Assembly (NCBI GenBank): GCA_015709315.1
Contig: JACCQI010000002.1
Span: 119,530-183,529 of the forward strand
Direction: 5' to 3'
Length of the DNA: 64,000 bases
DNA from: Desulfovibrionaceae bacterium
GTDB lineage: Bacteria > Desulfobacterota > Desulfovibrionia > Desulfovibrionales > Desulfovibrionaceae
In this document: positions 1-64,000 of the stretch, piece after piece
Numbering within the stretch: the stretch's first letter is position 1
How the letters are laid out: each line of letters starts with the position of its first letter
Notes under the pieces: model-generated
What the model was told of the DNA's origin: nothing
The model's input: only the letters and a program-made list of their open reading frames with translations
The model's database searches: none
Position numbers and translations under genes: made by a program

Positions 1-433
1 GGGCTATGGTCGTCAGCCGGGGATTGAGGGCCATGGTGGCCAGCTCGAACCGGACCTGGTCGTTGCCCTTGCCGGTGGCGCCATGGGCCACGGCCTGGGC
101 GCCCTCCATCTCGGCGATCTCGACCATGCGCTTGGAGATCAGCGGCCGGGCGATGGCCGTGCCGAGCAGGTAGCGCCCCTCGTACAGGGCGTTGGCCCGG
201 AACATGGGGAACACGTAATCGCGCACGAATTCCTCGCGCAGGTCCTCGACGTACGCCTTGACCGCGCCGGTGGACAGCGCCTTGTCTTCGATGCCGTCCA
301 TCTCCTCGCCCTGGCCGAGGTCGGCGGTCATGGTGACCACGTCGCACTTATAGTTGTTCTTGATCCACTTGAGTATGATGGAGGTGTCCAGCCCGCCGGA
401 GTAGGCCAGCACGACCTTGTCGATTTTCTGCAT
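1..433 (-). CDS. argG: Argininosuccinate synthase, N-terminal part (runs off window)
   Basis: ATP-dependent condensation of citrulline and aspartate to argininosuccinate, the penultimate step of arginine synthesis in the cytoplasm. The reverse strand reads [19 protein letters not shown]..., with the N-type ATP pyrophosphatase P-loop AYSGGLDTS near residues 9-17. It continues in family-typical sequence ([16 protein letters not shown]) to the window edge, so only about 144 residues are visible. The ATG at 431-433 is preceded by GAGGAAT at good spacing. It lies 28 nt downstream of argF on the same strand, so the two are probably cotranscribed. It is absent from the ORF track because it has no stop inside the window. 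Confidence 0.95.
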
Positions 434-461
434 ATCTTGATTCCTCGCTGCTTGGCTCGGC

Positions 462-1361
462 TTAGGTGTAAATCCATTCCAGAATGGCCTTCTGCATGTG
501 CAGCCGGTTCTCGGCCTGATCCCAGACGATGGAGGCCGGGGATTCGAACACGGCCTCGGAAACCTCCTCGCCGCGATGAACGGGCAGGCAGTGCATGAAC
601 TTGGCGTCCGGGGCCGCCTTGGCCATGAGCGCCTCATCGACCATGTAGTCGGCAAAGGCGGCTTCGCGCTTCTTCTGCTCCTCTTCCTGGCCCATGGACG
701 CCCACACGTCGGTATTGACGTAGTGCGCGCCGGCCACGGCCCTGGCCGGGTCGCGAACCAATGTCACCCTGGCACCGGCGTTGACGCCCGCGTCCAGGAT
801 GGCCGGATCGGGATCGTATCCCTCGGGGCAGGCCAGCATCAGTTCGTAGCCGAAAGTCGCCGAACCGTTGATGAAGGAATGGGCCATATTGTTGCCGTCG
901 CCCACCCAGGCCACCTTGAGTTCGGCCAGATTCGGAGTGCGCTCGTACATGGTGAGCATGTCCGCCATGATCTGGCAGGGATGGAATTCGTCGGTCAGCG
1001 CGTTGACCACCGGGATGTCGCCATATTCGACCAGGGTTTCGAGCTTCTCCTGCCCGAAGGTCCGCACAATGAGGCCGTCGGCGTAGCGCGACAGCACGCG
1101 GGCCGTGTCCTTGAGCGGCTCGCTGCGCCCCAGTTGGGAATCGCGGGCCGCGATGAAGACCGGGTCGCCGCCGAGCTGGCGCACGCCCACCTCAAAGGAA
1201 ACACGGGTCCGTGTGGACGCCTTCTCGAAAATCAGCAACAGGGTTTTTCCGGCCAGGAGATCGGTCCTGATGCCGTTGTCCTTCATCTCCTTGGCCCTTG
1301 CCAGGACCTGCCGGGCTTCATCCTTGGGCATGTCCGATATGGTCAAAAAATGCTTGGGCAT
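462..1361 (-). CDS. argF: Ornithine carbamoyltransferase
   Basis: Transfers the carbamoyl group from carbamoyl phosphate to ornithine to give citrulline, which feeds the adjacent argG product. The 299-residue length is normal for the family. The carbamoyl-phosphate motif STRTR is at residues 49-53, HPCQ at 127-130 and the ornithine-side HCLP at 257-260, so all catalytic signatures are intact. A GGAG lies about 10 nt before the ATG. It is first in an argF-argG pair; the 124-bp AT-richer gap upstream probably holds the promoter, but no clear operator was recognised. The 299-aa plus-strand ORF over the same bases is an antisense shadow. Confidence 0.97.
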
Positions 1362-1485
1362 CGTCTGCTTACTCCATCAATAATAATGCCGGATTGAACG
1401 AAAGAGAGAAATCCTGGCCCATATTGATATGAATGTAAAGAAATTTGGCCGACCAAAACGGCGGCGTATAAAGCGGGACGGGCGA

Positions 1486-2643
1486 TCAGGGCTCCATGCT
1501 GCCGATATACATGACGCCGCCGAATTTCAGGCGGCGGATGACCAGCGGCTTGATGGAATCCCCGTTCTGGTCGAACTGGATGGTCCCGGTCACGCCCCTG
1601 TAGCCCGAAGTGGCGGCCAAAGCGTCCCGAATCCGCGCGGGTTCCAGGCTCCCGGCCCTTTCGATGGCTTCCCTGAGCACCATGAAACTGTCGTAGCACA
1701 GGGCTATCGAATCCTCTGGCATGGGGCCGACCCGTTTCTCGAACAGATCGACGAATGACCTGGACTCGGGGGTATCGACCCACCGGCTCCAATGGCCGGA
1801 ATAATAGATGCCGTCGGCCTTGGACCCGATGTAGTCGTACATCCTGACGCCGATGCCGTCCCCGCTGACCAGCGCGGACCGGAGGCCGTACCCCCTCGCC
1901 CGGCCGAACAATTCGGACACGTCGGCGAACCCGCCCGGCACGAACAGGACATCCGGCTTGTGCCGCGCCGCCTCGCGCAGGAGGGAATCGGCGTTCAGGG
2001 ATTCGGCCTCGTACTCCCCGCGCCAGACCACCCTGCCGCCCCGCTGCCGGAAGGCAACAGAGAACACCTCGGCCAGCCCCTTGCTGTAGGTCCGGCCCAT
2101 GTCCACCAGGACCACGGCGGTTTCGGCGTTGAGGTTCTCACGGACGAAACGGGCCAAGCCGCTCCCCTGGAAGGAATCCGTGAAGCAGATGCGAAAAATG
2201 AAGTCGCCCACCCGGGTCACCGCTTCGTTGGTGGACATGTGCGAAATCATCGGGATTTGGGCCTGCTGGAGAACCTCGGCCAGGGCCAGGGAATGGGCAC
2301 TCCAGTTGCACCCGACCACGGCCACGGCCCCCGCCTCCACAGCCTGCCGCCCGGCTTCGGCGCTGCCCTCGGGGGTGCCTTGGTTATCGAATTCCAGCAG
2401 CCGGACCGGACGCCCGAGGATGCCGCCCTGCTCGTTGATGCGGGCCACGGCGAACCGCGCCCCGTCGAAGGACACCACGTTGGACGCCCCGGCCTTGCCG
2501 GTCTTGGCCGTGATCATGGCCAGCAGGACCTCGTCCGCCGCCCGCACCAGGGATCCGGACGCGGACAAAAAGGCCGCGCACAGCACCAGGCACAGCCATC
2601 GTGCGGCCACCTGCAATCCTGAACCAATGGGGGCTTCAGGCAT
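1486..2643 (-). CDS. ABC transporter periplasmic ligand-binding protein (LivK/branched-chain amino acid type)
   Basis: Periplasmic receptor with the type I binding-protein fold (Peripla_BP_6 family). The N-terminus has a hydrophobic stretch ending SGSLVRAADEV, consistent with a signal peptide cleaved near residue 35. It is followed by family features such as VVSFDGARFAVARINEQGG and GVTGTIQFDQNGDS near the C-terminus. At 385 residues the length fits. No permease or ATPase genes adjoin it, so it is an orphan receptor, and the ligand cannot be assigned (amino acids or amides are typical). It could equally serve a sensor. The start follows the ORF track; the first 15 residues before the hydrophobic core make a slightly later start possible. 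Confidence 0.85.
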   Translation of the reverse strand: MPEAPIGSGLQVAARWLCLVLCAAFLSASGSLVRAADEVLLAMITAKTGKAGASNVVSFDGARFAVARINEQGGILGRPVRLLEFDNQGTPEGSAEAGRQAVEAGAVAVVGCNWSAHSLALAEVLQQAQIPMISHMSTNEAVTRVGDFIFRICFTDSFQGSGLARFVRENLNAETAVVLVDMGRTYSKGLAEVFSVAFRQRGGRVVWRGEYEAESLNADSLLREAARHKPDVLFVPGGFADVSELFGRARGYGLRSALVSGDGIGVRMYDYIGSKADGIYYSGHWSRWVDTPESRSFVDLFEKRVGPMPEDSIALCYDSFMVLREAIERAGSLEPARIRDALAATSGYRGVTGTIQFDQNGDSIKPLVIRRLKFGGVMYIGSMEP

Positions 2644-2755
2644 ACCACGCTCCAGCTTATATAGACAACGGGATAATCACCACGTGATCATATATAAAAC
2701 CGGACAGGAATCAAGCCTCTTATTGAACGGATGGGAAACGGCGGGAAGACGGCCG

Positions 2756-3208
2756 TCAGGCGGCGGTTTCCAGGACCGCCCTGTCCACGGCGGCGTCGGT
2801 CAGGTCGAACATGGCCGCACCGTGGTCGTGCCCGGCCAGATGGAGGATGCCGTGGGCCAGCAGGCGGGCCAGATGGGCCACGGGTTCCTGCCCGTAGAGC
2901 GCGGTCTCGCGGGCCAGGGTGTCCACGGACAGGACGAGTTCGCCCAGGTCGCCGCCCTCCTCGTCCGAGGCAGGACCCGCGCCGCCGTCCCCGGCCGGGA
3001 AGCTCAAGACGTTGGTGGGTCCGGTGCGGCCGAGGAATTCCGCGTTGACCGCCGCGATGTCCCTGTCGTCGGCAAGGGTCAGGGCAAAGGTGCGCCCGGA
3101 AAGGCCCAAGGCGTCCAGCAAGATGGCGCAGAGCGCGGACATCTCCCTGCGCGACAGGGGAAAACGGGGGTCGAGCCGGGTGGCGTTGACGATTCTCACT
3201 GCATCCAT
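2756..3208 (-). CDS. ybeY: Endoribonuclease YbeY (16S rRNA maturation)
   Basis: Single-strand-specific metallo-endoribonuclease involved in 16S rRNA 3'-end maturation and ribosome quality control. The zinc-binding signature HGILHLAGHDH is at residues 119-129, and the family motif NAEFLGRTGPTNVLSFP precedes it. The 150-residue length is typical. An acidic and Gly-rich insertion around residues 73-88 (GDGGAGPASDEEGGD) is a minor oddity. It starts 2 nt after the stop of the PhoH-like gene, the classic ybeZ-ybeY order, so translational coupling is likely. Confidence 0.95.
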   Translation of the reverse strand: MDAVRIVNATRLDPRFPLSRREMSALCAILLDALGLSGRTFALTLADDRDIAAVNAEFLGRTGPTNVLSFPAGDGGAGPASDEEGGDLGELVLSVDTLARETALYGQEPVAHLARLLAHGILHLAGHDHGAAMFDLTDAAVDRAVLETAA

Positions 3209-3210
3209 GG

Positions 3211-4185
3211 CTAGTTGCCGCCCGCCTCGTGCCGGTCGTAGGCCTTGACGATGCGGCCCACCAGGGGATGGCGGATGACGTCGTTCTCGTCAAAGGCGAC
3301 GAACCGGATACCGTCGGTGCCCTCCAGGATGGACCGGGCGTGCAGCAGGCCGGACCGGGCCTGGCTGGGCAGGTCGATCTGGGTGACGTCGCCGGTGACC
3401 ACGGCCTTGGAGCCGAAGCCCAGCCGGGTCAGGAACATCTTCATCTGCTCGGGCGTGGTGTTCTGGGCCTCGTCCAGAATGATGAAGGAATCGTTGAGGG
3501 TCCGGCCGCGCATGAAGGCCAGCGGAGCCACCTCGATGACGCCGGTTTCCTGGTAGTCCTGCACCTTGGTGAAATCGAGCATGTCGTGCAGGGCGTCGTA
3601 CAGGGGCCGCAGGTAGGGATTGATCTTTTCCGCCAGGTCGCCGGGGAGAAAGCCGAGCTTCTCGCCCGCCTCCACGGCCGGGCGGGTGAGCACGATGCGC
3701 TTGACCTCGCGCCGGACCATCGCGCCCACGGCCATGGCCACGGCCAGGTAGGTCTTGCCCGTGCCCGCCGGGCCGATGCCGAACGTCAAATCCGACTCGC
3801 GGATGGCGTCCAGGTACGTGCGCTGGTTGACGGTCTTGGGCGACACGGTGCGCTTGCCCGAGGTGGCGTACACGTCGCCCTTGAAGATTTCGTCCACGTC
3901 GGCGGACGGGGTCCGTTCCAGAATGCGGCAGGCGAAATCCACGTCCTGGGGCTGCACGTTCCTGCCCTTCTTGAGCATGGCATAGAGCTGGGAAAGGACC
4001 TGGGCGGCCAAGCCGGACTTCGGCCCGTCCCCTTCGGGGGCGTTGATGGTCACGGTGCTGCCCCGGCTTTCGATGCCCAGGCCGAGCCGCTCGCCCAGCA
4101 GCTTCAGGTGCTGGTTCTGCGGTCCGAAAAGCTGACTGGCCAGATGGCCGTCGTCGAATTCAAGCTTGGTGGCGGACAGTTTCAT
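3211..4185 (-). CDS. ybeZ: PhoH-like ATPase (YbeZ)
   Basis: Cytoplasmic P-loop NTPase/RNA helicase-like protein that acts with YbeY in RNA processing. Walker A GPAGTGKT is at residues 138-145, Walker [10 protein letters not shown] lies about 100 residues later, and [12 protein letters not shown] follows; these are the hallmarks of the PhoH domain. The N-terminal 110 residues form the family's KH-like region. At 324 residues the length is normal. GGAGGAAATG gives a strong ribosome binding site. It lies 9 nt downstream of the ABC permease gene, so it may be the distal part of the transporter operon as well as coupled to ybeY. Confidence 0.95.
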
Positions 4186-4194
4186 TTCCTCCGG

Positions 4195-4959
4195 TTAGCC
4201 CTTGGAGCGCAGGAACATCCATTTGCACGCCCTGCGCTCAAGGATATTGGCGACCTCGTAGAGGGCCGCGCCCATGATGGACATGCCCAGGATGCCCGTG
4301 AACATGGTCAGGTAATCCATAGCCCCCCAGGCGTCCATGATCATATACCCCAGGCCGCGGGTTGTGGCAAAGGACTCCACGAAAAAGAGCACGGCCACGG
4401 ACACGCCCGTTCCCAGCCTGAGCGCCGTGAACCCGTGCGGCAGGGCCGCGGGCAGCAGGACCTCGCGCAGCACGTCCGTGCGCGAGCCGCCGAGCGACCG
4501 GACCGAATCGAAATACTTGGGGTGGATGGAGCGCACCCCGTCCCTGGTGGTGACCAGAATCTGGTAGCCCAGGATGAGCGCGATCATCACGATCTTGGAC
4601 CCGTCGCCCAGGCCGAGCAGAAGCAGGAAGACCGGCAGGAGCACGATCTTGGGCACCGGGTAGGTCAGGAACACGAAGGGGGCCAGGACCGCGTCCACCC
4701 GCTTCATGAAGCCCATGACCAGCCCCAGGGGAAAGGCCGTGATCCAGGCGAGGGCCATGCCCGCCGTGGCCCGCCAGGCGCTGGCCATGAAGTGCTCCCA
4801 GAACCTGCCGGTCGTCATGGCCCGGGCAAGGGCGGCCACGGCGTCCTCGGGGTGCGGCAGGATGACGCCGCCCAGCGCCAGGGCCGCCGCCTTCCACAAC
4901 AGCCCCATGACCAGGATCACCGCCCCGTACCGGAGGACCGACTTGAAAAAGCCTACCAT
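4195..4959 (-). CDS. ABC transporter permease (NitT/TauT/SsuC type)
   Basis: Inner-membrane permease of a nitrate/taurine/sulfonate-type importer. The 254-residue product starts MVGFFKSVLRYGAV and has about six hydrophobic helices. The EAA-loop region (DSVRSLGGSRTDVLREVLLPAALP) contacts the ATPase. The ORF track extends it to 414 residues, but the extra N-terminus is a shadow of the ATPase gene in another frame. The ATG at 4957-4959 overlaps the ATPase stop by 7 nt, which implies translational coupling. With the two genes upstream it makes a complete importer; the substrate is unknown. Confidence 0.9.
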   Translation of the reverse strand: MVGFFKSVLRYGAVILVMGLLWKAAALALGGVILPHPEDAVAALARAMTTGRFWEHFMASAWRATAGMALAWITAFPLGLVMGFMKRVDAVLAPFVFLTYPVPKIVLLPVFLLLLGLGDGSKIVMIALILGYQILVTTRDGVRSIHPKYFDSVRSLGGSRTDVLREVLLPAALPHGFTALRLGTGVSVAVLFFVESFATTRGLGYMIMDAWGAMDYLTMFTGILGMSIMGAALYEVANILERRACKWMFLRSKG

Positions 4960-5687
4960 ACGTCCTCCACGGTGTGCCGAATGTCCTTGAGCAGGGAAAA
5001 ACACGCCTCGGTGTCGCGGATGTTGGCGTCGCCGAAGCCGGGATTGTCGAAGAACGCCACCGGATGGGCCGGACGGCCGGACATGACCATGATCCGCTTG
5101 CCGAGCATGACCGCCTCCTCCAGGGAGTGGGTCACCAGCACGTAGGGAATCCGGCGCTTGCGCCAGACGTCGAGCAGGGTGCGCTGCAATTGCTCGCGGG
5201 TCAGGGCGTCCAGGGAGGAGAACGGCTCGTCCAGCAGCATCAGCCGGGGGCTGGTGACAAAGGCGCGGGCGATGGCCACCCGCTGCTGCTCGCCGCCGCT
5301 CAGGTTGGCGGGATAGTCCAGGTCCCGGCCGGTGATGCCCAACTCGGCGAGCTGGGCGCGGGCCTTTTCCCGACGCTCGGCCCGGCCCGTGCCGTGCAGT
5401 TTCAGACCCAGGGCCACGTTGTCGATGACCGTGCGCCACGGCAGCAGGCCGTAGTCCTGGAGAATGATCGAGATGTCCGGGGTCGGCCGGGTCACGGACG
5501 CGCCCCTGAGCAACACCCGCCCGGCGTCGGGCGAGGACAGGCCGCCCAGCAGGTAGAGCAGCGAGGTCTTGCCGCAGCCGGACGGGCCGACCACGGCCAG
5601 AGTCTCCTCTTGCCCCAGGTCAAAGGATACGTCCTCGAGCACGGCCTTGCCGCCATAGGACTTGTACAGGAATTCGGCGGTCAGCAT
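4953..5687 (-). CDS. ABC transporter ATP-binding protein (SsuB/TauB type)
   Basis: ATPase that powers the NitT/TauT-type importer encoded by its neighbours. Walker A GPSGCGKTS is near residue 34, the signature LSGGEQQRVAIARAF near 129-143, Walker B LMLLDEPFSSLD near 150, and the switch histidine in VTHSLEEAV. The 244-residue length is normal. It starts 3 nt after the binding-protein stop and overlaps the permease start, so the three form a tight operon. Nothing in the sequence fixes the substrate. Confidence 0.93.
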   Translation of the reverse strand: MLTAEFLYKSYGGKAVLEDVSFDLGQEETLAVVGPSGCGKTSLLYLLGGLSSPDAGRVLLRGASVTRPTPDISIILQDYGLLPWRTVIDNVALGLKLHGTGRAERREKARAQLAELGITGRDLDYPANLSGGEQQRVAIARAFVTSPRLMLLDEPFSSLDALTREQLQRTLLDVWRKRRIPYVLVTHSLEEAVMLGKRIMVMSGRPAHPVAFFDNPGFGDANIRDTEACFSLLKDIRHTVEDVW

Positions 5688-5690
5688 CGG

Positions 5691-6617
5691 CTAGGGCGCG
5701 ATCGGGGACAGGGCCACGGTGTCGGGTACCCGGGTCTTGAGCAATCCCTTGGCCAACATCCAGTCCTGGACCTCGGCCAGTTCGGCGGCGGAGGGAAGGT
5801 CGGCCATGGGATAGGGGTAAATCGGGAAATCCGCCACCAGCGGCTTGGGAATCCGGCCGGTCTCGGCCATGAGCGAACGGTACGCCTCGGGGTTCTCCCT
5901 GATCCGGGCGACCGCCTCCTCGTAGGCCGCCACGAAACGCAGGTAGTCCCTGCCGCTGTTGGCAAAATACTTCTCGTGCAAACAGAGCACGGTCAGCGGG
6001 ATGTCCAGGTTCTCGGCCGTGGCCAGAGTCGCCCCGCCCTTGAGCCGGGCCAGGGACAGAAGCGGCTCGGGCAGGAGCGCGCAGTCGATCTGGTTGGTCA
6101 AAAGCATCTGAAGCCGGATGGGCAGCTTCTTGATTTCAACCTGCTCGAAATGGCCGCGTTCCACGCCGAGGCTGTCCGTCATCTTATCGGCCAGGAATTC
6201 CATGACCGTGGACCTGGACAGGCCGAACTTGCCGCCCTTCACGCCCGCCAGATCCTTGTTGCGGTTCTCCGGGGAGAGCGCGAAGCCGAACATGGGATAG
6301 CCGGGCGTGGTCCGCCAGGAAGTCAGGGCGATCCGCATGGGCACGTTGCGGCTGATGAGCAGGTAGGTGGCCACAAGGTCGCCGAAATAGCCGTCGATCT
6401 GGCCGGCCTGCATGGCCGTGTCCCGTTCCAGGGCGGACATGAACTTGACCAGTTCCACGTCCAGGCCGTGCTTCTCGAACAGCCCGTCCCGGGCGGCCGC
6501 CTGAAGCGGCAGGGTGTCGAGCACGGGCAGGACGCCGAAGCGCATGGGCGTGCTTCCAGCCATGGCCGTGGAGCTGAAGATGAGAACGAGCGATATGGAA
6601 AGAATGATCTTTTTCAT
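5691..6617 (-). CDS. ABC transporter substrate-binding protein (NMT1/SsuA-like)
   Basis: Periplasmic receptor for the importer encoded immediately downstream. The N-terminus MKKIILSISLVLIFSSTAMAG is a clear signal peptide. The mature part has the type II NMT1/THI5-like fold features (PLQAAARDGLFEKHGLDVELV, AGQIDGYFGDL). The family carries nitrate, sulfonates, taurine, pyrimidine precursors or aromatic carboxylates, and none can be chosen here. It is the first gene of the binding protein-ATPase-permease trio, followed by phoH-like and ybeY with very small gaps. The promoter must lie in the 74-bp gap after the efflux permease or farther upstream. Confidence 0.9.
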   Translation of the reverse strand: MKKIILSISLVLIFSSTAMAGSTPMRFGVLPVLDTLPLQAAARDGLFEKHGLDVELVKFMSALERDTAMQAGQIDGYFGDLVATYLLISRNVPMRIALTSWRTTPGYPMFGFALSPENRNKDLAGVKGGKFGLSRSTVMEFLADKMTDSLGVERGHFEQVEIKKLPIRLQMLLTNQIDCALLPEPLLSLARLKGGATLATAENLDIPLTVLCLHEKYFANSGRDYLRFVAAYEEAVARIRENPEAYRSLMAETGRIPKPLVADFPIYPYPMADLPSAAELAEVQDWMLAKGLLKTRVPDTVALSPIAP

Positions 6618-6691
6618 TGTATGATTCCCCTTGCATGTAATCTCCCGCTTCTATCACGGGCCAAAGGGAAAGAAAAGACGGCCGCCTCCGC

Positions 6692-7744
6692 TTATTCGTG
6701 ACTGTGGGGGCGCAGGCTGCTCAAGGCCACCAGGCCCAGAACCGCAACGGCCGAGGCCACTCCCGCCCAGTGGGGCAAGAGTTCGTCCACCTCGGCGGCA
6801 ACGGCCCGGATGTCCAGGCCGAGCGCCGCGTACACCCGGTCCGTGGCAAAGGCCAGGACGAGGGACGCGACCACGATGGCGGCCACGTACAGCCCGGCCG
6901 CCCGCTTGCCCAGCGTCTTGAGCATGACCGTGATGGTCGCGCCGTTGGTGGCCGGACCGGCCAGCAGGAAGACCAGGGCCGCGCCGGGCGACAACCCCTT
7001 GAGCAGCAGCGAGGCCGCGATGGGCGTGGAGGCCGTGGCGCAGACGTAGAGCGGCAGGGCCACCACCAGCATGACCAGGTAGGAGAGGAAGCCGGTCCCC
7101 GCGTACCCGTCCAGGGCGTCGGCCGGGACCAGTGCGGAGATGATGCCCGCGATGATCACGCCGACCAGCAGCCAACGGCCGATGTCGCCGATCATCTCGC
7201 CGAAGGCGTGTTGCATGCCGAAACGGAACCGGGCCGCGAATCCCTTTGGGGAGGCGGGTTCGCATCCAGCGCCGCAACCGCAGCCGCCCGCCGCGCAGAC
7301 GTCGCCCACCGCAGACAGGGAATCGTCTCCGTCCGGGAAGGAGTTGACCAGCAAACCGGCGAACATGGCCGTCAGCGTGGCCGCGACCGGCCGGATAACG
7401 GTCATGAGCGGGTCGATGAGCGCATAGGTCACGGCCATGGAGTCCACGCCCGTTTCCGGAGTGGCTATCATGAAGGCCGTGGTCGCGCCCTTGCTCGCCC
7501 CCTGTCGCCGCAGCCCCAGCGCCGTGGGCAGCACGCCGCAGGAGCACAGGGGCAGCGGCACGCCCATGACCGCCGCCTTGACCACGGACTTGAAGGAATT
7601 TCCCCCCAGATGGCGGGCCATGGCCGAATCCGGCACAAAACCCTTGAGCAGCCCGGCCACGAAAAATCCGAACAGGACGTAAGGGGACGCCTCAACCAAA
7701 ACGTGCCAGGACTCGGCCGCCACCCGCACCAGCATATCGGTCAT
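6692..7744 (-). CDS. Cu/Zn-type efflux permease (SO_0444/DUF318 family)
   Basis: Predicted inner-membrane metal exporter, 350 residues with about eight hydrophobic helices. Two cysteine features suggest soft-metal handling: PLCSCG at residues 65-70 in a membrane region, and a central loop CAAGGCGCGAGC at 150-161. The motif AGPATNGATI near residue 260 is typical of the permease family, which also includes ArsP-like exporters, so arsenic compounds are an alternative substrate. It lies 83 nt downstream of an ArsR/SmtB-type regulator gene, with a palindromic operator in that gap. This supports metal-inducible expression. Confidence 0.85.
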   Translation of the reverse strand: MTDMLVRVAAESWHVLVEASPYVLFGFFVAGLLKGFVPDSAMARHLGGNSFKSVVKAAVMGVPLPLCSCGVLPTALGLRRQGASKGATTAFMIATPETGVDSMAVTYALIDPLMTVIRPVAATLTAMFAGLLVNSFPDGDDSLSAVGDVCAAGGCGCGAGCEPASPKGFAARFRFGMQHAFGEMIGDIGRWLLVGVIIAGIISALVPADALDGYAGTGFLSYLVMLVVALPLYVCATASTPIAASLLLKGLSPGAALVFLLAGPATNGATITVMLKTLGKRAAGLYVAAIVVASLVLAFATDRVYAALGLDIRAVAAEVDELLPHWAGVASAVAVLGLVALSSLRPHSHE

Positions 7745-7780
7745 CCATCAAACCTCATCGCTTCCCATCAAAGCAACAAT

Positions 7781-7794
7781 TGAATAATTATTCA
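7781..7794. promoter_or_regulatory. SmtB/ArsR-type operator before the efflux permease
   Basis: TGAATAATTATTCA is a perfect 14-bp palindrome in the gap between the regulator stop and the permease start. It closely resembles the TGAACA-type half-sites of SmtB/ZiaR-family operators. A second copy (12 of 14 matching within the same frame of half-sites) lies ahead of the regulator gene. The likely role is regulator binding and local control of the permease. Confidence 0.7.
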
Positions 7795-7827
7795 TGAAAT
7801 AGTCCAAAAAAAATCGGAAGGGGCCGG

Positions 7828-8184
7828 TCAGCCCTCTTCCGAAATATGATCAAGCCCCTGGGAAACCAGGTTGCGGACGTGATCGTCATCGAGTTCGTAA
7901 AACACGTTCTTCCCTTCCTTGCGATACCGGACGAGCTTGGCCGCCCGAAGCAGCCGAAGCTGGTGGGAGATGGCCGACTGGGACATGTCGAGCACCTCGG
8001 CCAGGGCGCAGACGCACAGCTCGCCCACCGACAGGGCATAGAGTATGCGGACTCGGGTATAATCGCCCAGCGCCTTGAAGAGTTCCGCCAGGAAGAGAAA
8101 CTCCCTCTCGGTGAGCATCTTCTCCCGGGCGGCCGCAACGTTTTTGGCGTGCTGGTCGGTATCGCTACAAGCTATGTTGGACAT
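7828..8184 (-). CDS. ArsR/SmtB-family metal-sensing repressor
   Basis: Winged-helix dimeric repressor of 118 residues. The recognition helix region is LDMSQSAISHQLRLLRAA (residues 65-82). Residues D100, H102, H113 and E116 reproduce the spacing of the alpha-5 zinc site of SmtB/CzrA (D-x-H-x10-H-x2-E). ELCVC at 55-59 also offers cysteines near the alpha-3 site. This points to zinc or a similar divalent metal rather than arsenite, although the alpha-3 cysteines leave softer metals possible. It is upstream of the efflux permease on the same strand and has operator-like palindromes on both sides, so autoregulation is expected. Confidence 0.88.
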   Translation of the reverse strand: MSNIACSDTDQHAKNVAAAREKMLTEREFLFLAELFKALGDYTRVRILYALSVGELCVCALAEVLDMSQSAISHQLRLLRAAKLVRYRKEGKNVFYELDDDHVRNLVSQGLDHISEEG

Positions 8185-8197
8185 CCGTTACCTCACA

Positions 8198-8211
8198 TGA
8201 GTAGTTGTTCA
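8198..8211. promoter_or_regulatory. SmtB/ArsR-type operator before the regulator gene
   Basis: TGAGTAGTTGTTCA lies 13 nt upstream of the regulator ATG and just inside the predicted transcription start. It shares outer TGA/TCA halves and most inner bases with the perfect palindrome at 7781-7794. Position and similarity suggest autorepression. Confidence 0.65.
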
Positions 8212-8220
8212 TTTATAATA

Positions 8221-8249
8221 AAAGTACCTCCCATGGACCCGTTTGTCAA
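8221..8249 (-). promoter_or_regulatory. Sigma-70-type promoter of the ArsR/SmtB gene
   Basis: On the minus strand TTGACA (8244-8249) is followed after 17 nt by TACTTT (8221-8226). This places the start near 8214, so the operator at 8198-8211 would block early elongation or polymerase binding. The -35 is perfect and the -10 is weak, as expected for a regulated promoter. Confidence 0.5.
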
Positions 8250-8285
8250 GACCGCTATGGGGCCGGAACCCGCGCTCCCGCCGCA

Positions 8286-11243
8286 TCAGCCGAGGCCGAG
8301 CCGGGCCTGCGTCAGCTGTTTGCGGCCCGCATAGTCGAGTATGTCCGCGATCCGCTCGGCGTGCTCCAGGCCGGAGGCGCGCACCTCGGCCATGAGTCCG
8401 GCCACGGCCTTCTCCTCCTCGATGTAGCTGAAGACCACGTCCCGGATGCTGCGGAGCGAAACCAGCCGCTCGGCCCAGCCAAGCCCTTCCTGGTAGAGCA
8501 TCTTGGCCGATATGAAGGCGGACAGCAGCGCGATCTGGTGGCCGCGCGGCAGGTCGTTGGCCAGCCGGTCGCCGTAGCGCTCGGCCAGCACGGCCGGGCA
8601 GTAGGACAACAGTACCTCGGCAAGCCCCGGATCGTCCGCCACCCTGTCCACGGTTTCCTCCAGCACGCGGTCCACTCGGTCTGCCAGGGAATTGATGGAT
8701 GCCGACAGTTCGAAGGACAGCTCGGTCAGGGTGCGCCCGCCCCCGGCCTGCCGGAACTCGCGCATGAGCAGGCGGGCCTCGGACCTGGCCCGCAGGCGCA
8801 GAATATCGAGCAGTTGGGCCACGTAGGCGTCCTTGATCTCCAGGAACTCCGCCTCGCTCAGGATGAGTCCGGCCAGTATCTCGTAGGAGGAGCAGATGAC
8901 CCCGGTCTTGTTGGCCGAGGGGCCGGGCACGGCCAGCACGCCCTCCTTTTCCAGCTCGGATCGGGCCTCGGCGGAGATGAAGATGTTGGCTCCCTCCACG
9001 ATGCCGCGCGCGGACGGCGTGCCGTCCCGTTGCAGGAAATCCTTCCAGTTGGACATGTTGATGGTGTCCGGCCTGCCCCCGGAGGGAATGAAGATGTCCG
9101 CAGCCACCGCGTTGTGCATGGCGTTGCGGATGCGGGTGCCGTCCGGATCGTCCGTGGACACCACCAGCGCGCCCTCCCCCTTGAGCCTGGCCTTGTCGAA
9201 ATCAGCGGCCTTGAGGTTGTTGTCCATGAGGCGCAACAGCTCGCCATGGTCCATGCCCTCGGGGTCGAAGGCCGCGCCGTGGCCGTCGCTCATGGCCACG
9301 ATCCGGGCGTTTTCGCCGTACTCGCGCATGAGGATGCGCATGACGTTGGAAGCCACGTCGCCCGCCGGGCCGCCCGTGATCTTGACCGTGAACGGCGCGG
9401 CATGGGGGTCGATGCCCAGCGTGCGGAGCAGCTCGTCGGCAAAGACGACGACCCCTTCGCTGGTCACGCCGTACCGCTTGTGGGCGATGCCCGCGCCCGG
9501 CTTGGAGCTCATGAACGCGCTCGGCCACTTGTAGCCGCGCTTGGCCGCACGGCCCGCGATCCACTGGATATGCGGCGGCGTGATGTTCTCGTCCGGGCCG
9601 AGAAAGATAATCTCCTCGCGGCCCAGATAGTCCACGATGCGGGGATGGACCGGCCCGTCGCCCCCCTCGGGGACCGTTATCAGGTCGAGGAAGGAATCGA
9701 TCATGGACCGGACGGCCAGGTCGATCTCCCCTTCCGGGCCGAGCAGGATGACCGCCTTGGAGCCGCCCTCGGGGATGTCCTTGTTCTTGAACTGCTGGGC
9801 CCTGGCCAGCTTGGTGACCTCGTCGAAGAGCCGGTTGGACTCCATCTCGAACTGCTCCTGGCTCCAGGTACGCACCACGCGCACCCCGCCCCGCGCCATG
9901 TCCCGGTACCGGACATGGAAGGCGAAGCAATACGGGCCGTGGAAGCAGTATATGCCGAAGGGCCGCTCCGCCTTGGGCAGGGGGGCCAGGATGACCGGAT
10001 CGATGCGGAAGCTCAGGCCCAGCTTGCGGTCCAGATAATAGTTCGTCCGCAGGGTGAAATGAAAGAACTTGTAGACGTAGGTCAGGACGTCGCGGTGGAC
10101 GGCGTTGTCCACGTCGCGGATGGCCGCCCGCGCCGCGGACCGCCGCTCGGCCATGGCCGTTGCGCGGTCGCCCCGGAAGTCGGGATCGAACCGGGCGGTG
10201 AAATAGTCGAAAAGCAGCTTGGTCACGTCGCGGTGCTTGAGCAGGGCGTAGACGATGCGCTCGGAATGGTAGGCGTGCAATCCCTTTCTGATGAGAAACT
10301 GGTGGGCGAACTCGCCCGCCGCCTGCATGAGCATGACCTGCCCCAGTTCCCACCCGTCCTGGTAGGCCAGGGCCTCCAGGCCGTGGGGCGCGAACCACTT
10401 GGTCATTTCCAGCTGCCGCTTGAGCCGCTGCCAGCGCTCGCCCTCCTCGTCCAGGTCCACCCGCCCCGCGTCCAGGTAGAAGCTCATGATGGCGATGGGG
10501 TCTTTGTCGCCGCGCTCGAACTCGTCGCAATAGGCCCGGTCCACCGGGATGTCCTCCCGGCCGAACACGTTGACCACCCGGTGGAGCAGCCCCTTTCTCG
10601 GCGGGCGGACCATGACCACGCCGACCCGGTCGAATCCGGGATGCACGTCCTTTTCCAGGGTCGCGAGGACGCGCTCCTGGCCCTCCACCATTTCACAGGC
10701 CCGGAAGTGGCGCACCGCCCTGCCCGGCTCGAACTTCTCGATGTAGTCCTCGCTGGTGGTGGTCAGGAAGCGTTCGAAATCCTCCACCTCGCGCGCGGCG
10801 ATGTCCAATCCGCCGCCACGCGCCTTTTCCAACACGTCCCGCGCCGGTCCCTCGTCGATGGCGCACAGGGGCTGGGGGCCGAAGACAAAGGTGTCGAGCC
10901 GGATGGAATCGTCCCTGCTGGAATAGATGCGGGCGATCTGGATATCCTTGTCCCGGTACTCCTTGAGCACCCGTCCCAAGGTGTTCATGTCGCCGCCGGG
11001 CGTGATGTGCGTCACCCGCGTGCCGCACGGACTATGCAGGGCCACGGCCTGCTTCTCTCCCCGGACCATGCCCGAGATGATGGCCGTCAGGTGGCGTATC
11101 CGCTCCTCTTCCCCGTGGGTGCGGAAATAGTATTCGGGCATGTTTTCGTAAAACCAGGGGATCGCCTCGCCCGCCGATTCCCCGAGCCTGTCCAGGACCT
11201 TGGACCGCATCACTTCCGCTTCGCTGGAAACAACATCGCTCAT
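8286..11243 (-). CDS. NAD-specific glutamate dehydrogenase, large form
   Basis: Oxidative deamination of glutamate to 2-oxoglutarate and ammonium with NAD, of the roughly 1000-residue class that has a long N-terminal regulatory region before the catalytic domain. Catalytic-domain motifs lie in the central and C-terminal half: EGGSKAVILLGPEGE, GPDENITPPHIQWIAGRAA, and the dinucleotide-binding region after TVKITGGPAGDVASNVMRI. The ORF track starts at 11516, but MSDVVSSEAEVM at 11243 has a GGAGAAGG site about 7 nt upstream, giving 985 residues. The extra N-terminal 91 residues look like non-coding leader. It is monocistronic and divergent from cheV. Confidence 0.88.
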   Translation of the reverse strand: MSDVVSSEAEVMRSKVLDRLGESAGEAIPWFYENMPEYYFRTHGEEERIRHLTAIISGMVRGEKQAVALHSPCGTRVTHITPGGDMNTLGRVLKEYRDKDIQIARIYSSRDDSIRLDTFVFGPQPLCAIDEGPARDVLEKARGGGLDIAAREVEDFERFLTTTSEDYIEKFEPGRAVRHFRACEMVEGQERVLATLEKDVHPGFDRVGVVMVRPPRKGLLHRVVNVFGREDIPVDRAYCDEFERGDKDPIAIMSFYLDAGRVDLDEEGERWQRLKRQLEMTKWFAPHGLEALAYQDGWELGQVMLMQAAGEFAHQFLIRKGLHAYHSERIVYALLKHRDVTKLLFDYFTARFDPDFRGDRATAMAERRSAARAAIRDVDNAVHRDVLTYVYKFFHFTLRTNYYLDRKLGLSFRIDPVILAPLPKAERPFGIYCFHGPYCFAFHVRYRDMARGGVRVVRTWSQEQFEMESNRLFDEVTKLARAQQFKNKDIPEGGSKAVILLGPEGEIDLAVRSMIDSFLDLITVPEGGDGPVHPRIVDYLGREEIIFLGPDENITPPHIQWIAGRAAKRGYKWPSAFMSSKPGAGIAHKRYGVTSEGVVVFADELLRTLGIDPHAAPFTVKITGGPAGDVASNVMRILMREYGENARIVAMSDGHGAAFDPEGMDHGELLRLMDNNLKAADFDKARLKGEGALVVSTDDPDGTRIRNAMHNAVAADIFIPSGGRPDTINMSNWKDFLQRDGTPSARGIVEGANIFISAEARSELEKEGVLAVPGPSANKTGVICSSYEILAGLILSEAEFLEIKDAYVAQLLDILRLRARSEARLLMREFRQAGGGRTLTELSFELSASINSLADRVDRVLEETVDRVADDPGLAEVLLSYCPAVLAERYGDRLANDLPRGHQIALLSAFISAKMLYQEGLGWAERLVSLRSIRDVVFSYIEEEKAVAGLMAEVRASGLEHAERIADILDYAGRKQLTQARLGLG

Positions 11244-11322
11244 GCCAGAACCTTCTCCGTTGAATGTTCCAGGGGTTTCTCCTCCTTGGAGGTTGTGCAT
11301 GGAGGGGGAGTCGAGGTCAAGT

Positions 11323-11372
11323 ATTACCCGGCACAAGTCCTTTCCCCTCAAGACGTTATAAATTACCCGGCA
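11323..11372. repeat. Pair of direct repeats ATTACCCGGCA in a divergent promoter region
   Basis: ATTACCCGGCA occurs at 11323-11333 and again at 11362-11372, 39 bp apart, between the glutamate dehydrogenase and cheV starts. Spacing close to four helical turns would suit a dimeric regulator on one face of the DNA. The function is unknown. Confidence 0.4.
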
Positions 11373-11466
11373 ACTCTCTAATCGCATGGACATAAAATTT
11401 TCGAGCGGATATATTGGCCCATAATATCCACCGGCAACCCCCGAGCCGGGGCTGGGGAGACCACGC

Positions 11467-12411
11467 ATGAACGATACCGCCATAGACACCGGCATCCTGC
11501 TGGAAACCGGGACCAACGAACTCGAGATCCTGGAATTCTACATCAACGAAATCCGCAGGGAAGGCGAGGAGCCGACCCCCAACTACTTCGGCATCAACGT
11601 GGCCAAGGTCATGCAGGTCATCGAAACGCCGAACCTCGAGCCGCCGGAATCCGCTCCGCACCCGTCCTTCATGGGCACCATTCCGCTGCGCGACCTCATC
11701 CTGCCGGTGCTGGACCTGTCCGTCTGGCTGGAGCTCGACATGCCCAAGACCGAGCGCGACATCGTCATCGTCACCGAGTTTTCCAAATCCGTGACCGGGT
11801 TCCTGGTATCCGGCGTGACCGAGATCCATCGCGTGGGCTGGGGCGAGGTCATCCCGCCCTCCCACATCATCTCCAGCAACACCGACGCCATCATCGGGCT
11901 CATCGACAAGAGCGACCGCTTTGTCCAACTGCTCGACCTGGAAACCATCCTGACCCAGTTCGAGCCGGACAGCGGCATCGACATGGCCATCGCCGACAGG
12001 GAGTACAAGGTCCTGGTGGCCGACGACTCCGCCACCATCCGGGCCATGATCCGGCAAAGCCTGACCGAGGCCAATTTCAAGCCCATCATCACCAACAACG
12101 GGGACGAGGCGCTGAAGAAGATATTCGAACTCAAGGCCAGGGCCGAGAACGAGGGCAAGGACATCACCGAATACGTGGACCTGGTCATATCCGACATCGA
12201 GATGCCGCTCATGGACGGGTTCAGCCTGACCAAGAACATCAAGGATGACCCGGTCCTGAAGAAGCTGCCGGTCATCCTCTATTCATCCATCATCACCAAC
12301 GAGCTGCGGCACAAGGGCGAATCCGTCGGGGCCGACCTGCAGGTTTCCAAGCCCGACCTGAACACCATCCCGCAGTTCGCCATAGACCTCATCCAAGGCG
12401 GTGCGGGTTGA
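11467..12411 (+). CDS. cheV: Chemotaxis coupling protein CheV (CheW + receiver)
   Basis: Couples chemoreceptors to the CheA kinase and adapts the signal by phosphorylation. Residues 1-170 form a CheW-like domain (YFGINVAKVMQVIETP, GTIPLRDLILPVLDLSVWL). Residues 180-314 form a receiver domain with acidic pair ADDSAT at 185-190 and phospho-acceptor D243 in LVISDIEMPLMDG. The 314-residue length is standard. The stop overlaps the start of the downstream Hpt gene. No CheA or receptor gene is nearby, so it acts on components encoded elsewhere. Confidence 0.95.
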   Translation: MNDTAIDTGILLETGTNELEILEFYINEIRREGEEPTPNYFGINVAKVMQVIETPNLEPPESAPHPSFMGTIPLRDLILPVLDLSVWLELDMPKTERDIVIVTEFSKSVTGFLVSGVTEIHRVGWGEVIPPSHIISSNTDAIIGLIDKSDRFVQLLDLETILTQFEPDSGIDMAIADREYKVLVADDSATIRAMIRQSLTEANFKPIITNNGDEALKKIFELKARAENEGKDITEYVDLVISDIEMPLMDGFSLTKNIKDDPVLKKLPVILYSSIITNELRHKGESVGADLQVSKPDLNTIPQFAIDLIQGGAG

Positions 12412-12809
12412 TCCGGCGCGGCGACCCCGTGGTCGAAGTCTTTCTGGAGGAAACGGCCGAGCGGCTCGACTCCATCGAGGCGGGCCTGCTCAAGCTGGAG
12501 CAATGCGACGGGGCATGCGACGCCGAGGCCGTGAACGCCATTTTCCGGGACGCCCACTCCGTGAAGGCCGGCTCCAACCTGCTCAAGCTCAACAATATTG
12601 AAAAGCTTTCGCACAAGCTGGAAAACGTCCTGGAAATGATCCGCAAGGGCCGGATCGGCCCCACGGAAACGGTCATCACCGCCTGCCTGGAAGCCGTGGA
12701 CAAGCTCCGCGATCTGCGGGAAAGGATCGAGCACAGCGATGCCGTCAGCATCCGCCTGCACACGGCCATGCTGGAGGCGGCTTTGCGGGAAGCGAGAAAA
12801 GGCGATTGA
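12408..12809 (+). CDS. Free-standing Hpt (histidine phosphotransfer) protein
   Basis: A 133-residue all-helical phosphotransfer domain resembling the CheA P1 domain. The phospho-accepting histidine is H50 in FRDAHSVKAGSNLL, in the normal Hpt context. Translation appears to begin at TTG (12408-12410), overlapping the cheV stop as TTGA, with AAGGCGG about 6 nt upstream; the exact start is uncertain. It probably relays phosphate to or from the CheV receiver or another response regulator. Translational coupling suggests stoichiometric production with CheV. Confidence 0.85.
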   Translation: MIRRGDPVVEVFLEETAERLDSIEAGLLKLEQCDGACDAEAVNAIFRDAHSVKAGSNLLKLNNIEKLSHKLENVLEMIRKGRIGPTETVITACLEAVDKLRDLRERIEHSDAVSIRLHTAMLEAALREARKGD

Positions 12810-12817
12810 CCCGACCT

Positions 12818-12844
12818 AAAAAAGCCGCTCCATCTGGGAGCGGC
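12818..12844 (-). terminator. Rho-independent terminator after the small outer-membrane protein gene
   Basis: GCCGCTCC/GGAGCGGC stem (12824-12831 with 12837-12844) and a 5-nt loop, followed on the minus strand by a run of seven T. It ends the minus-strand gene at 12863 and lies just past the plus-strand Hpt gene. Confidence 0.85.
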
Positions 12845-12862
12845 TCATCAAAACGATTCCCT

Positions 12863-13531
12863 CTAGAATGAGTAGCGCACGCCCAAAAGCATCTCGTGCG
12901 CCGTCAGGTGGGACTCATTGGCATAAACGCCGGCGATGGTGCCGGACTCGACCCTGCCGAAATCGGAATACCGATACCCCAGATCAAGGCTCCAATCGTC
13001 GGTCAACCCGTAGGCTATTCCGGCCCCCAGATTCCAGGCGAGATTGGTCGTCGTCTTTTTGGAGCCGACAAGGTTGGTGCCCGGACCGGTCCATTGCATC
13101 CAGCTCCGGAGGGTGGCCATGCCCACGCCGCCGCCCACGTAGGGAGTAAAGGGGGTGCCGGTGCGAATGTCCAAAAAGACGTTCAGGAACAGCGTGTGGA
13201 AATCCTCGAACTCCGAGTCGTAATCGAAGCCGGCGCCGGGCTCATCGGTCACCTTGAACGGTGCGCGGTAGGCGTACTCCAGCTCGGCCCGGATCGGAAT
13301 GTCCAGCCGGGGCTGAAAGTCATAGCCCAAGGCCAGTGCGCCGCCAAAGGTATCCTCCGACTGGTCATCGAAATCCACGTCGGCACCAGTGCTGTTGGTG
13401 ATGACCCTGCCGGACGAATTCTGATTGGAGTACAAGAACTTGGGAGCCACATACACTCCCGAGTCCCCGGCATGGGCCGATACGGAAGCGCAAACAATGA
13501 AAAGCGCCGCAAGACAACAGAAATATTTCAT
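12863..13531 (-). CDS. Small outer-membrane beta-barrel protein (OmpA-like/Omp beta-barrel fold)
   Basis: Predicted 8-stranded outer-membrane barrel. From the ATG at 13531 the 222-residue product starts MKYFCCLAALFIVCASVSAHAG, a signal peptide cleaved after AHA. Alternating aromatic strands follow and the chain ends in LLGVRYSF with a terminal Phe, the usual BAM signal. GGGVGMATLRSW and LGAGIAYGLTDDWSLDLGYRY are typical barrel strands. The ORF track's extra 23 residues upstream are not credible because they precede the signal peptide. It is monocistronic with its own terminator. No ligand or role can be assigned. Confidence 0.85.
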   Translation of the reverse strand: MKYFCCLAALFIVCASVSAHAGDSGVYVAPKFLYSNQNSSGRVITNSTGADVDFDDQSEDTFGGALALGYDFQPRLDIPIRAELEYAYRAPFKVTDEPGAGFDYDSEFEDFHTLFLNVFLDIRTGTPFTPYVGGGVGMATLRSWMQWTGPGTNLVGSKKTTTNLAWNLGAGIAYGLTDDWSLDLGYRYSDFGRVESGTIAGVYANESHLTAHEMLLGVRYSF

Positions 13532-13712
13532 AACCACTACTTTACTATTACAGTTGTTTTCAACACCACAATCCACAAAAGCTAGTATCACATCCTTCAA
13601 AAATAAGGAAGCCTGTATTTAATTCTGCCCAACCGAACCTAATGCCGACCAGATCCACAACGCGCACGCCGTGAATAACACGTCGGATTTCCACCTGATT
13701 TCACGAAAAAAA

Positions 13713-13746
13713 GGGCCGCGTCCTCCAAGGATGCGGCCCTTTTTGC
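13713..13746. terminator. Bidirectional terminator
   Basis: GGGCCGCGTCC/GGATGCGGCCC stem (one G-T pair) with a short loop, A-run on the left and T5 on the right. It follows the minus-strand gene at 13763, where the T-run on that strand comes from CGAAAAAAA. Confidence 0.8.
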
Positions 13747-13762
13747 CTTGGGCAAAAAAACG

Positions 13763-14272
13763 CTAATTCTTCAAAGCGTTCATCAGAAGCTGCGCCTCCT
13801 GCATCTCCGAGAACGAAGTGTTCTTGAACACCTCGCTTTCCACCGCCTTGAGAAACTCGTCGTAGTTCATGGCCCTGACGTTCATCATCACGCCCCTGAC
13901 CTTGAAGTACATGTCCAAAAAAGCCACCGTGGGATCGTCGATCAGGCACTTGGCCAGTTCGGGCGCTCCCTCCAGGCTGGTGAACGGCTTGTTCGAGCCC
14001 CCGAGAAAGAACATGTCCAGGCCGGATTTCCCGTCCGTAACCACGCCGATGAGGTTGAAGGTATGGAGCCTGGCCACGAAATCCTCCGTCAGGTCCGGGA
14101 ACTCCATGATGTCCTTTTTCGGAAACATGCCCACGAAGACCATCTGGCCGTCCTCCTCGGCCATGGTGTGCCGAAACACATGCTCGTCGCGTTTTTTCCG
14201 GGCCGCCTTGACCGTGTCGTAGAGGTCGCAGGCGAATGCGAGCTTCAGTTCATCCAAAACCTTCTGGTCCAT
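13763..14272 (-). CDS. Conserved-looking hypothetical protein (169 aa)
   Basis: Not recognised. The product is soluble and acidic, without signal peptide or membrane segment. Codon use is like that of its neighbours, and GGAG precedes the ATG at suitable spacing. It starts 14 nt after the UbiD-type decarboxylase stop, so it is probably the second gene of that operon. A well-formed terminator follows it. An accessory role next to the decarboxylase is only an inference from position. Confidence 0.75.
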   Translation of the reverse strand: MDQKVLDELKLAFACDLYDTVKAARKKRDEHVFRHTMAEEDGQMVFVGMFPKKDIMEFPDLTEDFVARLHTFNLIGVVTDGKSGLDMFFLGGSNKPFTSLEGAPELAKCLIDDPTVAFLDMYFKVRGVMMNVRAMNYDEFLKAVESEVFKNTSFSEMQEAQLLMNALKN

Positions 14273-14286
14273 TGAATTCTCCGTGT

Positions 14287-16128
14287 CTAGATGATTCCGT
14301 GCAGGGGGCCGCCCTTGGCGCCGAGGGCGTCCACGGCCTTCTCAGCCTCGGGATCGTCCTCGAGCGGCGGGGCGTGGTAGGTCTTGAGCCGGGCATCGAC
14401 GATGATCGCCTTGTCCGCCCCCCAGTGCTTGGCATGGGTAAATGCCCCCACGCCATAGATGTCCGTGGCCGGATCGGAGCGGGTGAAGGCCACCCACAGG
14501 AAATTATCCCAGTTCGCGGCCGTGAATCCGGCGTCGTCGGCCACCACGATCAGGGGGAACCGCTCGATGGACGGCACCGTTTTCAAAGACTCTCCCAGCC
14601 GATCCAGGGCCGGGTCCTGCTGGTCGCGCTTGCGGCGGTGCTTGGGGCCCTTGATGACCAGGATGCCCGGCGCGAACACACGGGGGTCGCGGTAGCCGCG
14701 CGGCAGGTTCAGGCCGGACGGAATCTCGGTGCCGAGTTCGCGCCGAGGTTCCCCGGCCGCCGCAAAGACCAGCTTGGACCCCTGGTTGAGGCTGATGCCC
14801 GAGTAGTCCAGGGTGTCGATGGTCGTCCGGGTGATGAAATGCAGGTCGCGGGTCAGGTCCGCCCGGACGAGCATATGGCGGAAAAAGCCGGGGATGTCCT
14901 TGCAGGACTGGTCCGCCGCCATGTCCTCGCGGGCCGCGATGAGCACATACTTGGACAGCGCGGTCTGGGTATTGCCCAGCAGGGCCATGGCGTTGGTCAA
15001 AAGCTCCTGCGGGCACCGCTCGCCCGCGTAGGGCACATACCGCTCGCTGCCAACGGCCAGGAGCAGCGGATGCACGCCTGCCGCGTCCACGGCGTGGACC
15101 TCGTGGACGCCGGAAAAGACCGAGGGCACCAGTTCGGCGGTCAGTTCGTGAATGAACTCGCCGAAGATGGTATCCTCCTGGGGCGGACGGCCCACCGTGG
15201 TGAACGGCCAGACGGCGTCGTCGCGGTGATAGACCGCGTCCACCTTGAGCACCGGGAAGTCGTGGGCCAGGCTGTAGTAGCCGAGGTGGTCGCCGAACGG
15301 CCCCTCCGGCTTTTCCGCGCCCTCCACCGTGCCGCAGATGCAGAAATCCGCCTGGGCGGGCATGGGCAGGCCGCCGGGATGACGGACCATGGGGATGCGG
15401 TGCCCGGCCATGGCTCCGGCGAAAAACAGTTCGGCCACCCCCTCTGGCAGGGGCATGACAGCGGCCAGCGTCATGGCCGGAGGCCCGCCCACGAACACGT
15501 TGACCTTGAGCGGCTCGCCCCCGGCAATGGCCTTGGCGTGGTGATGGCCGATGCCGCGATGAATCTGGTAGTGCAGCCCCACTTCCTTGTCCGGCACGTA
15601 GTCGTTGCCCGAAAGCTGGACCCGGTACATGCCCATGTTCGACCGGGCGAAGCCGGAGTGGTCCGGGTCCTCGGTGTAGACCTGGGGCAGGGTCACGTAT
15701 CCGCCGCCGTCCATGGGCCAGGAAACGAGCTGCGGCAGCTTGGAAACCGTGGTCCGGTTGCGCAGGATCGGCCCGTCAGCGACCTTCCTCGGCAGGGTGT
15801 TGTAGGCGGCCCTGGGCGCGCCGAGGTAGGCCCACGGGCGCTTGAACGCCTCCATGGGCGACAGCTTGAGGCGCATCAGCCGCTCCACCACGTCGATGGT
15901 GTCGCGGAAAATGAATCGCATCCTGTCCCTGGTGCCGAAGATATTGGCGGCCATGGGGAAGCGGCAGCCCCGGACGTTGTTGAACAGCAACGCCGGTCCG
16001 CCGGCCCGGAAGACCCGGCGCTGAATGGCGCCGATCTCCACCCTGGCATCGACGACCTTGTCGATGCGGACGAGTTCTCCCCTGGCTTCGAGCGCTTCGA
16101 GGCACTCGCGCGTGTTCTTGTATCCCAT
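14287..16128 (-). CDS. UbiD-family decarboxylase (probable menaquinone biosynthesis decarboxylase)
   Basis: Prenylated-FMN-dependent decarboxylase of 613 residues, cytoplasmic. UbiD features include the N-terminal LEALEARGELVRIDK, the central GDHLGYYSLAHDFPVLKV with its conserved acidic residues, and the ERCPQELLTNAMALLG segment. The longer length fits the menaquinone (futalosine-pathway) branch, where naphthoate decarboxylation needs a UbiD/UbiX-like pair. Sulfate reducers use menaquinone, which makes this the preferred reading; an aromatic-acid decarboxylase is the alternative. The cofactor-making ubiX is 1.2 kb away on the other strand. Confidence 0.85.
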   Translation of the reverse strand: MGYKNTRECLEALEARGELVRIDKVVDARVEIGAIQRRVFRAGGPALLFNNVRGCRFPMAANIFGTRDRMRFIFRDTIDVVERLMRLKLSPMEAFKRPWAYLGAPRAAYNTLPRKVADGPILRNRTTVSKLPQLVSWPMDGGGYVTLPQVYTEDPDHSGFARSNMGMYRVQLSGNDYVPDKEVGLHYQIHRGIGHHHAKAIAGGEPLKVNVFVGGPPAMTLAAVMPLPEGVAELFFAGAMAGHRIPMVRHPGGLPMPAQADFCICGTVEGAEKPEGPFGDHLGYYSLAHDFPVLKVDAVYHRDDAVWPFTTVGRPPQEDTIFGEFIHELTAELVPSVFSGVHEVHAVDAAGVHPLLLAVGSERYVPYAGERCPQELLTNAMALLGNTQTALSKYVLIAAREDMAADQSCKDIPGFFRHMLVRADLTRDLHFITRTTIDTLDYSGISLNQGSKLVFAAAGEPRRELGTEIPSGLNLPRGYRDPRVFAPGILVIKGPKHRRKRDQQDPALDRLGESLKTVPSIERFPLIVVADDAGFTAANWDNFLWVAFTRSDPATDIYGVGAFTHAKHWGADKAIIVDARLKTYHAPPLEDDPEAEKAVDALGAKGGPLHGII

Positions 16129-16240
16129 ATGGTTCCCGTTTGGTTCCGTCGTGACAAAATAATCTAAACGGAATGAACGGAAAAGTTAAGCCCGAATGGA
16201 CCATATCCCGAAACAGGGAACCGAAAAGGAATGAAATCGT

Positions 16241-16519
16241 CTACTGCGCCATGCGCGGCGGCTGCCACACGCAGTCGAACTGCTCGGGGTTGAGCTGCCT
16301 GCATGACGGCCTCATGTCCATCTCCAGCGGCCGCATCCTGCGCGAGGCGAAGATGCGGCAGGTGTTGCAGAACTCGCCGGGGAAGTTGCACACCAGGCAG
16401 TAAGGCTGGAAATCATCGCAGCTCATGGCGTTCCAGGGCCGTTTGTGCCCGAGGACGCACCTCTTTCTGTAAAAAACGCATTCGTGACAATTTGTTGACA
16501 TAGTTGACATTTTACGCAT
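16241..16519 (-). CDS. Small cysteine-rich protein (92 aa)
   Basis: Not recognised. The ORF track extends to 16618, but GGAGGT lies 5 nt before the ATG at 16517-16519, giving MRKMSTMSTNCHECVFYRK. The product has about ten cysteines in CxxC-like pairs (CHEC, CLVC, CNTC) over 60 residues, suggesting two zinc ribbons or an iron-sulfur site. There is no signal peptide, so it is probably cytoplasmic. It is upstream of the UbiD gene on the same strand with a 112-bp gap, and divergent from the broken hemerythrin gene. Function unknown. Confidence 0.7.
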   Translation of the reverse strand: MRKMSTMSTNCHECVFYRKRCVLGHKRPWNAMSCDDFQPYCLVCNFPGEFCNTCRIFASRRMRPLEMDMRPSCRQLNPEQFDCVWQPPRMAQ

Positions 16520-16723
16520 AGCCACCTCCAAAACCGGGCATAATCTCAATTTTGGATGAGAACATATGAATGCCCAATTGAGTATTATAATCGCAAAGAA
16601 AGTCCTTGGCCCTTCCAACCGTTTGAAATGTCTTGGATACGAATTGAAGCCGACGGCCCGGGCCTGGCCGACAGTTCGATTTCCGGCCAGCTTTTACCCT
16701 GCGAAAAGTCCTCGGAGGATTCC

Positions 16724-17072
16724 ATGCCGCTCATGCAATGGGACGAGACCATGTCCGTGGGCGTCCGGGAACTGGGCGTCCGGCACCGGCCCCTCATAGA
16801 TATGATCAACGACGCCTACACGGCCATCCGCCGCCATGCACTTTCACGTGAAGGAGGCGTACATGAAGCGGCACGGCTACCCCGGCCTGGCGGGCCACCG
16901 GGCCGTCCACCGGGACTTCGTCAAGGAGGCGGAACGGTTCCGGCGGCAACTGAACGCCGGAGGCAATCTCTCCGAGGTGTTCCTCTTCCTGAGCCGCCGG
17001 CTGATCGATCACATCATGAAGGAAGACAGGCGATACATGGCGTACCTGCCCGGCGGGAAGGAAAATAAATGA
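16724..17072 (+). pseudogene. Bacteriohemerythrin, broken by internal deletion and frameshift
   Basis: Hemerythrins are four-helix di-iron oxygen-binding proteins. The first part, from an ATG with GGAGG upstream, reads MPLMQWDETMSVGVREL and VRHRPLIDMINDAYTAIRRH. After residue 38 this frame turns into low-complexity shadow sequence. The family sequence resumes in another frame at 16836: MHFHVKEAYMKRHGYPGL, AGHRAVHRDF and LIDHIMKEDRRYM, ending at 17072. Compared with the family, roughly 20 residues of the second helix are missing at the junction, so this is a deletion with a frameshift rather than a single miscall. All the usual iron ligands survive on one side or the other. Confidence 0.75.
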
Positions 17073-17098
17073 AAAAGCCCAAGGCGGACGCCTCGGGC
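17072..17098 (-). terminator. Terminator downstream of tRNA-Arg
   Basis: Imperfect stem AGCCCAAGGCG/CGCCTCGGGCT, followed on the minus strand by TTTTT. It sits 15 nt after the 3' end of the minus-strand tRNA-Arg gene and overlaps the end of the hemerythrin remnant. Confidence 0.65.
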
Positions 17099-17112
17099 TT
17101 CATGTGTGCAAT

Positions 17113-17189
17113 TGGCGGGCTATACAGGATTCGAACCTGTGACCTCTTGCTCCGGAGGCAAGCACTCTATCCAACTGAGCTAATAGCCC
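17113..17189 (-). tRNA. tRNA-Arg (anticodon CCG)
   Basis: Reverse strand GGGCTATTAGCTCAGTTGG... folds as a 77-nt tRNA with encoded CCA. The acceptor is GGGCTAT/ATAGCCC, the anticodon arm CTTGC-CTCCGGA-GCAAG gives CCG (reads CGG), and the T loop is TTCGAAT. It is a stand-alone gene with a terminator after it. No integrase or attachment duplication was seen at its 3' end. Confidence 0.97.
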
Positions 17190-17353
17190 GCACGAGAAGG
17201 AAGTAGCTATACGCCGCCCTCCCGTTTGTCAAGCGTACAACGGATATTGAAAAAAAAGAACCGCAAGGCGCATCGCGTGGCAACGACGGATTCGGCCTTG
17301 CCTAAAATTTCAAAAAAAAAGTATACGACAGGGAGAAACGGGACAGCAACACC

Positions 17354-17941
17354 ATGAGCACCAAACGAATCCTATTGGCCGTGAGCGGGGCCAGCGGAAT
17401 GCCCTATGCGGCCTCCCTGGCCAAGGCGCTTGCGCACCGCAGCGACGTCGAACTGCACGTCATCGTGTCCGACGCCGCACGCACGGTCATGGCGGCCGAA
17501 AGCGACCTGACGCCCGACGTCCTGACCGTCGGCGCGCACGCCGTCTACGAGCCGGACGACATCGCCGCACCGCCGGCCAGCGGATCGTGGCGGCACGACG
17601 GCATGATCGTCTGTCCCTGCTCCATGGCCACCCTGTCCGCCGTGGCCACCGGATTCGGCCACACGCTCATCCACCGGGCCGCGGACGTGGCGCTCAAGGA
17701 GCGCCGCAAGCTCGTCCTGGTGTCGCGCGAGACGCCGCTGTCGGCCATCCACCTGGAAAACATGCTCTCGGCCACCCGTGCCGGGGCAATCATTGTACCG
17801 GCCAGTCCGGGCTTCTATCACCGCCCGGCGACCATCGAGGACCTGACCGACCAGTTGGCCGGAAGGGTGCTCGACCAACTGGACGTCCCCCACAACCTGT
17901 TCGCCAGGTGGGGAGACGAGGAGAATCAATCATGGAATTAA
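17354..17941 (+). CDS. ubiX: Flavin prenyltransferase UbiX
   Basis: Makes prenylated FMN from FMN and dimethylallyl (pyro)phosphate, the cofactor needed by UbiD-type decarboxylases such as the one at 14287-16128. The FMN-binding N-terminus is LLAVSGASGMPYAASLAKAL. VCPCSMATLSAVATGFG, VSRETPLSAIHLENML and PASPGFYHRPATIEDL are the standard motifs. At 195 residues the length is normal. It overlaps the next gene by 10 nt. In this organism it most likely serves menaquinone synthesis. Confidence 0.95.
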   Translation: MSTKRILLAVSGASGMPYAASLAKALAHRSDVELHVIVSDAARTVMAAESDLTPDVLTVGAHAVYEPDDIAAPPASGSWRHDGMIVCPCSMATLSAVATGFGHTLIHRAADVALKERRKLVLVSRETPLSAIHLENMLSATRAGAIIVPASPGFYHRPATIEDLTDQLAGRVLDQLDVPHNLFARWGDEENQSWN

Positions 17942-18609
17942 TCTGGTACGGACACGCCAATTTCCGAATCAAGGCAGGGGACGCCGACCTGCTCATCGAC
18001 CCGTTTTTCGCGGGCAACCCGTCGGCCCCCATCACTTACGAGGACATCGACCACTGCAACCTGATCCTCGTCACCCACGACCACTCCGACCACATCGGCC
18101 AGGCCCTTGAACTGGCCATCAAGCACGAGGCGGAGGTGGTGGCCATATTCGACGTCATCCAGGACCTGATCGGCATGGGCCTGCCCCCCCACCTGGGCGT
18201 GGGCATGAACATCGGCGGCACGGTCCGGCGGCAGGGCCTGGACATCAAGATGGTCCACGCCATGCACTCCGCGGGCAGCGGCATGCCAGCCGGGTTCATC
18301 ATCACCGACCCGGACGGGCTGTGCGTCTACGACTCCGGCGACACCGGCCTGTTCGGGGACATGGAGCTGTTCGGAAAATTCCACGACATCGACGTCGCCA
18401 TCCTGCCCATCGGCGGGCACTTCACCATGGATGCCCAGCAGGCCGCCTACGCCTGCAAGCTCTTGGGCTGCAAGAAGATCGTCCCCCAGCATTGGGGCAC
18501 CTTCGGGGTCCTGGCCCAGAACACCGAGGCCATGGCCGAGCAGCTCGCCCTGCTCTCGCCCGACACCGAGCTGGTCACGCCGGAAATCGGCAAGCCCATG
18601 AAGCTCTAG
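17932..18609 (+). CDS. Metal-dependent hydrolase, metallo-beta-lactamase fold (UPF0173)
   Basis: The 225-residue product begins MELIWYGHANFRIKAG. It carries the HxHxDH zinc motif as THDHSDH (residues 47-53), AMHSAGSGMPAGFII, YDSGDTGLFGDM and a late PIGGHFTMD, which define the UPF0173/YtkL-like hydrolase family. The substrate is unknown. The ORF track's 340-residue version begins inside ubiX in the wrong frame. The ATG overlaps the ubiX stop by 10 nt, so the two are coupled. Its stop overlaps the uvrC stop by a few bases (convergent genes). Confidence 0.9.
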   Translation: MELIWYGHANFRIKAGDADLLIDPFFAGNPSAPITYEDIDHCNLILVTHDHSDHIGQALELAIKHEAEVVAIFDVIQDLIGMGLPPHLGVGMNIGGTVRRQGLDIKMVHAMHSAGSGMPAGFIITDPDGLCVYDSGDTGLFGDMELFGKFHDIDVAILPIGGHFTMDAQQAAYACKLLGCKKIVPQHWGTFGVLAQNTEAMAEQLALLSPDTELVTPEIGKPMKL

Positions 18610-20420
18610 TTGTTGCGCGAAGCCTTGAGGCCTTGCAGGGCCTTGTGAATCCGGGCGGCGGTCTTTGCGCCGATGCCCGGCAGTGCGGCGATGTCGGCTA
18701 TGTCCGCCCCGGCCATCTCGTCCAGTGAGGCGAATCGGTCCCACAGGGTGCGGGCCGTCTTGGGGCCGATGCCGGGCAATGCGGTCAGTTCGCTGTTCAG
18801 CACCGCCTTCTTGCGCGCCCGCCGCTGCCGCCCGAGCACGAACCGATGGGCCGTGTCGCGCACCATCTGCAAAAACAGCAGTTCCGCGCTGCCCGGCTTG
18901 AGTCCCATGGGATTCTTGCGGCCGGGCCGGAAGATCACGTCGCCCAGCTCCCCGGCACGTCGGGACTCGCCCTTGGCGATGGCGGCCAGCTCCCAGCAGC
19001 CGTCCTCCGCGCATTCGGACAACGCCTTTTCCACGGCCGCCAACTGGCCGCGCCCGCCGTCGATGAGCACCAGGTCCGGCCACGGCGGGCCGGACTCCAG
19101 CCGCCGCCGCGCCCAGGACGCCAGGGCCGCATAGTCGTCCCCGGTGCCCTCCAGCTCGGGGAAGGAGTACAGCCGCGACGCCTCCTTGCTGCGCCGCCCC
19201 TCCTCGAAGACCACCTGGCCCACGCGCATATCCGTGCCGGACAGGTGAGAAGCGTCCACGCACTCGATGCGCGCCGGTTCCGCCGCGAGCCTGAGCGCCT
19301 TCTGCAACCGGACCGTGATGGTTTCCTCGTCCTCCACGACCCGCCCGGCCACATCGCGCGCCAGGGACACGAGCCGCTTTTCCGTGGCCGTGCGCGGAGT
19401 GGCGATGCGGACGGCCGCGCCGCCCCGGTCGGCCAGGATATCCGTCAGCGGCGAGGCCGGAAGCTCGCACGGGGCGATGATCAGCGACGGGATGTACCGT
19501 CCCGGCCCGTAGAACTGGCTGATGAAGCTTTCCACGGCCTCGGGTCCCTCGTCCAGGGTCAACCCCGGCCAGGAGAACCGCTTCTCGTCGAGCAGCCGCC
19601 CCCGGCGCACGAAAAGCACGCCCAGGCCCAGCCCCTTGCCGGTCTCGGCCAGGCCGATCACGTCCCGGTCCCGGTTGTCGTGGATGACCGCCACCTGCCC
19701 TTCCACGGTCTTTTTCACGGCCCGGATCTGGTCGCGGTACACGGCCGCCTCCTCGAAGGCCATGGCCTTGGACGCCGCCCTCATCTTGGACTGGAGCGTT
19801 TCCACCAGCTCGGAGCTGCGGCCGGAGAGCAGCATCTCCACCCGGTGGACCATATCCATATATAGATCGCGGTCCACTTCCTTGACGCACGGCGCCCAGC
19901 ACTGGCGGATGTCGTGGTACAGGCAGGGCCGGACGCGGTTTTTGAAGGTCGAGTCCGCGCACTTCCGCAGGGGGAAGACCGAGCCGAGCAGCTTGAGCAC
20001 GGTTCGGGCGGCCGCCGCCGAGGTGAACGGGCCGAAATAGACCGCGCCGTCGCGCGCGGTCTTGCGGGCGATGGTCAGGCGCGGGAACTCGGCCCGCTTG
20101 TCGAGCTTGAACAGGACGTACTGCTTGTCGTCCTTGAGGACCACGTTGTAGCGCGGCCGGTGTTTCTTGATCAGCCCGGACTCCAGGAGCAGGGCCTCCT
20201 TCTCGGAGGAGGTCAGCAGCACGTCGATGCGCCGGATGCGGGCGACCAGCGCCACCGTCTTGGGCGTGTGCCGCGCGTTTTGGCGGAAATAGGAGGACAG
20301 CCGCTTCCGCAGCGACTTGGCCTTGCCCACATAGAGAATCCGCCCCCCTTCGTCCTTCATCAGATAGACCCCGGGAGTGTCCGGAAACTCGGCGGCAAAA
20401 AATTTGAACTTCTCACTCAT
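18606..20420 (-). CDS. uvrC: UvrABC excinuclease subunit C
   Basis: Makes the dual incisions in nucleotide excision repair. It has an N-terminal GIY-YIG nuclease (PGVYLMKDEGGRILYVGKAK, residues 15-34), a UVR motif near 200-235 (KMRAASKAMAFEEAAVYRDQ), an RNase H-like C-terminal nuclease (DLVLIDGGRGQL) and a terminal helix-hairpin-helix pair (LTALPGIGPKTARTLW, IAALPGIGAKTAARI). At 604 residues it is full length. It is divergent from the porin gene, sharing the AT-rich region 20421-20700. Confidence 0.97.
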   Translation of the reverse strand: MSEKFKFFAAEFPDTPGVYLMKDEGGRILYVGKAKSLRKRLSSYFRQNARHTPKTVALVARIRRIDVLLTSSEKEALLLESGLIKKHRPRYNVVLKDDKQYVLFKLDKRAEFPRLTIARKTARDGAVYFGPFTSAAAARTVLKLLGSVFPLRKCADSTFKNRVRPCLYHDIRQCWAPCVKEVDRDLYMDMVHRVEMLLSGRSSELVETLQSKMRAASKAMAFEEAAVYRDQIRAVKKTVEGQVAVIHDNRDRDVIGLAETGKGLGLGVLFVRRGRLLDEKRFSWPGLTLDEGPEAVESFISQFYGPGRYIPSLIIAPCELPASPLTDILADRGGAAVRIATPRTATEKRLVSLARDVAGRVVEDEETITVRLQKALRLAAEPARIECVDASHLSGTDMRVGQVVFEEGRRSKEASRLYSFPELEGTGDDYAALASWARRRLESGPPWPDLVLIDGGRGQLAAVEKALSECAEDGCWELAAIAKGESRRAGELGDVIFRPGRKNPMGLKPGSAELLFLQMVRDTAHRFVLGRQRRARKKAVLNSELTALPGIGPKTARTLWDRFASLDEMAGADIADIAALPGIGAKTAARIHKALQGLKASRNN

Positions 20421-20614
20421 GGCATGTGGTATTTTCCCAACACGAAATTTTCTGGAACCGACTATACAGGCTTTTTACGGACAAATCATCCTTTGCAACT
20501 TTAATCGCAATATATTGATTTATTGCGGTTATTTTTTTACAAGATTATTTCTGGAGTTCAATTTTTTGCACGGTAAAAAAATTTTTACTTTTTTCATTTT
20601 TTTGCGCCCAACCA

Positions 20615-20642
20615 CTTGCAAAAGCCCTTTGGCTGGGATAAA
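20615..20642 (+). promoter_or_regulatory. Possible promoter of the porin gene
   Basis: CTTGCA (20615-20620) and GATAAA (20637-20642) are 16 nt apart, about 60 nt upstream of the porin ATG. The surrounding 200 bp is unusually AT-rich for this genome, which fits a strong promoter with an upstream element. The exact -35/-10 choice is uncertain. Confidence 0.35.
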
Positions 20643-20700
20643 GGGAAAGTCAGTTATGGCGTTAACTTGGTCTTCAACTGCAAAAAAAGGAAGAAAAAAC

Positions 20701-22131
20701 ATGAAACGTTTGACCCTGCTCGCAGCCGCCCTGGTTATGGTCCTGGGCATGGCTGTGTCCGCTTCCGCGGCTCCGGAAGTTACCGTTTCCGGTAACATCC
20801 TGATCAACGCCGTGTGGAAGTCCAACTGGGACTTCGATGACGGCAATAACGCCGCCGGCGCCGACGACGATGCTTTCCAGATTCGTGAGCGCATCGACCT
20901 GGCCTTCACCGCTGTTGCCAACGAGAATCTGAAGGCTGTCATCGTCTTCCGTTCCGTCCGTGACGCTCTCGGTCAGGGCGACCTGTCCACCGGTGCTGGC
21001 GGTGCCCGCGGCGCTGGTGGCGGTAACGTCACTCTGGGCCTGAACCAGGGCTACATCGACTTCAACTGGCCCGGCACTTCCGTCAACGTGAAAGCCGGCT
21101 TCATGCCCGTTGCCCTGCCCTCGGCTGTCGGCGGCGGTTCCATGATCCAGGACGACAACGCTTCCGGCGTGCTCGTCTCCGCTCCGATCACCGACAACGT
21201 CTCCCTGCTCGGCGGCTGGATTCGTTTCTTCGACACCGCTGATGCCGCTGGCAACGACATCGACGATTCTCAGATCGACGCCTGGGTCGTGGCTGTTCCG
21301 CTGACCTTCGAAGGCTTCAACATGACTCCGTTCGTCGTTTACGCCCCCCTGGGCGAAAACGCCGACCAGACCGTCATCGCGTTCAATGGTGTTGGTGGTG
21401 CCCGGACCGATTATGGTTTAGGCCTGCTCTCCGGTAATGTGGGCAAGGCTGCCAGCACTAAGCTTGACGACGCATGGTGGGCCGGCTCCTCCTTCGAGCT
21501 GTCCATGCTGGATCCCTTCATCCTGAAGGGCGACATCAACTATGGTATCGTCAATGGCGACAGTGACGACATGGACCGCGAAGGCTGGCTGTTCGACCTC
21601 GCTCTCGAGTACACCGGCTTTGACTTCATGAACCTGGAAGCCGCCTTTGCCTACTCCACCGGTTATGACAACGACGAGGACAACGACGGTCGTATGCCTG
21701 TCCTGGCTGACGACTGGGCTCTGGGCACCTTCTGGTTCGGCAATGGCCTGATCACCGGCGACGACCTCGGTCACGCCAACAACAACATGGGCTTCTGGGC
21801 TCTGGCCCTGTCCGCCACCGGCATCCAGTCCTTCGCTGAAGGCCTGACCCACGACATCCACGTCGTGTACGCTCAGGGCACCAACGAAGACCGCAACGAC
21901 AGCACTGGCGCTGCGGTTGGCAACCTGGTCTACGGCAACTCCCTGCTCGAAGACGACTCCATGCTGGAACTCGACTTCAACACCTTCTACAAGATCTACG
22001 ACGAACTGACCCTGTACAACGGCATCGGCTACATCAACCTCGACGCTGATGACGATGCCAACGGATGGGCCGCCGGCAACGACGGCGGCGACGCTTGGAA
22101 GTTCCAGCTGGGTCTGAAGTACGTCTTCTAA
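20701..22131 (+). CDS. Major outer-membrane porin (Desulfovibrio homotrimeric type)
   Basis: Predicted beta-barrel channel in the outer membrane. The ORF track begins at 20377, but the real start is the ATG at 20701, preceded by AAGGAAG and followed by the signal peptide MKRLTLLAAALVMVLGMAVSASA. The mature chain is rich in Asp, Gly and aromatic residues, has alternating strands and ends KFQLGLKYVF with a terminal Phe. The 476-residue length fits the family. Codon choice is more biased than in the neighbours (many GCT, GGT and CTG codons), as expected for a very abundant protein. It is monocistronic with a strong terminator. Confidence 0.9.
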   Translation: MKRLTLLAAALVMVLGMAVSASAAPEVTVSGNILINAVWKSNWDFDDGNNAAGADDDAFQIRERIDLAFTAVANENLKAVIVFRSVRDALGQGDLSTGAGGARGAGGGNVTLGLNQGYIDFNWPGTSVNVKAGFMPVALPSAVGGGSMIQDDNASGVLVSAPITDNVSLLGGWIRFFDTADAAGNDIDDSQIDAWVVAVPLTFEGFNMTPFVVYAPLGENADQTVIAFNGVGGARTDYGLGLLSGNVGKAASTKLDDAWWAGSSFELSMLDPFILKGDINYGIVNGDSDDMDREGWLFDLALEYTGFDFMNLEAAFAYSTGYDNDEDNDGRMPVLADDWALGTFWFGNGLITGDDLGHANNNMGFWALALSATGIQSFAEGLTHDIHVVYAQGTNEDRNDSTGAAVGNLVYGNSLLEDDSMLELDFNTFYKIYDELTLYNGIGYINLDADDDANGWAAGNDGGDAWKFQLGLKYVF

Positions 22132-22184
22132 GACGACTTGTAGAAATCTAAGCTGAATAAGCTTACCACCAAGTAAACGCCCTT

Positions 22185-22224
22185 GAGGGCTCCGGGAGTG
22201 CAAACCCGGAGCCCTCTCTTTTTT
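22185..22224 (+). terminator. Strong terminator of the porin gene
   Basis: Perfect 12-bp stem GAGGGCTCCGGG/CCCGGAGCCCTC with an 8-nt loop, then TCTTTTTT. Confidence 0.95.
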
Positions 22225-22230
22225 GGCGCT

Positions 22231-22242
22231 GGGGGGGGGGGG
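22231..22242 (+). repeat. Homopolymer tract of 12 G
   Basis: Twelve consecutive G lie 7 nt past the porin terminator. Such tracts are slippage-prone, but this one is outside any gene or recognised promoter element. A similar run of 11 G is at 49073-49083. Confidence 0.9.
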
Positions 22243-22616
22243 CGATTGCTGCGTTAAGTGAATTGTGGGCGAGTCTTCGAGCCGTACAAAATCTTACGCC
22301 TCAGGTGTGCTGCGGAAAAGGCAGATCCTTGCGTATTGGAATGCGCGGCGGCCCTGTCTTTTCCTTGCGCCTTGCACTCAACCCCCTCCAGCGCCAAAAC
22401 CATCTCTCGTTCGAGGAACCGGGCGGGTAAACGAACAGCAAGGCGAATCATTGATGAGGAAAGGGCTTGCGCCGCAAGAGAACCGTTGAAATTCGCCAAT
22501 GCGCGATGGCCCGCAATCCGGCTTCGGGCCGTGAAAAGTCCGGGGAGGACGCTCGACTTTTGAGTTACTGTCGGATACATTTCTTTCTTTGCATCAATGA
22601 TTACTTTGAGGTCGCC
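22243..22616. other. Intergenic region before hisD
   Basis: About 370 bp without a credible gene. Short ORFs on both strands lack ribosome binding sites or family resemblance. It must contain the hisD promoter, but no clear -35/-10 pair or riboswitch was recognised. Confidence 0.6.
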
Positions 22617-23921
22617 ATGGACTGCAGACAATTGACATATGAGGCCCGGAAGGACTGGAACGAAATCGCCTCCTGGCTGGGCGCACGGAAGGACCCGGAC
22701 GCCAAGGTGGACGGCATCGTCCGCGATATCCTGAACAACGTGAGGGCACGCGGCGACGAGGCGCTGGCCGAATACACCCGCAAATTCGACTGCGACACCT
22801 TTGACGCCGCAACCCTGCGCGTGCCCGCAGACGGCATCCTGGCCGCCGTGGATGAAATCCCCGAAGAGGACGCGGCCATCCTGGCCGAGGCCATCGAGCG
22901 CATCCGCGCCTTCCACCTGAATCAAAAGGAAAAATCCTGGTGGACCACTGGTGAGGACGGCACGGTGCTCGGCCAGATGGTCCGGCCCGTGGACCGCGTG
23001 GGCCTGTACGTGCCCGGCGGCCAGGGCGGCGAGACCCCGCTCATTTCCAGCCTGATAATGAACGCCGTCCCGGCCCAGGTCGCCGGGGTGGAATCCATTG
23101 CCGTGACCTCGCCCCCGCGCAAGGACGGCACCCTGAACCCGTACATCCTGGCCACGGCCGGACTGCTCGGCCTGGACGAGATATACCTGGCCGGCTCCGC
23201 CTGGGCCATCGCCGCCCTGGCCTTCGGCACCCGGACCATCGCCCCGTGCGACGTGCTGGCCGGGCCGGGCAACATCTTCGTGGCCACGGCCAAGGCGCAG
23301 CTCATCGGGCAGGTGGGCATCGACATGGTGGCCGGTCCCTCGGAGATCGCCATCCTGGCCGACGAAAGCGCCAACCCTGCCTGGCTGGCCGCGGACATGC
23401 TTTCCCAGGCCGAACACGATCCCCTTGCCGCCGCCATCCTGGTCACCCCGGACGCCGGACTGGCCGCCAAGGTCCTTCAGGAACTCGACACCCGGTGCGC
23501 GGCCCTGCCCCGCTGCGAGATAGCGGCCAAGTCGCTCAAGGACTGGGGCGCGGTCATCACCGTGCCGGACATGAAAGCCGGAACCGAGTTGGTCAACCTG
23601 CTGGCCCCCGAACACCTGGAACTGGCCGTGGCCGACCCCTGGGGGTTGCTCGGCTCCATCCGCCACGCCGGGGCCATCTTCATGGGCCACAACTCGCCCG
23701 AACCCGTGGGCGACTACTTTGCCGGACCCAACCATGTGCTGCCCACCCTGCGCACGGTGCGCTTCTCCTCGGCCCTGTCGGTCCAGAATTTTTGCAAGAA
23801 ATCCAGCGTGATCGCAGCCAGCCCGAGCTACGTGGCCGAACACGGCGCAAAGATCGCGCGCCTGGCCCGCCTGGAAGGGCTGGAGGCCCACGCCCGCAGC
23901 GTGGAAACCCGATTCAAATAG
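22617..23921 (+). CDS. hisD: Histidinol dehydrogenase
   Basis: Zinc- and NAD-dependent oxidation of L-histidinol to histidine, the last two steps of histidine synthesis. Motifs include VDRVGLYVPGG, DVLAGPGNIFVATAK, DMVAGPSEIAILAD and LSQAEHDPLA (zinc ligands), and HLELAVADPW. The ORF track starts at 22467; the ATG at 22617 with GAGG upstream gives 434 residues, the usual length. It is upstream of purC with a 27-nt gap, so the two may be cotranscribed although the pathways differ. Confidence 0.97.
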   Translation: MDCRQLTYEARKDWNEIASWLGARKDPDAKVDGIVRDILNNVRARGDEALAEYTRKFDCDTFDAATLRVPADGILAAVDEIPEEDAAILAEAIERIRAFHLNQKEKSWWTTGEDGTVLGQMVRPVDRVGLYVPGGQGGETPLISSLIMNAVPAQVAGVESIAVTSPPRKDGTLNPYILATAGLLGLDEIYLAGSAWAIAALAFGTRTIAPCDVLAGPGNIFVATAKAQLIGQVGIDMVAGPSEIAILADESANPAWLAADMLSQAEHDPLAAAILVTPDAGLAAKVLQELDTRCAALPRCEIAAKSLKDWGAVITVPDMKAGTELVNLLAPEHLELAVADPWGLLGSIRHAGAIFMGHNSPEPVGDYFAGPNHVLPTLRTVRFSSALSVQNFCKKSSVIAASPSYVAEHGAKIARLARLEGLEAHARSVETRFK

Positions 23922-23948
23922 CATTACATTAATAGAGGGAGAAATTTC

Positions 23949-24842
23949 ATGGCCGTTTTCGAGACCGACATCACCGAATACCCGCTTGTTTCCCGGGGCA
24001 AGGTGCGCGATATCTACGACATCGACGAAAACACCCTGCTCCTGGTGACCACGGACCGCATCTCCGCGTTCGACGTGGTCATGCCCGACCCCATTGCGGA
24101 CAAGGGCAAGGTGCTCAACCAGATCACCCTGTTCTGGATGGACATGATGAAGGACCTGGTGCCCAACCACATCATCGCCACCGACGTGGACGACTACCCG
24201 GACCCCCTGCGCAAGTACAAGAACCAGCTCCAGGACCGCTCCGTTCTGGCCCGCAAGGCCAAGCCCCTGCCCATCGAGTGCATCGTGCGCGGCTTCATCA
24301 CCGGCTCGGGCTGGTCGGACTACCTCAAGACGGGCGAAGTCTGCGGCCACAAGCTGCCCGAGGGCCTGAAGGAATCGGAGATGCTCGAAAAGCCCCTGTT
24401 CACCCCGTCCACCAAGGCGGAGCTGGGGCTGCACGACGAAAACATCACCCTTTCCGCCGCCGCCGACCTCATCGGCGAGGAAATGATGCGCCGGGTGGAG
24501 GACCTGGCCCTTTCCATCTACACCCGCGCCCGCGACTACGCCAAGAAGCGCGGCATCCTCATTGCGGACACCAAATTCGAATTCGGCATCATCGACGACG
24601 AACTGATCTTCATCGACGAGGCGCTGACCCCGGACTCCTCCCGGTTCTGGCCCGAGGAAGGCTTTGAGCCGGGCAAGTCCCAGCCGAGCTTCGACAAGCA
24701 GTACTTCCGCGACTGGCTGATCGAGATCGGCTTCAACAAGCAGCCGCCCGCCCCGCACATCCCGGCGGACATCGCCGAACGGACACGGGCCAAGTACCTG
24801 GAGGCGTACAAGCTTCTGACCGGCGACGACCTCAAGGTCTAA
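23949..24842 (+). CDS. purC: Phosphoribosylaminoimidazole-succinocarboxamide synthase
   Basis: ATP-dependent joining of aspartate to CAIR in purine synthesis. Motifs include LVSRGKVRDIYDIDE (residues 11-25), TDRISAFDVVMPDPI, IVRGFITGSGWSDY and LIFIDEALTPDSSRFW. At 297 residues it belongs to the longer class. A ribosome binding site (GAGGGAGAAA) precedes the ATG. It is followed 9 nt later by the tiny membrane-protein gene, which has its own strong ribosome binding site. Confidence 0.97.
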   Translation: MAVFETDITEYPLVSRGKVRDIYDIDENTLLLVTTDRISAFDVVMPDPIADKGKVLNQITLFWMDMMKDLVPNHIIATDVDDYPDPLRKYKNQLQDRSVLARKAKPLPIECIVRGFITGSGWSDYLKTGEVCGHKLPEGLKESEMLEKPLFTPSTKAELGLHDENITLSAAADLIGEEMMRRVEDLALSIYTRARDYAKKRGILIADTKFEFGIIDDELIFIDEALTPDSSRFWPEEGFEPGKSQPSFDKQYFRDWLIEIGFNKQPPAPHIPADIAERTRAKYLEAYKLLTGDDLKV

Positions 24843-24851
24843 GGAGGATTC

Positions 24852-25001
24852 ATGCCCGAGTGGTTGCAACTTATCTGCCTGGTGATCCTGGGACTGGCCA
24901 TCGGCCGCGTGCTCAGGAACAAGCTCGGCGTCGGCGGTTGAGGCCCCCGCAAGGATTCGTGCGGCTGGAAGCCGCCGAAAAACGACGACGAAGACAAATA
25001 G
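24852..25001 (+). CDS. Candidate 49-aa membrane selenoprotein (UGA at codon 30); otherwise a 29-aa microprotein
   Basis: AAGGAGGA lies just upstream of an ATG that opens MPEWLQLICLVILGLAIGRV, one clear transmembrane helix, then LRNKLGVGG. The next codon is TGA (24939-24941). The same frame continues for 19 codons, GPRKDSCGWKPPKNDDEDK, with mostly G/C third positions, ending in TAG. The Gly-Gly-U-Gly context matches the C-termini of eukaryotic SelK and SelS, which are also single-span membrane proteins. A SECIS-like hairpin sits 14-38 nt after the TGA. If TGA is a plain stop, the product is a 29-residue membrane peptide. The gene is too short for the ORF track. It lies between purC and the rpsF promoter. 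Confidence 0.6.
24956..24979 (+). promoter_or_regulatory. SECIS-like hairpin downstream of an in-frame TGA
   Basis: TTCG-[T]-GCGGCT-GGA-AGCCGC-CGAA forms a 10-bp stem with a single bulged U at 24960, six pairs below a GGA apical loop. The loop begins 26 nt after the TGA. Bacterial SECIS elements have the same elements in the same place: a bulged U in the upper stem, a G-containing apical loop, and a loop about 16-37 nt after the UGA. The hairpin lies inside the extended reading frame. Confidence 0.55.
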
Positions 25002-25028
25002 CCGATGCACGGGAGGGGGCCGCCCGAC

Positions 25029-25057
25029 TTGACAGGTGCGGCAATTCCCAATATGTA
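25029..25057 (+). promoter_or_regulatory. Sigma-70 promoter of rpsF-rpsR-rplI-dnaB
   Basis: Perfect -35 TTGACA (25029-25034), 17-nt spacer, and -10 TATGTA (25052-25057), about 64 nt before rpsF. A hairpin CTCCCC-GTGGTT-GGGGAG (25075-25092) lies in the leader and could be the site of S6/S18 autoregulation, although the known binding motif was not verified. Confidence 0.75.
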
Positions 25058-25120
25058 ACCCCTCTTGCCTTGCTCTCCCCGTGGTTGGGGAGGGCCAATT
25101 GACCAAAAGGAGTTTTGAAA

Positions 25121-25411
25121 ATGGCAAACAATTACGAGACGCTCGTGCTTCTCTCTCCGGAGCTGGCCGAGGAAGACAGGAAGACCCTCCTGGCCACCCT
25201 CACCGGCATCGTTGAGCGCGAAGGCGGCAAGATGGTTGAGACCGACGACTGGGGCATGCGCCAACTGGCCTACCCCGTCGAGAAGCAGACCCGCGGTTAC
25301 TACGTCCGCCTGGTGTTCGAAGCCCCCGGCGCCCTGGTTGCTGAACTGGAACGCAACATCCGCATCACCGACGGCATCTTCAAGTTCATGACCGTCAAAC
25401 TGGCTGCCTAG
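25121..25411 (+). CDS. rpsF: 30S ribosomal protein S6
   Basis: Binds the 16S rRNA central domain together with S18. The 96-residue product starts [19 protein letters not shown] and has [30 protein letters not shown], typical of S6. The ATG at 25121 is chosen over the TTG at 25115 in the track because AAAGGAG is 8 nt upstream. It is first in the rpsF-rpsR-rplI-dnaB operon behind a strong promoter. Confidence 0.98.
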
Positions 25412-25422
25412 GAGGTTTCACC

Positions 25423-25686
25423 ATGGCATTTCGCAAGAAATTCACCCCGAGGAAGAAGTTCTGCCGCTTCTGCGCGGACAAGGACCTGCCCCTTGACTAC
25501 AAGCGCCCGGACATCCTGCGCGACTTCGTGACCGAACGCGGCAAGATCATCGCCCGCCGCATCACCGGCACCTGCGCCAAGCACCAGCGCCGCCTGACCA
25601 ACGAGATCAAGCGCGCCCGTCAGATGGCCCTGCTGTTCTACACCACCGTTCACAGCTCCGAAGTGAAGAAGCGGAGCTCCATGTAG
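25423..25686 (+). CDS. rpsR: 30S ribosomal protein S18
   Basis: Partner of S6 on the 30S platform. The 87 residues include [25 protein letters not shown] and [29 protein letters not shown], the S18 signature. Four cysteines/histidines (CRFC, C-x-x-H) make it a zinc-type S18, which many genomes replace with a cysteine-free paralog. GGAGG precedes the ATG, 11 nt after the rpsF stop. Confidence 0.98.
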
Positions 25687-25698
25687 GAGGGAGGACCA

Positions 25699-26250
25699 AT
25701 GAAACTTATCTTACGCGCTGACGTCGATGCCCTCGGTCGACTTGGAGATATCGTTACCGTCAAGCCCGGTTACGGCCGCAACTACCTGATTCCCCAGGGA
25801 CTGGCCAAGCCCGCCACCGAAGCCAACCTGAAGGCTTTCGAACTGGAACGCCGCAAGCTGCAGGAACAGGCCGACTCCCTTCGCGCCCAGGCCGAAGGTC
25901 TGGCCGATAGGATCGCCGCCACCCCGGTGGAGATCGAGGTCCGCGTGGGCGAAGGCGACAAGCTGTACGGCTCCGTCACCACCTCCAACATCGGTGACGC
26001 CATGGAAGCCGCCGGCATCGACATCGATCGCCGCAGGATCATCCTGGCCGAGCCCATCCGCGCCCTTGGCGAGTACGACATCGAGATCCGCCTGCACCCG
26101 GACGTCCACGGCGAGCTGAAGCTCTCCGTCGTCCGTCACGGCGGCCCCGTTGAAGAAGAAATCGAAACCGAAGAACCCGCAGCTGACGTGGCCGAGGCCG
26201 TCGAGGAATCCGTAGAGAATGCCGAAGACGCCGAGACCGCAGAAGCCTAG
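25699..26250 (+). CDS. rplI: 50S ribosomal protein L9
   Basis: Binds 23S rRNA at the base of the L1 stalk. The N-terminal domain MKLILRADVDALGRLGDIVTVKPGYGRNYLIPQGLA is standard, followed by the connecting helix and C-terminal domain. At 183 residues it is about 35 longer than the E. coli protein because of an acidic tail (EEEIETEEPAADVAEAVEESVENAEDAETAEA). The last 32 nt overlap the start of dnaB. Confidence 0.97.
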   Translation: MKLILRADVDALGRLGDIVTVKPGYGRNYLIPQGLAKPATEANLKAFELERRKLQEQADSLRAQAEGLADRIAATPVEIEVRVGEGDKLYGSVTTSNIGDAMEAAGIDIDRRRIILAEPIRALGEYDIEIRLHPDVHGELKLSVVRHGGPVEEEIETEEPAADVAEAVEESVENAEDAETAEA

Positions 26251-27673
26251 CAGCGGCCGATACGACACCACCCCGGAAGGGGCCCTGGAAAGGGCCTCTT
26301 CCGATCTTGTACGCAAAGTACCCCCTCACTCCCTGGATGCGGAGCAGGCCGTCCTCGGCGGCATTTTCCAGTCCAACACCATGTTCCACGAACTCGTGGA
26401 CATCATTTCCGCCGACGATTTCTACTCCCCTGTCCACCGCGACATCTACCGGGCCATCACCGACCTCTACGATGGTCACGAGCCCATTGACGTCATCACC
26501 GTCGCCAACCAGCTCGAAAAGAACGGCAAGCTCGAAACCGTGGGCGGACCGGCCTACATCGCCGAGCTGTCAGACTCGGTGGTCAGCTCCTCCAACGCCA
26601 AGCACCACGCCCAGATCGTCCGCGACAAATGCATCCTGCGCAAGCTCATCGACATCTCCAGCGGGATCATCGCCAACTGCTTTTCCTCCCGCGACGTGGA
26701 CGAGGTCCTGGACGAGTCCGAAAAGGAAATCTTCCAGATAGCGCAGTCCAAGGAAATGCGCGGCATGATGCCCAGCCCGCAGCTGGTCAGGAAGGTTTTC
26801 GAGGAACTGGAGACCAAGTACAACAACAAGTCCCTGGTCACGGGCATCCAGACCCACTACCACGATTTCGACGGCATGACCGCCGGGTTGCAGAACTCGG
26901 ACCTGATCATCATCGCGGGCCGCCCGTCCATGGGCAAGACCGCGTTCGCCCTGAACGTGGCCCTGCGCGCCGCCGTCCGCAGCGAATGCCCGACCGCCAT
27001 CTTTTCCCTGGAAATGAGCATGGAGCAGCTCATGACCCGCCTGCTCGCCGTGCAGGCCAAGGTGGACCTCTCCAACCTCCGCACCGGATTCCTGGAGGAC
27101 TCGGACTGGCTCAAGCTCCACGAGGCCGCCGACTCCATCACCAACGCGCCGATCTTCATCGACGACACCCCGGCGCTCAGCACCCTGGAACTCCAGGCCC
27201 GCTGCCGCCGCCTCAAGGCGGAGCACAATCTCGGCCTGGTGGTGGTGGACTACCTCCAGCTCATGCGCTCCAGCGCCCGGCCGGATTCCCGCGAGCAGGA
27301 GATCTCGGATATTTCGCGCCACCTCAAGGCCCTGGCCAAGGAGCTGGACGTGCCGGTCATCGCCCTGTCGCAGCTCAACCGCAAGGTCGAGGAGCGCACG
27401 GACAAGCGGCCCATGATGTCCGACCTGCGTGAATCCGGCGCCATCGAGCAGGACGCGGACATCATCATCTTCCTCTACCGCGACGCCGCCTACAACAAGA
27501 GCGAGGACAACCCGCTCAAGAACCATGCGGAAATCATCATCGGCAAGCAGCGCAACGGTCCCACCGGACGGTGCGAGCTTTTCTTCCGCAAGGAATACAC
27601 CCGGTTCGAGAACATGGACAGCACAGTGTACCCCTCGGAACTTCCCGAAGGGTTCCATCCCGACGCCGACTAA
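26219..27673 (+). CDS. dnaB: Replicative DNA helicase DnaB
   Basis: Hexameric 5'-3' helicase of the replication fork. The N-terminal domain includes PPHSLDAEQAVLGGI. The RecA-like C-terminal domain has Walker A AGRPSMGKTAFALN (near residue 240), Walker B LVVVDYLQLM and SQLNRKVEERTDKRPMMSDLRESGAIEQDADI. At 484 residues it is full length. The ATG at 26219 lies inside rplI; no later in-frame start exists before the conserved PPHSLDAEQ, so the 32-nt overlap appears real. Placement after rplI is common in bacteria. Confidence 0.96.
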   Translation: MPKTPRPQKPSSGRYDTTPEGALERASSDLVRKVPPHSLDAEQAVLGGIFQSNTMFHELVDIISADDFYSPVHRDIYRAITDLYDGHEPIDVITVANQLEKNGKLETVGGPAYIAELSDSVVSSSNAKHHAQIVRDKCILRKLIDISSGIIANCFSSRDVDEVLDESEKEIFQIAQSKEMRGMMPSPQLVRKVFEELETKYNNKSLVTGIQTHYHDFDGMTAGLQNSDLIIIAGRPSMGKTAFALNVALRAAVRSECPTAIFSLEMSMEQLMTRLLAVQAKVDLSNLRTGFLEDSDWLKLHEAADSITNAPIFIDDTPALSTLELQARCRRLKAEHNLGLVVVDYLQLMRSSARPDSREQEISDISRHLKALAKELDVPVIALSQLNRKVEERTDKRPMMSDLRESGAIEQDADIIIFLYRDAAYNKSEDNPLKNHAEIIIGKQRNGPTGRCELFFRKEYTRFENMDSTVYPSELPEGFHPDAD

Positions 27674-27694
27674 CCCTCAAGCCCAGACATCGCC

Positions 27695-28987
27695 ATGTAT
27701 TACGATTCCGTAGAAGCCATGGAACGCGCCGCCCTGGAAGAGCTCCAGGTCGAACGCCTCAAGGAAACCATCGTCAACGCCAAGAATTCGCCCTTTTACG
27801 GCGCGCGCCTAGCGGGCATGAATCCCGAGGACATCAAGACCCCGGCGGACATCGAGAAGCTTCCCTTCACCACCAAGGACGACCTCCGCAGCCAGTATCC
27901 GCACGGGCTGCTGACCCGGTCCCTGAACAATTTCGTCCGGCTGCACGCTTCTTCCGGCACCACGGGCACGCCCACCGCGATCTTCTACACCCAAAAGGAC
28001 CTGGACACCTGGGCCGACCTCGTGGCGCGCTCCATGTACTGTTGCGGCTGCCGCAAGTCCGACGTGTGCCAGAACATGTCCGGCTACGGCCTGTTCACCG
28101 GCGGGCTGGGCATCCACTACGGCTCCGAACGGCTGGGCATGCTGACCGTCCCGGCGGGCGCGGGCAACACCAAGCGCCAGATCAAGCTCATCCGGGACCA
28201 CAATGTTTCCGTGCTGCACATCATCCCGTCCTTTGCCCTGTACTTCGCCCAGAAGGTCGAGGAGGCGGGCTTCGACGTGCGCGACATGCCCTGGCGCATC
28301 GCGCTCATCGGGGCCGAGCCGCACACCGAGGAGGCGCGCCGCAAGATCGAGGAAATGCTGCACATCAAGGCGTACAATTCCTACGGCCTGTCCGAGATGA
28401 ACGGTCCGGGCGTGGCCTTCGAGTGCGTGCATCAGAAAGGCATGCACATCTGGGAGGACGCCTACATCCCCGAGATCATCAACCCCAAGACCGGCGAGCA
28501 CGTGGCCGAGGGCGAAATAGGCGAGCTGGTCCTGACCACCCTGACCCGCGAAGGCATGCCCATCATCCGCTACCGGACCCGCGACCTGACCCGCTTCATG
28601 CCGGGCGAGTGCGAGTGCGGCCGCACCCATCGGCGCATCGACCGCATCACGGGCCGGGCCGACGACATGATGATCCTGAAGGGCGTGAACATCTACCCCA
28701 TGCAGATCGAGCAGGCCCTCATGGCCATGCCCGAAGTCGGCCAGAACTACCTCATCGAGCTGGTCCGCGAAGGCGTGTCCGACCAGATGCGGGTCAAGGT
28801 CGAGGTCAAGGACGAATTCTTCGTGGAGGACATGCGCGCCCTGCAGGGACTGCAGAAGCGAATTGCCAAGACCCTGTGCAACGAGATCCTGATCACCCCG
28901 CGCGTGGAACTGTGCCAGTCCGACTCCATTCCCAAGGCCGAGGGCAAGGCCGTGCGCGTGGTGGACAGGCGCAAGGAAGGGGAATAG
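27695..28987 (+). CDS. paaK: Phenylacetate-CoA ligase-family aryl-CoA ligase
   Basis: ATP-dependent activation of an aryl acid to its CoA thioester. The AMP-binding motif LHASSGTTGTPTAI is near residue 90, EMLHIKAYNSYGLSEM near 225, and the C-terminal KGVNIYPMQIEQAL and SIPKAEGKAVRVVD follow. At 430 residues it matches PaaK. There are no other phenylacetate-pathway genes here. Desulfovibrio relatives often carry several such ligases, which act in aromatic amino acid (indole- or phenylacetate) metabolism, so the substrate is uncertain. Confidence 0.9.
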   Translation: MYYDSVEAMERAALEELQVERLKETIVNAKNSPFYGARLAGMNPEDIKTPADIEKLPFTTKDDLRSQYPHGLLTRSLNNFVRLHASSGTTGTPTAIFYTQKDLDTWADLVARSMYCCGCRKSDVCQNMSGYGLFTGGLGIHYGSERLGMLTVPAGAGNTKRQIKLIRDHNVSVLHIIPSFALYFAQKVEEAGFDVRDMPWRIALIGAEPHTEEARRKIEEMLHIKAYNSYGLSEMNGPGVAFECVHQKGMHIWEDAYIPEIINPKTGEHVAEGEIGELVLTTLTREGMPIIRYRTRDLTRFMPGECECGRTHRRIDRITGRADDMMILKGVNIYPMQIEQALMAMPEVGQNYLIELVREGVSDQMRVKVEVKDEFFVEDMRALQGLQKRIAKTLCNEILITPRVELCQSDSIPKAEGKAVRVVDRRKEGE

Positions 28988-28993
28988 CCGCCC

Positions 28994-29491
28994 ATGGAAT
29001 ACGTCTGGGCCGTCCTGACCATACTAGGCCTGCTCTTCTCGCAGGTGCTCCAGTTGTTCAGCATGCCCGCCAACTGGGTGGCCATCGGCCTGGTGGCGCT
29101 GTGGAAGTTCCTGTACCCGGAATCCATGACCTGGAACTTCGTCATCGTCATCGGCGTGACCGCGGCCGTGGCCGAAGGGCTGGAATTCTTCCTCCAGGCC
29201 CGGTATGCGGGCAAGTACGGGGCCTCCACCCGGGGCAACGTGGGCGGCATCATCGGGGCCATCGCCGGGGCCATCTTCGGCGCGCCCTTCTTCCTGGGCA
29301 TGGGCGCGCTTGTCGGCGCGCTCGGCGGGGCCTACCTCGGCTGCCTGATCGCCGAGATGCCGGGCCGGGCCAAGGCCGAAGCCTTCCGGGCCGCAAAGGG
29401 CGCGTTCATGGGCAAGGCGCTCGGCTTCACGATCAAGACCGCCCTCGGCGCGTGCATCGTGGTCGTTTCCATCCCCCGCATCTGGCCGTAG
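28994..29491 (+). CDS. DUF456-family small membrane protein
   Basis: Inner-membrane protein of 165 residues with three to four hydrophobic segments and the DUF456 glycine-rich core (RGNVGGIIGAIAGAIFGAPFFLGMGALVGALGGAYLGCLIAE). Function unknown. It starts 6 nt after paaK and is probably cotranscribed. It converges on the patatin gene with a single base between the two stops, so there is no room for an independent terminator. Confidence 0.85.
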   Translation: MEYVWAVLTILGLLFSQVLQLFSMPANWVAIGLVALWKFLYPESMTWNFVIVIGVTAAVAEGLEFFLQARYAGKYGASTRGNVGGIIGAIAGAIFGAPFFLGMGALVGALGGAYLGCLIAEMPGRAKAEAFRAAKGAFMGKALGFTIKTALGACIVVVSIPRIWP

Positions 29492-29492
29492 C

Positions 29493-30371
29493 CTACTTCA
29501 GGGCCGAAGGCAGCTTCGCGGCGGCCATGTTGTAGCCGTAGCGGATCAGCGGACCGGCCTTGTCGAATTCCATCACCCCGCAGATATTCTTGGGCATTTC
29601 CAGCAGGTAATCCGGCGGGTAGATCGCAATCTTCTGCCGGGCGATGGTCCCCTGCATGGTGTCGAAGGACTGGGAAACGATGTCCATGGCCCGGATGGTC
29701 ATACTCCCCTTGGGGATGGCCGCCCGCACCTTGTTGACGAATTCGGTCACCGCGCCGGTCAAGGGCGAGGCGGGCTCCGGTTTTTCCTCCAGCAGCCTGG
29801 TGTGAACCCCCGCCTCGGGAGCGCCGTGCAGGTTGACGGCAATGGTCACGTCCGTCTGGTCCCTGAAGGTCGGGGCGATGGGCAGCGGGTTGAGCAGGCC
29901 GCCGTCCACCAGGGCCTCGCCGTTGTGCATGAACGGCGTGAAGAAGATGGGCATGGATATGGACGCCCGGATGGCGTCGAACAGCGGCCCGCTGTCGAAC
30001 CACACTTCCTTGGACCGGGAGATGTTGGCGGCCACGGCGGTGAAATGGATGGGCAGATCCTCGATCCGGCTGTCGCCCACCAGCCCCTTGAGGGTGTTGA
30101 TGATCCGATCGCCCTTGAACAGTCCGTCCGTGCCCAGGGAGAGGTCCAGAAGCCGGACCATGTCGGCCTTGGTCACGGCCCGGACCCAGTTCTCGTACTC
30201 GTCGAGCTTGCCGATGGCGTAGATGCCGCCCACCAGTGCGCCCATGGAACTGCCCGCAATGGACCGGACGGCGTAGCCGTTTTCCTCAAGCCAGTGAATG
30301 ATGCCGATGTGGGCCAGGCCGCGCGCCCCGCCGCTGCCCAGCGCCAGGGAAACCGTTTTGCGTTTCTTCAT
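29493..30371 (-). CDS. Patatin-like phospholipase / RssA-type esterase
   Basis: Serine acyl hydrolase with the Ser-Asp dyad. The oxyanion hole is LGSGGARGLAHIG (residues 11-23), the nucleophile elbow AGSSMGALVGG (40-50), and the dyad Asp lies in VDGGLLNPLPIAPT. At 292 residues without a signal peptide it is a cytoplasmic or membrane-associated enzyme related to RssA. AAGGAAGG precedes the ATG. It is divergent from the threonine synthase gene. The physiological lipid substrate is unknown. Confidence 0.9.
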   Translation of the reverse strand: MKKRKTVSLALGSGGARGLAHIGIIHWLEENGYAVRSIAGSSMGALVGGIYAIGKLDEYENWVRAVTKADMVRLLDLSLGTDGLFKGDRIINTLKGLVGDSRIEDLPIHFTAVAANISRSKEVWFDSGPLFDAIRASISMPIFFTPFMHNGEALVDGGLLNPLPIAPTFRDQTDVTIAVNLHGAPEAGVHTRLLEEKPEPASPLTGAVTEFVNKVRAAIPKGSMTIRAMDIVSQSFDTMQGTIARQKIAIYPPDYLLEMPKNICGVMEFDKAGPLIRYGYNMAAAKLPSALK

Positions 30372-30502
30372 GCCTATCCTTCCTTTCCAATCGTCGCGCC
30401 CCCAAGGTACACCACTTTGGGCTTGCCTTACAGTACCTTTTGGGTAAAACTTTACCGCCCTTTCGGGGGGCCGAGAGAGAACCTTTATCCCCGGGTGAAC
30501 CG

Positions 30503-31951
30503 ATGACCGCCGACATTTTTCCCGCCTATCGCGGACACATGGAATACTTCTGCCTCGGTTGCGGGAAGCGATTCCCCACCGACGAGCTGCACTACACCTG
30601 CCCGGACTGCGGCGGCGTGTTCCTGCTCGACAACCTGCGCTTCGACGAGCTGAAAAAGACCTCGGGCGAAGCGTGGCGCGCCATCTTCGACTCCCGCGCG
30701 GCTTCCAAGAAGACCGCCCTGCGCGGCATCTTCCGCTTCTACGAACTCATGGCCCCGGTGCTGGAGGAAGAAGACATCGTCTATCTCGGCGAGGGCAACA
30801 CCCCGCTGGTGGCATCCAGCCCGGCGCTCAATACGGCCACGGGCCTCAGGACCGCCTACAAGAACGACGGCCAGAACCCGTCCGCGTCCTTCAAGGACCG
30901 GGGCATGGCCTGCAGCTTCTCCTACCTGCGCTCGCTGATCCGCCGACACGGCTGGGACCAGATCCTGACCGTGTGCGCGTCCACGGGCGACACCTCGGCC
31001 GCGGCCGCGCTGTACGCCTCCTATGCGGGCGGGGCCATCAAGTCCGTGGTCATCCTGCCGCACGGCAAGGTCACGCCGGCCCAGCTCGCCCAGCCGCTCG
31101 GCTCCGGCGCGGTTGTCCTGGAAGTGCCGGGCGTGTTCGACGACTGCATGAAGGTGGTGGAGCATCTGGCCGACAACTACCGCGTGGCCCTGCTCAACTC
31201 CAAGAACGCCTGGCGCATCCTGGGCCAGGAGTCCTACGCCTTCGAGTGCGCGCAATGGTTCGACTGGGATATGCGGGACAAGTGCATTTTCGTGCCCATC
31301 GGCAACGCGGGCAACATCACGGCCATCATGGCCGGTTTCCTCAAGCTGTATAACCTGGGCATCATCAACGAGCTGCCGCGCATCTTCGGCGTCCAGTCCC
31401 ACCACGCGGACCCGGTCTACCGCTACTACGCCGTGGACGACCCCAAGGAGCGCCGCTATGAACCCGTGACCGTGGCCGCGTCCGTGGCCCAGGCGGCCAT
31501 GATCGGCAACCCGGTCTCCTTCCCGCGCGTCAAGTATTTCGCCGAGAAATTCGAGGCCGTGGGCGGCCGTGACGCCTTCCAGGTCATCCAGGTCACGGAG
31601 CAGCAGATCATGGATTCCATGATCCAGGCCAACCGCAACGGCCACATCGCCTGCACCCAGGGCGGCGAGTCCTTTGCCGGGGCCAAGCGCGCCCTGGAAC
31701 TCGGCCTGGTCTCCGACAAGGAACTGTGCGTGCTCGACTCCACGGCCCACCAGCTCAAGTTCGTGGATTTCCAGAATATGTATTTCGACAACAGCTTCCC
31801 CCCGGAATTCGAGGTCGTCCCGGACATGGCGCTGGCCAACAAGCCCGAGCTGGTCATCACCCCCGAGGAGAAGGAAACGCTCTCCGCCGAGGAATATACG
31901 CGGACCACCGCGAACAACGTGGTCGCCAGGCTCGGCCTGGAAAAGAAATAG
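30503..31951 (+). CDS. thrC: Threonine synthase
   Basis: PLP enzyme converting O-phosphohomoserine to threonine. The PLP lysine is in NPSASFKDRGMACSF. VCASTGDTSAAAALYASYAG and FVPIGNAGNITAIMAGF are the expected phosphate-loop motifs. The N-terminus has a zinc-ribbon-like part (CLGCGKRF...CPDCGG). The ORF track starts at 30440; ATG 30503 is preferred because the GGGTGA site is near it, while ATG 30539 (MEYFCLGC) remains possible. It heads a run with tlyA and the DMT exporter gene. Confidence 0.93.
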   Translation: MTADIFPAYRGHMEYFCLGCGKRFPTDELHYTCPDCGGVFLLDNLRFDELKKTSGEAWRAIFDSRAASKKTALRGIFRFYELMAPVLEEEDIVYLGEGNTPLVASSPALNTATGLRTAYKNDGQNPSASFKDRGMACSFSYLRSLIRRHGWDQILTVCASTGDTSAAAALYASYAGGAIKSVVILPHGKVTPAQLAQPLGSGAVVLEVPGVFDDCMKVVEHLADNYRVALLNSKNAWRILGQESYAFECAQWFDWDMRDKCIFVPIGNAGNITAIMAGFLKLYNLGIINELPRIFGVQSHHADPVYRYYAVDDPKERRYEPVTVAASVAQAAMIGNPVSFPRVKYFAEKFEAVGGRDAFQVIQVTEQQIMDSMIQANRNGHIACTQGGESFAGAKRALELGLVSDKELCVLDSTAHQLKFVDFQNMYFDNSFPPEFEVVPDMALANKPELVITPEEKETLSAEEYTRTTANNVVARLGLEKK

Positions 31952-31963
31952 GCGGCGGCTCCC

Positions 31964-32713
31964 GTGGCGAAAAAGCAGCGGGCCGATCAGCTCCTGGCGG
32001 CGGGCGGACACGCCGAGAGCCGGGAAAAGGCCAAGCGGTTGATCATGGCGGGCAAGGTCCACTTTCTGGACCGGGGCCAAAAGGTGCCCGTTGCCAAGCC
32101 CGGCCAGCAGTTCCACCCGGACACCGAATTCTCGGTGCCCGAGGACGACCGTTTCGTGTCGCGCGGCGCCCACAAGCTGCTCACGGCCATCGATGAATTC
32201 GACCTGGATTTCACCGGCAAGGTGGCGCTCGACGCGGGCGCGTCCACCGGCGGCTTCACCGACTGCCTGCTCCAGCACGGGGCGGTCCGCGTCTATGCCG
32301 TGGACGTGGGCTACGGCCAACTGCACGAAAAGCTGCGGCAGGACGACCGGGTCGTCAACCTGGAGCGGACCAACGTGCGCCACGCCGGGCCGGACCTGAT
32401 CCCGGAGCCGGTGGACGTCATCGTGGCCGACGTGTCCTTCATCTCCCTGACCAAGATCCTGCCCGCCTGCATTCAGTTCCTGCGTGAGGGGGGCGAACTG
32501 GTGGTGCTCATCAAGCCCCAGTTCGAAGTGGGTCCCGGCCAGACCGACAAAGGCGTGGTCCGCGACGAAAGGCTCCGGCAGGAGGCCGTGGACATGGTCG
32601 CCGCGTTCTGCGAAAACGAACTCGGCCTGACGATCCGGGGCATCGTCCCGTCCAGGATTCTCGGTCCCAAAGGCAACCAGGAATACCTGGCCCACATGGC
32701 AATGCGATCATGA
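31964..32713 (+). CDS. tlyA: TlyA-family rRNA 2'-O-methyltransferase
   Basis: SAM-dependent methyltransferase; in other bacteria TlyA modifies 16S and 23S rRNA at intersubunit positions. It has an N-terminal S4 RNA-binding domain (residues 1-65, RADQLLAAGGHAESREKAKRLIMAGKV) and an FtsJ-like domain with the SAM loop LDAGASTGGFTDCLL and VDVIVADVSFISL. The start is GTG. The 249-residue length is normal. Its stop overlaps the next start (ATGA). Confidence 0.92.
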   Translation: MAKKQRADQLLAAGGHAESREKAKRLIMAGKVHFLDRGQKVPVAKPGQQFHPDTEFSVPEDDRFVSRGAHKLLTAIDEFDLDFTGKVALDAGASTGGFTDCLLQHGAVRVYAVDVGYGQLHEKLRQDDRVVNLERTNVRHAGPDLIPEPVDVIVADVSFISLTKILPACIQFLREGGELVVLIKPQFEVGPGQTDKGVVRDERLRQEAVDMVAAFCENELGLTIRGIVPSRILGPKGNQEYLAHMAMRS

Positions 32714-33582
32714 TCCGGGGACTCATCTACTCCATCATATCGGCCGCGGCCTTCGGGTCCATGGCCATCCTGGTCAAGTTCGGCTACGAGGCGGGCATGT
32801 CCGGGGCGGTCATGATGCAGTTCCGATTCTCGTTCGCGGTGATCTGTCTGCTCCCGATCCTGCTGATAAAAGACCGCAGGCTGCTCGTCATTTCCCCGCG
32901 CGCCCTGGCCAGTTGCGCCTTTCTCGGCCTGGTGGTCTACTGGTCGCAGACCACCTGCTTCGTGGCCGCGCTCAAGACCATTCCGGCCTCGACCACGGCG
33001 CTGGTTTTCTACGGCCACCCCGTGGCGGTCACCCTGCTGTCGGCCATTTTTCTGGGCATGAAGATCGACCGGGTGGTCGTGGGCTCGCTCTTCCTGGTCA
33101 TGGCCGGTTGCGGCCTGGTCTTCTTCGACGCCTTCCTGCGGAAGGCGGACGGCCTGGGCCTGCTCTACGCCTCCGGCGCCCTGGCGGTCTTCTCGCTCTA
33201 CCTGATCCTGGTCCAGGTGCTCATCCGCAAGCTGCCGCCCCTGACCGCGACCTTTTACGTCATGCTCTTCACCGCGATTTCCTTCACCCTGTCGGGCGAC
33301 ATCTCGGCCTGGACGCGGCTGACCGGCGAACAGGCGGCCATCGGCATAGCCCTCGGAATCATACCGGGCGTGATCGCCGTGACCCTGCTCTACGAGGCCA
33401 TCGAACGCATCGGCAGCGCCTGGGCCTCCATCTTTTCCTCGGTGGAACCCATCGTCACGCTGGCGGCGGCCGCCGCGTTCCTGGATGAAAACGTGGTCAT
33501 GCTGCAAATGGGCGGTGCGGCACTGATCATTCTGGGCATCCTTGCGCCCAACCTCCGCGCGCCCAAACCCATCAGGCAATGA
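32710..33582 (+). CDS. DMT-superfamily transporter (EamA)
   Basis: Inner-membrane exporter with ten predicted helices in two EamA repeats and 290 residues. Typical features include FGSMAILVKFGYEAGMSG at the start and YEAIERIGSAWASIFSSVEPIVTL in the second repeat. The substrate is unknown; amino acid or metabolite efflux is typical. Its ATG overlaps the tlyA stop by 4 nt, so it is translationally coupled. It converges with the rhodanese-ferritin gene. Confidence 0.9.
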   Translation: MIRGLIYSIISAAAFGSMAILVKFGYEAGMSGAVMMQFRFSFAVICLLPILLIKDRRLLVISPRALASCAFLGLVVYWSQTTCFVAALKTIPASTTALVFYGHPVAVTLLSAIFLGMKIDRVVVGSLFLVMAGCGLVFFDAFLRKADGLGLLYASGALAVFSLYLILVQVLIRKLPPLTATFYVMLFTAISFTLSGDISAWTRLTGEQAAIGIALGIIPGVIAVTLLYEAIERIGSAWASIFSSVEPIVTLAAAAAFLDENVVMLQMGGAALIILGILAPNLRAPKPIRQ

Positions 33583-33606
33583 ATCCCGCCCGGGCGCAGG
33601 CCGGGA

Positions 33607-34431
33607 CTACTCCCCGCGCAAATCCATGGCCTTGCCCAGCAGCCTGAGGTGGGCCTTTTCCTCGCGGGCCAGCAGATCAAGCACGTCGCGGGCGTCGTCG
33701 TTCTCCGCCCTGGCCGCGCACCGCTGGTAGTAATCCAGGGCCTGGGCCTCGATCATAGACGACAACTGAAGGATGCCCTGCTCGTCGTCAAAGGCGTCCG
33801 GGTACCGATTCAGGAACTCGCCGATCTCCACGCCGCCCTCGACCGCCCCTTCCCCGCGCAGGGCGACTTCCTCGAACGCCTCCCGATCCACATCCCTTCC
33901 GGCGACCCGGCAATATAGCTCGAACAGGGTGTCCTTGTGCCGGTCCTCGAACCCGGCCAGGGTCATGAACAGCTCGATGCGCTCCATGGTCTCGGCCCAA
34001 TCCGCCCGCTGCACATAGAAATCATGCAGGGCGTTTTCCATGGCGTATGCCTTGAGCACCACCTCTTCCGGGGTCTCGGAGCCGGTGAACTCCACCAGGC
34101 CCAGCTCCATGGGACCGAAAGCCGTGTGCCCGTTCCAGGCGGACATGCCGCCCACCAGGTTGCTGATGCCCGTGAACCCCTGCCCGTCGAGCAGTACGGC
34201 GGCAGCCATGCTGCGGCCGCCCGTGCGGCAGTAGACGACCACGGGCTTGCCCGCGTCCACCTCGTCCATGCGGTCGGGCAGTTCGGACAGCGGCAACAGG
34301 AGCGCGCCGGGCAGGTGCTCTTCCTCGTATTCCCACTCCTGGCGGACATCGAGAAGCGTGTATGTATCGGGCTTGTTCCCGTCCATGAAGGAACGGGCTT
34401 GGTCGGGGGTCATCATTGCAATCTGCGCCAT
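33607..34431 (-). CDS. Rhodanese - ferritin-like (rubrerythrin-type) fusion protein
   Basis: Two-domain cytoplasmic protein of 274 residues. Residues 1-115 are a rhodanese domain with the active-site cysteine in VVYCRTGGRSMAAAVL. Residues 130-274 form a four-helix ferritin-like domain with metal-ligand pairs such as EAQALDYYQRCA and EEKAHLRLLGKAM, and FELYCRVAGRD in an earlier helix. Sulfur transfer linked to a di-iron domain suggests a role in sulfane-sulfur or peroxide handling in an anaerobe, but that is inference. Confidence 0.85.
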   Translation of the reverse strand: MAQIAMMTPDQARSFMDGNKPDTYTLLDVRQEWEYEEEHLPGALLLPLSELPDRMDEVDAGKPVVVYCRTGGRSMAAAVLLDGQGFTGISNLVGGMSAWNGHTAFGPMELGLVEFTGSETPEEVVLKAYAMENALHDFYVQRADWAETMERIELFMTLAGFEDRHKDTLFELYCRVAGRDVDREAFEEVALRGEGAVEGGVEIGEFLNRYPDAFDDEQGILQLSSMIEAQALDYYQRCAARAENDDARDVLDLLAREEKAHLRLLGKAMDLRGE

Positions 34432-34532
34432 ACCATCCTCAACGGTCGAAAGATCACGGACAGTCAGAAAACGACAACTCGTGAAAACCGTACGGCAGGA
34501 CGCATTGTTACGTCAATATGCAACAGGCCATG

Positions 34533-35243
34533 TCAGGGGAGGAAAAGCAGAGAGAAGGCAAGGGCGAACAGCCCGGCGAACACCGTATCTTGCAGGGTCC
34601 AGCAAAAATCCGCTTCCCAGGCGTCCGGGCCTTCGAGGCCGCGGCTGGCCACGGCCAACGTCTGGTTCCAGGTCTTCTGTCCAAGATTGCGGATCACGGC
34701 CTGGGGAATGATGCGCGCCTTCATCACCCCGCCCGCGTCCGGGCAGCGGCGGTCGCAGACGTCCCGCACCCCGGTCGCTGTGAACAGACACAGGGGCAGG
34801 AAATGGACCATCAGGGCCAGGGCCAGGGCCACCCGCCAGGAGCGTTCCCTGCCCACCAGCGGCCGTGCGGCCCAGGCCACGGCCAGCCCGATGGCGCGGG
34901 CCGACGTGGACAGGGCCAGGGTCAGGCCCAGCAGGACCAGCCCGGCCAGCCGGATCGCGAGCTGCCCGGCGTCCATGGCCACGTATTCCAACGGCACGCC
35001 GGTCAGACCGTCCACGCCCGCCTTGACCATGACCCATAGGAAGATAAAGAGAAACAACCCTTTGACCATCCGGTTGCCCATGGGACGGCTGGCGGCCAGC
35101 AGGGGGACGAGCGGCATGAGCACCAGGACGCAGGCCGCTGCCGAGATCACATGCACCTTCCACAGGCTCGGCCCGAGGACCAATGCCGCCGCCAGCTTCA
35201 GCCGGGGGTCCAGGGCGCGCAGGCCCTCCACCGCCGAACGCAT
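34533..35243 (-). CDS. ECF-type transporter transmembrane subunit (CbiQ/EcfT-like)
   Basis: Integral membrane coupling subunit of an energy-coupling-factor importer. The 236-residue product starts MRSAVEGLRALDPRLKLAAAL, with about six helices and an EcfT-type Ala-Arg-Gly-like motif (AVASRGLEGPDAW) near the C-terminus. The ATG at 35243 shares one base with the ATPase stop, so the pair is coupled. The ORF track begins 7 codons earlier. No substrate-specific (S) subunit such as CbiM is adjacent, so the ligand (metal or vitamin) is unknown. Confidence 0.8.
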   Translation of the reverse strand: MRSAVEGLRALDPRLKLAAALVLGPSLWKVHVISAAACVLVLMPLVPLLAASRPMGNRMVKGLFLFIFLWVMVKAGVDGLTGVPLEYVAMDAGQLAIRLAGLVLLGLTLALSTSARAIGLAVAWAARPLVGRERSWRVALALALMVHFLPLCLFTATGVRDVCDRRCPDAGGVMKARIIPQAVIRNLGQKTWNQTLAVASRGLEGPDAWEADFCWTLQDTVFAGLFALAFSLLFLP

Positions 35244-35983
35244 CACGCGCCCTCCCTGTCCCAAGGGAGAATGGCCCGTTCGATGCTCCAGGAGCCCGGC
35301 GGCCGGACGCCGTGTTCGCGGACCCGGTCGAGCACAGCTTCGGGCGGACCGGAAAGAACCAGCCGCCCCTTGTCCATGACGGCCAGGCCGTCCACCAGGT
35401 CGATGACGGATTCCAAGTCGTGGCTGGACACCACCTGCGTCAGCCCGCGTTCGCGGTTCTCGGACAAAATGGCCCGCATCTCCCGAATGCCGTGATAGTC
35501 CAGTCCGCTGAACGGCTCGTCGAGCAGCAGGACCGAAGGCTTGTCCAGCAGGGCCGCGGCCAGGCAGAGCTTGCGCTTCATGCCCCAGGACAGGGCCTGC
35601 ACCGGACGCTCCCAGGCGTCCAGAAGGTCGAAGCGGCCGGCCATGCGCCGGGCCATGTCCACGGTCTCCTCGTCGCGCCTGCGCCCCATGAGCAGATCCT
35701 CGCCGACCGTTCCGCCCAGAATCTGCAAGTCCGCGTCCTGCATGACCAATCGGCTGACCGAGCGGATGGACTTCTCATTGCCCGGACTGACGCGGTCGGC
35801 CACGATCAGTTCGCCGCGCAGGGGGGAATACAGTCCGGCCATAAGGGACAGAAGCGTGGACTTGCCGCTGCCGTTGGCTCCGACCAGCACCAGAAGCCGC
35901 CCGGGATGGACGTGCAGGGAAACGTCGGCCACGGCCTCCCCGGTTCCTCCGTATGCAAAGGAGACTGCGTTCAATCGAATCAT
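35243..35983 (-). CDS. ECF/CbiO-type ABC transporter ATPase
   Basis: ATPase partner of the CbiQ-like subunit, 246 residues. Walker A is GANGSGKSTLL near residue 37, Walker B VLLLDEPFSGLD near 155 and the switch histidine is in VSSHDLESV. The signature normally read LSGGQ appears as LSWGMKRKL, an unusual substitution (Gly to Trp, then Met for Gln) that might alter ATPase behaviour. It is first of a two-gene operon. The S subunit must be encoded elsewhere, or the pair may serve as an exporter-like CbiQO remnant. Confidence 0.85.
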   Translation of the reverse strand: MIRLNAVSFAYGGTGEAVADVSLHVHPGRLLVLVGANGSGKSTLLSLMAGLYSPLRGELIVADRVSPGNEKSIRSVSRLVMQDADLQILGGTVGEDLLMGRRRDEETVDMARRMAGRFDLLDAWERPVQALSWGMKRKLCLAAALLDKPSVLLLDEPFSGLDYHGIREMRAILSENRERGLTQVVSSHDLESVIDLVDGLAVMDKGRLVLSGPPEAVLDRVREHGVRPPGSWSIERAILPWDREGA

Positions 35984-36034
35984 GGTTTACCTCGCGTCCC
36001 ACATTCCACCAAGGCGGGACACCTGTCAACGTGG

Positions 36035-36066
36035 AAACAAAACGGCCCCCGCCGGGGCGGGGGCCG
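36035..36066 (-). terminator. Terminator of the FadL-like gene
   Basis: Very GC-rich stem CGGCCCCCGCC/GGCGGGGGCCG (36043-36053 with 36056-36066), followed on the minus strand by TTTTGTTT. Confidence 0.9.
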
Positions 36067-36091
36067 TAAAATCGCGCATTGCGCGGCGCGC

Positions 36092-37288
36092 CTAGAACTT
36101 GTAGCCGAAGGAAAGCCCCAGTCCCAAGGTCCTGCCGTCGGTGTAGTCCACGCTGTGGCTCACGGCGCCATCGTGCATGTTCATGCCGTACCGTTCCTTG
36201 GTGACGAGATACATGCCGGCCACGTCCACGGTCAGGTCGTTCAACTTGTACCCGACGCCGAGGGTGTACATGAACCGGTCGTTGGCGGGCAGCATCATGG
36301 AGGCATACGCATGCCTGGTCGGGGTCTGATCGTAGACGAAACCGGCCCGCAAGGCCCAATTCTCGGTGGCCATGTACTCGGCTCCGAGCTGGAAACGCCA
36401 GGCGTTCTTGTAACAGAAGGTCTCGGTCTTGTCGGTATACGCGCCGAAATCGAACTCCATGGAATCGAACAGTTCCCACCGCGTGAAAACCAAATCGAAC
36501 TCGATGGATAAATCGTCCAGGGGACGATAGCCGAAGCCCAGGGAGTACTGGTCCGGGAAGGTGGCCTCGACCGTGGCCGAGGTCTTGGGAAGGATGCCGT
36601 CCACCTCCGCATCGCCGTCGCCGGTGAAGGAAACGGGCGCCCTATAGGAAAAGCCCACGGAAAACATGTCGTTGAAATCATAAAGGAGGCCGATATTGCC
36701 CGTCAAAGACGTGCCCTCAACGTCGACGTTGAGGGGCGCGCCGCCGGCAAGGGCATACGCCTTGGTCACGTAAAAAGTGCCCTTGATGGCTTCGATACCC
36801 GCGGCCACGGAAAAATTGTCCGTCACCTTGTAGGCGACGCTCGGGTTGAAGGAAAAAGACTCCAGCCTGGCCTCGCGAAGCAGGGTCTGGCCGGCCCAGT
36901 AATCCTCGAACTTGGTGCCCAGGCCGAAACGGGTGAATTCGCCCATGCCGATGAACAGCTTGTCGTTGACCTGATGCGTGACGTAGGCATGGGGCACGGC
37001 AAAGACCTGGACGGAAGTCGCGCTGCCGGACCCGTCCACCTTGACCTTGGAATACGGGGAGATGGCCGTAATGCCGCCATACACCTGAGTACCTTCCAGG
37101 CGGGTCATCTGCGCCGGGTTGTAGGCAACCACGGACGGATCGTCGCCGTTGGCGTAAAACGCGGTACCCTGGCCAAGGGCCGCGTTGCCCCATTCAAACA
37201 GGCCGAAACCGCTGGCCTGGGCGGTTGCGGCAACAGCGAACATGCTGAACAGAAGACTCATGACGAAATAAACGGACGCGCGTTTCAT
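36092..37288 (-). CDS. FadL/OmpP1-family outer-membrane transporter
   Basis: Outer-membrane barrel for hydrophobic molecules (long-chain fatty acids, aromatics). It has the signal peptide MKRASVYFVMSLLFSMFAVAATAQA, then the FadL N-terminal hatch sequence SGFGLFEWGNAALGQGTAFYANGDDPSVVAYNPAQM. The chain ends LGLSFGYKF with a terminal Phe. The length is 398 residues. The leader mRNA carries a stem-loop just before the ribosome binding site AAGGGGGAAGG. It is monocistronic with its own terminator. Confidence 0.9.
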   Translation of the reverse strand: MKRASVYFVMSLLFSMFAVAATAQASGFGLFEWGNAALGQGTAFYANGDDPSVVAYNPAQMTRLEGTQVYGGITAISPYSKVKVDGSGSATSVQVFAVPHAYVTHQVNDKLFIGMGEFTRFGLGTKFEDYWAGQTLLREARLESFSFNPSVAYKVTDNFSVAAGIEAIKGTFYVTKAYALAGGAPLNVDVEGTSLTGNIGLLYDFNDMFSVGFSYRAPVSFTGDGDAEVDGILPKTSATVEATFPDQYSLGFGYRPLDDLSIEFDLVFTRWELFDSMEFDFGAYTDKTETFCYKNAWRFQLGAEYMATENWALRAGFVYDQTPTRHAYASMMLPANDRFMYTLGVGYKLNDLTVDVAGMYLVTKERYGMNMHDGAVSHSVDYTDGRTLGLGLSFGYKF

Positions 37289-37304
37289 CCTTCCCCCTTA
37301 GGCG

Positions 37305-37325
37305 GCTGCCGTCTCTTGCGGCAGC
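37305..37325 (-). other. Leader hairpin of the FadL-like mRNA
   Basis: GCTGCCG-TCTCTTG-CGGCAGC inverted repeat between the promoter region and the ribosome binding site of the FadL-like gene. There is no T-run, so it is not a terminator. It may stabilise the mRNA or bind a regulator. Confidence 0.4.
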
Positions 37326-37510
37326 GGTCTTGGTTCAATGCTTCCCTACCCTCCCAGATACGGCATGACACTTATGCCCGGAAACACTGAAGTTGATATT
37401 TTGCACAAACTCACATTTTATAGCCGACGGGGGAAAAAATGTCTAAAAGAAAAACTAATTCAAACAGTTGTTTAACAATTTTTTTTCCAATCGCCCCAGG
37501 TCGCATCAAC

Positions 37511-37526
37511 CGGCACAATTCTGGCA
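37511..37526 (+). promoter_or_regulatory. Candidate sigma-54 promoter
   Basis: CGGCACAATTCTGGCA has the GG and GC dinucleotides exactly 10 nt apart and resembles TGGCACG-N4-TTGCA at most positions. It is about 53 nt upstream of the glycine-rich membrane protein gene. No enhancer-binding regulator is nearby. Confidence 0.45.
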
Positions 37527-37578
37527 AATGATTCCGTCATGAACCAATCGGGAAAAAATTTCCCGGCGGAGAAGCGGC

Positions 37579-38013
37579 ATGAACCACCTCATACCGAAAC
37601 CGGACATCAAGGAAAAAAGCTTTCAGGGCACTCTGGCCATCGGCGGAATCGCGGGCGTGGTCGAGGGGTCCATGCGGTACGGCTTCACGCTGCATACCGC
37701 CTTCCCGGGCATGATGCTGACGCTCACCGGCGCTTTTCTGGGAGGATTCACCGGATTCTTCATCAAGGATTTGGTCCGCACCTGGTGCGGCCGAAAGCCC
37801 TATCGCGGTGTGAACAACGACGGCTGGACCATGGGGGCGTTCCTGGGCTCCTTCGTGGGCACCCTGCTCCAGGTGATGACCAGCGCGGACGGGGCCAATC
37901 TCGTTGTCGGCTCCATCGTCGGCGCATACCTGGGCGCGGCCTGCGGGGCCTTGCCGGATGAATTCGTCACCCCCATCCTCAGCCGCATGAACGAAAACCG
38001 CCCGGCCGAATAA
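37579..38013 (+). CDS. Glycine-rich membrane protein of unknown function (144 aa)
   Basis: Not recognised. Hydrophobic, glycine-rich segments (GTLAIGGIAGVVEG, MMLTLTGAFLGGFTGFFI, WTMGAFLGSFVGTLL, VVGSIVGAYLGAACG) suggest three or four membrane helices packed by GxxxG-type contacts. GGAG precedes the ATG. It stands alone on the plus strand behind a sigma-54-like promoter and ends in a terminator used by the opposite-strand DUF4198 gene. The glycine-zipper style is reminiscent of the DUF456 protein at 28994 but no family can be named. Confidence 0.7.
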   Translation: MNHLIPKPDIKEKSFQGTLAIGGIAGVVEGSMRYGFTLHTAFPGMMLTLTGAFLGGFTGFFIKDLVRTWCGRKPYRGVNNDGWTMGAFLGSFVGTLLQVMTSADGANLVVGSIVGAYLGAACGALPDEFVTPILSRMNENRPAE

Positions 38014-38025
38014 ACGACCGGGCGG
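37994..38025 (-). terminator. Terminator of the DUF4198 gene, embedded in the opposite gene's 3' end
   Basis: CCGCCCGG/CCGGGCGG stem (37998-38005 with 38018-38025), followed on the minus strand by TTTTCGTT. The distal arm and T-run lie within the last codons of the plus-strand gene. Confidence 0.6.
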
Positions 38026-38051
38026 CATATCTTGCGGTTGCGAATACCCGA

Positions 38052-38798
38052 CTATTTCATCTCGACCCAGATGACCGCGCCGAGTTCCAGTTCGCGGCCC
38101 TTGTAGGGCTGGGCGTCCGCGTTGAGTCCGGCAAATCCCCACCATCCCTTCCAGGGGCAGGCAAAGGTGAACACGCCGTTGCCGTCCGCGATCACTTCCT
38201 GGGTGACCATGCGGTCGTTGGGGGCGCTCTTCTTGCCGTCCTTGTTGTAGTATTCCACTTCCACGCGGGTATACGGGGCGGGCTTGCCGTCCAGCATGAC
38301 GATGCCCTGGAACACGTTCCCGGCATAATTGCCGAAGGGACGGGTCAGGGGCACGATCTCGGTCTTCAGACCCAGGGGCTTGTTCCACTCCTCGCCCTCG
38401 CCGAACCCGTCGATGACGACCTTGGTGACGTGGCGGATATAGTTGTTCTCGGCGTCTTCCTTGTACGGGACCGGATCAAAGACAAAGGCGTACAGGCCGG
38501 GAGCCTTGGGGGTGTAGGTCGTGGCCCAGGCCAGATGATCCATGACCTTGGTTTCCTTCAGCGTCGGCAGCAGGTCCACCCGGTCCTGGCCGTCGATGAC
38601 CACGAAAAATTCAGCGGGCTTTTCCAGCTCCATGCCCTGTCCCTCGAAGGGATGGGAAAACGACAGGGTCAGGGCGACGGTCCGCTTGTCCTGGCTGGTG
38701 CAGTCGGCATCGGGAATCAGCATGCCGAAATGCGCGAACGCCTGCCCCGCAAACAACACCATGGCCAAGAAGGCAAGAACACCGGTCAATTTTTTCAT
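38052..38798 (-). CDS. DUF4198 periplasmic protein (NikM-like), paralog 1
   Basis: Exported protein; family members are associated with metal (Ni/Co) uptake or unknown envelope functions. From the ATG at 38798 (AGGAG upstream) the 248-residue product has signal peptide MKKLTGVLAFLAMVLFAGQAFA, with a His right after cleavage (HFGMLIPD). A C-terminal beta-rich half ends in WWGFAGLNADAQPYKG and AVIWVEMK. That last block is clearly shared with the protein at 49105. It is monocistronic here, 2 kb from the CbiQ/CbiO-like pair, which makes a link to metal import possible but unproven. Confidence 0.85.
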   Translation of the reverse strand: MKKLTGVLAFLAMVLFAGQAFAHFGMLIPDADCTSQDKRTVALTLSFSHPFEGQGMELEKPAEFFVVIDGQDRVDLLPTLKETKVMDHLAWATTYTPKAPGLYAFVFDPVPYKEDAENNYIRHVTKVVIDGFGEGEEWNKPLGLKTEIVPLTRPFGNYAGNVFQGIVMLDGKPAPYTRVEVEYYNKDGKKSAPNDRMVTQEVIADGNGVFTFACPWKGWWGFAGLNADAQPYKGRELELGAVIWVEMK

Positions 38799-38925
38799 CA
38801 CATTTTCTCCTCTGCTACAAACATCAACATATGATTCATACCCAACAGTCACATACCAATATCAAATTAGTAACACCAGTCAAGCAAAGAATCCTGATTA
38901 GTCATATCGGGAAAAAATGGACGGA

Positions 38926-39849
38926 TCAGTCGTCCCGGTGGTTCCAGCGCCTGGACAGGTACACGCCGGACAAGTTGTGCCACAGGCTGAACAACGCGCC
39001 GGGCAGGGCCGTGACCGCGCCGAAGTGCTTGACCGCAAGCGCCACTCCGAGGCCGGAGTTCTGCATGCCCACTTCGATGGCGATGGTCCGCGCGTCCCGT
39101 TTCGAGCAGCGCGCCAGGCGGGCCGCGCCGTATCCGGCGGCCAGGCCCAGGCCGTTGTGCAGGGCCACACCCAGCAGCACCAGCACCGGATAGGCGAGCA
39201 GGGTTTCACGGTTCAGCCCCATGATGCAGGCGATGAGCATGACGATGACGATGATGGAGAAAGAGGGGAACCAGCGCAACAGAGGCTCCAGGCGGGCGCG
39301 GAAGAACCGACGAAGCACCAGCCCGTCCACCAGCGGGAAGACCACGATCCAGAACACGGATTGGACCATGGACCAGAACTCGATCTCCACCTGCCGTTCC
39401 AGGATCAGGTAGATGATGGCCGGGGTGAGGAGCGGGGCCAGGCAGGTGGAGGCCAGGGTCAAGGTCACGGACAGCGGGACATTGGCCCCGGCCAGGTAGG
39501 CGATGACGTTGGAGGCGGTGCCGCCGGGGCACGCGCCCACGACCACCATGCCGATCATGGCCTCCATGGGCAGGCCGAGGATCGAGGAAACGCCCACCGC
39601 AAGGACGGGCATGACGGCGTATTGCAAGGCCATGCCGAGTCCCACTACCGGCCACTTGCGGAGAATGTCCCGGAAGTCCTTGAAATCCAGTGTCAGCCCC
39701 ATGCCGAACATGATCAGCCCGAGTCCGAGCGGGATGTGCGGCTTGACCCAGGTGAAGGACGGCGGCCAAGCCAGGGCCAGGGCGGACATGGCCACCGCGA
39801 TGACCAGAAACTGTTTCTCGATGAATCTCGGTACGGCGTAAATTGTCAT
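38926..39849 (-). CDS. BASS-family sodium-dependent transporter (bile acid:Na+ symporter type)
   Basis: Inner-membrane transporter with about nine to ten helices and 307 residues from the ATG at 39849. The family motif VVGACPGGTASNVIAYLAGANVPLSVTLT is near residue 105, and AIEVGMQNSGLGVALAVKHF near 250. In bacteria this family imports organic acids such as pantoate-like or sulfated compounds; the substrate is unknown here. No good ribosome binding site precedes this ATG; a GTG at 39888 (used in the track) is the alternative start. The SRP RNA gene is divergent. Confidence 0.88.
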   Translation of the reverse strand: MTIYAVPRFIEKQFLVIAVAMSALALAWPPSFTWVKPHIPLGLGLIMFGMGLTLDFKDFRDILRKWPVVGLGMALQYAVMPVLAVGVSSILGLPMEAMIGMVVVGACPGGTASNVIAYLAGANVPLSVTLTLASTCLAPLLTPAIIYLILERQVEIEFWSMVQSVFWIVVFPLVDGLVLRRFFRARLEPLLRWFPSFSIIVIVMLIACIMGLNRETLLAYPVLVLLGVALHNGLGLAAGYGAARLARCSKRDARTIAIEVGMQNSGLGVALAVKHFGAVTALPGALFSLWHNLSGVYLSRRWNHRDD

Positions 39850-39947
39850 GCGGGTGGGGTGACGCAAACAGGGAAACAAGTCAACCACCGATCCGAATTT
39901 TCAGGACTCGGACCGCCCTGAACCCGGCCAAAACGACGGGTGAGGAG

Positions 39948-39976
39948 TTGACGAAGCTCGGGAAACGCTGTAGGGA
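39948..39976 (+). promoter_or_regulatory. Possible promoter of the SRP RNA gene
   Basis: TTGACG (39948-39953), 17-nt spacer, TAGGGA (39971-39976). The position puts the transcript start just before the SRP RNA helix. Confidence 0.45.
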
Positions 39977-39984
39977 AACCATTC

Positions 39985-40079
39985 CCGTACAGAGGGAAGC
40001 CGGACGGCGGTTGCGTCGAGAACTCCGTCAGGTCCGAGAGGAAGCAGCGGTATCGATTGCTGCCGGGTGTCCGGTTTCC
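39985..40079 (+). ncRNA. ffs: Signal recognition particle RNA (4.5S, small bacterial type)
   Basis: Scaffold of the SRP that targets membrane proteins with Ffh. The invariant domain IV core GTCAGGTCCGAGAGGAAGCAGC is at 40027-40048. It is enclosed by a hairpin whose outer pairs CCGGAC (40000-40005) and GTCCGG (40069-40074) and inner GGCGG/CTGCC match the 4.5S shape. A terminator follows at 40087. The ends are approximate to about 10 nt. Confidence 0.9.
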
Positions 40080-40086
40080 ACTCAAA

Positions 40087-40116
40087 GGCGCGTTCATGCA
40101 TGAACGCGCCTTTTTT
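40087..40116 (+). terminator. Terminator of the SRP RNA gene
   Basis: Perfect 24-nt palindrome GGCGCGTTCATGCATGAACGCGCC followed by TTTTTT. Confidence 0.92.
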
Positions 40117-40128
40117 CTTTCCGCAGGG

Positions 40129-43100
40129 CTACAGCCGGGCCTTCATGGCGTCGATCAGAGCCAGCGCCTTCTTGAAATCGTACTCGGAAATGAACTTCAG
40201 CAACTGGGAGGCATCCGGCTCCAACCCGGACGGCCACCCCAGGGAACGCAGGCCGTCGGCCCCTTCCCGGCATTCCATGGGCGCTCCCCTGGAAAGCGGC
40301 TTTTCCAGGGCTTCGAGCGCCGCGCGCAGGGTTTCGTTGTCCGCGATCTCCTCGACGTGACCGAGAGCCGTTTCATCCGACACGGCCTTGACTTCGGCGA
40401 TGCTGCCTATGACCACTTGAAGTTCCGCGCGGAAATCGTCCAGTTCGTCGGCCACATCGCTGTCAGGGTCCCGGTCCAGGACCGCTTCCAGCCGCGAGGC
40501 CGCCTCGAAAAGCCTATTGGCGCCCAGCATGCCGGACGTCCCCTTGACCGAGTGGGCCAGGTGCATGCCCTCCTCCCTTTTCCCGGCCTCCATGAACGCC
40601 TCGATCCGGTCCGCCGCGTCGGCGTACTTCTCGTCCAGAAGGATGAGCAGATTGCGGTACAAAATCTTGTTGCCCCGTGCCCGCTTGAGGCCGAGGGCAA
40701 CGTCGATTCCTTCCAGGGACTCGGGCAGCGCGACGTCGTCCCCGGCGGGGCGGTCATCGACCTTGATGCCGCCGCAGCCCGCCTTTTTTTGGGTCCACCG
40801 GCCCAGCATCCTGAATAAATCGTCCGGATCGAACGGCTTGGCTATGTGATCGTTCATGCCGTACCGACGGCTCTTTTCAATATCCTCGACCATGGCGTGC
40901 GCGGTCATGGCGATGATCGGCAAGTCCCTGAACCGACCCTGCCGCCGTATCTCCTGCGTGGCCTCGTGCCCGTCCATGACCGGCATCTGAATGTCCATCA
41001 GGACCAGATCGACCTCGTTCTCGTTCAGAAATTCGATCGCCTCGCGTCCGTTGAACGCCTCAAAGGTTTCGATCCCGCCCGCGGCCAGGATCTCATGGGC
41101 CACCTGGCGGTTGATCGCGTTGTCCTCCACAAGCAGCACGCGAACCCCGCCCAATTCCTCGGGCGAGGTCCCCGCGTTCGCGTCGAACGACATGGTGACC
41201 ATGTCCTTGCCCAGGACCTCCACCACCAGATTGAACAAGAAGGACTGATTGACCGGCTTGAACAGCAATCCCTTGAACCCCAGTTCGTTGGTCTTCTTGA
41301 CCAGGGTGGCGTTGCCGTAGGCGGACACCATAAGCATGGGCGGCTTGACGGGAATGTCCGGATCGGCCAGGACGGCCTCGGCGGTTTCCACGCCGTCCAT
41401 CTCCGGCATCCGCCAGTCCACGACCAGCAGATCATAGCCCTCCGGGCTCTTCCGCAGGGAGTCGAGGGCCTCGCCGCCGGACTCGGCCAGGTCCACGGCC
41501 AGGCCCATCTGCTCGAGCATGCCCTTGAGGATGATCCGGGAAGTGGGATTGTCGTCCACCACCAGAGTGCGCTTGCCCTGCAGCTCGGCGGGCAGGGCCG
41601 TCCTGCCGTTCATGCCCTCGTCGAGGGGGAAGGTTATCTCGAACCAGAACAGGCTGCCGCTGCCCACCTCGCTCTCCACGCCGATGGTCCCGCCCATAAG
41701 GTTCACCAGCCGGTTGCAGAGATGCAGCCCCAGCCCGGACCCGCCGTACTTGCGGGTGGTCGAGGCGTCGGCCTGGGTGAAGGGCTTGAAAAGCTCCTCG
41801 ATCTTCTCGGATTCGATGCCTATGCCGTCGTCCTTGACGGTGAACCGAAGCCTCACGTCGCTCGCGGTGGTCATCAGGGCCTCGATGCCCACCACCACGG
41901 AGCCGTTGTCCGTGAACTTGACGGCGTTGTTGCACAAATTGATGAGAATCTGGGACAGGCGCATGGAATCGCCCACCAGGGAGGTCGGCACGTCTTTGCC
42001 GACGTTGATGAGAAATTCGAGCTTCTTCTCGTTGGCCCGGGGGGAAACGATGGTGGTCAACTGTTCCAGTACATGGTCGAGCTTGAACCCCACCAGTTCT
42101 ATGTTCAGCATGCCCGCCTCGACCTTGGACATGTCCAGGATGTCGTTGATGATACCCAGAAGCGACCGGGCCGAGATATCTATCTTGTTCAGGTAGTCCT
42201 TCTGGACCGGCGTCAGGTCCGTCATATTTGCAAGGTGCGTCATGCCGATAATGGCGTTCATGGGCGTCCTGATCTCATGGCTCATGTTGGCCAAAAACTC
42301 GCTCTTGGCCTTGGTGGCCTTCTCGGCCGACTCCTTGGCCTCGGTGATCTGCTTTTCGGTCTGCTTGCGGATGTGGATCTCGGACTTCAGAAGCCGGTTG
42401 GTCTTGTTCAGTTCCTCGGTCCGCTCGATGACCCGCTGCTCCATCTGGTCGTAGGCCAGCTTGAGTTCCGCCTGGGCATTGCGCAGGTCCGTGATGTTGG
42501 TGACCATGGCGAACGATCCGATGAACTCGCCATGCTCGTTGAACTGCGGGGTCGAGGACATGATGACGAAAACAGTGCTCCCGTCCTTGCGCGTCAACCG
42601 CCGCTCGTACCGGGCCGACTCTCCCGCGCGCCGCTTCGCGGCCTCCCGGGTAACCTCTTCCCGCTCCTCCTCATGGATGATTTCGGCCACCGGCATGCCC
42701 GCCATCTCCGACTCGGAATAACCGAGCATCTCGGCCGTGACGCTGTTGACCATGGAAATGCGAAAATCAACGTCGATGGCCACGATGCCCTCGATGCTGG
42801 TCTCGAACAGGCTCCGGTATTTCTGCTCGCTGATCCGCAGCTCGTCCTCGCGGCTTCTCACCTGCCTGGCCATCTCGTTGAACTTGGAAAGAATGACCTG
42901 CATCTCCGCATACGGCTCCTCGCCGTCGTCCCCCGCATACCGGCCGCGCGCCATGGCCTCGATGCGGTCGATGAGGTGCCCGAGCGGCGTCCGCAGGGTC
43001 CTGTCCAGGACCAGCTTGGTGAAAACGCCGAGGATCAGGATCACGGACAGCAGCGACAGCAGGCTGACCCAGGTCGTCTCAAAGACCTTTTCCCGGAATG

Positions 43101-43506
43101 TGGCCGGGGTCAGGCCGAGCTCGATGGTGCCCACGTCAACGTCCTCGTACCGGACGGTCGCCTCCTTGATGATGGTATCCCCGCCCACTTCGCCGTGTTC
43201 GTAAATGGTATTGCCCCGATGATCGGAGACCTTGATGTAGCCCACGACGTCAAGTCGGGAGAAGGTCTCGCACAGGCTGATGACCGATCCCTCCTCCATG
43301 TGCCACAGGTAGGACTCAAGGGAATTGGACAACTGGATGAGGGCCTCGTCGGACCGCTCCTCGAACTGGGACGCCGACCGCTGGTAGAGGACGAGGAAGA
43401 CCACCGAGGAGATGGTCAGGGACGACAAAAAAAGAACGGCGGTCAGACTCGCGGTCAAAAAATGAACCAGCGACTTCTTTTTCGTGGACTGCTGGGACAA
43501 CGACAC
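40129..43506 (-). CDS. Membrane hybrid histidine kinase (PAS-HisKA-HATPase-REC-REC-Hpt)
   Basis: Multi-step phosphorelay sensor of about 1125 residues. In order: TM helix (about 13-38), a periplasmic sensor part, TM helix (about 150-172), HAMP, PAS (about 245-360), coiled coil, HisKA with SHEIRTPMNAIIG, HATPase (N box LINLCNNAVKFTDNG, G box YGGSGLGLHLC), two receiver domains (VVDWRMPEMDG, LMDIQMPVMDG) and a C-terminal Hpt (MHLAHSVKGTSGMLG). The chosen GTG at 43506 has AAGGA upstream; the track's extra 59 residues are doubtful. No partner regulator is adjacent. The signal is unknown. Confidence 0.92.
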   Translation of the reverse strand: MSLSQQSTKKKSLVHFLTASLTAVLFLSSLTISSVVFLVLYQRSASQFEERSDEALIQLSNSLESYLWHMEEGSVISLCETFSRLDVVGYIKVSDHRGNTIYEHGEVGGDTIIKEATVRYEDVDVGTIELGLTPATFREKVFETTWVSLLSLLSVILILGVFTKLVLDRTLRTPLGHLIDRIEAMARGRYAGDDGEEPYAEMQVILSKFNEMARQVRSREDELRISEQKYRSLFETSIEGIVAIDVDFRISMVNSVTAEMLGYSESEMAGMPVAEIIHEEEREEVTREAAKRRAGESARYERRLTRKDGSTVFVIMSSTPQFNEHGEFIGSFAMVTNITDLRNAQAELKLAYDQMEQRVIERTEELNKTNRLLKSEIHIRKQTEKQITEAKESAEKATKAKSEFLANMSHEIRTPMNAIIGMTHLANMTDLTPVQKDYLNKIDISARSLLGIINDILDMSKVEAGMLNIELVGFKLDHVLEQLTTIVSPRANEKKLEFLINVGKDVPTSLVGDSMRLSQILINLCNNAVKFTDNGSVVVGIEALMTTASDVRLRFTVKDDGIGIESEKIEELFKPFTQADASTTRKYGGSGLGLHLCNRLVNLMGGTIGVESEVGSGSLFWFEITFPLDEGMNGRTALPAELQGKRTLVVDDNPTSRIILKGMLEQMGLAVDLAESGGEALDSLRKSPEGYDLLVVDWRMPEMDGVETAEAVLADPDIPVKPPMLMVSAYGNATLVKKTNELGFKGLLFKPVNQSFLFNLVVEVLGKDMVTMSFDANAGTSPEELGGVRVLLVEDNAINRQVAHEILAAGGIETFEAFNGREAIEFLNENEVDLVLMDIQMPVMDGHEATQEIRRQGRFRDLPIIAMTAHAMVEDIEKSRRYGMNDHIAKPFDPDDLFRMLGRWTQKKAGCGGIKVDDRPAGDDVALPESLEGIDVALGLKRARGNKILYRNLLILLDEKYADAADRIEAFMEAGKREEGMHLAHSVKGTSGMLGANRLFEAASRLEAVLDRDPDSDVADELDDFRAELQVVIGSIAEVKAVSDETALGHVEEIADNETLRAALEALEKPLSRGAPMECREGADGLRSLGWPSGLEPDASQLLKFISEYDFKKALALIDAMKARL

Positions 43507-43716
43507 GGCGATGATCCTTACTCCCTCCGAACGGCTCGGTGCTTGCTGCTTCCGGCGGCGCCACAGGCATCCGGGCTGCCGGACGCGTCCTCCCTCCGCC
43601 GATAAACGCGCTTTGCCCATTTCATACAAGAATTCCGGCTTCCGGTCGATTATATTTCCCTTTTTGCAAAACGACCCGTCCATGCAACCGAAAACAGTTT
43701 TTTTTGCCCGCGCCCA
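43507..43716. other. Divergent promoter region between hybrid kinase and nhaB
   Basis: About 210 bp with no credible gene. It should hold the minus-strand kinase promoter. A run of eight T (AACAGTTTTTTTTGCCC) is the only AT-rich feature. Confidence 0.5.
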
Positions 43717-43746
43717 TTGTCAAACCACAATCCGACGCAGTATACG
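43717..43746 (+). promoter_or_regulatory. Promoter of nhaB
   Basis: TTGTCA (43717-43722), 18-nt spacer, TATACG (43741-43746). It predicts a leader of about 105 nt before the nhaB ATG. Confidence 0.55.
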
Positions 43747-43752
43747 ATCTCG

Positions 43753-43840
43753 GACAAGAAGGATACTCACAGACGCGACGCCTCGGCCAGGCTGTTGAAA
43801 CAGCCGCGACAATAGACGCCCAAGGCGTCTTTTTACGTTT
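43753..43840 (+). promoter_or_regulatory. Structured nhaB leader with intrinsic terminator (possible riboswitch or attenuator)
   Basis: The leader holds GGCTGTT-GA-AACAGCC (43791-43806) and then AGACGCC-CAA-GGCGTCT followed by TTTT (43814-43834), a textbook terminator placed only about 7 nt before the ribosome binding site AAGGAG. An earlier GACGCC copy at 43777-43782 could pair with GGCGTC of the terminator and prevent its formation. This suggests conditional termination, for example by a Na+ or Li+ riboswitch; no known consensus was verified. Confidence 0.55.
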
Positions 43841-43856
43841 AAGGAGAAACAAAGGA

Positions 43857-45479
43857 ATGAAATCACCGCTTTCGCAAGTCTTTGCTCAGACCTTCTTGGG
43901 GAACGCCCCGAGTTGGTACAAACTGACTCTCGTCGGCTTTCTCGTACTCAACCCCATAGTGATGCTCACGGCGGGAACCTTTGTGGCCGGATGGGCGCTC
44001 ATTGCCGAATTCATCTTCACCCTGGCCATGGCGCTCAAGTGCTACCCCCTGCCCGCAGGCGGCCTGCTGGCCCTCGAAGCGATCATCATGGGAATGACCT
44101 CGCCCGAGGCCGTCTACCAGGAAGCCCTGAAGAACTTCGAAGTCATCCTGCTGCTGATCTTCATGGTGGCGGGCATCTACTTCATGAAGGACTTCCTGCA
44201 GTTCACCTTCACGCGCATCCTGGTCCGCGTACAGTCCAAGAAGCTGATCTCCCTGATGTTCTGCCTGGCCGGGGCTGTCCTTTCGGCCTTCCTGGACGCC
44301 CTGACCGTCACGGCGGTCATCATGGCCGTGGCCTACGGGTTCTACAACATCTACCACCGCTACGTATCGGGCAAGGGACAGGCCGACACTCACGACCTGA
44401 TCTCGGACGAAGAGATCAAGGAAACCAACCGCGAAGAGCTACTGGCCTTCCGGGGCTTCCTCCGCAACCTGATGATGCACGGTGCCGTGGGTACGGCCCT
44501 GGGCGGCGTATGCACCCTGGTCGGCGAGCCGCAAAACCTGCTGGTGGGCGCGGAAATGGGCTGGCACTTCGTGCCCTTCTTCCTGCACGCCATGCCCGTG
44601 ACCATGCCCGTGCTGGCCGTGGGCCTGCTGACCTGCCTGGCCGTGGAACAATTCAAACTCTGCGGCTACGGCTACGAAATGCCGGGCAACATCCGCTCCT
44701 TCCTGCTCGAGCACGCCATCGAGATGGAGAAAAAGGCGGGTCCCAAGGGCCGGTTCAAGCTGGTCGTCCAGGCCCTGATCGGCCTCTGGCTCGTCATGGC
44801 CCTGGCCTTCCACCTGGGGGCCGTGGGCCTGATCGGGCTTTCGGTCATCATCCTGCTGACCGCGTTCACCGGCGTCGTCGAAGAGCACCAGCTCGGGCAC
44901 GCCTTCGAGGAGGCCCTGCCCTTCACGGCCCTGCTGGTGGTCTTCTTCTCGGTCGTGGCCGTGATCCACTCCCAGGGGCTGTTCCATCCCATCATCGAGT
45001 TCGTTCTGAGCCTTGAGGGCCAGGACCAGTTGGCGGCCTACTACGCGGCCAACGGCCTCCTCTCCTCCATCTCGGACAACGTCTTCGTGGCCACGGTCTA
45101 CATCTCCGAGACCAAGCTGCACTTCATTCATGTGCTGGACGCCATCCCCAACATCGGCATGGCGGGAAGCGAGCTGATGGCGCGGCTGACCGACCCCCAC
45201 GTTGCGCGGGCCGACGTCCTGGCGACCCTGCCCGCCAACACCGCCGCCCTGGTCGGCGAAACCATGGAGCACTTCGACAAGCTGGCCGTGGCCATCAACA
45301 CCGGGACCAACATCCCGTCCGTGGCCACTCCGAACGGCCAGGCCGCGTTCCTCTTCCTGCTGACGAGCGCCCTGGCCCCGGTCATCCGTCTCTCCTACGG
45401 CCGGATGGTCTATCTGGCCCTCCCCTACACCATCACCATGTCCCTGACGGGCCTGGCGGCGGTGTACGCCTTCCTCTAG
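43857..45479 (+). CDS. nhaB: Na+/H+ antiporter NhaB
   Basis: Inner-membrane sodium-proton exchanger for Na+ and pH homeostasis. The 540-residue product from the ATG at 43857 (AAGGAG upstream) starts [29 protein letters not shown], and has about 12 helices. It carries the family segments [27 protein letters not shown] and [15 protein letters not shown]. The ORF track's 646-residue version includes leader sequence. The structured leader suggests control at transcription elongation. It is followed by a strong terminator. Confidence 0.93.
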
Positions 45480-45499
45480 ACGGCAATCCGTCCACCAAA

Positions 45500-45540
45500 G
45501 AAAAAGGCTCCCGGAAACCGCTTCCGGGAGCCCTTTTTTT
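45500..45540. terminator. Bidirectional terminator after nhaB
   Basis: Perfect 11-bp stem GGCTCCCGGAA/TTCCGGGAGCC with A5 to the left and T7 to the right. It separates nhaB (plus) from the iron-related gene at 45576 (minus). Confidence 0.93.
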
Positions 45541-45575
45541 CTGGTGGACGGGGCGATGCCCGGCCGCCCGGAGGA

Positions 45576-46544
45576 CTACGGGGTCAGGGCCAGCCGCCAC
45601 TGGTTGAACACGGCCGGATATTCCAGCACGCCGGAATCGGCATAAAACGGCAGGGCGTAAATCTCGCCGTTCTTCACGGCAGGCACGCCGGACAGGGACG
45701 GGTCCGCCTTGATGGCGTCGCGCAGGACCTTCTGGACCGCGAACGCGTCGCCCGTGGCCACGATGACGTCCGGGGCGGCCTTGGCCAAGCCAGCGAGCCG
45801 ACCGGCGGACACATGGCCCTTGGCGACCTTCATGGTGTCGGTGATCAGCTCCCCGGCCACGTTGGTGCATCCCAGGGGATCGAGAATGTACTGGTCGGAG
45901 TATCCGCCGGGGGCCTCGTAGCGGACGAACGCCTTGCCGCTGGCCCGGACGTACATGCCGTTGAGCACGAGCACGCGCCGACCGAGCCTTTGCGCGGGCA
46001 GGCTCTTCTCCACCTTGCGCATGGCGGCCTCGTAGTCGGCGGCCACCTTGCGGCCGCGTTCCTCCCTGCCGAACAATTTCGCGGCCTGGGCGACGGCCGG
46101 ACCCACACCCTGCGTGAAGTCCACATACTCGACGGTCAGGCCGGGCACGTCCTTGACGAGCGGCACGACATGGGACGGGTTCACGCTCTTCATGTACAGG
46201 CAGAACTTGGCGCTCTTTTCCACGATGAGGCGGGTTATGCCGCGCTCCTTCATGAACTCGGCCACCGCCTTGGGCCGTTTTTTGACCACGCAATTGGGGC
46301 AGCCCAGAACCTGGCTGACCACAGGCAGCACCTTGGCCTTGTCAGGCCACAGGGACAGCCTCAGCGACATGCCCTCGGGCACCACGCCGAGGCTCAGGGC
46401 GACGTCCACCAGCCGGTCGCCGACCATGACCGCCTTGATCCGCTCGGGGACCGGAGGCGGAGTGGCCCCGGCCACGGCAAAGGTCATGAGCAGGGCCAGG
46501 CCCGAAAGGCAGGCGGCAACGAACAATACGCGTATCTTTCTCAT
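45576..46544 (-). CDS. Helical-backbone metal-receptor (BtuF/FhuD-like) ABC binding protein
   Basis: Periplasmic binding protein, 322 residues, with signal peptide MRKIRVLFVAACLSGLALLMTFAVAGA. The fold is suggested by the N-terminal RIKAVMVGDRLVDVALSLGVVPEGM, a central long helix (AAKLFGREERGRKVAADYEAAM) and the C-terminal PDVIVATGDAFAVQKVL. Family members carry iron-siderophores, heme or cobalamin. A Cys pair (GCPNC) near residue 83 is unusual. It is 18 nt downstream of a beta-barrel gene that has a Fur box. No permease or ATPase genes are next to it. Confidence 0.8.
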   Translation of the reverse strand: MRKIRVLFVAACLSGLALLMTFAVAGATPPPVPERIKAVMVGDRLVDVALSLGVVPEGMSLRLSLWPDKAKVLPVVSQVLGCPNCVVKKRPKAVAEFMKERGITRLIVEKSAKFCLYMKSVNPSHVVPLVKDVPGLTVEYVDFTQGVGPAVAQAAKLFGREERGRKVAADYEAAMRKVEKSLPAQRLGRRVLVLNGMYVRASGKAFVRYEAPGGYSDQYILDPLGCTNVAGELITDTMKVAKGHVSAGRLAGLAKAAPDVIVATGDAFAVQKVLRDAIKADPSLSGVPAVKNGEIYALPFYADSGVLEYPAVFNQWRLALTP

Positions 46545-46562
46545 TTGGATTCTCCGATGGGG

Positions 46563-47603
46563 TTAGAAACTGAAGCCGAGACGGGTCACGATCTGGTAGT
46601 CCTCGCCCAGCCCATACCGGCTGTTGCGCTCCGGGGTGGCCGAATAGCCGTTGAGGTCGCGGTAGACGACGACCGGCACGCCCAGGGACAGGTGGCTGCT
46701 GTCCGTGATCTTCCAGTGAACGCCCGGCGTCAGGTAGATGGTGTGCCCGCCCGTGGCGTTCACGATGTCTCCGTCATAGCGATGCTTTTGCTGGTCCACG
46801 CCGTTGAGTTCGAGTTCCAGATCGAAATACTTGTTCAGGGCATAACCGTAGCCGAAATTGTACTTGAACTGGGTGCCCTTGCGCGAACCATAGTCCCCTT
46901 CGCCGGGCAGGGTGTACATGAAGTGCGCGTCCAGCCGGGACCGGCCGATCATCTTGGTCATGCCCAGCTCGAACTTCGGGTCCCAGGAGCCGGTGCCGAG
47001 CTGCGCGCCGGGACCGAGATAGGTGTGGGCATTGGAAAACGGCGGCTTGTTCTTGGCGTCCGAATCCCCGGTGGGCAGCTTGAGTCCCGCTCCCAGGGCC
47101 AGGTTCAGCCAGTCGCCGTCCTTCTGGCGCAGGACGGCGTACCGTCCCATGAGCACGATGTCGCCCAGGCCGCTCAGGTTCGAGGTGTAGGCATGTGTGG
47201 GCGGATTCCCGGCCTTGCGCTTGAATTCCTTGTCCCAGAACGGAACCATGACCCTGGCCTCGAAACGGTCGAACAGCCCGGCCTTGGCCGACACCTGCAC
47301 GCACTGGTTCACCCGGTCGTACTTGCCGTTGTAACTCCCGTTCTTCTCCTCCCCGCCGTCGTACAGGGAGTCCTTGTGGACGTAGACATACTTGAGGCTC
47401 GCCGCGATCTTGCCCGCAGGCAGGACCATGCCGTTGGACATGTTCACCAGCCCGATGCACTTGACCGGCTTGGTGTCCGGCCTGTCCGTCAACTGGTCGC
47501 CGGACTCCGGCCCCTTGCCCATCACCGGCCCGGCCAGGGCCACGGACGCGCCCCAGGCCAATAGCCAAGCGAACAACACGAAAAACAATACTCGGTATTT
47601 CAC
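46563..47603 (-). CDS. Outer-membrane beta-barrel protein (MetA-pathway/transporter-type), Fur-box regulated
   Basis: Predicted outer-membrane channel of 346 residues. GTG at 47603 with GGAGG at 5-nt spacing is preferred over the upstream ATG in the track. It has signal peptide VLFFVLFAWLLAWGASVALA. The mature strands (SLKYVYVHKD, LALGAGLKLPTGDSD, YNFGYGYALNKYF) and the final QIVTRLGFSF with terminal Phe fit the PF13557-type barrel. A Fur-box-like site is 62 nt upstream of the start, so it is probably iron-repressed. Together with the downstream binding protein it may form an iron or iron-complex import route, which is inference. Confidence 0.75.
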   Translation of the reverse strand: MKYRVLFFVLFAWLLAWGASVALAGPVMGKGPESGDQLTDRPDTKPVKCIGLVNMSNGMVLPAGKIAASLKYVYVHKDSLYDGGEEKNGSYNGKYDRVNQCVQVSAKAGLFDRFEARVMVPFWDKEFKRKAGNPPTHAYTSNLSGLGDIVLMGRYAVLRQKDGDWLNLALGAGLKLPTGDSDAKNKPPFSNAHTYLGPGAQLGTGSWDPKFELGMTKMIGRSRLDAHFMYTLPGEGDYGSRKGTQFKYNFGYGYALNKYFDLELELNGVDQQKHRYDGDIVNATGGHTIYLTPGVHWKITDSSHLSLGVPVVVYRDLNGYSATPERNSRYGLGEDYQIVTRLGFSF

Positions 47604-47664
47604 CACATCCTCCTCGTTTTCATTCCACGCCATCGCCTCCCTTCCCTCCGGGGGATAGCATGAG

Positions 47665-47683
47665 ATTGAAAACCATTTTCATT
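47665..47683. promoter_or_regulatory. Fur-box-like operator A
   Basis: ATTGAAAACCATTTTCATT; the reverse strand AATGAAAATGGTTTTCAAT is a near-palindrome of the Fur type. It shares 16 of 19 bases with operator B at 49954. It lies upstream of the outer-membrane barrel gene. Confidence 0.7.
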
Positions 47684-47950
47684 GATTTCCGACTCGGTTA
47701 TACGGGTGCAACGAGCTTGTCAACTGCCTGAAATAAAATAATTTCCTACCCAAACAATGGGCAACTCCGCCGCACCTGACATTGAATTTCAGATAGCTTT
47801 TTTTGAAATGATAAGCCCCTCTAACGGATCGACGGAAACCCGCGCCCGGCAATGGGCGACGCGTCCCCGCCCCGATCCCGGCGACAGGCCCGTTGACAAC
47901 GGATCACAACACCGCGCCGCGCTCATTGGACGATTTTTTCTCTCGGCTTC
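47684..47950. other. Intergenic region in the iron island
   Basis: About 270 bp without a credible gene between operator A and the terminator at 47953. Only shadow ORFs without ribosome binding sites are present. Confidence 0.5.
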
Positions 47951-47952
47951 CC

Positions 47953-47987
47953 CAAAAAAATGGGCGGAACCCATGTGGGTTCCGCCC
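47953..47987 (-). terminator. Strong minus-strand terminator
   Basis: Perfect 12-bp stem GGGCGGAACCCA/TGGGTTCCGCCC with a 2-nt loop, followed on the minus strand by ATTTTTTT. It ends the DUF4198 transcript from 49932-48166. Confidence 0.93.
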
Positions 47988-48165
47988 GCGCCGGCCCGAC
48001 CGATTCAAGCGGCGGACATTGTCAAGGCCGCCTGCCCGATGCGGACGGCCTCACAGTCCTGCTTTGCCGGACAACGCGCACCCCTTCCCGGCCGCGCGTT
48101 GGATAGGCGGACCCTCCGGCGGTCGAGGGCTGGTTCCGAAGAGTCCGCCTGCGGCCGGGCCGTAA
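47988..48165. other. Unexplained GC-rich gap before the terminator
   Basis: About 180 bp between the DUF4198 stop and its terminator, coding-like in composition but with no recognisable product on either strand. It could be a decayed gene tail or a 3' UTR. Confidence 0.4.
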
Positions 48166-49017
48166 TCAATGATGATCCGGCCGAGACCGCTTGCGTTCGT
48201 TGGGGACCAGGATCACCAACGTCGCCGTCTGCTTGAGCTGCCGGTACTCTTCCCGCTTGTCTGCGGGCGCGTCCGTCTTGATGTAGTACCGGACGAACCA
48301 TCTTCCCGGCTGGTCCAGAGGGACCCGGATGGTATCGCCGGTCACGGCCGCGCCGGGGTGGTACAGGTCTTCGGACTCGGTGGAAAAGCCGCCGTAGGTC
48401 GCGTCCCAGTGGCCCGGCCCGGTGTACCTCCGGCCGTCGCGGAAAACCTTCAGGGTCAGGACGTCGCCGGGCTTCAGGTTGGTCGGGTCCTGCACGGGCA
48501 CCAGTTCCAGCGGCAGCCCCACGCGCCCCATGAACTGTCCGTCCGGCGCGCCGCAACGCACGTACGTTTTGGCGAACTGCCTGGAATACAGGGCCGTGAC
48601 GATCTTCTCGGCCTTGTCACGCACCGCGCTCATGGGCTTGATGGTGCTGCGGTCGCGCCCTTTCTTGTCCACCCACTTGGTGTAGTAGCCGGGATTGGTC
48701 TCGGCGGTCAGCACATAGGTGCCGGGCGCGGCGTACTCGATCATCCGCGACTGAAGGCCGGTTGCCTCGCGCGGAGCCAGTTCGGTCACGCTCCCGTCGG
48801 GTCCATGCACCCGAACGGCGGCGAGCTTGTTGGCCCGCACCCCGTCGTCCACCGGAAAATGATGGCCGTAGCAGAAGAACAGCGGCGTCTTCTTGCCCTC
48901 GGCCACCCGGTGCCGCCCGGACTGGATGTAGAGCGAATGGGCGTCGGCCCACTGCGCCCCGGCCGCCAGGAAGAGAACCAGGACGGCCGGAAGGGACAGT
49001 GCTCTGACGTGTTTCAT
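48166..49017 (-). CDS. DUF4198-like periplasmic protein, paralog 2
   Basis: Exported 283-residue protein with signal peptide MKHVRALSLPAVLVLFLAAGAQWADA and a His immediately after the predicted cleavage (HSLYIQSGRH). Features resembling DUF4198 include PLFFCYGHHFPVDDGV, YVLTAETNPGYYTKW and a C-terminal beta-sandwich (DATYGGFSTESEDLYHPGAAV). The chain ends in a basic and His-containing tail (ERKRSRPDHH). AGGAGA precedes the ATG. It lies 87 nt downstream of paralog 3 and is probably cotranscribed from the Fur box at 49954. Function unknown; metal handling is a reasonable inference. Confidence 0.78.
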   Translation of the reverse strand: MKHVRALSLPAVLVLFLAAGAQWADAHSLYIQSGRHRVAEGKKTPLFFCYGHHFPVDDGVRANKLAAVRVHGPDGSVTELAPREATGLQSRMIEYAAPGTYVLTAETNPGYYTKWVDKKGRDRSTIKPMSAVRDKAEKIVTALYSRQFAKTYVRCGAPDGQFMGRVGLPLELVPVQDPTNLKPGDVLTLKVFRDGRRYTGPGHWDATYGGFSTESEDLYHPGAAVTGDTIRVPLDQPGRWFVRYYIKTDAPADKREEYRQLKQTATLVILVPNERKRSRPDHH

Positions 49018-49072
49018 GGATATCTCCTGATGCGGGCCGGGTGCGGCCGACAGGGGGACGGCCGCACCCGTT

Positions 49073-49083
49073 GGGGGGGGGGG
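49073..49083 (+). repeat. Homopolymer tract of 11 G
   Basis: Run of 11 G between the two DUF4198 genes, inside their presumed transcript (C-run in the mRNA). It is slippage-prone but outside both reading frames. Confidence 0.9.
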
Positions 49084-49104
49084 AGACCCGCGTTTGCGAG
49101 TGCG

Positions 49105-49932
49105 CTACTTCATGTCCTCGGCCTTGACCCAGATAACCGCGTCCTGGCTGAGTTCCTTGCCCTTGTATTCCTTGTCCGGGCCGACGCCCAGGGCCGCGAA
49201 GCCCCACCATCCGGCCTTGGGAATGCCGAAGGTGATGTAGCCGTCGGCATCGGTGAAGATGGTCTGGGTGATGAAGGAATCCTGCGGATACTCCACGGAA
49301 GACTTGGCGGGCATGGAGTTGGTCTTCACGTCGGGCATGTGGCTCATGTACTCCACTTCCACCTCGGCACCGGCCACGGGCTTGCCCTCGGACAGGACCT
49401 GCGCCTTGAACACGTTGCCGGTCCACAGGCCGTAGGGCTTGATGAGCGGAACGATCTCGCAGGGCAACCCCACGGGGTCGGCCCAGTTGCCGGGCACGCC
49501 GCCCACGTTGAGGATCAGCTTGGCGATCTGCTGCATGTACACGCCTTCCTCTTCCTCAAAATAGTAGCCGGGCTTCATGACGAAGACATAGTCGCCCATG
49601 GAGCGGACTTCCTTCTTGGGGATCATGGCGGAAAACGCCTTGTTGGAGGACTCGGGGTTTTTCCAGGTGATCTCCTTGACGTACTGCATGAGGTCCACTT
49701 TCCTGGCCTCGGCGTCGCCGCGCTGTTTCATCACATAGAATTCCTCGACCCCGCCCATGTCCATGGTGTGCCCGGCCTCTGCCGGGTGGGTGAACACGAT
49801 CCGCATGTCGAGGTCACCGCCCTGGCTCAGGGCGATCTCGGGGGTGTACACGACCATGAAATGGGCAAAGGCGGAACCGACCACGGTCAGCACGCACAGC
49901 GCGGCCAGAAGGGGAATGAAACGTTTTTTCAT
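49105..49932 (-). CDS. DUF4198 periplasmic protein (NikM-like), paralog 3
   Basis: Exported 275-residue protein. ATG at 49932 with GAGGAG 7 nt upstream is chosen over the track start. Signal peptide MKKRFIPLLAALCVLTVVGSAFA is followed by HFMVVYTPEI. The C-terminal AGWWGFAALGVGPDKEYKGKEL and DAVIWVKAEDMK match paralog 1 at 38052. A Fur-box-like site begins 22 nt upstream of the ATG, so expression is probably iron-repressed, and an iron-related periplasmic role fits better than the nickel role of NikM. Confidence 0.85.
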   Translation of the reverse strand: MKKRFIPLLAALCVLTVVGSAFAHFMVVYTPEIALSQGGDLDMRIVFTHPAEAGHTMDMGGVEEFYVMKQRGDAEARKVDLMQYVKEITWKNPESSNKAFSAMIPKKEVRSMGDYVFVMKPGYYFEEEEGVYMQQIAKLILNVGGVPGNWADPVGLPCEIVPLIKPYGLWTGNVFKAQVLSEGKPVAGAEVEVEYMSHMPDVKTNSMPAKSSVEYPQDSFITQTIFTDADGYITFGIPKAGWWGFAALGVGPDKEYKGKELSQDAVIWVKAEDMK

Positions 49933-49953
49933 CAAAAACTCCTCAATGTTGAA

Positions 49954-49972
49954 ATTGAATACCATTTTCACT
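49954..49972. promoter_or_regulatory. Fur-box-like operator B
   Basis: ATTGAATACCATTTTCACT, matching operator A at 16 of 19 positions, located 22 nt upstream of the DUF4198 paralog 3 start. Confidence 0.68.
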
Positions 49973-50023
49973 TACAATAGCGGGAAAAGGCGCAGGCGAG
50001 CACGCTCGCCTGCGCCGGATGTC

Positions 50024-50341
50024 CTATTCCACGATGTCCGCGCCGTTGATCTCGACAGAATGGCCTTCCCCGCCGTCGAACACGACCTTGTAATCGCCCG
50101 CGGGCTTGTCGAAGGTGACTTCGCTGTCCTCGTTCATTTTGGTCTCCACCAGGGATTTGCCGCTTGCGTCGAGCACATGGATCTTCACGCCCGAGGCGGA
50201 CGAGCCGTCCGAAAAACCGCCTTCGCAGGTGACGGTATTGTCGCCGTTGTCGAAGCAGCTCATCAGCGGGCTGTGGGCAAAGGCGTGCCCGGAAAAGGCG
50301 AGCACGGCGGCCAGGGTCAATGCAGTCATCGTTTTTTTCAT
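50024..50341 (-). CDS. Small exported protein of the feo operon (105 aa)
   Basis: Not recognised as a named family. ATG at 50341 with AAGGAGGAG upstream gives signal peptide MKKTMTALTLAAVLAFSGHAFA, then HSPLMSCFDNGDNTVTCEGGFSDG. One Cys pair could form a disulfide. The rest is a short beta-rich domain (VKIHVLDASGKSLVETKM, AGDYKVVFDGGEGHSVEING). It begins 13 nt after feoB and is probably in the same operon. A role in delivering ferrous iron to or near FeoB in the periplasm is inference from position; the His after the cleavage site resembles the DUF4198 proteins next door. Confidence 0.8.
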   Translation of the reverse strand: MKKTMTALTLAAVLAFSGHAFAHSPLMSCFDNGDNTVTCEGGFSDGSSASGVKIHVLDASGKSLVETKMNEDSEVTFDKPAGDYKVVFDGGEGHSVEINGADIVE

Positions 50342-50354
50342 TATCAGCTCCTCC

Positions 50355-52865
50355 TTAAGAGCAATGTTCATTGCAGGGTTCCGGGGAAACGGAAGCGGCG
50401 GCCTCCCTTTCCTCGGGGTTGGGGATAAGGGCCATGATCAATGTCGTGGCCACGCACAATCCGTAGAAGGCCCACATGGCCTGGAGGCCGGTCAGCCCGA
50501 GCAGCCGCCCGCCGGTGAACACCAGGCTGGCGACCAGCAGGCCGAGCAGGGTCTGGTAGGCGATGGAGAACAGCATCCAGCCGGTGGAATCGGCCTGATG
50601 GCGAACCATGATCGAGGTGGGCACACACGGCGGGTACAGAGCCATGAACAGCATGAGCGCCAGGGCGTGCAGCGGAGTGAACCCGGACTCGCCCGCCTTC
50701 ATGGATTCCTGGACCGACTGGTCGCCGTCCAGGCCGTAGATGGACCCGAGCGTGGCAGCCGAGTTCTCCTTGGCCGCAAAGGCGGACAGGAGCGCGATGT
50801 TGATGCGCCAGTTGAATCCGGCCCACTGGGTGACGGGTTCCAGGGCGCGGCCCATGGAGCCGAGGAAGCTCGCCTCGAACCGCTCGGCCCGGGCCTCGCG
50901 GCGCGCCTTCTTGCGCGTCCTGACGACCTTCTTGAGCGACTTGTTGAGCTTCTTGCCGTCCTTGCCCTCGCGCTTGACCACCGCATAATACACGGGGTTG
51001 TCGGCCTGGAACCGGGCGTTGATGGCGGAGGACTCCTCCTGGTCCGTGACACCGCGCTTGGCGCGCTTGAGGGATTCCTCGAACAGGATGATGGGCAGGA
51101 CATCGGCCCGGGTGATGCGCCCGACGAACTCCGTCCTGGCCACGTCGGCCATGAAGCCCTTGATGGCCGCGTTTTCCATTCCATCGTAGTGGACCCGGCG
51201 GTCATCGGGCAGCCCCGGATAATTGATGAGCACGAACACCACCACGGCCACCGCAGCGACCACGGTGACGATCTTCTTCAAGAACAGCCAGATGCGCTCG
51301 AACGCGCGGCGCAGGATGCCCATAATCGTGGGCAGGTGATACGGCGGCATCTCCATGATGAACGGCGCGCTCGGGTGCCGCTTGAGCACGGTCAGGGTCA
51401 ATACCTTGGCCACGGGCAGGGCCATGAACAGCGTCACCGTGGCGATGAAGAACATGGCCAGCCCGCCCACGTCGGCGAAATAGGCGCCGATGAGGATCAG
51501 GTACAACGGCACCTTGGCCAGGCAGTTCATCATGGGCACGATCATAATGGTGGCCAGCCGCGCCCGTTCGTCCGGGATGGCCTTGGTGGCCATGACGCCG
51601 GGGATGGCGCAGCCGCCCACGTACACTCCGCCCAGGATCATGGGCAACGTGGACTGGCCGTGCAGCCCGAAACGCCGGAACAGCCTGTCCAGGATGAAGG
51701 CCATGCGCGGCATGTACCCGCTGTCCTCCAGGATGGCGATGAGCGAGAACAGCAGGAAGAAGATGGGCAGGTAGTTGAGGATGGCCGTGGTGGACTTGAC
51801 CACCCACAGGCCCAGCGCCCGCAGCAGCGGGTCCGAGGTGAACCCGGCGGCGGGCAGGACGTCCGCCGAAAAATCCTCGACCGCGCCCCAAATCGGCCAC
51901 GCCTGCAAGGCCAGCCAGTTCCCGAACACGATGGCCACCTGGTACAGGGCCATCAGGATGACGAGCAGGATGAGCGGCCCGAAAAAGCGGTGGCAGACGT
52001 AACGGTCGGCCAGGTCGGACAGGGAACGCTTCTTCGCCGCGGGCAAGGTCACGGTCTCCGCCGCTATCCGGGCGCACGCCGCGTGCCGGGCAAAGGCGAT
52101 GTGCCGCTCGGGCGCATTGCCCGTTTCCTCGGTGAAGCGCAGGCGGCAGGACTCGGCCAGCGCCAGGGCCTGGTCCGCGTCGGTGTGCGCGCCCTTGACC
52201 ATGTCGGCGGCCCGGTCGTCGTTTTCGAGCAGCTTGACCGCGATCCAGCGCACCGGATACTGCACGCTGACCAGCGGGTCTTCGGCAATGGCTCCGGCCA
52301 GCACGTCGATATGCGGCTCCAACGGCCCGTAATCGATCTTGTACGCCGCCGGTCCGGGCCGTTTCCCGGCCAGCTCCTTCACCGCCACCCTGAGCGCGGC
52401 CTTGCCCTCCCCCTTCTTGGCCTTGGTCGGGACCACGGGAATGCCGAGCATGTCCCGCAGCCGGTCCACGTCGATCCGCTGGCCCCGCCGCTCGACCACG
52501 TCCATCATGTTCAGGTTGAGGATGACCGGGGCCTCCATCTCCATGAGTTGAAGGGTCAGGTAGAGATTGCGCTTGAGGTTGGAGCCGTCGGCAACGTCGA
52601 TGACCACGGACGGCATGTCGTTTATCAGAAAGTCGCGGGCCACCCGCTCCTCGAGCGAGTACGAAGTCAGGCTGTAGGTGCCGGGCAGGTCCACCAGCTC
52701 CACGCGGATGTCGTCGATGGCGAACGAGCCGGTCTTCTTCTCCACGGTCACGCCGGGATAGTTGGCCACATGCTGCCGCGCCCCGGTGAGCAGATTGAAG
52801 ACCGTGGACTTGCCGCAATTGGGCTGACCGGCCAAGGCGACCAGAACGGTTTTCTCCCCGGTCAC
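50355..52865 (-). CDS. feoB: Ferrous iron transport protein B
   Basis: GTP-dependent inner-membrane Fe2+ importer, 836 residues. The N-terminal G domain has G1 GQPNCGKST (13-21), G3 DLPGTYSL, G4 NMMD and a helical insertion domain. The membrane domain includes the Gate/Core segments (LPMILGGVYVGGCAIPGVMATKAI, PMMNCLAKVPLYLILIGAYFAD) and the C-terminal LSAFAAKENSAATLGSIYGL. A basic and acidic hydrophilic insertion (KKVVRTRKKARREARAERF) lies before the last core helices, making it longer than E. coli FeoB. It starts with GTG overlapping the feoA stop (GTGA). Confidence 0.95.
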   Translation of the reverse strand: MTGEKTVLVALAGQPNCGKSTVFNLLTGARQHVANYPGVTVEKKTGSFAIDDIRVELVDLPGTYSLTSYSLEERVARDFLINDMPSVVIDVADGSNLKRNLYLTLQLMEMEAPVILNLNMMDVVERRGQRIDVDRLRDMLGIPVVPTKAKKGEGKAALRVAVKELAGKRPGPAAYKIDYGPLEPHIDVLAGAIAEDPLVSVQYPVRWIAVKLLENDDRAADMVKGAHTDADQALALAESCRLRFTEETGNAPERHIAFARHAACARIAAETVTLPAAKKRSLSDLADRYVCHRFFGPLILLVILMALYQVAIVFGNWLALQAWPIWGAVEDFSADVLPAAGFTSDPLLRALGLWVVKSTTAILNYLPIFFLLFSLIAILEDSGYMPRMAFILDRLFRRFGLHGQSTLPMILGGVYVGGCAIPGVMATKAIPDERARLATIMIVPMMNCLAKVPLYLILIGAYFADVGGLAMFFIATVTLFMALPVAKVLTLTVLKRHPSAPFIMEMPPYHLPTIMGILRRAFERIWLFLKKIVTVVAAVAVVVFVLINYPGLPDDRRVHYDGMENAAIKGFMADVARTEFVGRITRADVLPIILFEESLKRAKRGVTDQEESSAINARFQADNPVYYAVVKREGKDGKKLNKSLKKVVRTRKKARREARAERFEASFLGSMGRALEPVTQWAGFNWRINIALLSAFAAKENSAATLGSIYGLDGDQSVQESMKAGESGFTPLHALALMLFMALYPPCVPTSIMVRHQADSTGWMLFSIAYQTLLGLLVASLVFTGGRLLGLTGLQAMWAFYGLCVATTLIMALIPNPEEREAAASVSPEPCNEHCS

Positions 52866-53083
52866 AGCGTCACCTCGATATGCCGGGCCTCGTCGTGCCG
52901 GATGGAAACGTGGTACCCGTCCAGGTGGATTTCCACCGGGTCCACCAACGGCGCGTTGCGCACGATCTCGATGGCCGCGCCGGGATAGAACCCGAGGTCC
53001 ATGAGGCGCTGGCCCAGCGCGCCGTCAACGGTCAGGTCCGCCATGACGCAGGCGGTACCCGGATCCAGTTCGTCCAATGTCAT
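52862..53083 (-). CDS. feoA: FeoA protein (SH3-like), second copy
   Basis: Small cytoplasmic SH3-fold protein that modulates FeoB. The 73-residue product starts MTLDELDPGTACVMADL and has the FeoA core LGQRLMDLGFYPGAAIEIVRNAPL and DPVEIHLDGYHVSIRHDEARHI. The ATG at 53083 with GGGGGAAA upstream replaces the track's 144-residue version. Its stop overlaps the feoB GTG, so the two are translationally coupled. It is preceded by another feoA. Confidence 0.92.
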   Translation of the reverse strand: MTLDELDPGTACVMADLTVDGALGQRLMDLGFYPGAAIEIVRNAPLVDPVEIHLDGYHVSIRHDEARHIEVTL

Positions 53084-53120
53084 ATTTCCCCCTGTATGTT
53101 GCAGATCAGTCACTGCCGGA

Positions 53121-53366
53121 TCAGGCCACCAGGACCTTTTCGGCGATGCCTCTTTCGACCATGACCCGGCCCTCTCCCACGGACACGAGCATGGGTCCCC
53201 GGCTGTTGGCGAGCACGTCCACCTCCACGCCGGGGATGATGCCGAGCGACTCCAGGCGCGTCCGCGCGCGAAACCCGGCGGCAACGGCCACGACAAAGGC
53301 GTTTTCCCCGGCGGCCACGGACTTGAGCGTCTTGTTCGATCTCACTGTTTTTCCCTTTTTTTTCAC
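53121..53366 (-). CDS. feoA: FeoA-domain protein, first copy
   Basis: An 81-residue FeoA-like protein with a basic N-terminus (MKKKGKTVRSNKTLKSV) and core FRARTRLESLGIIPGVEVDVLAN. It is divergent in sequence from the second copy, so the two are old paralogs rather than a recent duplication. It is the first gene of feoA-feoA-feoB and sits next to a Fur-box-like site. Tandem FeoA genes are known in Desulfovibrio feo operons. GGGAAAAA precedes the ATG. Confidence 0.9.
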   Translation of the reverse strand: MKKKGKTVRSNKTLKSVAAGENAFVVAVAAGFRARTRLESLGIIPGVEVDVLANSRGPMLVSVGEGRVMVERGIAEKVLVA

Positions 53367-53381
53367 TCAGCGGTTGCAATT

Positions 53382-53400
53382 GATAATGAATTTCGATATC
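53382..53400. promoter_or_regulatory. Fur-box-like operator C
   Basis: GATAATGAATTTCGATATC matches the classic 19-bp Fur box GATAATGATAATCATTATC at 14 or so positions. It sits between feoA (minus) and the Fur-family gene (plus) and could control both. Confidence 0.65.
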
Positions 53401-53557
53401 AGTGATATGCCGTGAGGGCAGCAGGGTCAACAAAAACAGTGTGTTGAGATTTTATCTCAATTTCGGGCCGCAAAATCAGCCGTGAAGGCGGTTGTTGAGA
53501 CCGCGAGTCAACAAGGGGCCGGGAGCCGTCGGCAAACAGGAAAAAACAGACCGAAAA

Positions 53558-54028
53558 ATGCAGGAAACGCTCTACTTGTTCAAACAGTACCTGAAGCACA
53601 ACAACCTCAAGCTGACCCAGCAGCGGTTGTTGATATTCAGGGTCTTCATGAGTGACGAGGGGCAGGTCAGCCCGGAGGAACTGCTCCTGGGCGTCCAGTC
53701 CGTGGACGAAACCATCAGCCGGTCCACCGTGTACCGCACGGTCAAGCACCTGCACCATGCGGGCGTGGCCCGCTGCATCCACCGCAACGACGGCGTGGCC
53801 TGCTACGAGCCCACGGGGGACCATTCCAGTCAGATGATCTGCGAGCGATGCGGCCGGACCATCCCCATCCAAAACCCGTACTTCGAATGTCTGCAGCAGG
53901 AGACCGCCCGCCAGCAGGGCTTCACCCTCTACAGGTACCGCAACGTCATCTACGGCCTGTGCTGCGAATGCAGCGGCAAGCTGTGCCCCTGCCCCAAATG
54001 CGCAGAGCAAAAAAGGAGTGAATCATGA
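53558..54028 (+). CDS. fur: Fur-family transcriptional regulator
   Basis: Iron-responsive (or related metal) repressor, 156 residues from the ATG at 53558; the track start is TTG 66 nt earlier. The winged helix is LKLTQQRLLIFRVFM to ISRSTVYRTVKHLHHAG. The zinc-type cysteine pairs are CERC (95-98) and a C-terminal Cys cluster CCECSGKLCPCPKC. The usual His-rich H-x-H-x-H segment is reduced to EPTGDHSSQMIC, so PerR or another Fur subtype is possible. It is divergent from feoAAB with a Fur box between, which fits autoregulation plus feo control. Confidence 0.88.
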   Translation: MQETLYLFKQYLKHNNLKLTQQRLLIFRVFMSDEGQVSPEELLLGVQSVDETISRSTVYRTVKHLHHAGVARCIHRNDGVACYEPTGDHSSQMICERCGRTIPIQNPYFECLQQETARQQGFTLYRYRNVIYGLCCECSGKLCPCPKCAEQKRSES

Positions 54029-54177
54029 CTTTCAGGACCACCATCAACAGCAACCACCGGCCCAAGGACTTCCTGAGACGCGGACTCAAGTCCATGTTTC
54101 CCAACTACGTCCCGGACCCCCAGGCCACGCCCCCGGTAGACACGGAGGGCGACAAGAAGCGCACTGGGGAGAAATAG
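54025..54177 (+). CDS. Small basic protein overlapping the fur gene (50 aa)
   Basis: ATGACTTTC... starts inside the fur stop (ATGA overlap) with AAAGGAG 9 nt upstream, giving MTFRTTINSNHRPKDFLRR and ending GDKKRTGEK. It is basic, proline-containing and has no membrane helix. It is too short for the ORF track but well supported by the ribosome binding site and coupling. Function unknown; possibly a regulator-associated peptide. Confidence 0.7.
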   Translation: MTFRTTINSNHRPKDFLRRGLKSMFPNYVPDPQATPPVDTEGDKKRTGEK

Positions 54178-54202
54178 ACGCCGGCAGGCTGAAAACAGCA
54201 CG

Positions 54203-54240
54203 AAAAAAGGGCTTGCAACATACGTTGCAAGCCCTTTGAT
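54203..54240. terminator. Bidirectional terminator between fur operon and tRNA-Ser
   Basis: Perfect 11-bp stem GGGCTTGCAAC/GTTGCAAGCCC with loop ATAC, A6 on the left and TTTGATTT on the right. It ends both the fur transcript and the minus-strand tRNA-Ser. Confidence 0.9.
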
Positions 54241-54245
54241 TTCCG

Positions 54246-54337
54246 TGGCGGAGAGGAGAGGATTTGAACCTCCGACAGAGTTCCCCCTGTACACGCTTTC
54301 CAGGCGTGCTCCTTAAGCCGGACTCGGACACCTCTCC
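54246..54337 (-). tRNA. tRNA-Ser (anticodon GGA)
   Basis: A 92-nt class II tRNA with encoded CCA. The acceptor is GGAGAGG/CCTCTCC. The anticodon stem-loop CACGC-CTGGAAA-GCGTG gives GGA (reads UCC/UCU). A long variable arm (ACAGGGGGAACTCTGT) and T loop TTCAAAT follow. No adjacent integrase. Confidence 0.97.
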
Positions 54338-54400
54338 GCGTCGAGAGGGAGTAACTACCCAATATGACCGGACTTGGCAAGGAAAAAAATCCAGCTAATT

Positions 54401-55318
54401 TTACAAAGGAAGTTCCAGGCTCCCGCGAAACCCTTCCAGGCTCTCGGCACCGATCTCGATGAGCAGTTTTTCCATGGCCTCGGCCAGGCCGAAGGAAAAG
54501 TCCGGGCGCAGGAAATTGGCGGTTCCCACCTGCACGGCGTGCGCGCCCACCAGAATGAATTCCAGGGCGTCCTCGGCCGAACTGATGCCGCCGATGCCCA
54601 CCACCGGGATGTCCACGGCCCGCACCGCCTGGTGAACGCAGCGAAGGGCCACCGGCTTGATGGCCGGACCGGACAGCCCGGCCACGACGTTGGCGATGCG
54701 CGGCTTGCGGGTGCGGACGTCCACGGCCATGCCGGACAGGGTGTTGATGAGCGACAGGGAGTCCGCCCCGCCCGCCTCGGCCGCACGGGCGCAGACCGCG
54801 ATGTCCGTCACGTTGGGCGACAATTTCACCATGACGTGCTTGCCGCCCGCGTTCCTCTTGACCGACTCCGTGACTTTCGTGATCTGGGCCGGGTCCTGGC
54901 CAAAGGCCACGCCGCCCTCCTTGACGTTGGGGCAGGACACGTTCACCTCGAGCGCGGCCACGCCCTCCTCGGCCGCCAGCACGGACGCCAGCTTGCCGAA
55001 CTCGACCGCGTCGCAGGCGTACAGGTTGGCGATGACCGCCACGTCCTTGCCCTTCAAAGCGGGCAGGGCCTGGGTGATGAACGCCTCCACGCCGGGATTC
55101 TGGATGCCGATGGCGTTGAGCATGCCGCACGGCGTCTCGGCGATGCGCGGCATGGGATTGCCCTCGCGCGGCTTGAGCGAGATGCCCTTGGCCACGAAGC
55201 CGCCGAGCTTTTCCAGGTCGCCGTAGGGCGCGAATTCCAGGCCGAAGCCGAAGGTGCCCGAGGCGGTCAGGACCGGATTCTTGAGTTCGAGGCCGCCTAT
55301 GGATACATGCATGTTCAT
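54401..55318 (-). CDS. pyrD: Dihydroorotate dehydrogenase, catalytic subunit (class 1B)
   Basis: FMN enzyme oxidising dihydroorotate to orotate in pyrimidine synthesis; class 1B passes electrons to NAD through PyrK. Motifs include ASGTFGFGLEFAPYGDLEKLGGFVAKGISL, the catalytic-base Cys in LEVNVSCPNVKEGG and VGIGGISSAEDALEFILVGAHAVQVGTA. At 305 residues it is normal. AAGGAAT precedes the ATG. It is downstream of pyrK but separated from it by a 124-bp inverted-repeat element, so cotranscription must pass through that element. Confidence 0.96.
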   Translation of the reverse strand: MNMHVSIGGLELKNPVLTASGTFGFGLEFAPYGDLEKLGGFVAKGISLKPREGNPMPRIAETPCGMLNAIGIQNPGVEAFITQALPALKGKDVAVIANLYACDAVEFGKLASVLAAEEGVAALEVNVSCPNVKEGGVAFGQDPAQITKVTESVKRNAGGKHVMVKLSPNVTDIAVCARAAEAGGADSLSLINTLSGMAVDVRTRKPRIANVVAGLSGPAIKPVALRCVHQAVRAVDIPVVGIGGISSAEDALEFILVGAHAVQVGTANFLRPDFSFGLAEAMEKLLIEIGAESLEGFRGSLELPL

Positions 55319-55337
55319 GACTATTCCTTACTTCCCT

Positions 55338-55461
55338 GAGCTGTTCAAAAATGTTCGAGTGCTAGGCGCAAAAGGGATTCAAGCCCGACGCGCAGTCTTC
55401 CCCTGCGCGAGGGTTTGCATTTCTTGCGGCAACGACGCAATCGGGCATTTTTCAACAGCTC
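55338..55461. mobile_element. MITE-like inverted-repeat element between pyrK and pyrD
   Basis: The 124-bp insert is bounded by GAGCTGTTCAAAAATG and CATTTTTCAACAGCTC, 16-bp terminal inverted repeats with one mismatch. The interior has no ORF. The left end is 20 bp upstream of the pyrD start and the right end abuts the pyrK stop exactly. Similar TTTTTCAACAG-ended short repeats are scattered in several deltaproteobacterial genomes (from memory). No second copy was noticed in this window. Confidence 0.65.
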
Positions 55462-56247
55462 CTAAAGTTCGACCTTGTCGGCCCAGAAAACCGGGCCCTT
55501 GGTGCAGACCTGGACATGATGCCCGTCGCCGTCCTTCGTCACGCAGCCCAGGCACGCGCCCACGCCGCAGGCCATGCGGTTTTCCAGCGACACCTGCGCC
55601 CGCGCGCCGTGCTCCGCCGCGAACCGCTGCACGGTCCGCATGAAGGGCGTGGGGCCGCATGAAAGCACCAGCCCGCCCTTTGCCGCGTATTCCCGGATCA
55701 GCCCGCCCAGGGTCTCGATGATGGCGTCCAGGTCCTCCCTGGTCCTCTCGCGCAGACTTGCGCATTCCACCCGCTCGCACAGGGCGTCGAAGGGATAGCA
55801 TTCGCGCGGCACCCGATGGGCCAAAAAGAGTTTCAGATTTTCGGGCGCGGGATGGTGCTCGACATATCCGCGAAAAGGTGCGATGCCGATGCCTCCCGCG
55901 AGCAGGAGGGTCGGCGTGTCCGGCTCCACGGCAAACGAGTTGCCGAGCGGCCCCCAGACGGTTACTGTTTCACCCGGGGTGATGCGGGCCAGGCGGCTGG
56001 TGCCCCGCCCCGCCTTCTGGATAAACAGGGTCAGGGTCCCCCCGCCCGCCGAGCAGATGGAAAAGGGCCTGCCCCAGATCAGGTCCAGCTCCCAGGACGC
56101 GGGACGGACCATGACGAACTGGCCGGGCTTCCACCCGTCCCAGTCCGGGTATTCCAGGGTCAGCTCGAAAAATTCGTCCGGCGCGGCCGGAGTGCCGACC
56201 GGGGACACGTTCAACACCTTGACATCACGACAATTCCGCAGGGGCAT
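55462..56247 (-). CDS. pyrK: Dihydroorotate dehydrogenase electron-transfer subunit
   Basis: FAD and [2Fe-2S] protein linking PyrD to NAD(H). The ferredoxin-reductase-like fold shows WGRPFSICSAGGGTLTLFIQ (FAD), LLLAGGIGIAPFRGYVEH (NAD) and the C-terminal cluster CGVGACLGCVTKDGDGHHVQVC. At 261 residues it is normal. It is upstream of pyrD. Its ATG is only 11 bp from the divergent U32 peptidase start, so its promoter must lie inside that gene. Confidence 0.95.
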   Translation of the reverse strand: MPLRNCRDVKVLNVSPVGTPAAPDEFFELTLEYPDWDGWKPGQFVMVRPASWELDLIWGRPFSICSAGGGTLTLFIQKAGRGTSRLARITPGETVTVWGPLGNSFAVEPDTPTLLLAGGIGIAPFRGYVEHHPAPENLKLFLAHRVPRECYPFDALCERVECASLRERTREDLDAIIETLGGLIREYAAKGGLVLSCGPTPFMRTVQRFAAEHGARAQVSLENRMACGVGACLGCVTKDGDGHHVQVCTKGPVFWADKVEL

Positions 56248-56258
56248 AGAGATACCTT

Positions 56259-58241
56259 ATGAGTAAAAAGCATATTCCCGAAATCATGGCCCCGGCAGGG
56301 GACCGTCAATCCTTCCTGGCGGCGGTGGCCGCCGGGGCGGACGCCGTCTACCTGGGCCTGAAACATTTCTCGGCCCGCATGCAGGCCAAAAACTTCTCTA
56401 TCAGCGAGCTGGCGCAACTGGCAAGCCTGGGACGCGACCGGGGCACCAGGACCTACGTCGCCATGAACACCCTGGTCAAGCCCGGCGACCCGGAAGCCGC
56501 CGGACGACTTGTGGACCGTCTTGAACGAACCGTCAAGCCCCACGCCCTCATCGTCCAGGATCTGGCCATGCTCACCCTGGCCCGTCAGGCGGGCTTCAGC
56601 GGCGAGCTGCACCTGTCCACCCTGTGCAACCTGAGCCACCCGGCCGGGCTGGCCGTGGCCAAGAAGCTGGGGGCCAACCGCGTGGTCATTCCCCGCGAGC
56701 TGAACCTGGACGAGGTCAAGGCCATGGCCGAAGCCTGCCCCAAGGACCTGGACCTGGAGATATTCGTCCACGGCGCGCTCTGCCACTGCGTGTCCGGCCG
56801 CTGCTACTGGTCGAGCTACCTGGGCGGCAAGTCCGGGCTGCGCGGCCGGTGCGTCCAGCCCTGCCGCCGCCTCTACACCCAGGGCAAAAGCCAGCCCGAA
56901 CGCCTTTTCTCCTGCACCGACCTTTCCCTGGACGTGCTGACCAAGCCGCTGCTCGCCATGCCCAAGGTAACCGCCTGGAAGATCGAGGGCCGCAAAAAAG
57001 GCCCCCACTACGTCTACTACACGGTCCGGGCCTACCAGATGCTCAGGGACAACCCGCAGGACGCGGCCTCGCGCAAGGCGGCCCAGGAATTGCTCGACCA
57101 CGCGCTCGGGCGGCCCGCCACCCACTCCACCTTCCTGCCGCAACGCCCCTTCCAGCCCGTCCGTCCCGGCGAGGAGACCAGCTCCGGCCGGTTCGTGGGC
57201 GAGATCAAGCGGGACCAGAAAAAGGTGTATTTCCAGCCGCGCGAGGAACTTCATCCCGGCGACCTTATCCGCGTGGGCTACGAGGACCAGCCGGGACACC
57301 GGACCATCCCCATCCGCCGCCGCGTGCCCAAGCGCGGGCGCATGGACGTGCCCTACAACCCGAAATTCAAAGGCCCGGCCCTGCCGACCGGCACCAAGGT
57401 TTTTTTGGTGGACCGCCGCGAGCCGGAGTTGACCAAGCTCATCAAGGGATTGGAGGGCGAACTCGAATTCTTTCCGGCTCCCGAGGCCCGCGAATCGTCC
57501 TTCACGCCCGTCTGGCCCAAGGCCCAAAAAAACCGCAGAAACCGCCCTGAAAGCGTCACCCTGTTCCGGGCCATGCCCCTGGGCCGCATCAACAGCAAGG
57601 CCGCCTTCTGGCTGGAACGCGCCGCCGTGGGCAAGGTCCCGGCCTCCATCGCCTCCCGCGCCCAGTGGTGGCTGCCGCCCGTGATCTGGCCGGACGAGGA
57701 CAAGAAATACCGCTCCCTGATCAAGGAGGCGGTCAGGAAGGGCGCCAGGGAGTTCGTGCTGAATGCCCCGTGGCAGGCCGCCTATTTCGAGGACCGCAAA
57801 AACGCCATCCTCACGGCCGGGCCGTTCTGCAACGTTTCCAACCGCATGGCGCTCGACGTGTTCCGGCAACTCGGCTGTTCCTCGGCCATCATCAGCCCGG
57901 AGCTGCCCTTCGAGGACGTCCGCGCCCTGGCCCAAAACTCGCCGTTGCCCCTGGGCATCGTGGTCAAGGGGCTGTGGCCCTTCGGCATCACCCGGTTCGC
58001 GGCCGAGTCCGTGCGTTTCGACGAACCCATAAAAAGCCCCATGAACGAGACCGCCTTTGTCCGCAGGTACGGCCAGAACAACTGGATATACCCCGCCTGG
58101 GAGCTGGACCTGACCAAAGAGGGGCGGACCCTGGAAAAACTCGGCATCAAGACCTTCATCGCCATCAGCGAGCCGTGGCCCAAGGCCGTGCCCAGGCCCC
58201 GGCGCACCAGTGAATTCAACTGGAAACTCAAGCTGCTGTAA
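56259..58241 (+). CDS. U32-family peptidase-like protein (RlhA/TrhP-type)
   Basis: Large U32 protein of 660 residues; characterised relatives act in RNA hydroxylation with a prephenate-derived cofactor or as collagenase-like peptidases. The U32 signature is EIFVHGALCHCVSGRCYWSS (residues 168-187) with nearby GRCVQPCRR, which gives several conserved Cys for a possible Fe-S cluster. The first 110 residues form the TIM-barrel start (EIMAPAGDRQSFLAAVAAGADAVYLGL). The C-terminal half adds a second domain. It is divergent from pyrK and ends before a terminator. Confidence 0.88.
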   Translation: MSKKHIPEIMAPAGDRQSFLAAVAAGADAVYLGLKHFSARMQAKNFSISELAQLASLGRDRGTRTYVAMNTLVKPGDPEAAGRLVDRLERTVKPHALIVQDLAMLTLARQAGFSGELHLSTLCNLSHPAGLAVAKKLGANRVVIPRELNLDEVKAMAEACPKDLDLEIFVHGALCHCVSGRCYWSSYLGGKSGLRGRCVQPCRRLYTQGKSQPERLFSCTDLSLDVLTKPLLAMPKVTAWKIEGRKKGPHYVYYTVRAYQMLRDNPQDAASRKAAQELLDHALGRPATHSTFLPQRPFQPVRPGEETSSGRFVGEIKRDQKKVYFQPREELHPGDLIRVGYEDQPGHRTIPIRRRVPKRGRMDVPYNPKFKGPALPTGTKVFLVDRREPELTKLIKGLEGELEFFPAPEARESSFTPVWPKAQKNRRNRPESVTLFRAMPLGRINSKAAFWLERAAVGKVPASIASRAQWWLPPVIWPDEDKKYRSLIKEAVRKGAREFVLNAPWQAAYFEDRKNAILTAGPFCNVSNRMALDVFRQLGCSSAIISPELPFEDVRALAQNSPLPLGIVVKGLWPFGITRFAAESVRFDEPIKSPMNETAFVRRYGQNNWIYPAWELDLTKEGRTLEKLGIKTFIAISEPWPKAVPRPRRTSEFNWKLKLL

Positions 58242-58270
58242 AAAGATGCCTCCGGTGGGCAAGCATGAGA

Positions 58271-58304
58271 AAAAGGCCGGGAAGCACATGCTTTCCGGCC
58301 TTTC
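58271..58304. terminator. Bidirectional terminator
   Basis: GGCCGGGAAGC/GCTTTCCGGCC stem with 4-nt loop, AAAAA to the left and TTTCTC to the right. It ends the U32 gene and the minus-strand MIF-like gene. Confidence 0.8.
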
Positions 58305-58320
58305 TCGATGATATGACGGG

Positions 58321-58659
58321 CTAGAACGTTCTGGAGCCCCAGCTGAAAAGATGGCGCTCTATGACCCCGAAGACGATGTAGACGCGGTTGCCCGGCACCT
58401 TGAGTTCGCCCTCCATAAAGGCGCAGATGGCGGCCGAGAACTCTCCGGTGCGGGCCTCGGGCGGGCTGAAGGAGTCGAGCGTGACGTAGGCGGCGGGATC
58501 GTCCGAGCCGCCGAACAGGAGATGCTTTTCCGGCTCCAGCACGGCCAGGACGTAGGATTCGGGCTTGCCGAGCATGTCGGCGGCCAGGGCGGACAGCCGT
58601 CTGGTGCAGGCGGAGGCGTCGGAAACGGCCACGTTGGTTTCGACCTTGATGAAGGGCAT
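58321..58659 (-). CDS. MIF-like tautomerase (112 aa)
   Basis: Tautomerase-superfamily trimer of the macrophage migration inhibitory factor type. The catalytic amino-terminal proline would be Pro2 in MPFIKVETN after Met removal. The MIF-like core (MLGKPESYVLAVLEPEKHLLFGG, ICAFMEGELKVPGNRVYIVF) and length fit. It is 9 nt downstream of the PhzF gene, so probably the last gene of the PBP1A-phzF run. The natural substrate in bacteria is unknown. Confidence 0.82.
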   Translation of the reverse strand: MPFIKVETNVAVSDASACTRRLSALAADMLGKPESYVLAVLEPEKHLLFGGSDDPAAYVTLDSFSPPEARTGEFSAAICAFMEGELKVPGNRVYIVFGVIERHLFSWGSRTF

Positions 58660-58668
58660 GGAATCCTC

Positions 58669-59454
58669 CTACAGGTGAATGGTTCCGGTCATGTACGACA
58701 CGGCCCGGCCCGCGATCCTGACCCGGCCCCCGCCCAGGTTCTCGCACAAAAGCAGGCCGCCGCGCCGGGACGTCTGGTAGGCGGTCAGCGTGTCCCTGCC
58801 CAGCCGCTTGGCCCAAAACGGAACCAGCATGGTATGGGCCGACCCCGTGACCGGGTCCTCGGGAATATTCAGCTCGGACACGAAGAACCGGGACACGAAA
58901 TCGTGGTCCAGGCCCGGCGCGGTGCAGATCAGCCCCAGGCCGTCCAGCTTGGCCACCAACCGGAAATCCGGGTCCAGGGCGCGGACCTCCTCCTCGGTTT
59001 CAAACACGGCCATCATATCGCGCTGCCCCATGTACAGCTCGGCGGGACGCGCCCCAAGGGCCTTGGAGACCCGCTCGGTGACCTCGATCTCCCGGTAGCC
59101 CCAGGCCGGAAAGTCCATGGAGTACAGCCCCTTCTCCCGGTCCACGAACAACCGGCCGGACTTGGTCTCGAAGACCACCACCGGATCGGTGTAGTCGAGG
59201 TATTCATAGAGCACGTGGGCGCTGGCCAGGGTGGCGTGGCCGCACAGGTCTATCTCCTCCTCGGGCGTGAACCAGCGCAGCTCGAAATACTCGCCCTTTT
59301 GCACGAAGAACGCGGTTTCGGAAAGGTTGTTTTCCATGGCGATCTTCTGCATCAGGTCGTCCGACAGCCACTCGTACAGCGGGATGACCGCCGCCGGGTT
59401 GCCGGTGAAGACGCCGTCCGCGAACGCGTCCACCTGGTAGATGCTCAGTTCCAT
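58669..59454 (-). CDS. PhzF-family isomerase/epimerase-like protein
   Basis: Diaminopimelate-epimerase fold enzyme of 261 residues. The catalytic Glu is E46 in ENNLSETAFF, and the start is MELSIYQVDAFADGVFTGNPAAVI. DLCGHATLASAHVL and IPEDPVTGSAHTMLVPFW complete the family. The track start at 59814 is wrong; the ATG at 59454 has GGGAGGCG upstream. It is an orphan PhzF without phenazine genes, so the substrate is unknown. It is 14 nt downstream of the PBP1A gene. Confidence 0.92.
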   Translation of the reverse strand: MELSIYQVDAFADGVFTGNPAAVIPLYEWLSDDLMQKIAMENNLSETAFFVQKGEYFELRWFTPEEEIDLCGHATLASAHVLYEYLDYTDPVVVFETKSGRLFVDREKGLYSMDFPAWGYREIEVTERVSKALGARPAELYMGQRDMMAVFETEEEVRALDPDFRLVAKLDGLGLICTAPGLDHDFVSRFFVSELNIPEDPVTGSAHTMLVPFWAKRLGRDTLTAYQTSRRGGLLLCENLGGGRVRIAGRAVSYMTGTIHL

Positions 59455-59468
59455 GGTTTCGCCTCCCG

Positions 59469-61814
59469 TTAGAAGGTCTGCTTGAACAAATCGTCGTCCG
59501 ACACGGGCCGGTCCGCTCCGCCTCGGCCGGTAGCCATCTCCGTGGGTTCCGTGCCTTCCTTGAACGGCAGGAAGAACTCCGTGGACGAGGACGGCGAGGC
59601 GAGCTTGCCGGTCGCGCCGTCCACCTTCACCATGACGATTCCCGGCGGTTGTGTGAAGTCCTGATACGGGAATTCCTCCTCCACCTGCTTGCGGTAGTCC
59701 ACCCAGATGGGGCTGGCCGCGCGCGAGCCGGTCTCCCACTTGCCCATGGGCGTCAGCTCGTCGAAGCCCACGTACACGCCGGTCAGCAGGTACGGGGCAT
59801 AGCCCATGAACCACGCGTCCTGCTCGTTGTTGGAGGTGCCGGTCTTGCCCGCCACGGGCCTTTTCAGAACCCGCGCCCGCCAGCCCGTGCCGTTCCGGAC
59901 CACCTGCTTCATCAGACTGGCCATGATGTAGGCCGTCTGCGGGCTGAAGGCGTCCACCATCTCAGGCTCTGAGGTGTACATGTCTTCGCCCCAGGCGGAC
60001 TTCACGGACAAAACCGTGCGCGGCCGGATCCAGGACCCGCCGCGCGGGAACGTGGTGTACGCCTGGCACAGGTTCATGAGCGACACGGAGGCCGAGCCGA
60101 GCGACACGGACAGGTCGTAGGGGAAATCCGTTTCCAGCCCCATGGCCTTGGCCCGGTCGATGATGGTCCGGATGCCGATCTTCTGGGCCACACGGATGGT
60201 ACACAGGTTCTTGGACTTGACCAGGGCGGTCCGCAACAGCGTCGGGCCGTCGAAGGTCCCCTCGAAATTCTGGGGCCGCCACAGCTTGCCCTCGGCGTCG
60301 TTGGCGTACACGATGGGCGCGTCGAGCACGATGCTGGAGGCGGTGAAGCCGCTGTCCAGGGCGGCGGAATAAACGATGGGCTTGAACGCGGAACCGGGCT
60401 GGCGCTTGGCCTGAGTGGCCCGGTTGAACTGGCTTTTCTCGAAGCCGTAGCCGCCCACCAGGGCCAGCACCTCGCCGGTGTCCGGCTTCATGGACACCAG
60501 GGCACCCTCCACCTCGGGTTTGCGCTCCAGGTCGAGCACCCAGGTGCCCTCCTCGCTCTCCGGGGCCTCTTCCACGGTCACCCAGACCACGTCGCCCTTC
60601 TTCAGCACCTTGCGGGCGTCGGTCGGGTTGGGCACGTCCTCGTGGGATTTTTTGGGATCAGGCTCGCGCACCCACCACATGGACTTGAGCGGGATCACGC
60701 CATGGAACCGGCCGAAGCGGACCACGGCCTTGTCCTGATACACCGCGGACACCCACGCCTTCATCAGGTTGGTCTTGTCCATGATGTTTTCGGTGTCCTG
60801 CGGCCCCTCCTCCAAAATGGCGGGAACGTCCGCCGGGGTGAATGTCCCGATGGGGCCGGTCCAGCCCCTTCGCTTGGCCGAATTGATGAGCCCGCGCCGG
60901 ACCGCCTTCTCGGCGATGGCCTGATGCCTGAGATCGCACGGCGTGGTCACGGTCAGGCCGCCGTTGTAGGTGGCCTCCTCGCCATAGGTGTCGATGAGCC
61001 GGCGCCGGACTTCCTCCAGGTAGTACGCGCCCGTCTTCCAGGACGGATCGGGCATGGCTTCGAGCACGATCGCCTCGTTCACGGCCTCATGGTACTGGTC
61101 GTCGGTGATCCAATTGAGCCGGTGCATCTGATCGAGCACGTACCGCTGGCGCTGCTTGGCCAAATCGAAATTCCGATAGGGATTGTACCGACTCGGCGCC
61201 TGGGGCAGCCCGGCCAGCATGGCCGCCTGGGCCAAGGTCAGATCGGTGGCGTGCCGGGCGAAATAGGTCCGGGAGGCGGCCTCGACGCCATAGGAGTGCG
61301 CACCCAGGAAGATATGGTTGAGATAGATGGTCAGGATCTCTTCCTTGGTCAGGTACTTTTCCAGCCTGAAGGCCAGGATCGCTTCCTTGAGCTTGCGCTG
61401 GTAGCTCTTTTCCGATGTCAGCAGCAGCCGCTTGATGATCTGCTGGGTGATGGTGGAGCCGCCCTGCTTGGTGCGCCCGGCCATCATGTTGGCCTTGAAC
61501 GCGCGGACGATGGCGGTCAGGTCCACGCCCTCGTGCTCGTAGAAGGAGGCGTCCTCGGAGGCCAGGAACGCCTTGGGCACCCATCCGCTCATCTGGTCGA
61601 GCGTCACCAGGAACCGCTTTTCCTTGTAGAAATAGCCGAGCACCTGGTTGTCCTTGGCGTAGACCGTGGTCACCAGAGGCGGGTTGTAGTCGGTGATGTT
61701 CTTGAACCCGGGCAGGTCTTTGGCCGCCCAGTTGTAAAGCCAGACCGCCCCGCCGACCCCGGCCAGAAAGCAGATCAGGACGAATATGCCGAATATCTTC
61801 AGAAATTTTTTCAT
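59469..61814 (-). CDS. mrcA: Penicillin-binding protein 1A (bifunctional transglycosylase/transpeptidase)
   Basis: Inner-membrane peptidoglycan synthase of 781 residues. It has one N-terminal TM helix (FGIFVLICFLAGVGGAVWLY), a GT51 glycosyltransferase with ASEDASFYEHEGVDL and KQGGSTITQQIIKRLLLT, an OB-like insert (about 290-430), and a transpeptidase with SxxK as GSAFKP, SxN as SKN, and KTG as AGKTGTSNN. The family start, order and length fit. It is in a minus-strand run with phzF and the MIF-like gene downstream and the Cys-cluster protein upstream. Confidence 0.95.
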   Translation of the reverse strand: MKKFLKIFGIFVLICFLAGVGGAVWLYNWAAKDLPGFKNITDYNPPLVTTVYAKDNQVLGYFYKEKRFLVTLDQMSGWVPKAFLASEDASFYEHEGVDLTAIVRAFKANMMAGRTKQGGSTITQQIIKRLLLTSEKSYQRKLKEAILAFRLEKYLTKEEILTIYLNHIFLGAHSYGVEAASRTYFARHATDLTLAQAAMLAGLPQAPSRYNPYRNFDLAKQRQRYVLDQMHRLNWITDDQYHEAVNEAIVLEAMPDPSWKTGAYYLEEVRRRLIDTYGEEATYNGGLTVTTPCDLRHQAIAEKAVRRGLINSAKRRGWTGPIGTFTPADVPAILEEGPQDTENIMDKTNLMKAWVSAVYQDKAVVRFGRFHGVIPLKSMWWVREPDPKKSHEDVPNPTDARKVLKKGDVVWVTVEEAPESEEGTWVLDLERKPEVEGALVSMKPDTGEVLALVGGYGFEKSQFNRATQAKRQPGSAFKPIVYSAALDSGFTASSIVLDAPIVYANDAEGKLWRPQNFEGTFDGPTLLRTALVKSKNLCTIRVAQKIGIRTIIDRAKAMGLETDFPYDLSVSLGSASVSLMNLCQAYTTFPRGGSWIRPRTVLSVKSAWGEDMYTSEPEMVDAFSPQTAYIMASLMKQVVRNGTGWRARVLKRPVAGKTGTSNNEQDAWFMGYAPYLLTGVYVGFDELTPMGKWETGSRAASPIWVDYRKQVEEEFPYQDFTQPPGIVMVKVDGATGKLASPSSSTEFFLPFKEGTEPTEMATGRGGADRPVSDDDLFKQTF

Positions 61815-61824
61815 GTGTATCCCG

Positions 61825-62397
61825 TCAAAAACTTTTCTTGACCCGGCCAGCCCCCTTTCGGGGCGGCAGTCCCCATACCAGGCGCAGCCGCCCGTACAGG
61901 TCCCTGACGCTCGCCCTGCCGGTGCCCAGCGAGTCGAGAATCCGTATCAAGGTCCTCCCCTCCCGCCGGGCCAGGCAGGTGGGAGAATCGAAAAACGTCA
62001 CGTCCCCTCCAACGACCCAGAAGGGGAACAGGCGGCAGTAATAGGGCCGCACCTCCCTGGGTATCTCGCAGCCCAACGGCCCGAGAAACCGGCACGCACC
62101 CATGGAATCCACGGCCAGCCTGAAATGCTCCTTGCCTTCGGGGAACAGTTCCCGGACAAACGCCTCCTCGCCCGGAAACAACCGGCCGACATGGCCGATG
62201 AACGCCTTGGAATTGGGCGACAGGACGAATCCCCCGGTGTAGGGGACAAGCTCTTGGATGCGCTCCTTTTCCGCCGGGGAAACCGGGAAGCAGAATTCCT
62301 CCTGGCCCGCGGCGATGCGGCAGCAGGTCGGTCCCTGCAGGGAGCAGCGTCGGCAAACGTCCGAGTCGCCGTTTTCCGTCCTGGACACAGTTCCCAC
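61825..62397 (-). CDS. YkgJ-like cysteine-cluster protein
   Basis: Zinc/iron-chelating cytoplasmic protein of 190 residues. The CxxCxxxxxxCC cluster is at the N-terminus as CRRCSLQGPTCC (residues 15-26), with later Cys in GACRFLGPLGC, YYCRLFPFW and PTCLA, the YkgJ (PF03692-type) arrangement. The function is unknown; members may hold an Fe-S cluster. It lies between kdsD (6 nt) and PBP1A (10 nt), so it is cotranscribed with envelope genes. Confidence 0.82.
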   Translation of the reverse strand: MGTVSRTENGDSDVCRRCSLQGPTCCRIAAGQEEFCFPVSPAEKERIQELVPYTGGFVLSPNSKAFIGHVGRLFPGEEAFVRELFPEGKEHFRLAVDSMGACRFLGPLGCEIPREVRPYYCRLFPFWVVGGDVTFFDSPTCLARREGRTLIRILDSLGTGRASVRDLYGRLRLVWGLPPRKGAGRVKKSF

Positions 62398-62403
62398 CCG
62401 CCC

Positions 62404-63417
62404 CTAGGAGGCTCTTCTGACGTGGCCGTTGGAAAACTTGAGCGCGCCCTTGCCCAGCAGGTCGTGCAGGTGGACCATGCCCGCCAAGGTGCCGTCCTCG
62501 CGCACCACGGGCAGGACCGTGATCTCGTTGCGCTCCATGACGTCGAGCACCATGGCCGAGCTGTCGCCCGTGGACGCCCGCCTGGGGGAAACGGTCATGT
62601 GCCCGCCGATGGGCGCGGCCGGATCGAGCTTCCCGGCGCAAAGCTGCCGCCGGACGTCGCCGTCGGAAAACACGCCTCTGAGCACGCCCGCACGGTCCAC
62701 GATGGCCACCAGGCCCAGCCCGCCCGCGTTCAGCACGGCCAGGGCGTCGCTCACGGCAACGTCGTCCGTGACCGCGGGCAGGTCGTCGGTATGCATGAGC
62801 TGGTCCACGCAGGTGGCCAGCCGCTGGCCCAGCGAGCCGCCGGGGTGGAACTTGCGGAAATCGTCCTGGCTGAAGGACTTCCACTCCATGAGGCAGACCG
62901 CGAACGCGTCGCCCACGGCCAGTTGCGCGGTGGTGGACGCCGTGGGGGCCAGCCCCATGCGGCACGCCTCGCGCGGCACCGCCACCTTGACCACCACGTC
63001 CGCGGCCTCGGCCATGGCCGAAGCGCGGTTGGAGGTCATGGCGATGACCGGGCAGCCCAGCGACTTGAAGGTGGGAATGATGGCGTTGACCTCGTCGGTC
63101 CCGCCGGAGTTGGACAGAGCGAGGATGACGTCCTCGCTCCTGAGCATGCCCATGTCGCCGTGCGCTCCCTCCACCGGATGAAGGAAAAAGGACGGCGTGC
63201 CGGTCGAGGCCAGGGTGGCCGCGATCTTGCGCCCCACCAGCCCGGACTTGCCCACGCCGGTGATGACCACGCGGCCCTCGCACTCGGCCATGAGGGCCAG
63301 GGCGCGGACGAATTCGCCGTCCATCTGCTTCCTGGCGGCGGACAGCCCCTCGATCTCGATGTCGAGGACCTCCCGGGCCAGTTCCAGCCAATCTTTCTTG
63401 CCGTTATCGCAACTCAT
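62404..63417 (-). CDS. kdsD: D-arabinose-5-phosphate isomerase (KpsF/GutQ family)
   Basis: Converts ribulose-5-phosphate to arabinose-5-phosphate for Kdo and lipopolysaccharide synthesis. The SIS domain has VITGVGKSGLVGRKIAATLASTGTPSFFLHPVEGAHGDMG and LALSNSGGTDEVNAI. Two CBS domains fill residues 205-337 (LPAVTDDVAVSDALAVL, NEITVLPVVREDGTLAG). The length of 337 is normal. It is downstream of purF and upstream of the Cys-cluster gene. Confidence 0.93.
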   Translation of the reverse strand: MSCDNGKKDWLELAREVLDIEIEGLSAARKQMDGEFVRALALMAECEGRVVITGVGKSGLVGRKIAATLASTGTPSFFLHPVEGAHGDMGMLRSEDVILALSNSGGTDEVNAIIPTFKSLGCPVIAMTSNRASAMAEAADVVVKVAVPREACRMGLAPTASTTAQLAVGDAFAVCLMEWKSFSQDDFRKFHPGGSLGQRLATCVDQLMHTDDLPAVTDDVAVSDALAVLNAGGLGLVAIVDRAGVLRGVFSDGDVRRQLCAGKLDPAAPIGGHMTVSPRRASTGDSSAMVLDVMERNEITVLPVVREDGTLAGMVHLHDLLGKGALKFSNGHVRRAS

Positions 63418-63523
63418 GGCTCAATCACATATCCCATTTCAAGACGCGGTTCAAAGATGTGCAAATGCGCGGTTCGGTAAAAGGCTCTCCGGCGGCGGGG
63501 CCATTGCGCGCCCCGGACCGGCA

Positions 63524-64000
63524 TCAGCAGAATTCCTTGATGATGCCGGGAGCCGCCTCCAGGCAGTCCTTGCCCATGTGATCGGCCAGGGGCACCGGGT
63601 AATTCCCGTCGAAGCAGGCCAGGCACCACTCGTTCTGGGTCACGGAATCCAGCAGGCCGGGGATGGTCAGGTAGTGCAGGGAGTCCAGCCCCATGAACCG
63701 GGCGATGTCCTCCACCGGATGGTTGGCCGCGATCAGCTCGCCCTTGGAGGAGAAGTCGATGCCGTAGAAACAGGGAAACTTGATGGGCGGGCAGGACACG
63801 CGCAGGTGAATCTCCCGCGCGCCCAGCTCGCGCAGCTTCTTGACGCGGGCCCGGATGGTGGTGCCGCGCACGATGGAGTCCTCCACGATGACGATGCGCT
63901 TGCCCTTGATCATGGACTTGACCGGGTTGAGCTTCACCCGGACCGAGAAGTCGCGCATGTCCTGGGAGGGCTGGATGAAGGTGCGGCCCACGTAGTGGTT
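63524..64000 (-). CDS. purF: Amidophosphoribosyltransferase, C-terminal part (runs off window)
   Basis: First committed step of purine synthesis, forming phosphoribosylamine from PRPP and glutamine. Only the C-terminal 158 or so residues are visible. The PRPP-binding motif IVIVEDSIVRGTT and the preceding NHYVGRTFIQPSQDMRDFSVRVKLNP identify the type II phosphoribosyltransferase domain. SCPPIKFPCFYGIDFSSKGELIA follows. The frame is open to the window edge, so the ATG given in the track is internal. It is upstream of kdsD with a 106-bp gap. Confidence 0.95.
   Translation of the reverse strand, partial: NHYVGRTFIQPSQDMRDFSVRVKLNPVKSMIKGKRIVIVEDSIVRGTTIRARVKKLRELGAREIHLRVSCPPIKFPCFYGIDFSSKGELIAANHPVEDIARFMGLDSLHYLTIPGLLDSVTQNEWCLACFDGNYPVPLADHMGKDCLEAAPGIIKEFC

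What the first reader, a model, noticed from the sequence alone, without database searches (positions are those of the whole stretch)
24852..25001. Candidate new small membrane selenoprotein between purC and rpsF
A short gene with a strong AAGGAGGA site encodes one transmembrane helix, then Gly-Gly, an in-frame TGA, Gly, and 18 more residues ending in TAG. After the TGA 15 of 19 codons end in G or C, like real genes here. The GG-U-G motif and single-span topology match eukaryotic SelK/SelS, but I know of no named bacterial family like this. A hairpin with a bulged U and a G-starting apical loop begins 14 nt after the TGA, as bacterial SECIS elements do. An annotation pipeline would call a 29-aa peptide or nothing.
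Basis: partly seen in the sequence, partly recalled or inferred. Interest (0 to 1): 0.88.

Follow-up and report, generated by a model that had tools for sequence, protein, structure and literature searches.

The report
Widespread unannotated small membrane selenoprotein family
A 49-residue membrane protein with an in-frame UGA, which standard annotation would cut short or miss, belongs to a previously undescribed selenoprotein family found in hundreds of bacterial genomes, and in relatives without selenocysteine machinery the UGA is replaced by a cysteine codon.

Summary
Window 24852-25001 encodes MPEWLQLICLVILGLAIGRVLRNKLGVGG-U-GPRKDSCGWKPPKNDDEDK, with one transmembrane helix, Sec-UGA at 24939-24941, and a SECIS-like hairpin at 24956-24979. 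Comparative evidence makes it a genuine selenoprotein. Homologues occur in 174 of 395 genomes of its phylum and in Planctomycetota and Spirochaetota. In 142 non-redundant members the position is TGA 140 times, TGC twice, and never TAA or TAG. In Planctomycetia, 35 of 37 UGA-bearing genomes have SelB, whereas 0 of 14 Cys-only genomes do (Fisher p = 9e-11). Codons after the UGA are under purifying selection only in this frame. The hairpin is stronger than synonymous-codon shuffles allow (p = 9e-42), with its loop 20-27 nt after the UGA. The host genome has selA, selB, selC and selD. No NCBIfam or Pfam model matches, nor does any entry of the 119-family inventory published in 2026. The purC-rpsF context and the GG-U-G motif are the Desulfovibrionaceae version; the main branch reads NRW(V/I)LP(K/R)(L/M)GVxT-U-(M/L)SxSC. 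The SelK/SelS resemblance is in architecture, not detectable homology. The most likely role, inferred only, is a membrane-tethered, cytoplasm-facing selenol/thiol redox protein using a U...C pair.

The parts
24840..24847 (+). Shine-Dalgarno site AAGGAGGA, overlapping the purC stop codon
   Evidence: sequence
24852..25001 (+). selenoprotein gene, 49 aa with Sec at residue 30, TAG stop at 24999-25001
   Evidence: homologues
24858..24923 (+). codons of the single transmembrane helix (residues 3-24 in the AlphaFold2 model)
   Evidence: mean pLDDT 84-88 in residues 1-20
24939..24941 (+). TGA read as selenocysteine (U30)
   Evidence: 140 TGA, 2 TGC, 0 TAA/TAG among 142 non-redundant members; Sec/Cys versus SelB association
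24956..24979 (+). SECIS-like hairpin TTCG(T)GCGGCT-GGA-AGCCGCCGAA, bulged T at 24960, apical loop GGA at 24967-24969
24960..24962 (+). codon of the downstream Cys (C37), the presumed redox partner of U30
   Evidence: a Cys lies 5-12 residues after U in 138 of 142 members, 5-7 residues in 134
24966..24998 (+). WxPP and K/D-rich tail, predicted flexible

Best explanation
The gene encodes a bona fide selenoprotein, one of a large unannotated family of 45-65-residue single-pass membrane proteins. Ribosomes read the UGA as selenocysteine with SelB, tRNA-Sec and the hairpin that starts about 14 nt downstream (strongly supported by comparative evidence). The short acidic N-terminus lies outside, and the basic C-terminal side of the helix lies in the cytoplasm (inferred from the positive-inside rule). 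The selenol sits about ten residues past the membrane, with a Cys usually 5-7 residues further on. Most likely U and C form a reversible selenenylsulfide, making a membrane-tethered redox protein that reduces small oxidants or disulfides at the cytoplasmic face and is itself re-reduced by thioredoxin or a similar partner (inferred). In lineages without Sec the same job is done by a C-x4-C version.
For: TGA is present in all matches listed from 174 of 395 phylum genomes and in 79 of 80 loci of a scan keyed on residues before the TGA. Never TAA or TAG. Sec-to-Cys exchange tracks SelB: 35/37 against 0/14, p = 9e-11; the family also goes with SelB in its own phylum, 166/353 against 8/42, p = 5e-4. 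Frame-specific purifying selection after TGA. Hairpin: score p = 9e-42 against synonymous shuffles, loop 20-27 nt after TGA in 85% against 42%, G in the first two loop bases in 93% against 59%. L010 has a compensating stem change (GGC to GAC with CCG to TCG) that costs two residue changes. selA, selB, selC and selD are present. Net charge averages -0.8 before the helix and +2.1 after it. Downstream Cys in 138/142.
Against: No expression, mass-spectrometric or 75Se evidence. Gene context differs between lineages, so no partner is indicated. Four of 142 members have no Cys within 14 residues of U, and tandem paralogues lack it, so a U-C pair is not universal. Some MAGs have the UGA form but no full SelB (G535, G662, and 8 of 42 in the phylum); incompleteness is likely but not proved. 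Membrane orientation and enzymatic role are inference only.
Confidence: 0.75

Rival explanations
1. The Sec is real, but the U/C pair is a metal or metalloid (or sulfide/polysulfide) binding site, as in Cys-rich single-span accessory proteins such as FeoB-associated proteins, rather than a redox catalyst.
For: Same size and topology as the FeoB-associated Cys-rich family; the Cys form L023 gives a weak Pfam hit to PF12669 (E = 2.8).
Against: The hit is far below the cut-off (8.7 against 27 bits). No feoB or metal-transport gene stood out among the clustered neighbours. Only two chalcogen ligands are conserved.
Confidence: 0.15
2. The Sec is real and the protein is a small regulatory or assembly subunit of a larger membrane complex, with the selenol acting as a redox switch.
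For: Very small single-pass proteins are often subunits; the conserved NRWxLPxxG residues just after the helix could be a docking site.
Against: No conserved gene neighbour across lineages; distribution is patchy across the phylum.
Confidence: 0.15
3. The TGA is an ordinary stop codon; a 29-residue peptide is made and the downstream likeness is chance or overlapping function.
For: The standard code reads a 29-aa ORF with a good ribosome-binding site.
Against: No TAA or TAG in 142 members; Cys codons in SelB-less relatives; frame-specific selection after TGA; conserved Cys and tail.
Confidence: 0.01
4. UGA is read through or decoded as Trp or Cys without selenium.
For: An in-frame TGA alone would fit any recoding.
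Against: The alternative codon in relatives is Cys and tracks SelB; the only Trp codon seen (G574) is in a SelB-less genome whose copy also carries a TGA inside its helix. A SECIS-like hairpin is present.
Confidence: 0.02

Closest known systems
Eukaryotic selenoproteins K and S (SelK Pfam PF10961, SelS Pfam PF06936)
   Same: Single transmembrane helix, presumed cytosolic C-terminus, Sec in a Gly-rich flexible tail. From memory, SelS also has a CSWxP segment beside its GG-U-G, as the Desulfovibrionaceae branch does (GG-U-GPxxxCSWxP) but in reversed order.
   Different: No Pfam match to either. In SelK and SelS, U is next to the C-terminus; here 15-35 residues usually follow. The main bacterial branch has xT-U-MSxSC, not GG-U-G.
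FeoB-associated Cys-rich membrane proteins (PF12669)
   Same: Size, one N-terminal helix, chalcogen residues right after it.
   Different: Sub-threshold hit only; here a single U/C pair, no Cys cluster, no feoB seen nearby.
The 119 catalogued prokaryotic selenoprotein families (PMC13188914, Table 1)
   Same: Sec-UGA with hairpin, Cys forms in Sec-less relatives, U...C pair.
   Different: No listed family fits a tiny single-span protein with U-x4-7-C or GG-U-G. The one GUxG entry (hypothetical protein DG, NF049953, 172 positions) gives only sub-threshold matches in this genome, none of them in the contig that holds the window. No NCBIfam model matches.

Membership tests
Bacterial selenoprotein (general class) | In-frame UGA conserved across homologues with conservation after it | tested here: met
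Bacterial selenoprotein (general class) | Cys-containing homologues, mainly where Sec machinery is absent | tested here: met
   0/14 Cys-only genomes with SelB, 35/37 UGA genomes with SelB
Bacterial selenoprotein (general class) | SECIS-like hairpin just downstream of UGA with G early in the apical loop | tested here: met
   bSECISearch itself not available; no Rfam match
Bacterial selenoprotein (general class) | selA, selB, selC, selD in the host genome | tested here: met
Bacterial selenoprotein (general class) | Selenium present in the protein | not testable with these tools
   needs 75Se labelling or mass spectrometry
SelK / SelS (PF10961, PF06936) | Sequence homology (Pfam model) | tested here: not met
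   searches list neither
SelK / SelS (PF10961, PF06936) | Sec within the last few residues (GGUGx end) | tested here: not met
   19 residues follow U in the window gene
FeoB-associated Cys-rich membrane protein (PF12669) | Pfam score above 27 bits | tested here: not met
   8.7 bits for L023, none for others
Any catalogued NCBIfam selenoprotein family | NCBIfam model match | tested here: not met

The most novel reading that the evidence does not exclude
This is one of the most widespread selenoprotein families of sulfate- and metal-reducing bacteria and Planctomycetia, overlooked because it is about 65 residues or fewer. It is a bacterial counterpart of the eukaryotic single-span membrane selenoproteins SelK and SelS, reached by convergence or by very old descent.
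Probability: 0.4. Interest if true: 0.92.

Novelty: new variant of a known kind. Interest (0 to 1): 0.82.

Why it matters
Catalogues of bacterial selenoproteins rest largely on homology to annotated Cys proteins, so a protein this small slips through. The family is in 44% of the phylum genomes sampled, as well as in Planctomycetota and Spirochaetota, so selenoproteomes of these groups are undercounted. It gives bacteria a single-span membrane selenoprotein that can be compared with the poorly understood eukaryotic SelK and SelS. It also offers a natural Sec/Cys exchange series, including two genomes with both forms, for asking what selenium adds.

Tried and rejected
IMG/VR scan: two hits, both antisense inside a phage gene, rejected as chance. 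Plasmid collection: none. Rfam on the locus: none. PDB profile search: none. First genome contigs attempt with A1 failed for lack of a conserved stretch; a closer subset A3 worked. Gene-neighbourhood clustering gave lineage-specific contexts only (purC-rpsF, gltX, engB-like, a two-component pair, FmdB-like, rubrerythrin-like; names recognised from sequence, not scanned) and some spurious antisense ORF clusters, so no functional partner was named. L026 and L028 are not members. A regex member-finder missed many members and was replaced by an HMM. Literature searches found no description; only openly licensed papers without supplements were searchable, so an earlier mention cannot be excluded.

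Full report
What is there. Between purC and rpsF the + strand carries a 49-codon gene (24852-25001) with a strong ribosome-binding site, one transmembrane helix, Gly-Gly, an in-frame TGA (24939-24941), Gly, and 18 further codons to TAG. A hairpin with a bulged T and a GGA loop sits at 24956-24979.

Sec machinery. The genome encodes SelA (535 bits), SelB (383.6 bits), tRNA-Sec (80.7 bits) and SelD with its own in-frame TGA.

Relatives in the family. A search of 149 genomes of the same taxonomic family, reading through stops, found homologues with one TGA at the same place in eight other genomes of the genus and in many other genera. The common motif is G-U-GPxxxC(G/S)WxPP with a K/D-rich tail. 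In the same-genus genomes, and several others, the gene lies between purC and rpsF. In other genera it lies elsewhere. L023 has TGC instead of TGA.

A much larger family. A profile of these sequences (A1) and then a broader one (A2) found matches in 174 of 395 genomes spread over the phylum, 114 of 246 genera, and every match listed contains a TGA. The dominant branch reads helix-NRW(I/V)LP(K/R)(L/M)G(V/I)xT-U-(M/L)Sx(S)C-charged tail. A scan of 84,980 species genomes with the residues N(R/K)W(V/I)(L/F)P(K/R)(L/M)G, which lie before the TGA and so do not presuppose it, gave 80 loci: 79 with TGA and one with TGC. Named hosts include Desulfacinum infernum and D. hydrothermale, Desulfuromusa kysingii, Desulforhabdus, Desulfuromonas, Geobacteraceae, Syntrophobacteraceae, Spirochaetota and Planctomycetota; a sampling of Spirochaetota gave 25 of 296 genomes, all listed matches with TGA. 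Over 142 non-redundant members the codon is TGA 140 times and TGC twice, never TAA or TAG. An ordinary stop would drift among the three stop codons.

The decisive test. In Planctomycetia 52 of 149 genomes carry the family. SelB was then sought in those 52 and codons were read. Thirty-seven genomes have the TGA form and 35 of them have SelB; the two without are G535 and G662. Fourteen have only TGC or TGT and none has SelB. Fisher p = 9.3e-11. Two SelB genomes (G622, G649) hold both a Sec and a Cys copy. G574, without SelB, has TGG at the position and a TGA inside the helix, which looks like decay. Five of the 37 TGA genomes were classed from the search table only, not from extracted codons. 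In the window's own phylum the family also goes with SelB: 166 of 353 against 8 of 42, p = 5e-4. These tests treat related genomes as independent, so the p-values are optimistic, but the 0 of 14 is unambiguous.

Selection. Among five close relatives without gaps, pN/pS is 0.38 before and 0.35 after the TGA. In the other two frames of the same DNA it is 0.89 and 3.08.

SECIS. The region after TGA is more stable than versions with shuffled synonymous codons (mean z -1.38, n = 139, against -0.47 for an upstream control). The best hairpin scores 16.0 against 10.6 (p = 9e-42), and its loop starts 20-27 nt after the TGA in 85% against 42% of shuffles. A G is in the first two loop bases in 93% against 59%. 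In the window's genus the stem GCGGC/GCCGC is kept down to synonymous sites. L010 carries GAC/GTC in place of GGC/GCC, keeping the pair at the price of Gly to Asp and Pro to Ser. The hairpin geometry fits the known bacterial SECIS pattern (established knowledge); bSECISearch could not be run.

How it probably works. AlphaFold2 predicts a helix at residues 3-24 with a low-confidence, flexible tail. Charge averages -0.8 before and +2.1 after the helix, so the Sec end should face the cytoplasm (inference). A Cys follows U at 5-7 residues in 134 of 142 members, and most Cys forms read C-x4-C. I infer a membrane-tethered redox protein that cycles between selenol/thiol and selenenylsulfide. Confidence in Sec is about 0.96, in this mechanism about 0.6. 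Substrate and partner are unknown: neighbours are not conserved.

Comparison with the known. No NCBIfam, Pfam or PDB match. The May 2026 inventory of 119 prokaryotic selenoprotein families (PMC13188914) has no such entry. The deep-Sep paper (PMC12013277) states that its homology filter may drop selenoproteins lacking Cys homologues, which could explain the gap. The resemblance to SelK and SelS is of architecture. SelS is remembered as having a CSWxP segment and GG-U-G in the opposite order; that is a lead, not a test.

Limits. No experiment. Much of the sampling is MAGs, and at least one (L130, labelled Chloroflexi) is probably mis-binned because its copy is nearly identical to those of Desulfuromonadaceae.

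Noticed in passing
L016 (same place as L036) and L024, directly after the purC-linked copy: Tandem second paralogue with its own TGA (ILPKFGMRG-U-MPRPP..., LGLRG-U-AAPERR...) but no Cys after U; in L025 the second copy has lost U altogether (GFGEEG).
   Followed up: partly
L199/L206 (G649) and L201/L207 (G622): Two Planctomycetia genomes carry both a Sec and a Cys paralogue, a natural pair for comparing Sec and Cys function.
   Followed up: partly
L220 (G574): SelB-less genome with TGG at the Sec position and a TGA inside the helix, apparently a decaying copy.
   Followed up: no
L130: Copy in a MAG labelled Chloroflexi is nearly identical to Desulfuromonadaceae copies (L132, L138); probable mis-binning.
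   Followed up: no
window 22254-25127 (-): 957-aa antisense ORF over hisD, purC and this gene; looks like a spurious GC-rich mirror ORF.
   Followed up: no
L044, L048, L054, L079 and others: Some lineages have an FmdB-like zinc-ribbon gene or a rubrerythrin-like gene close by (named from sequence only); not general across the family.
   Followed up: partly
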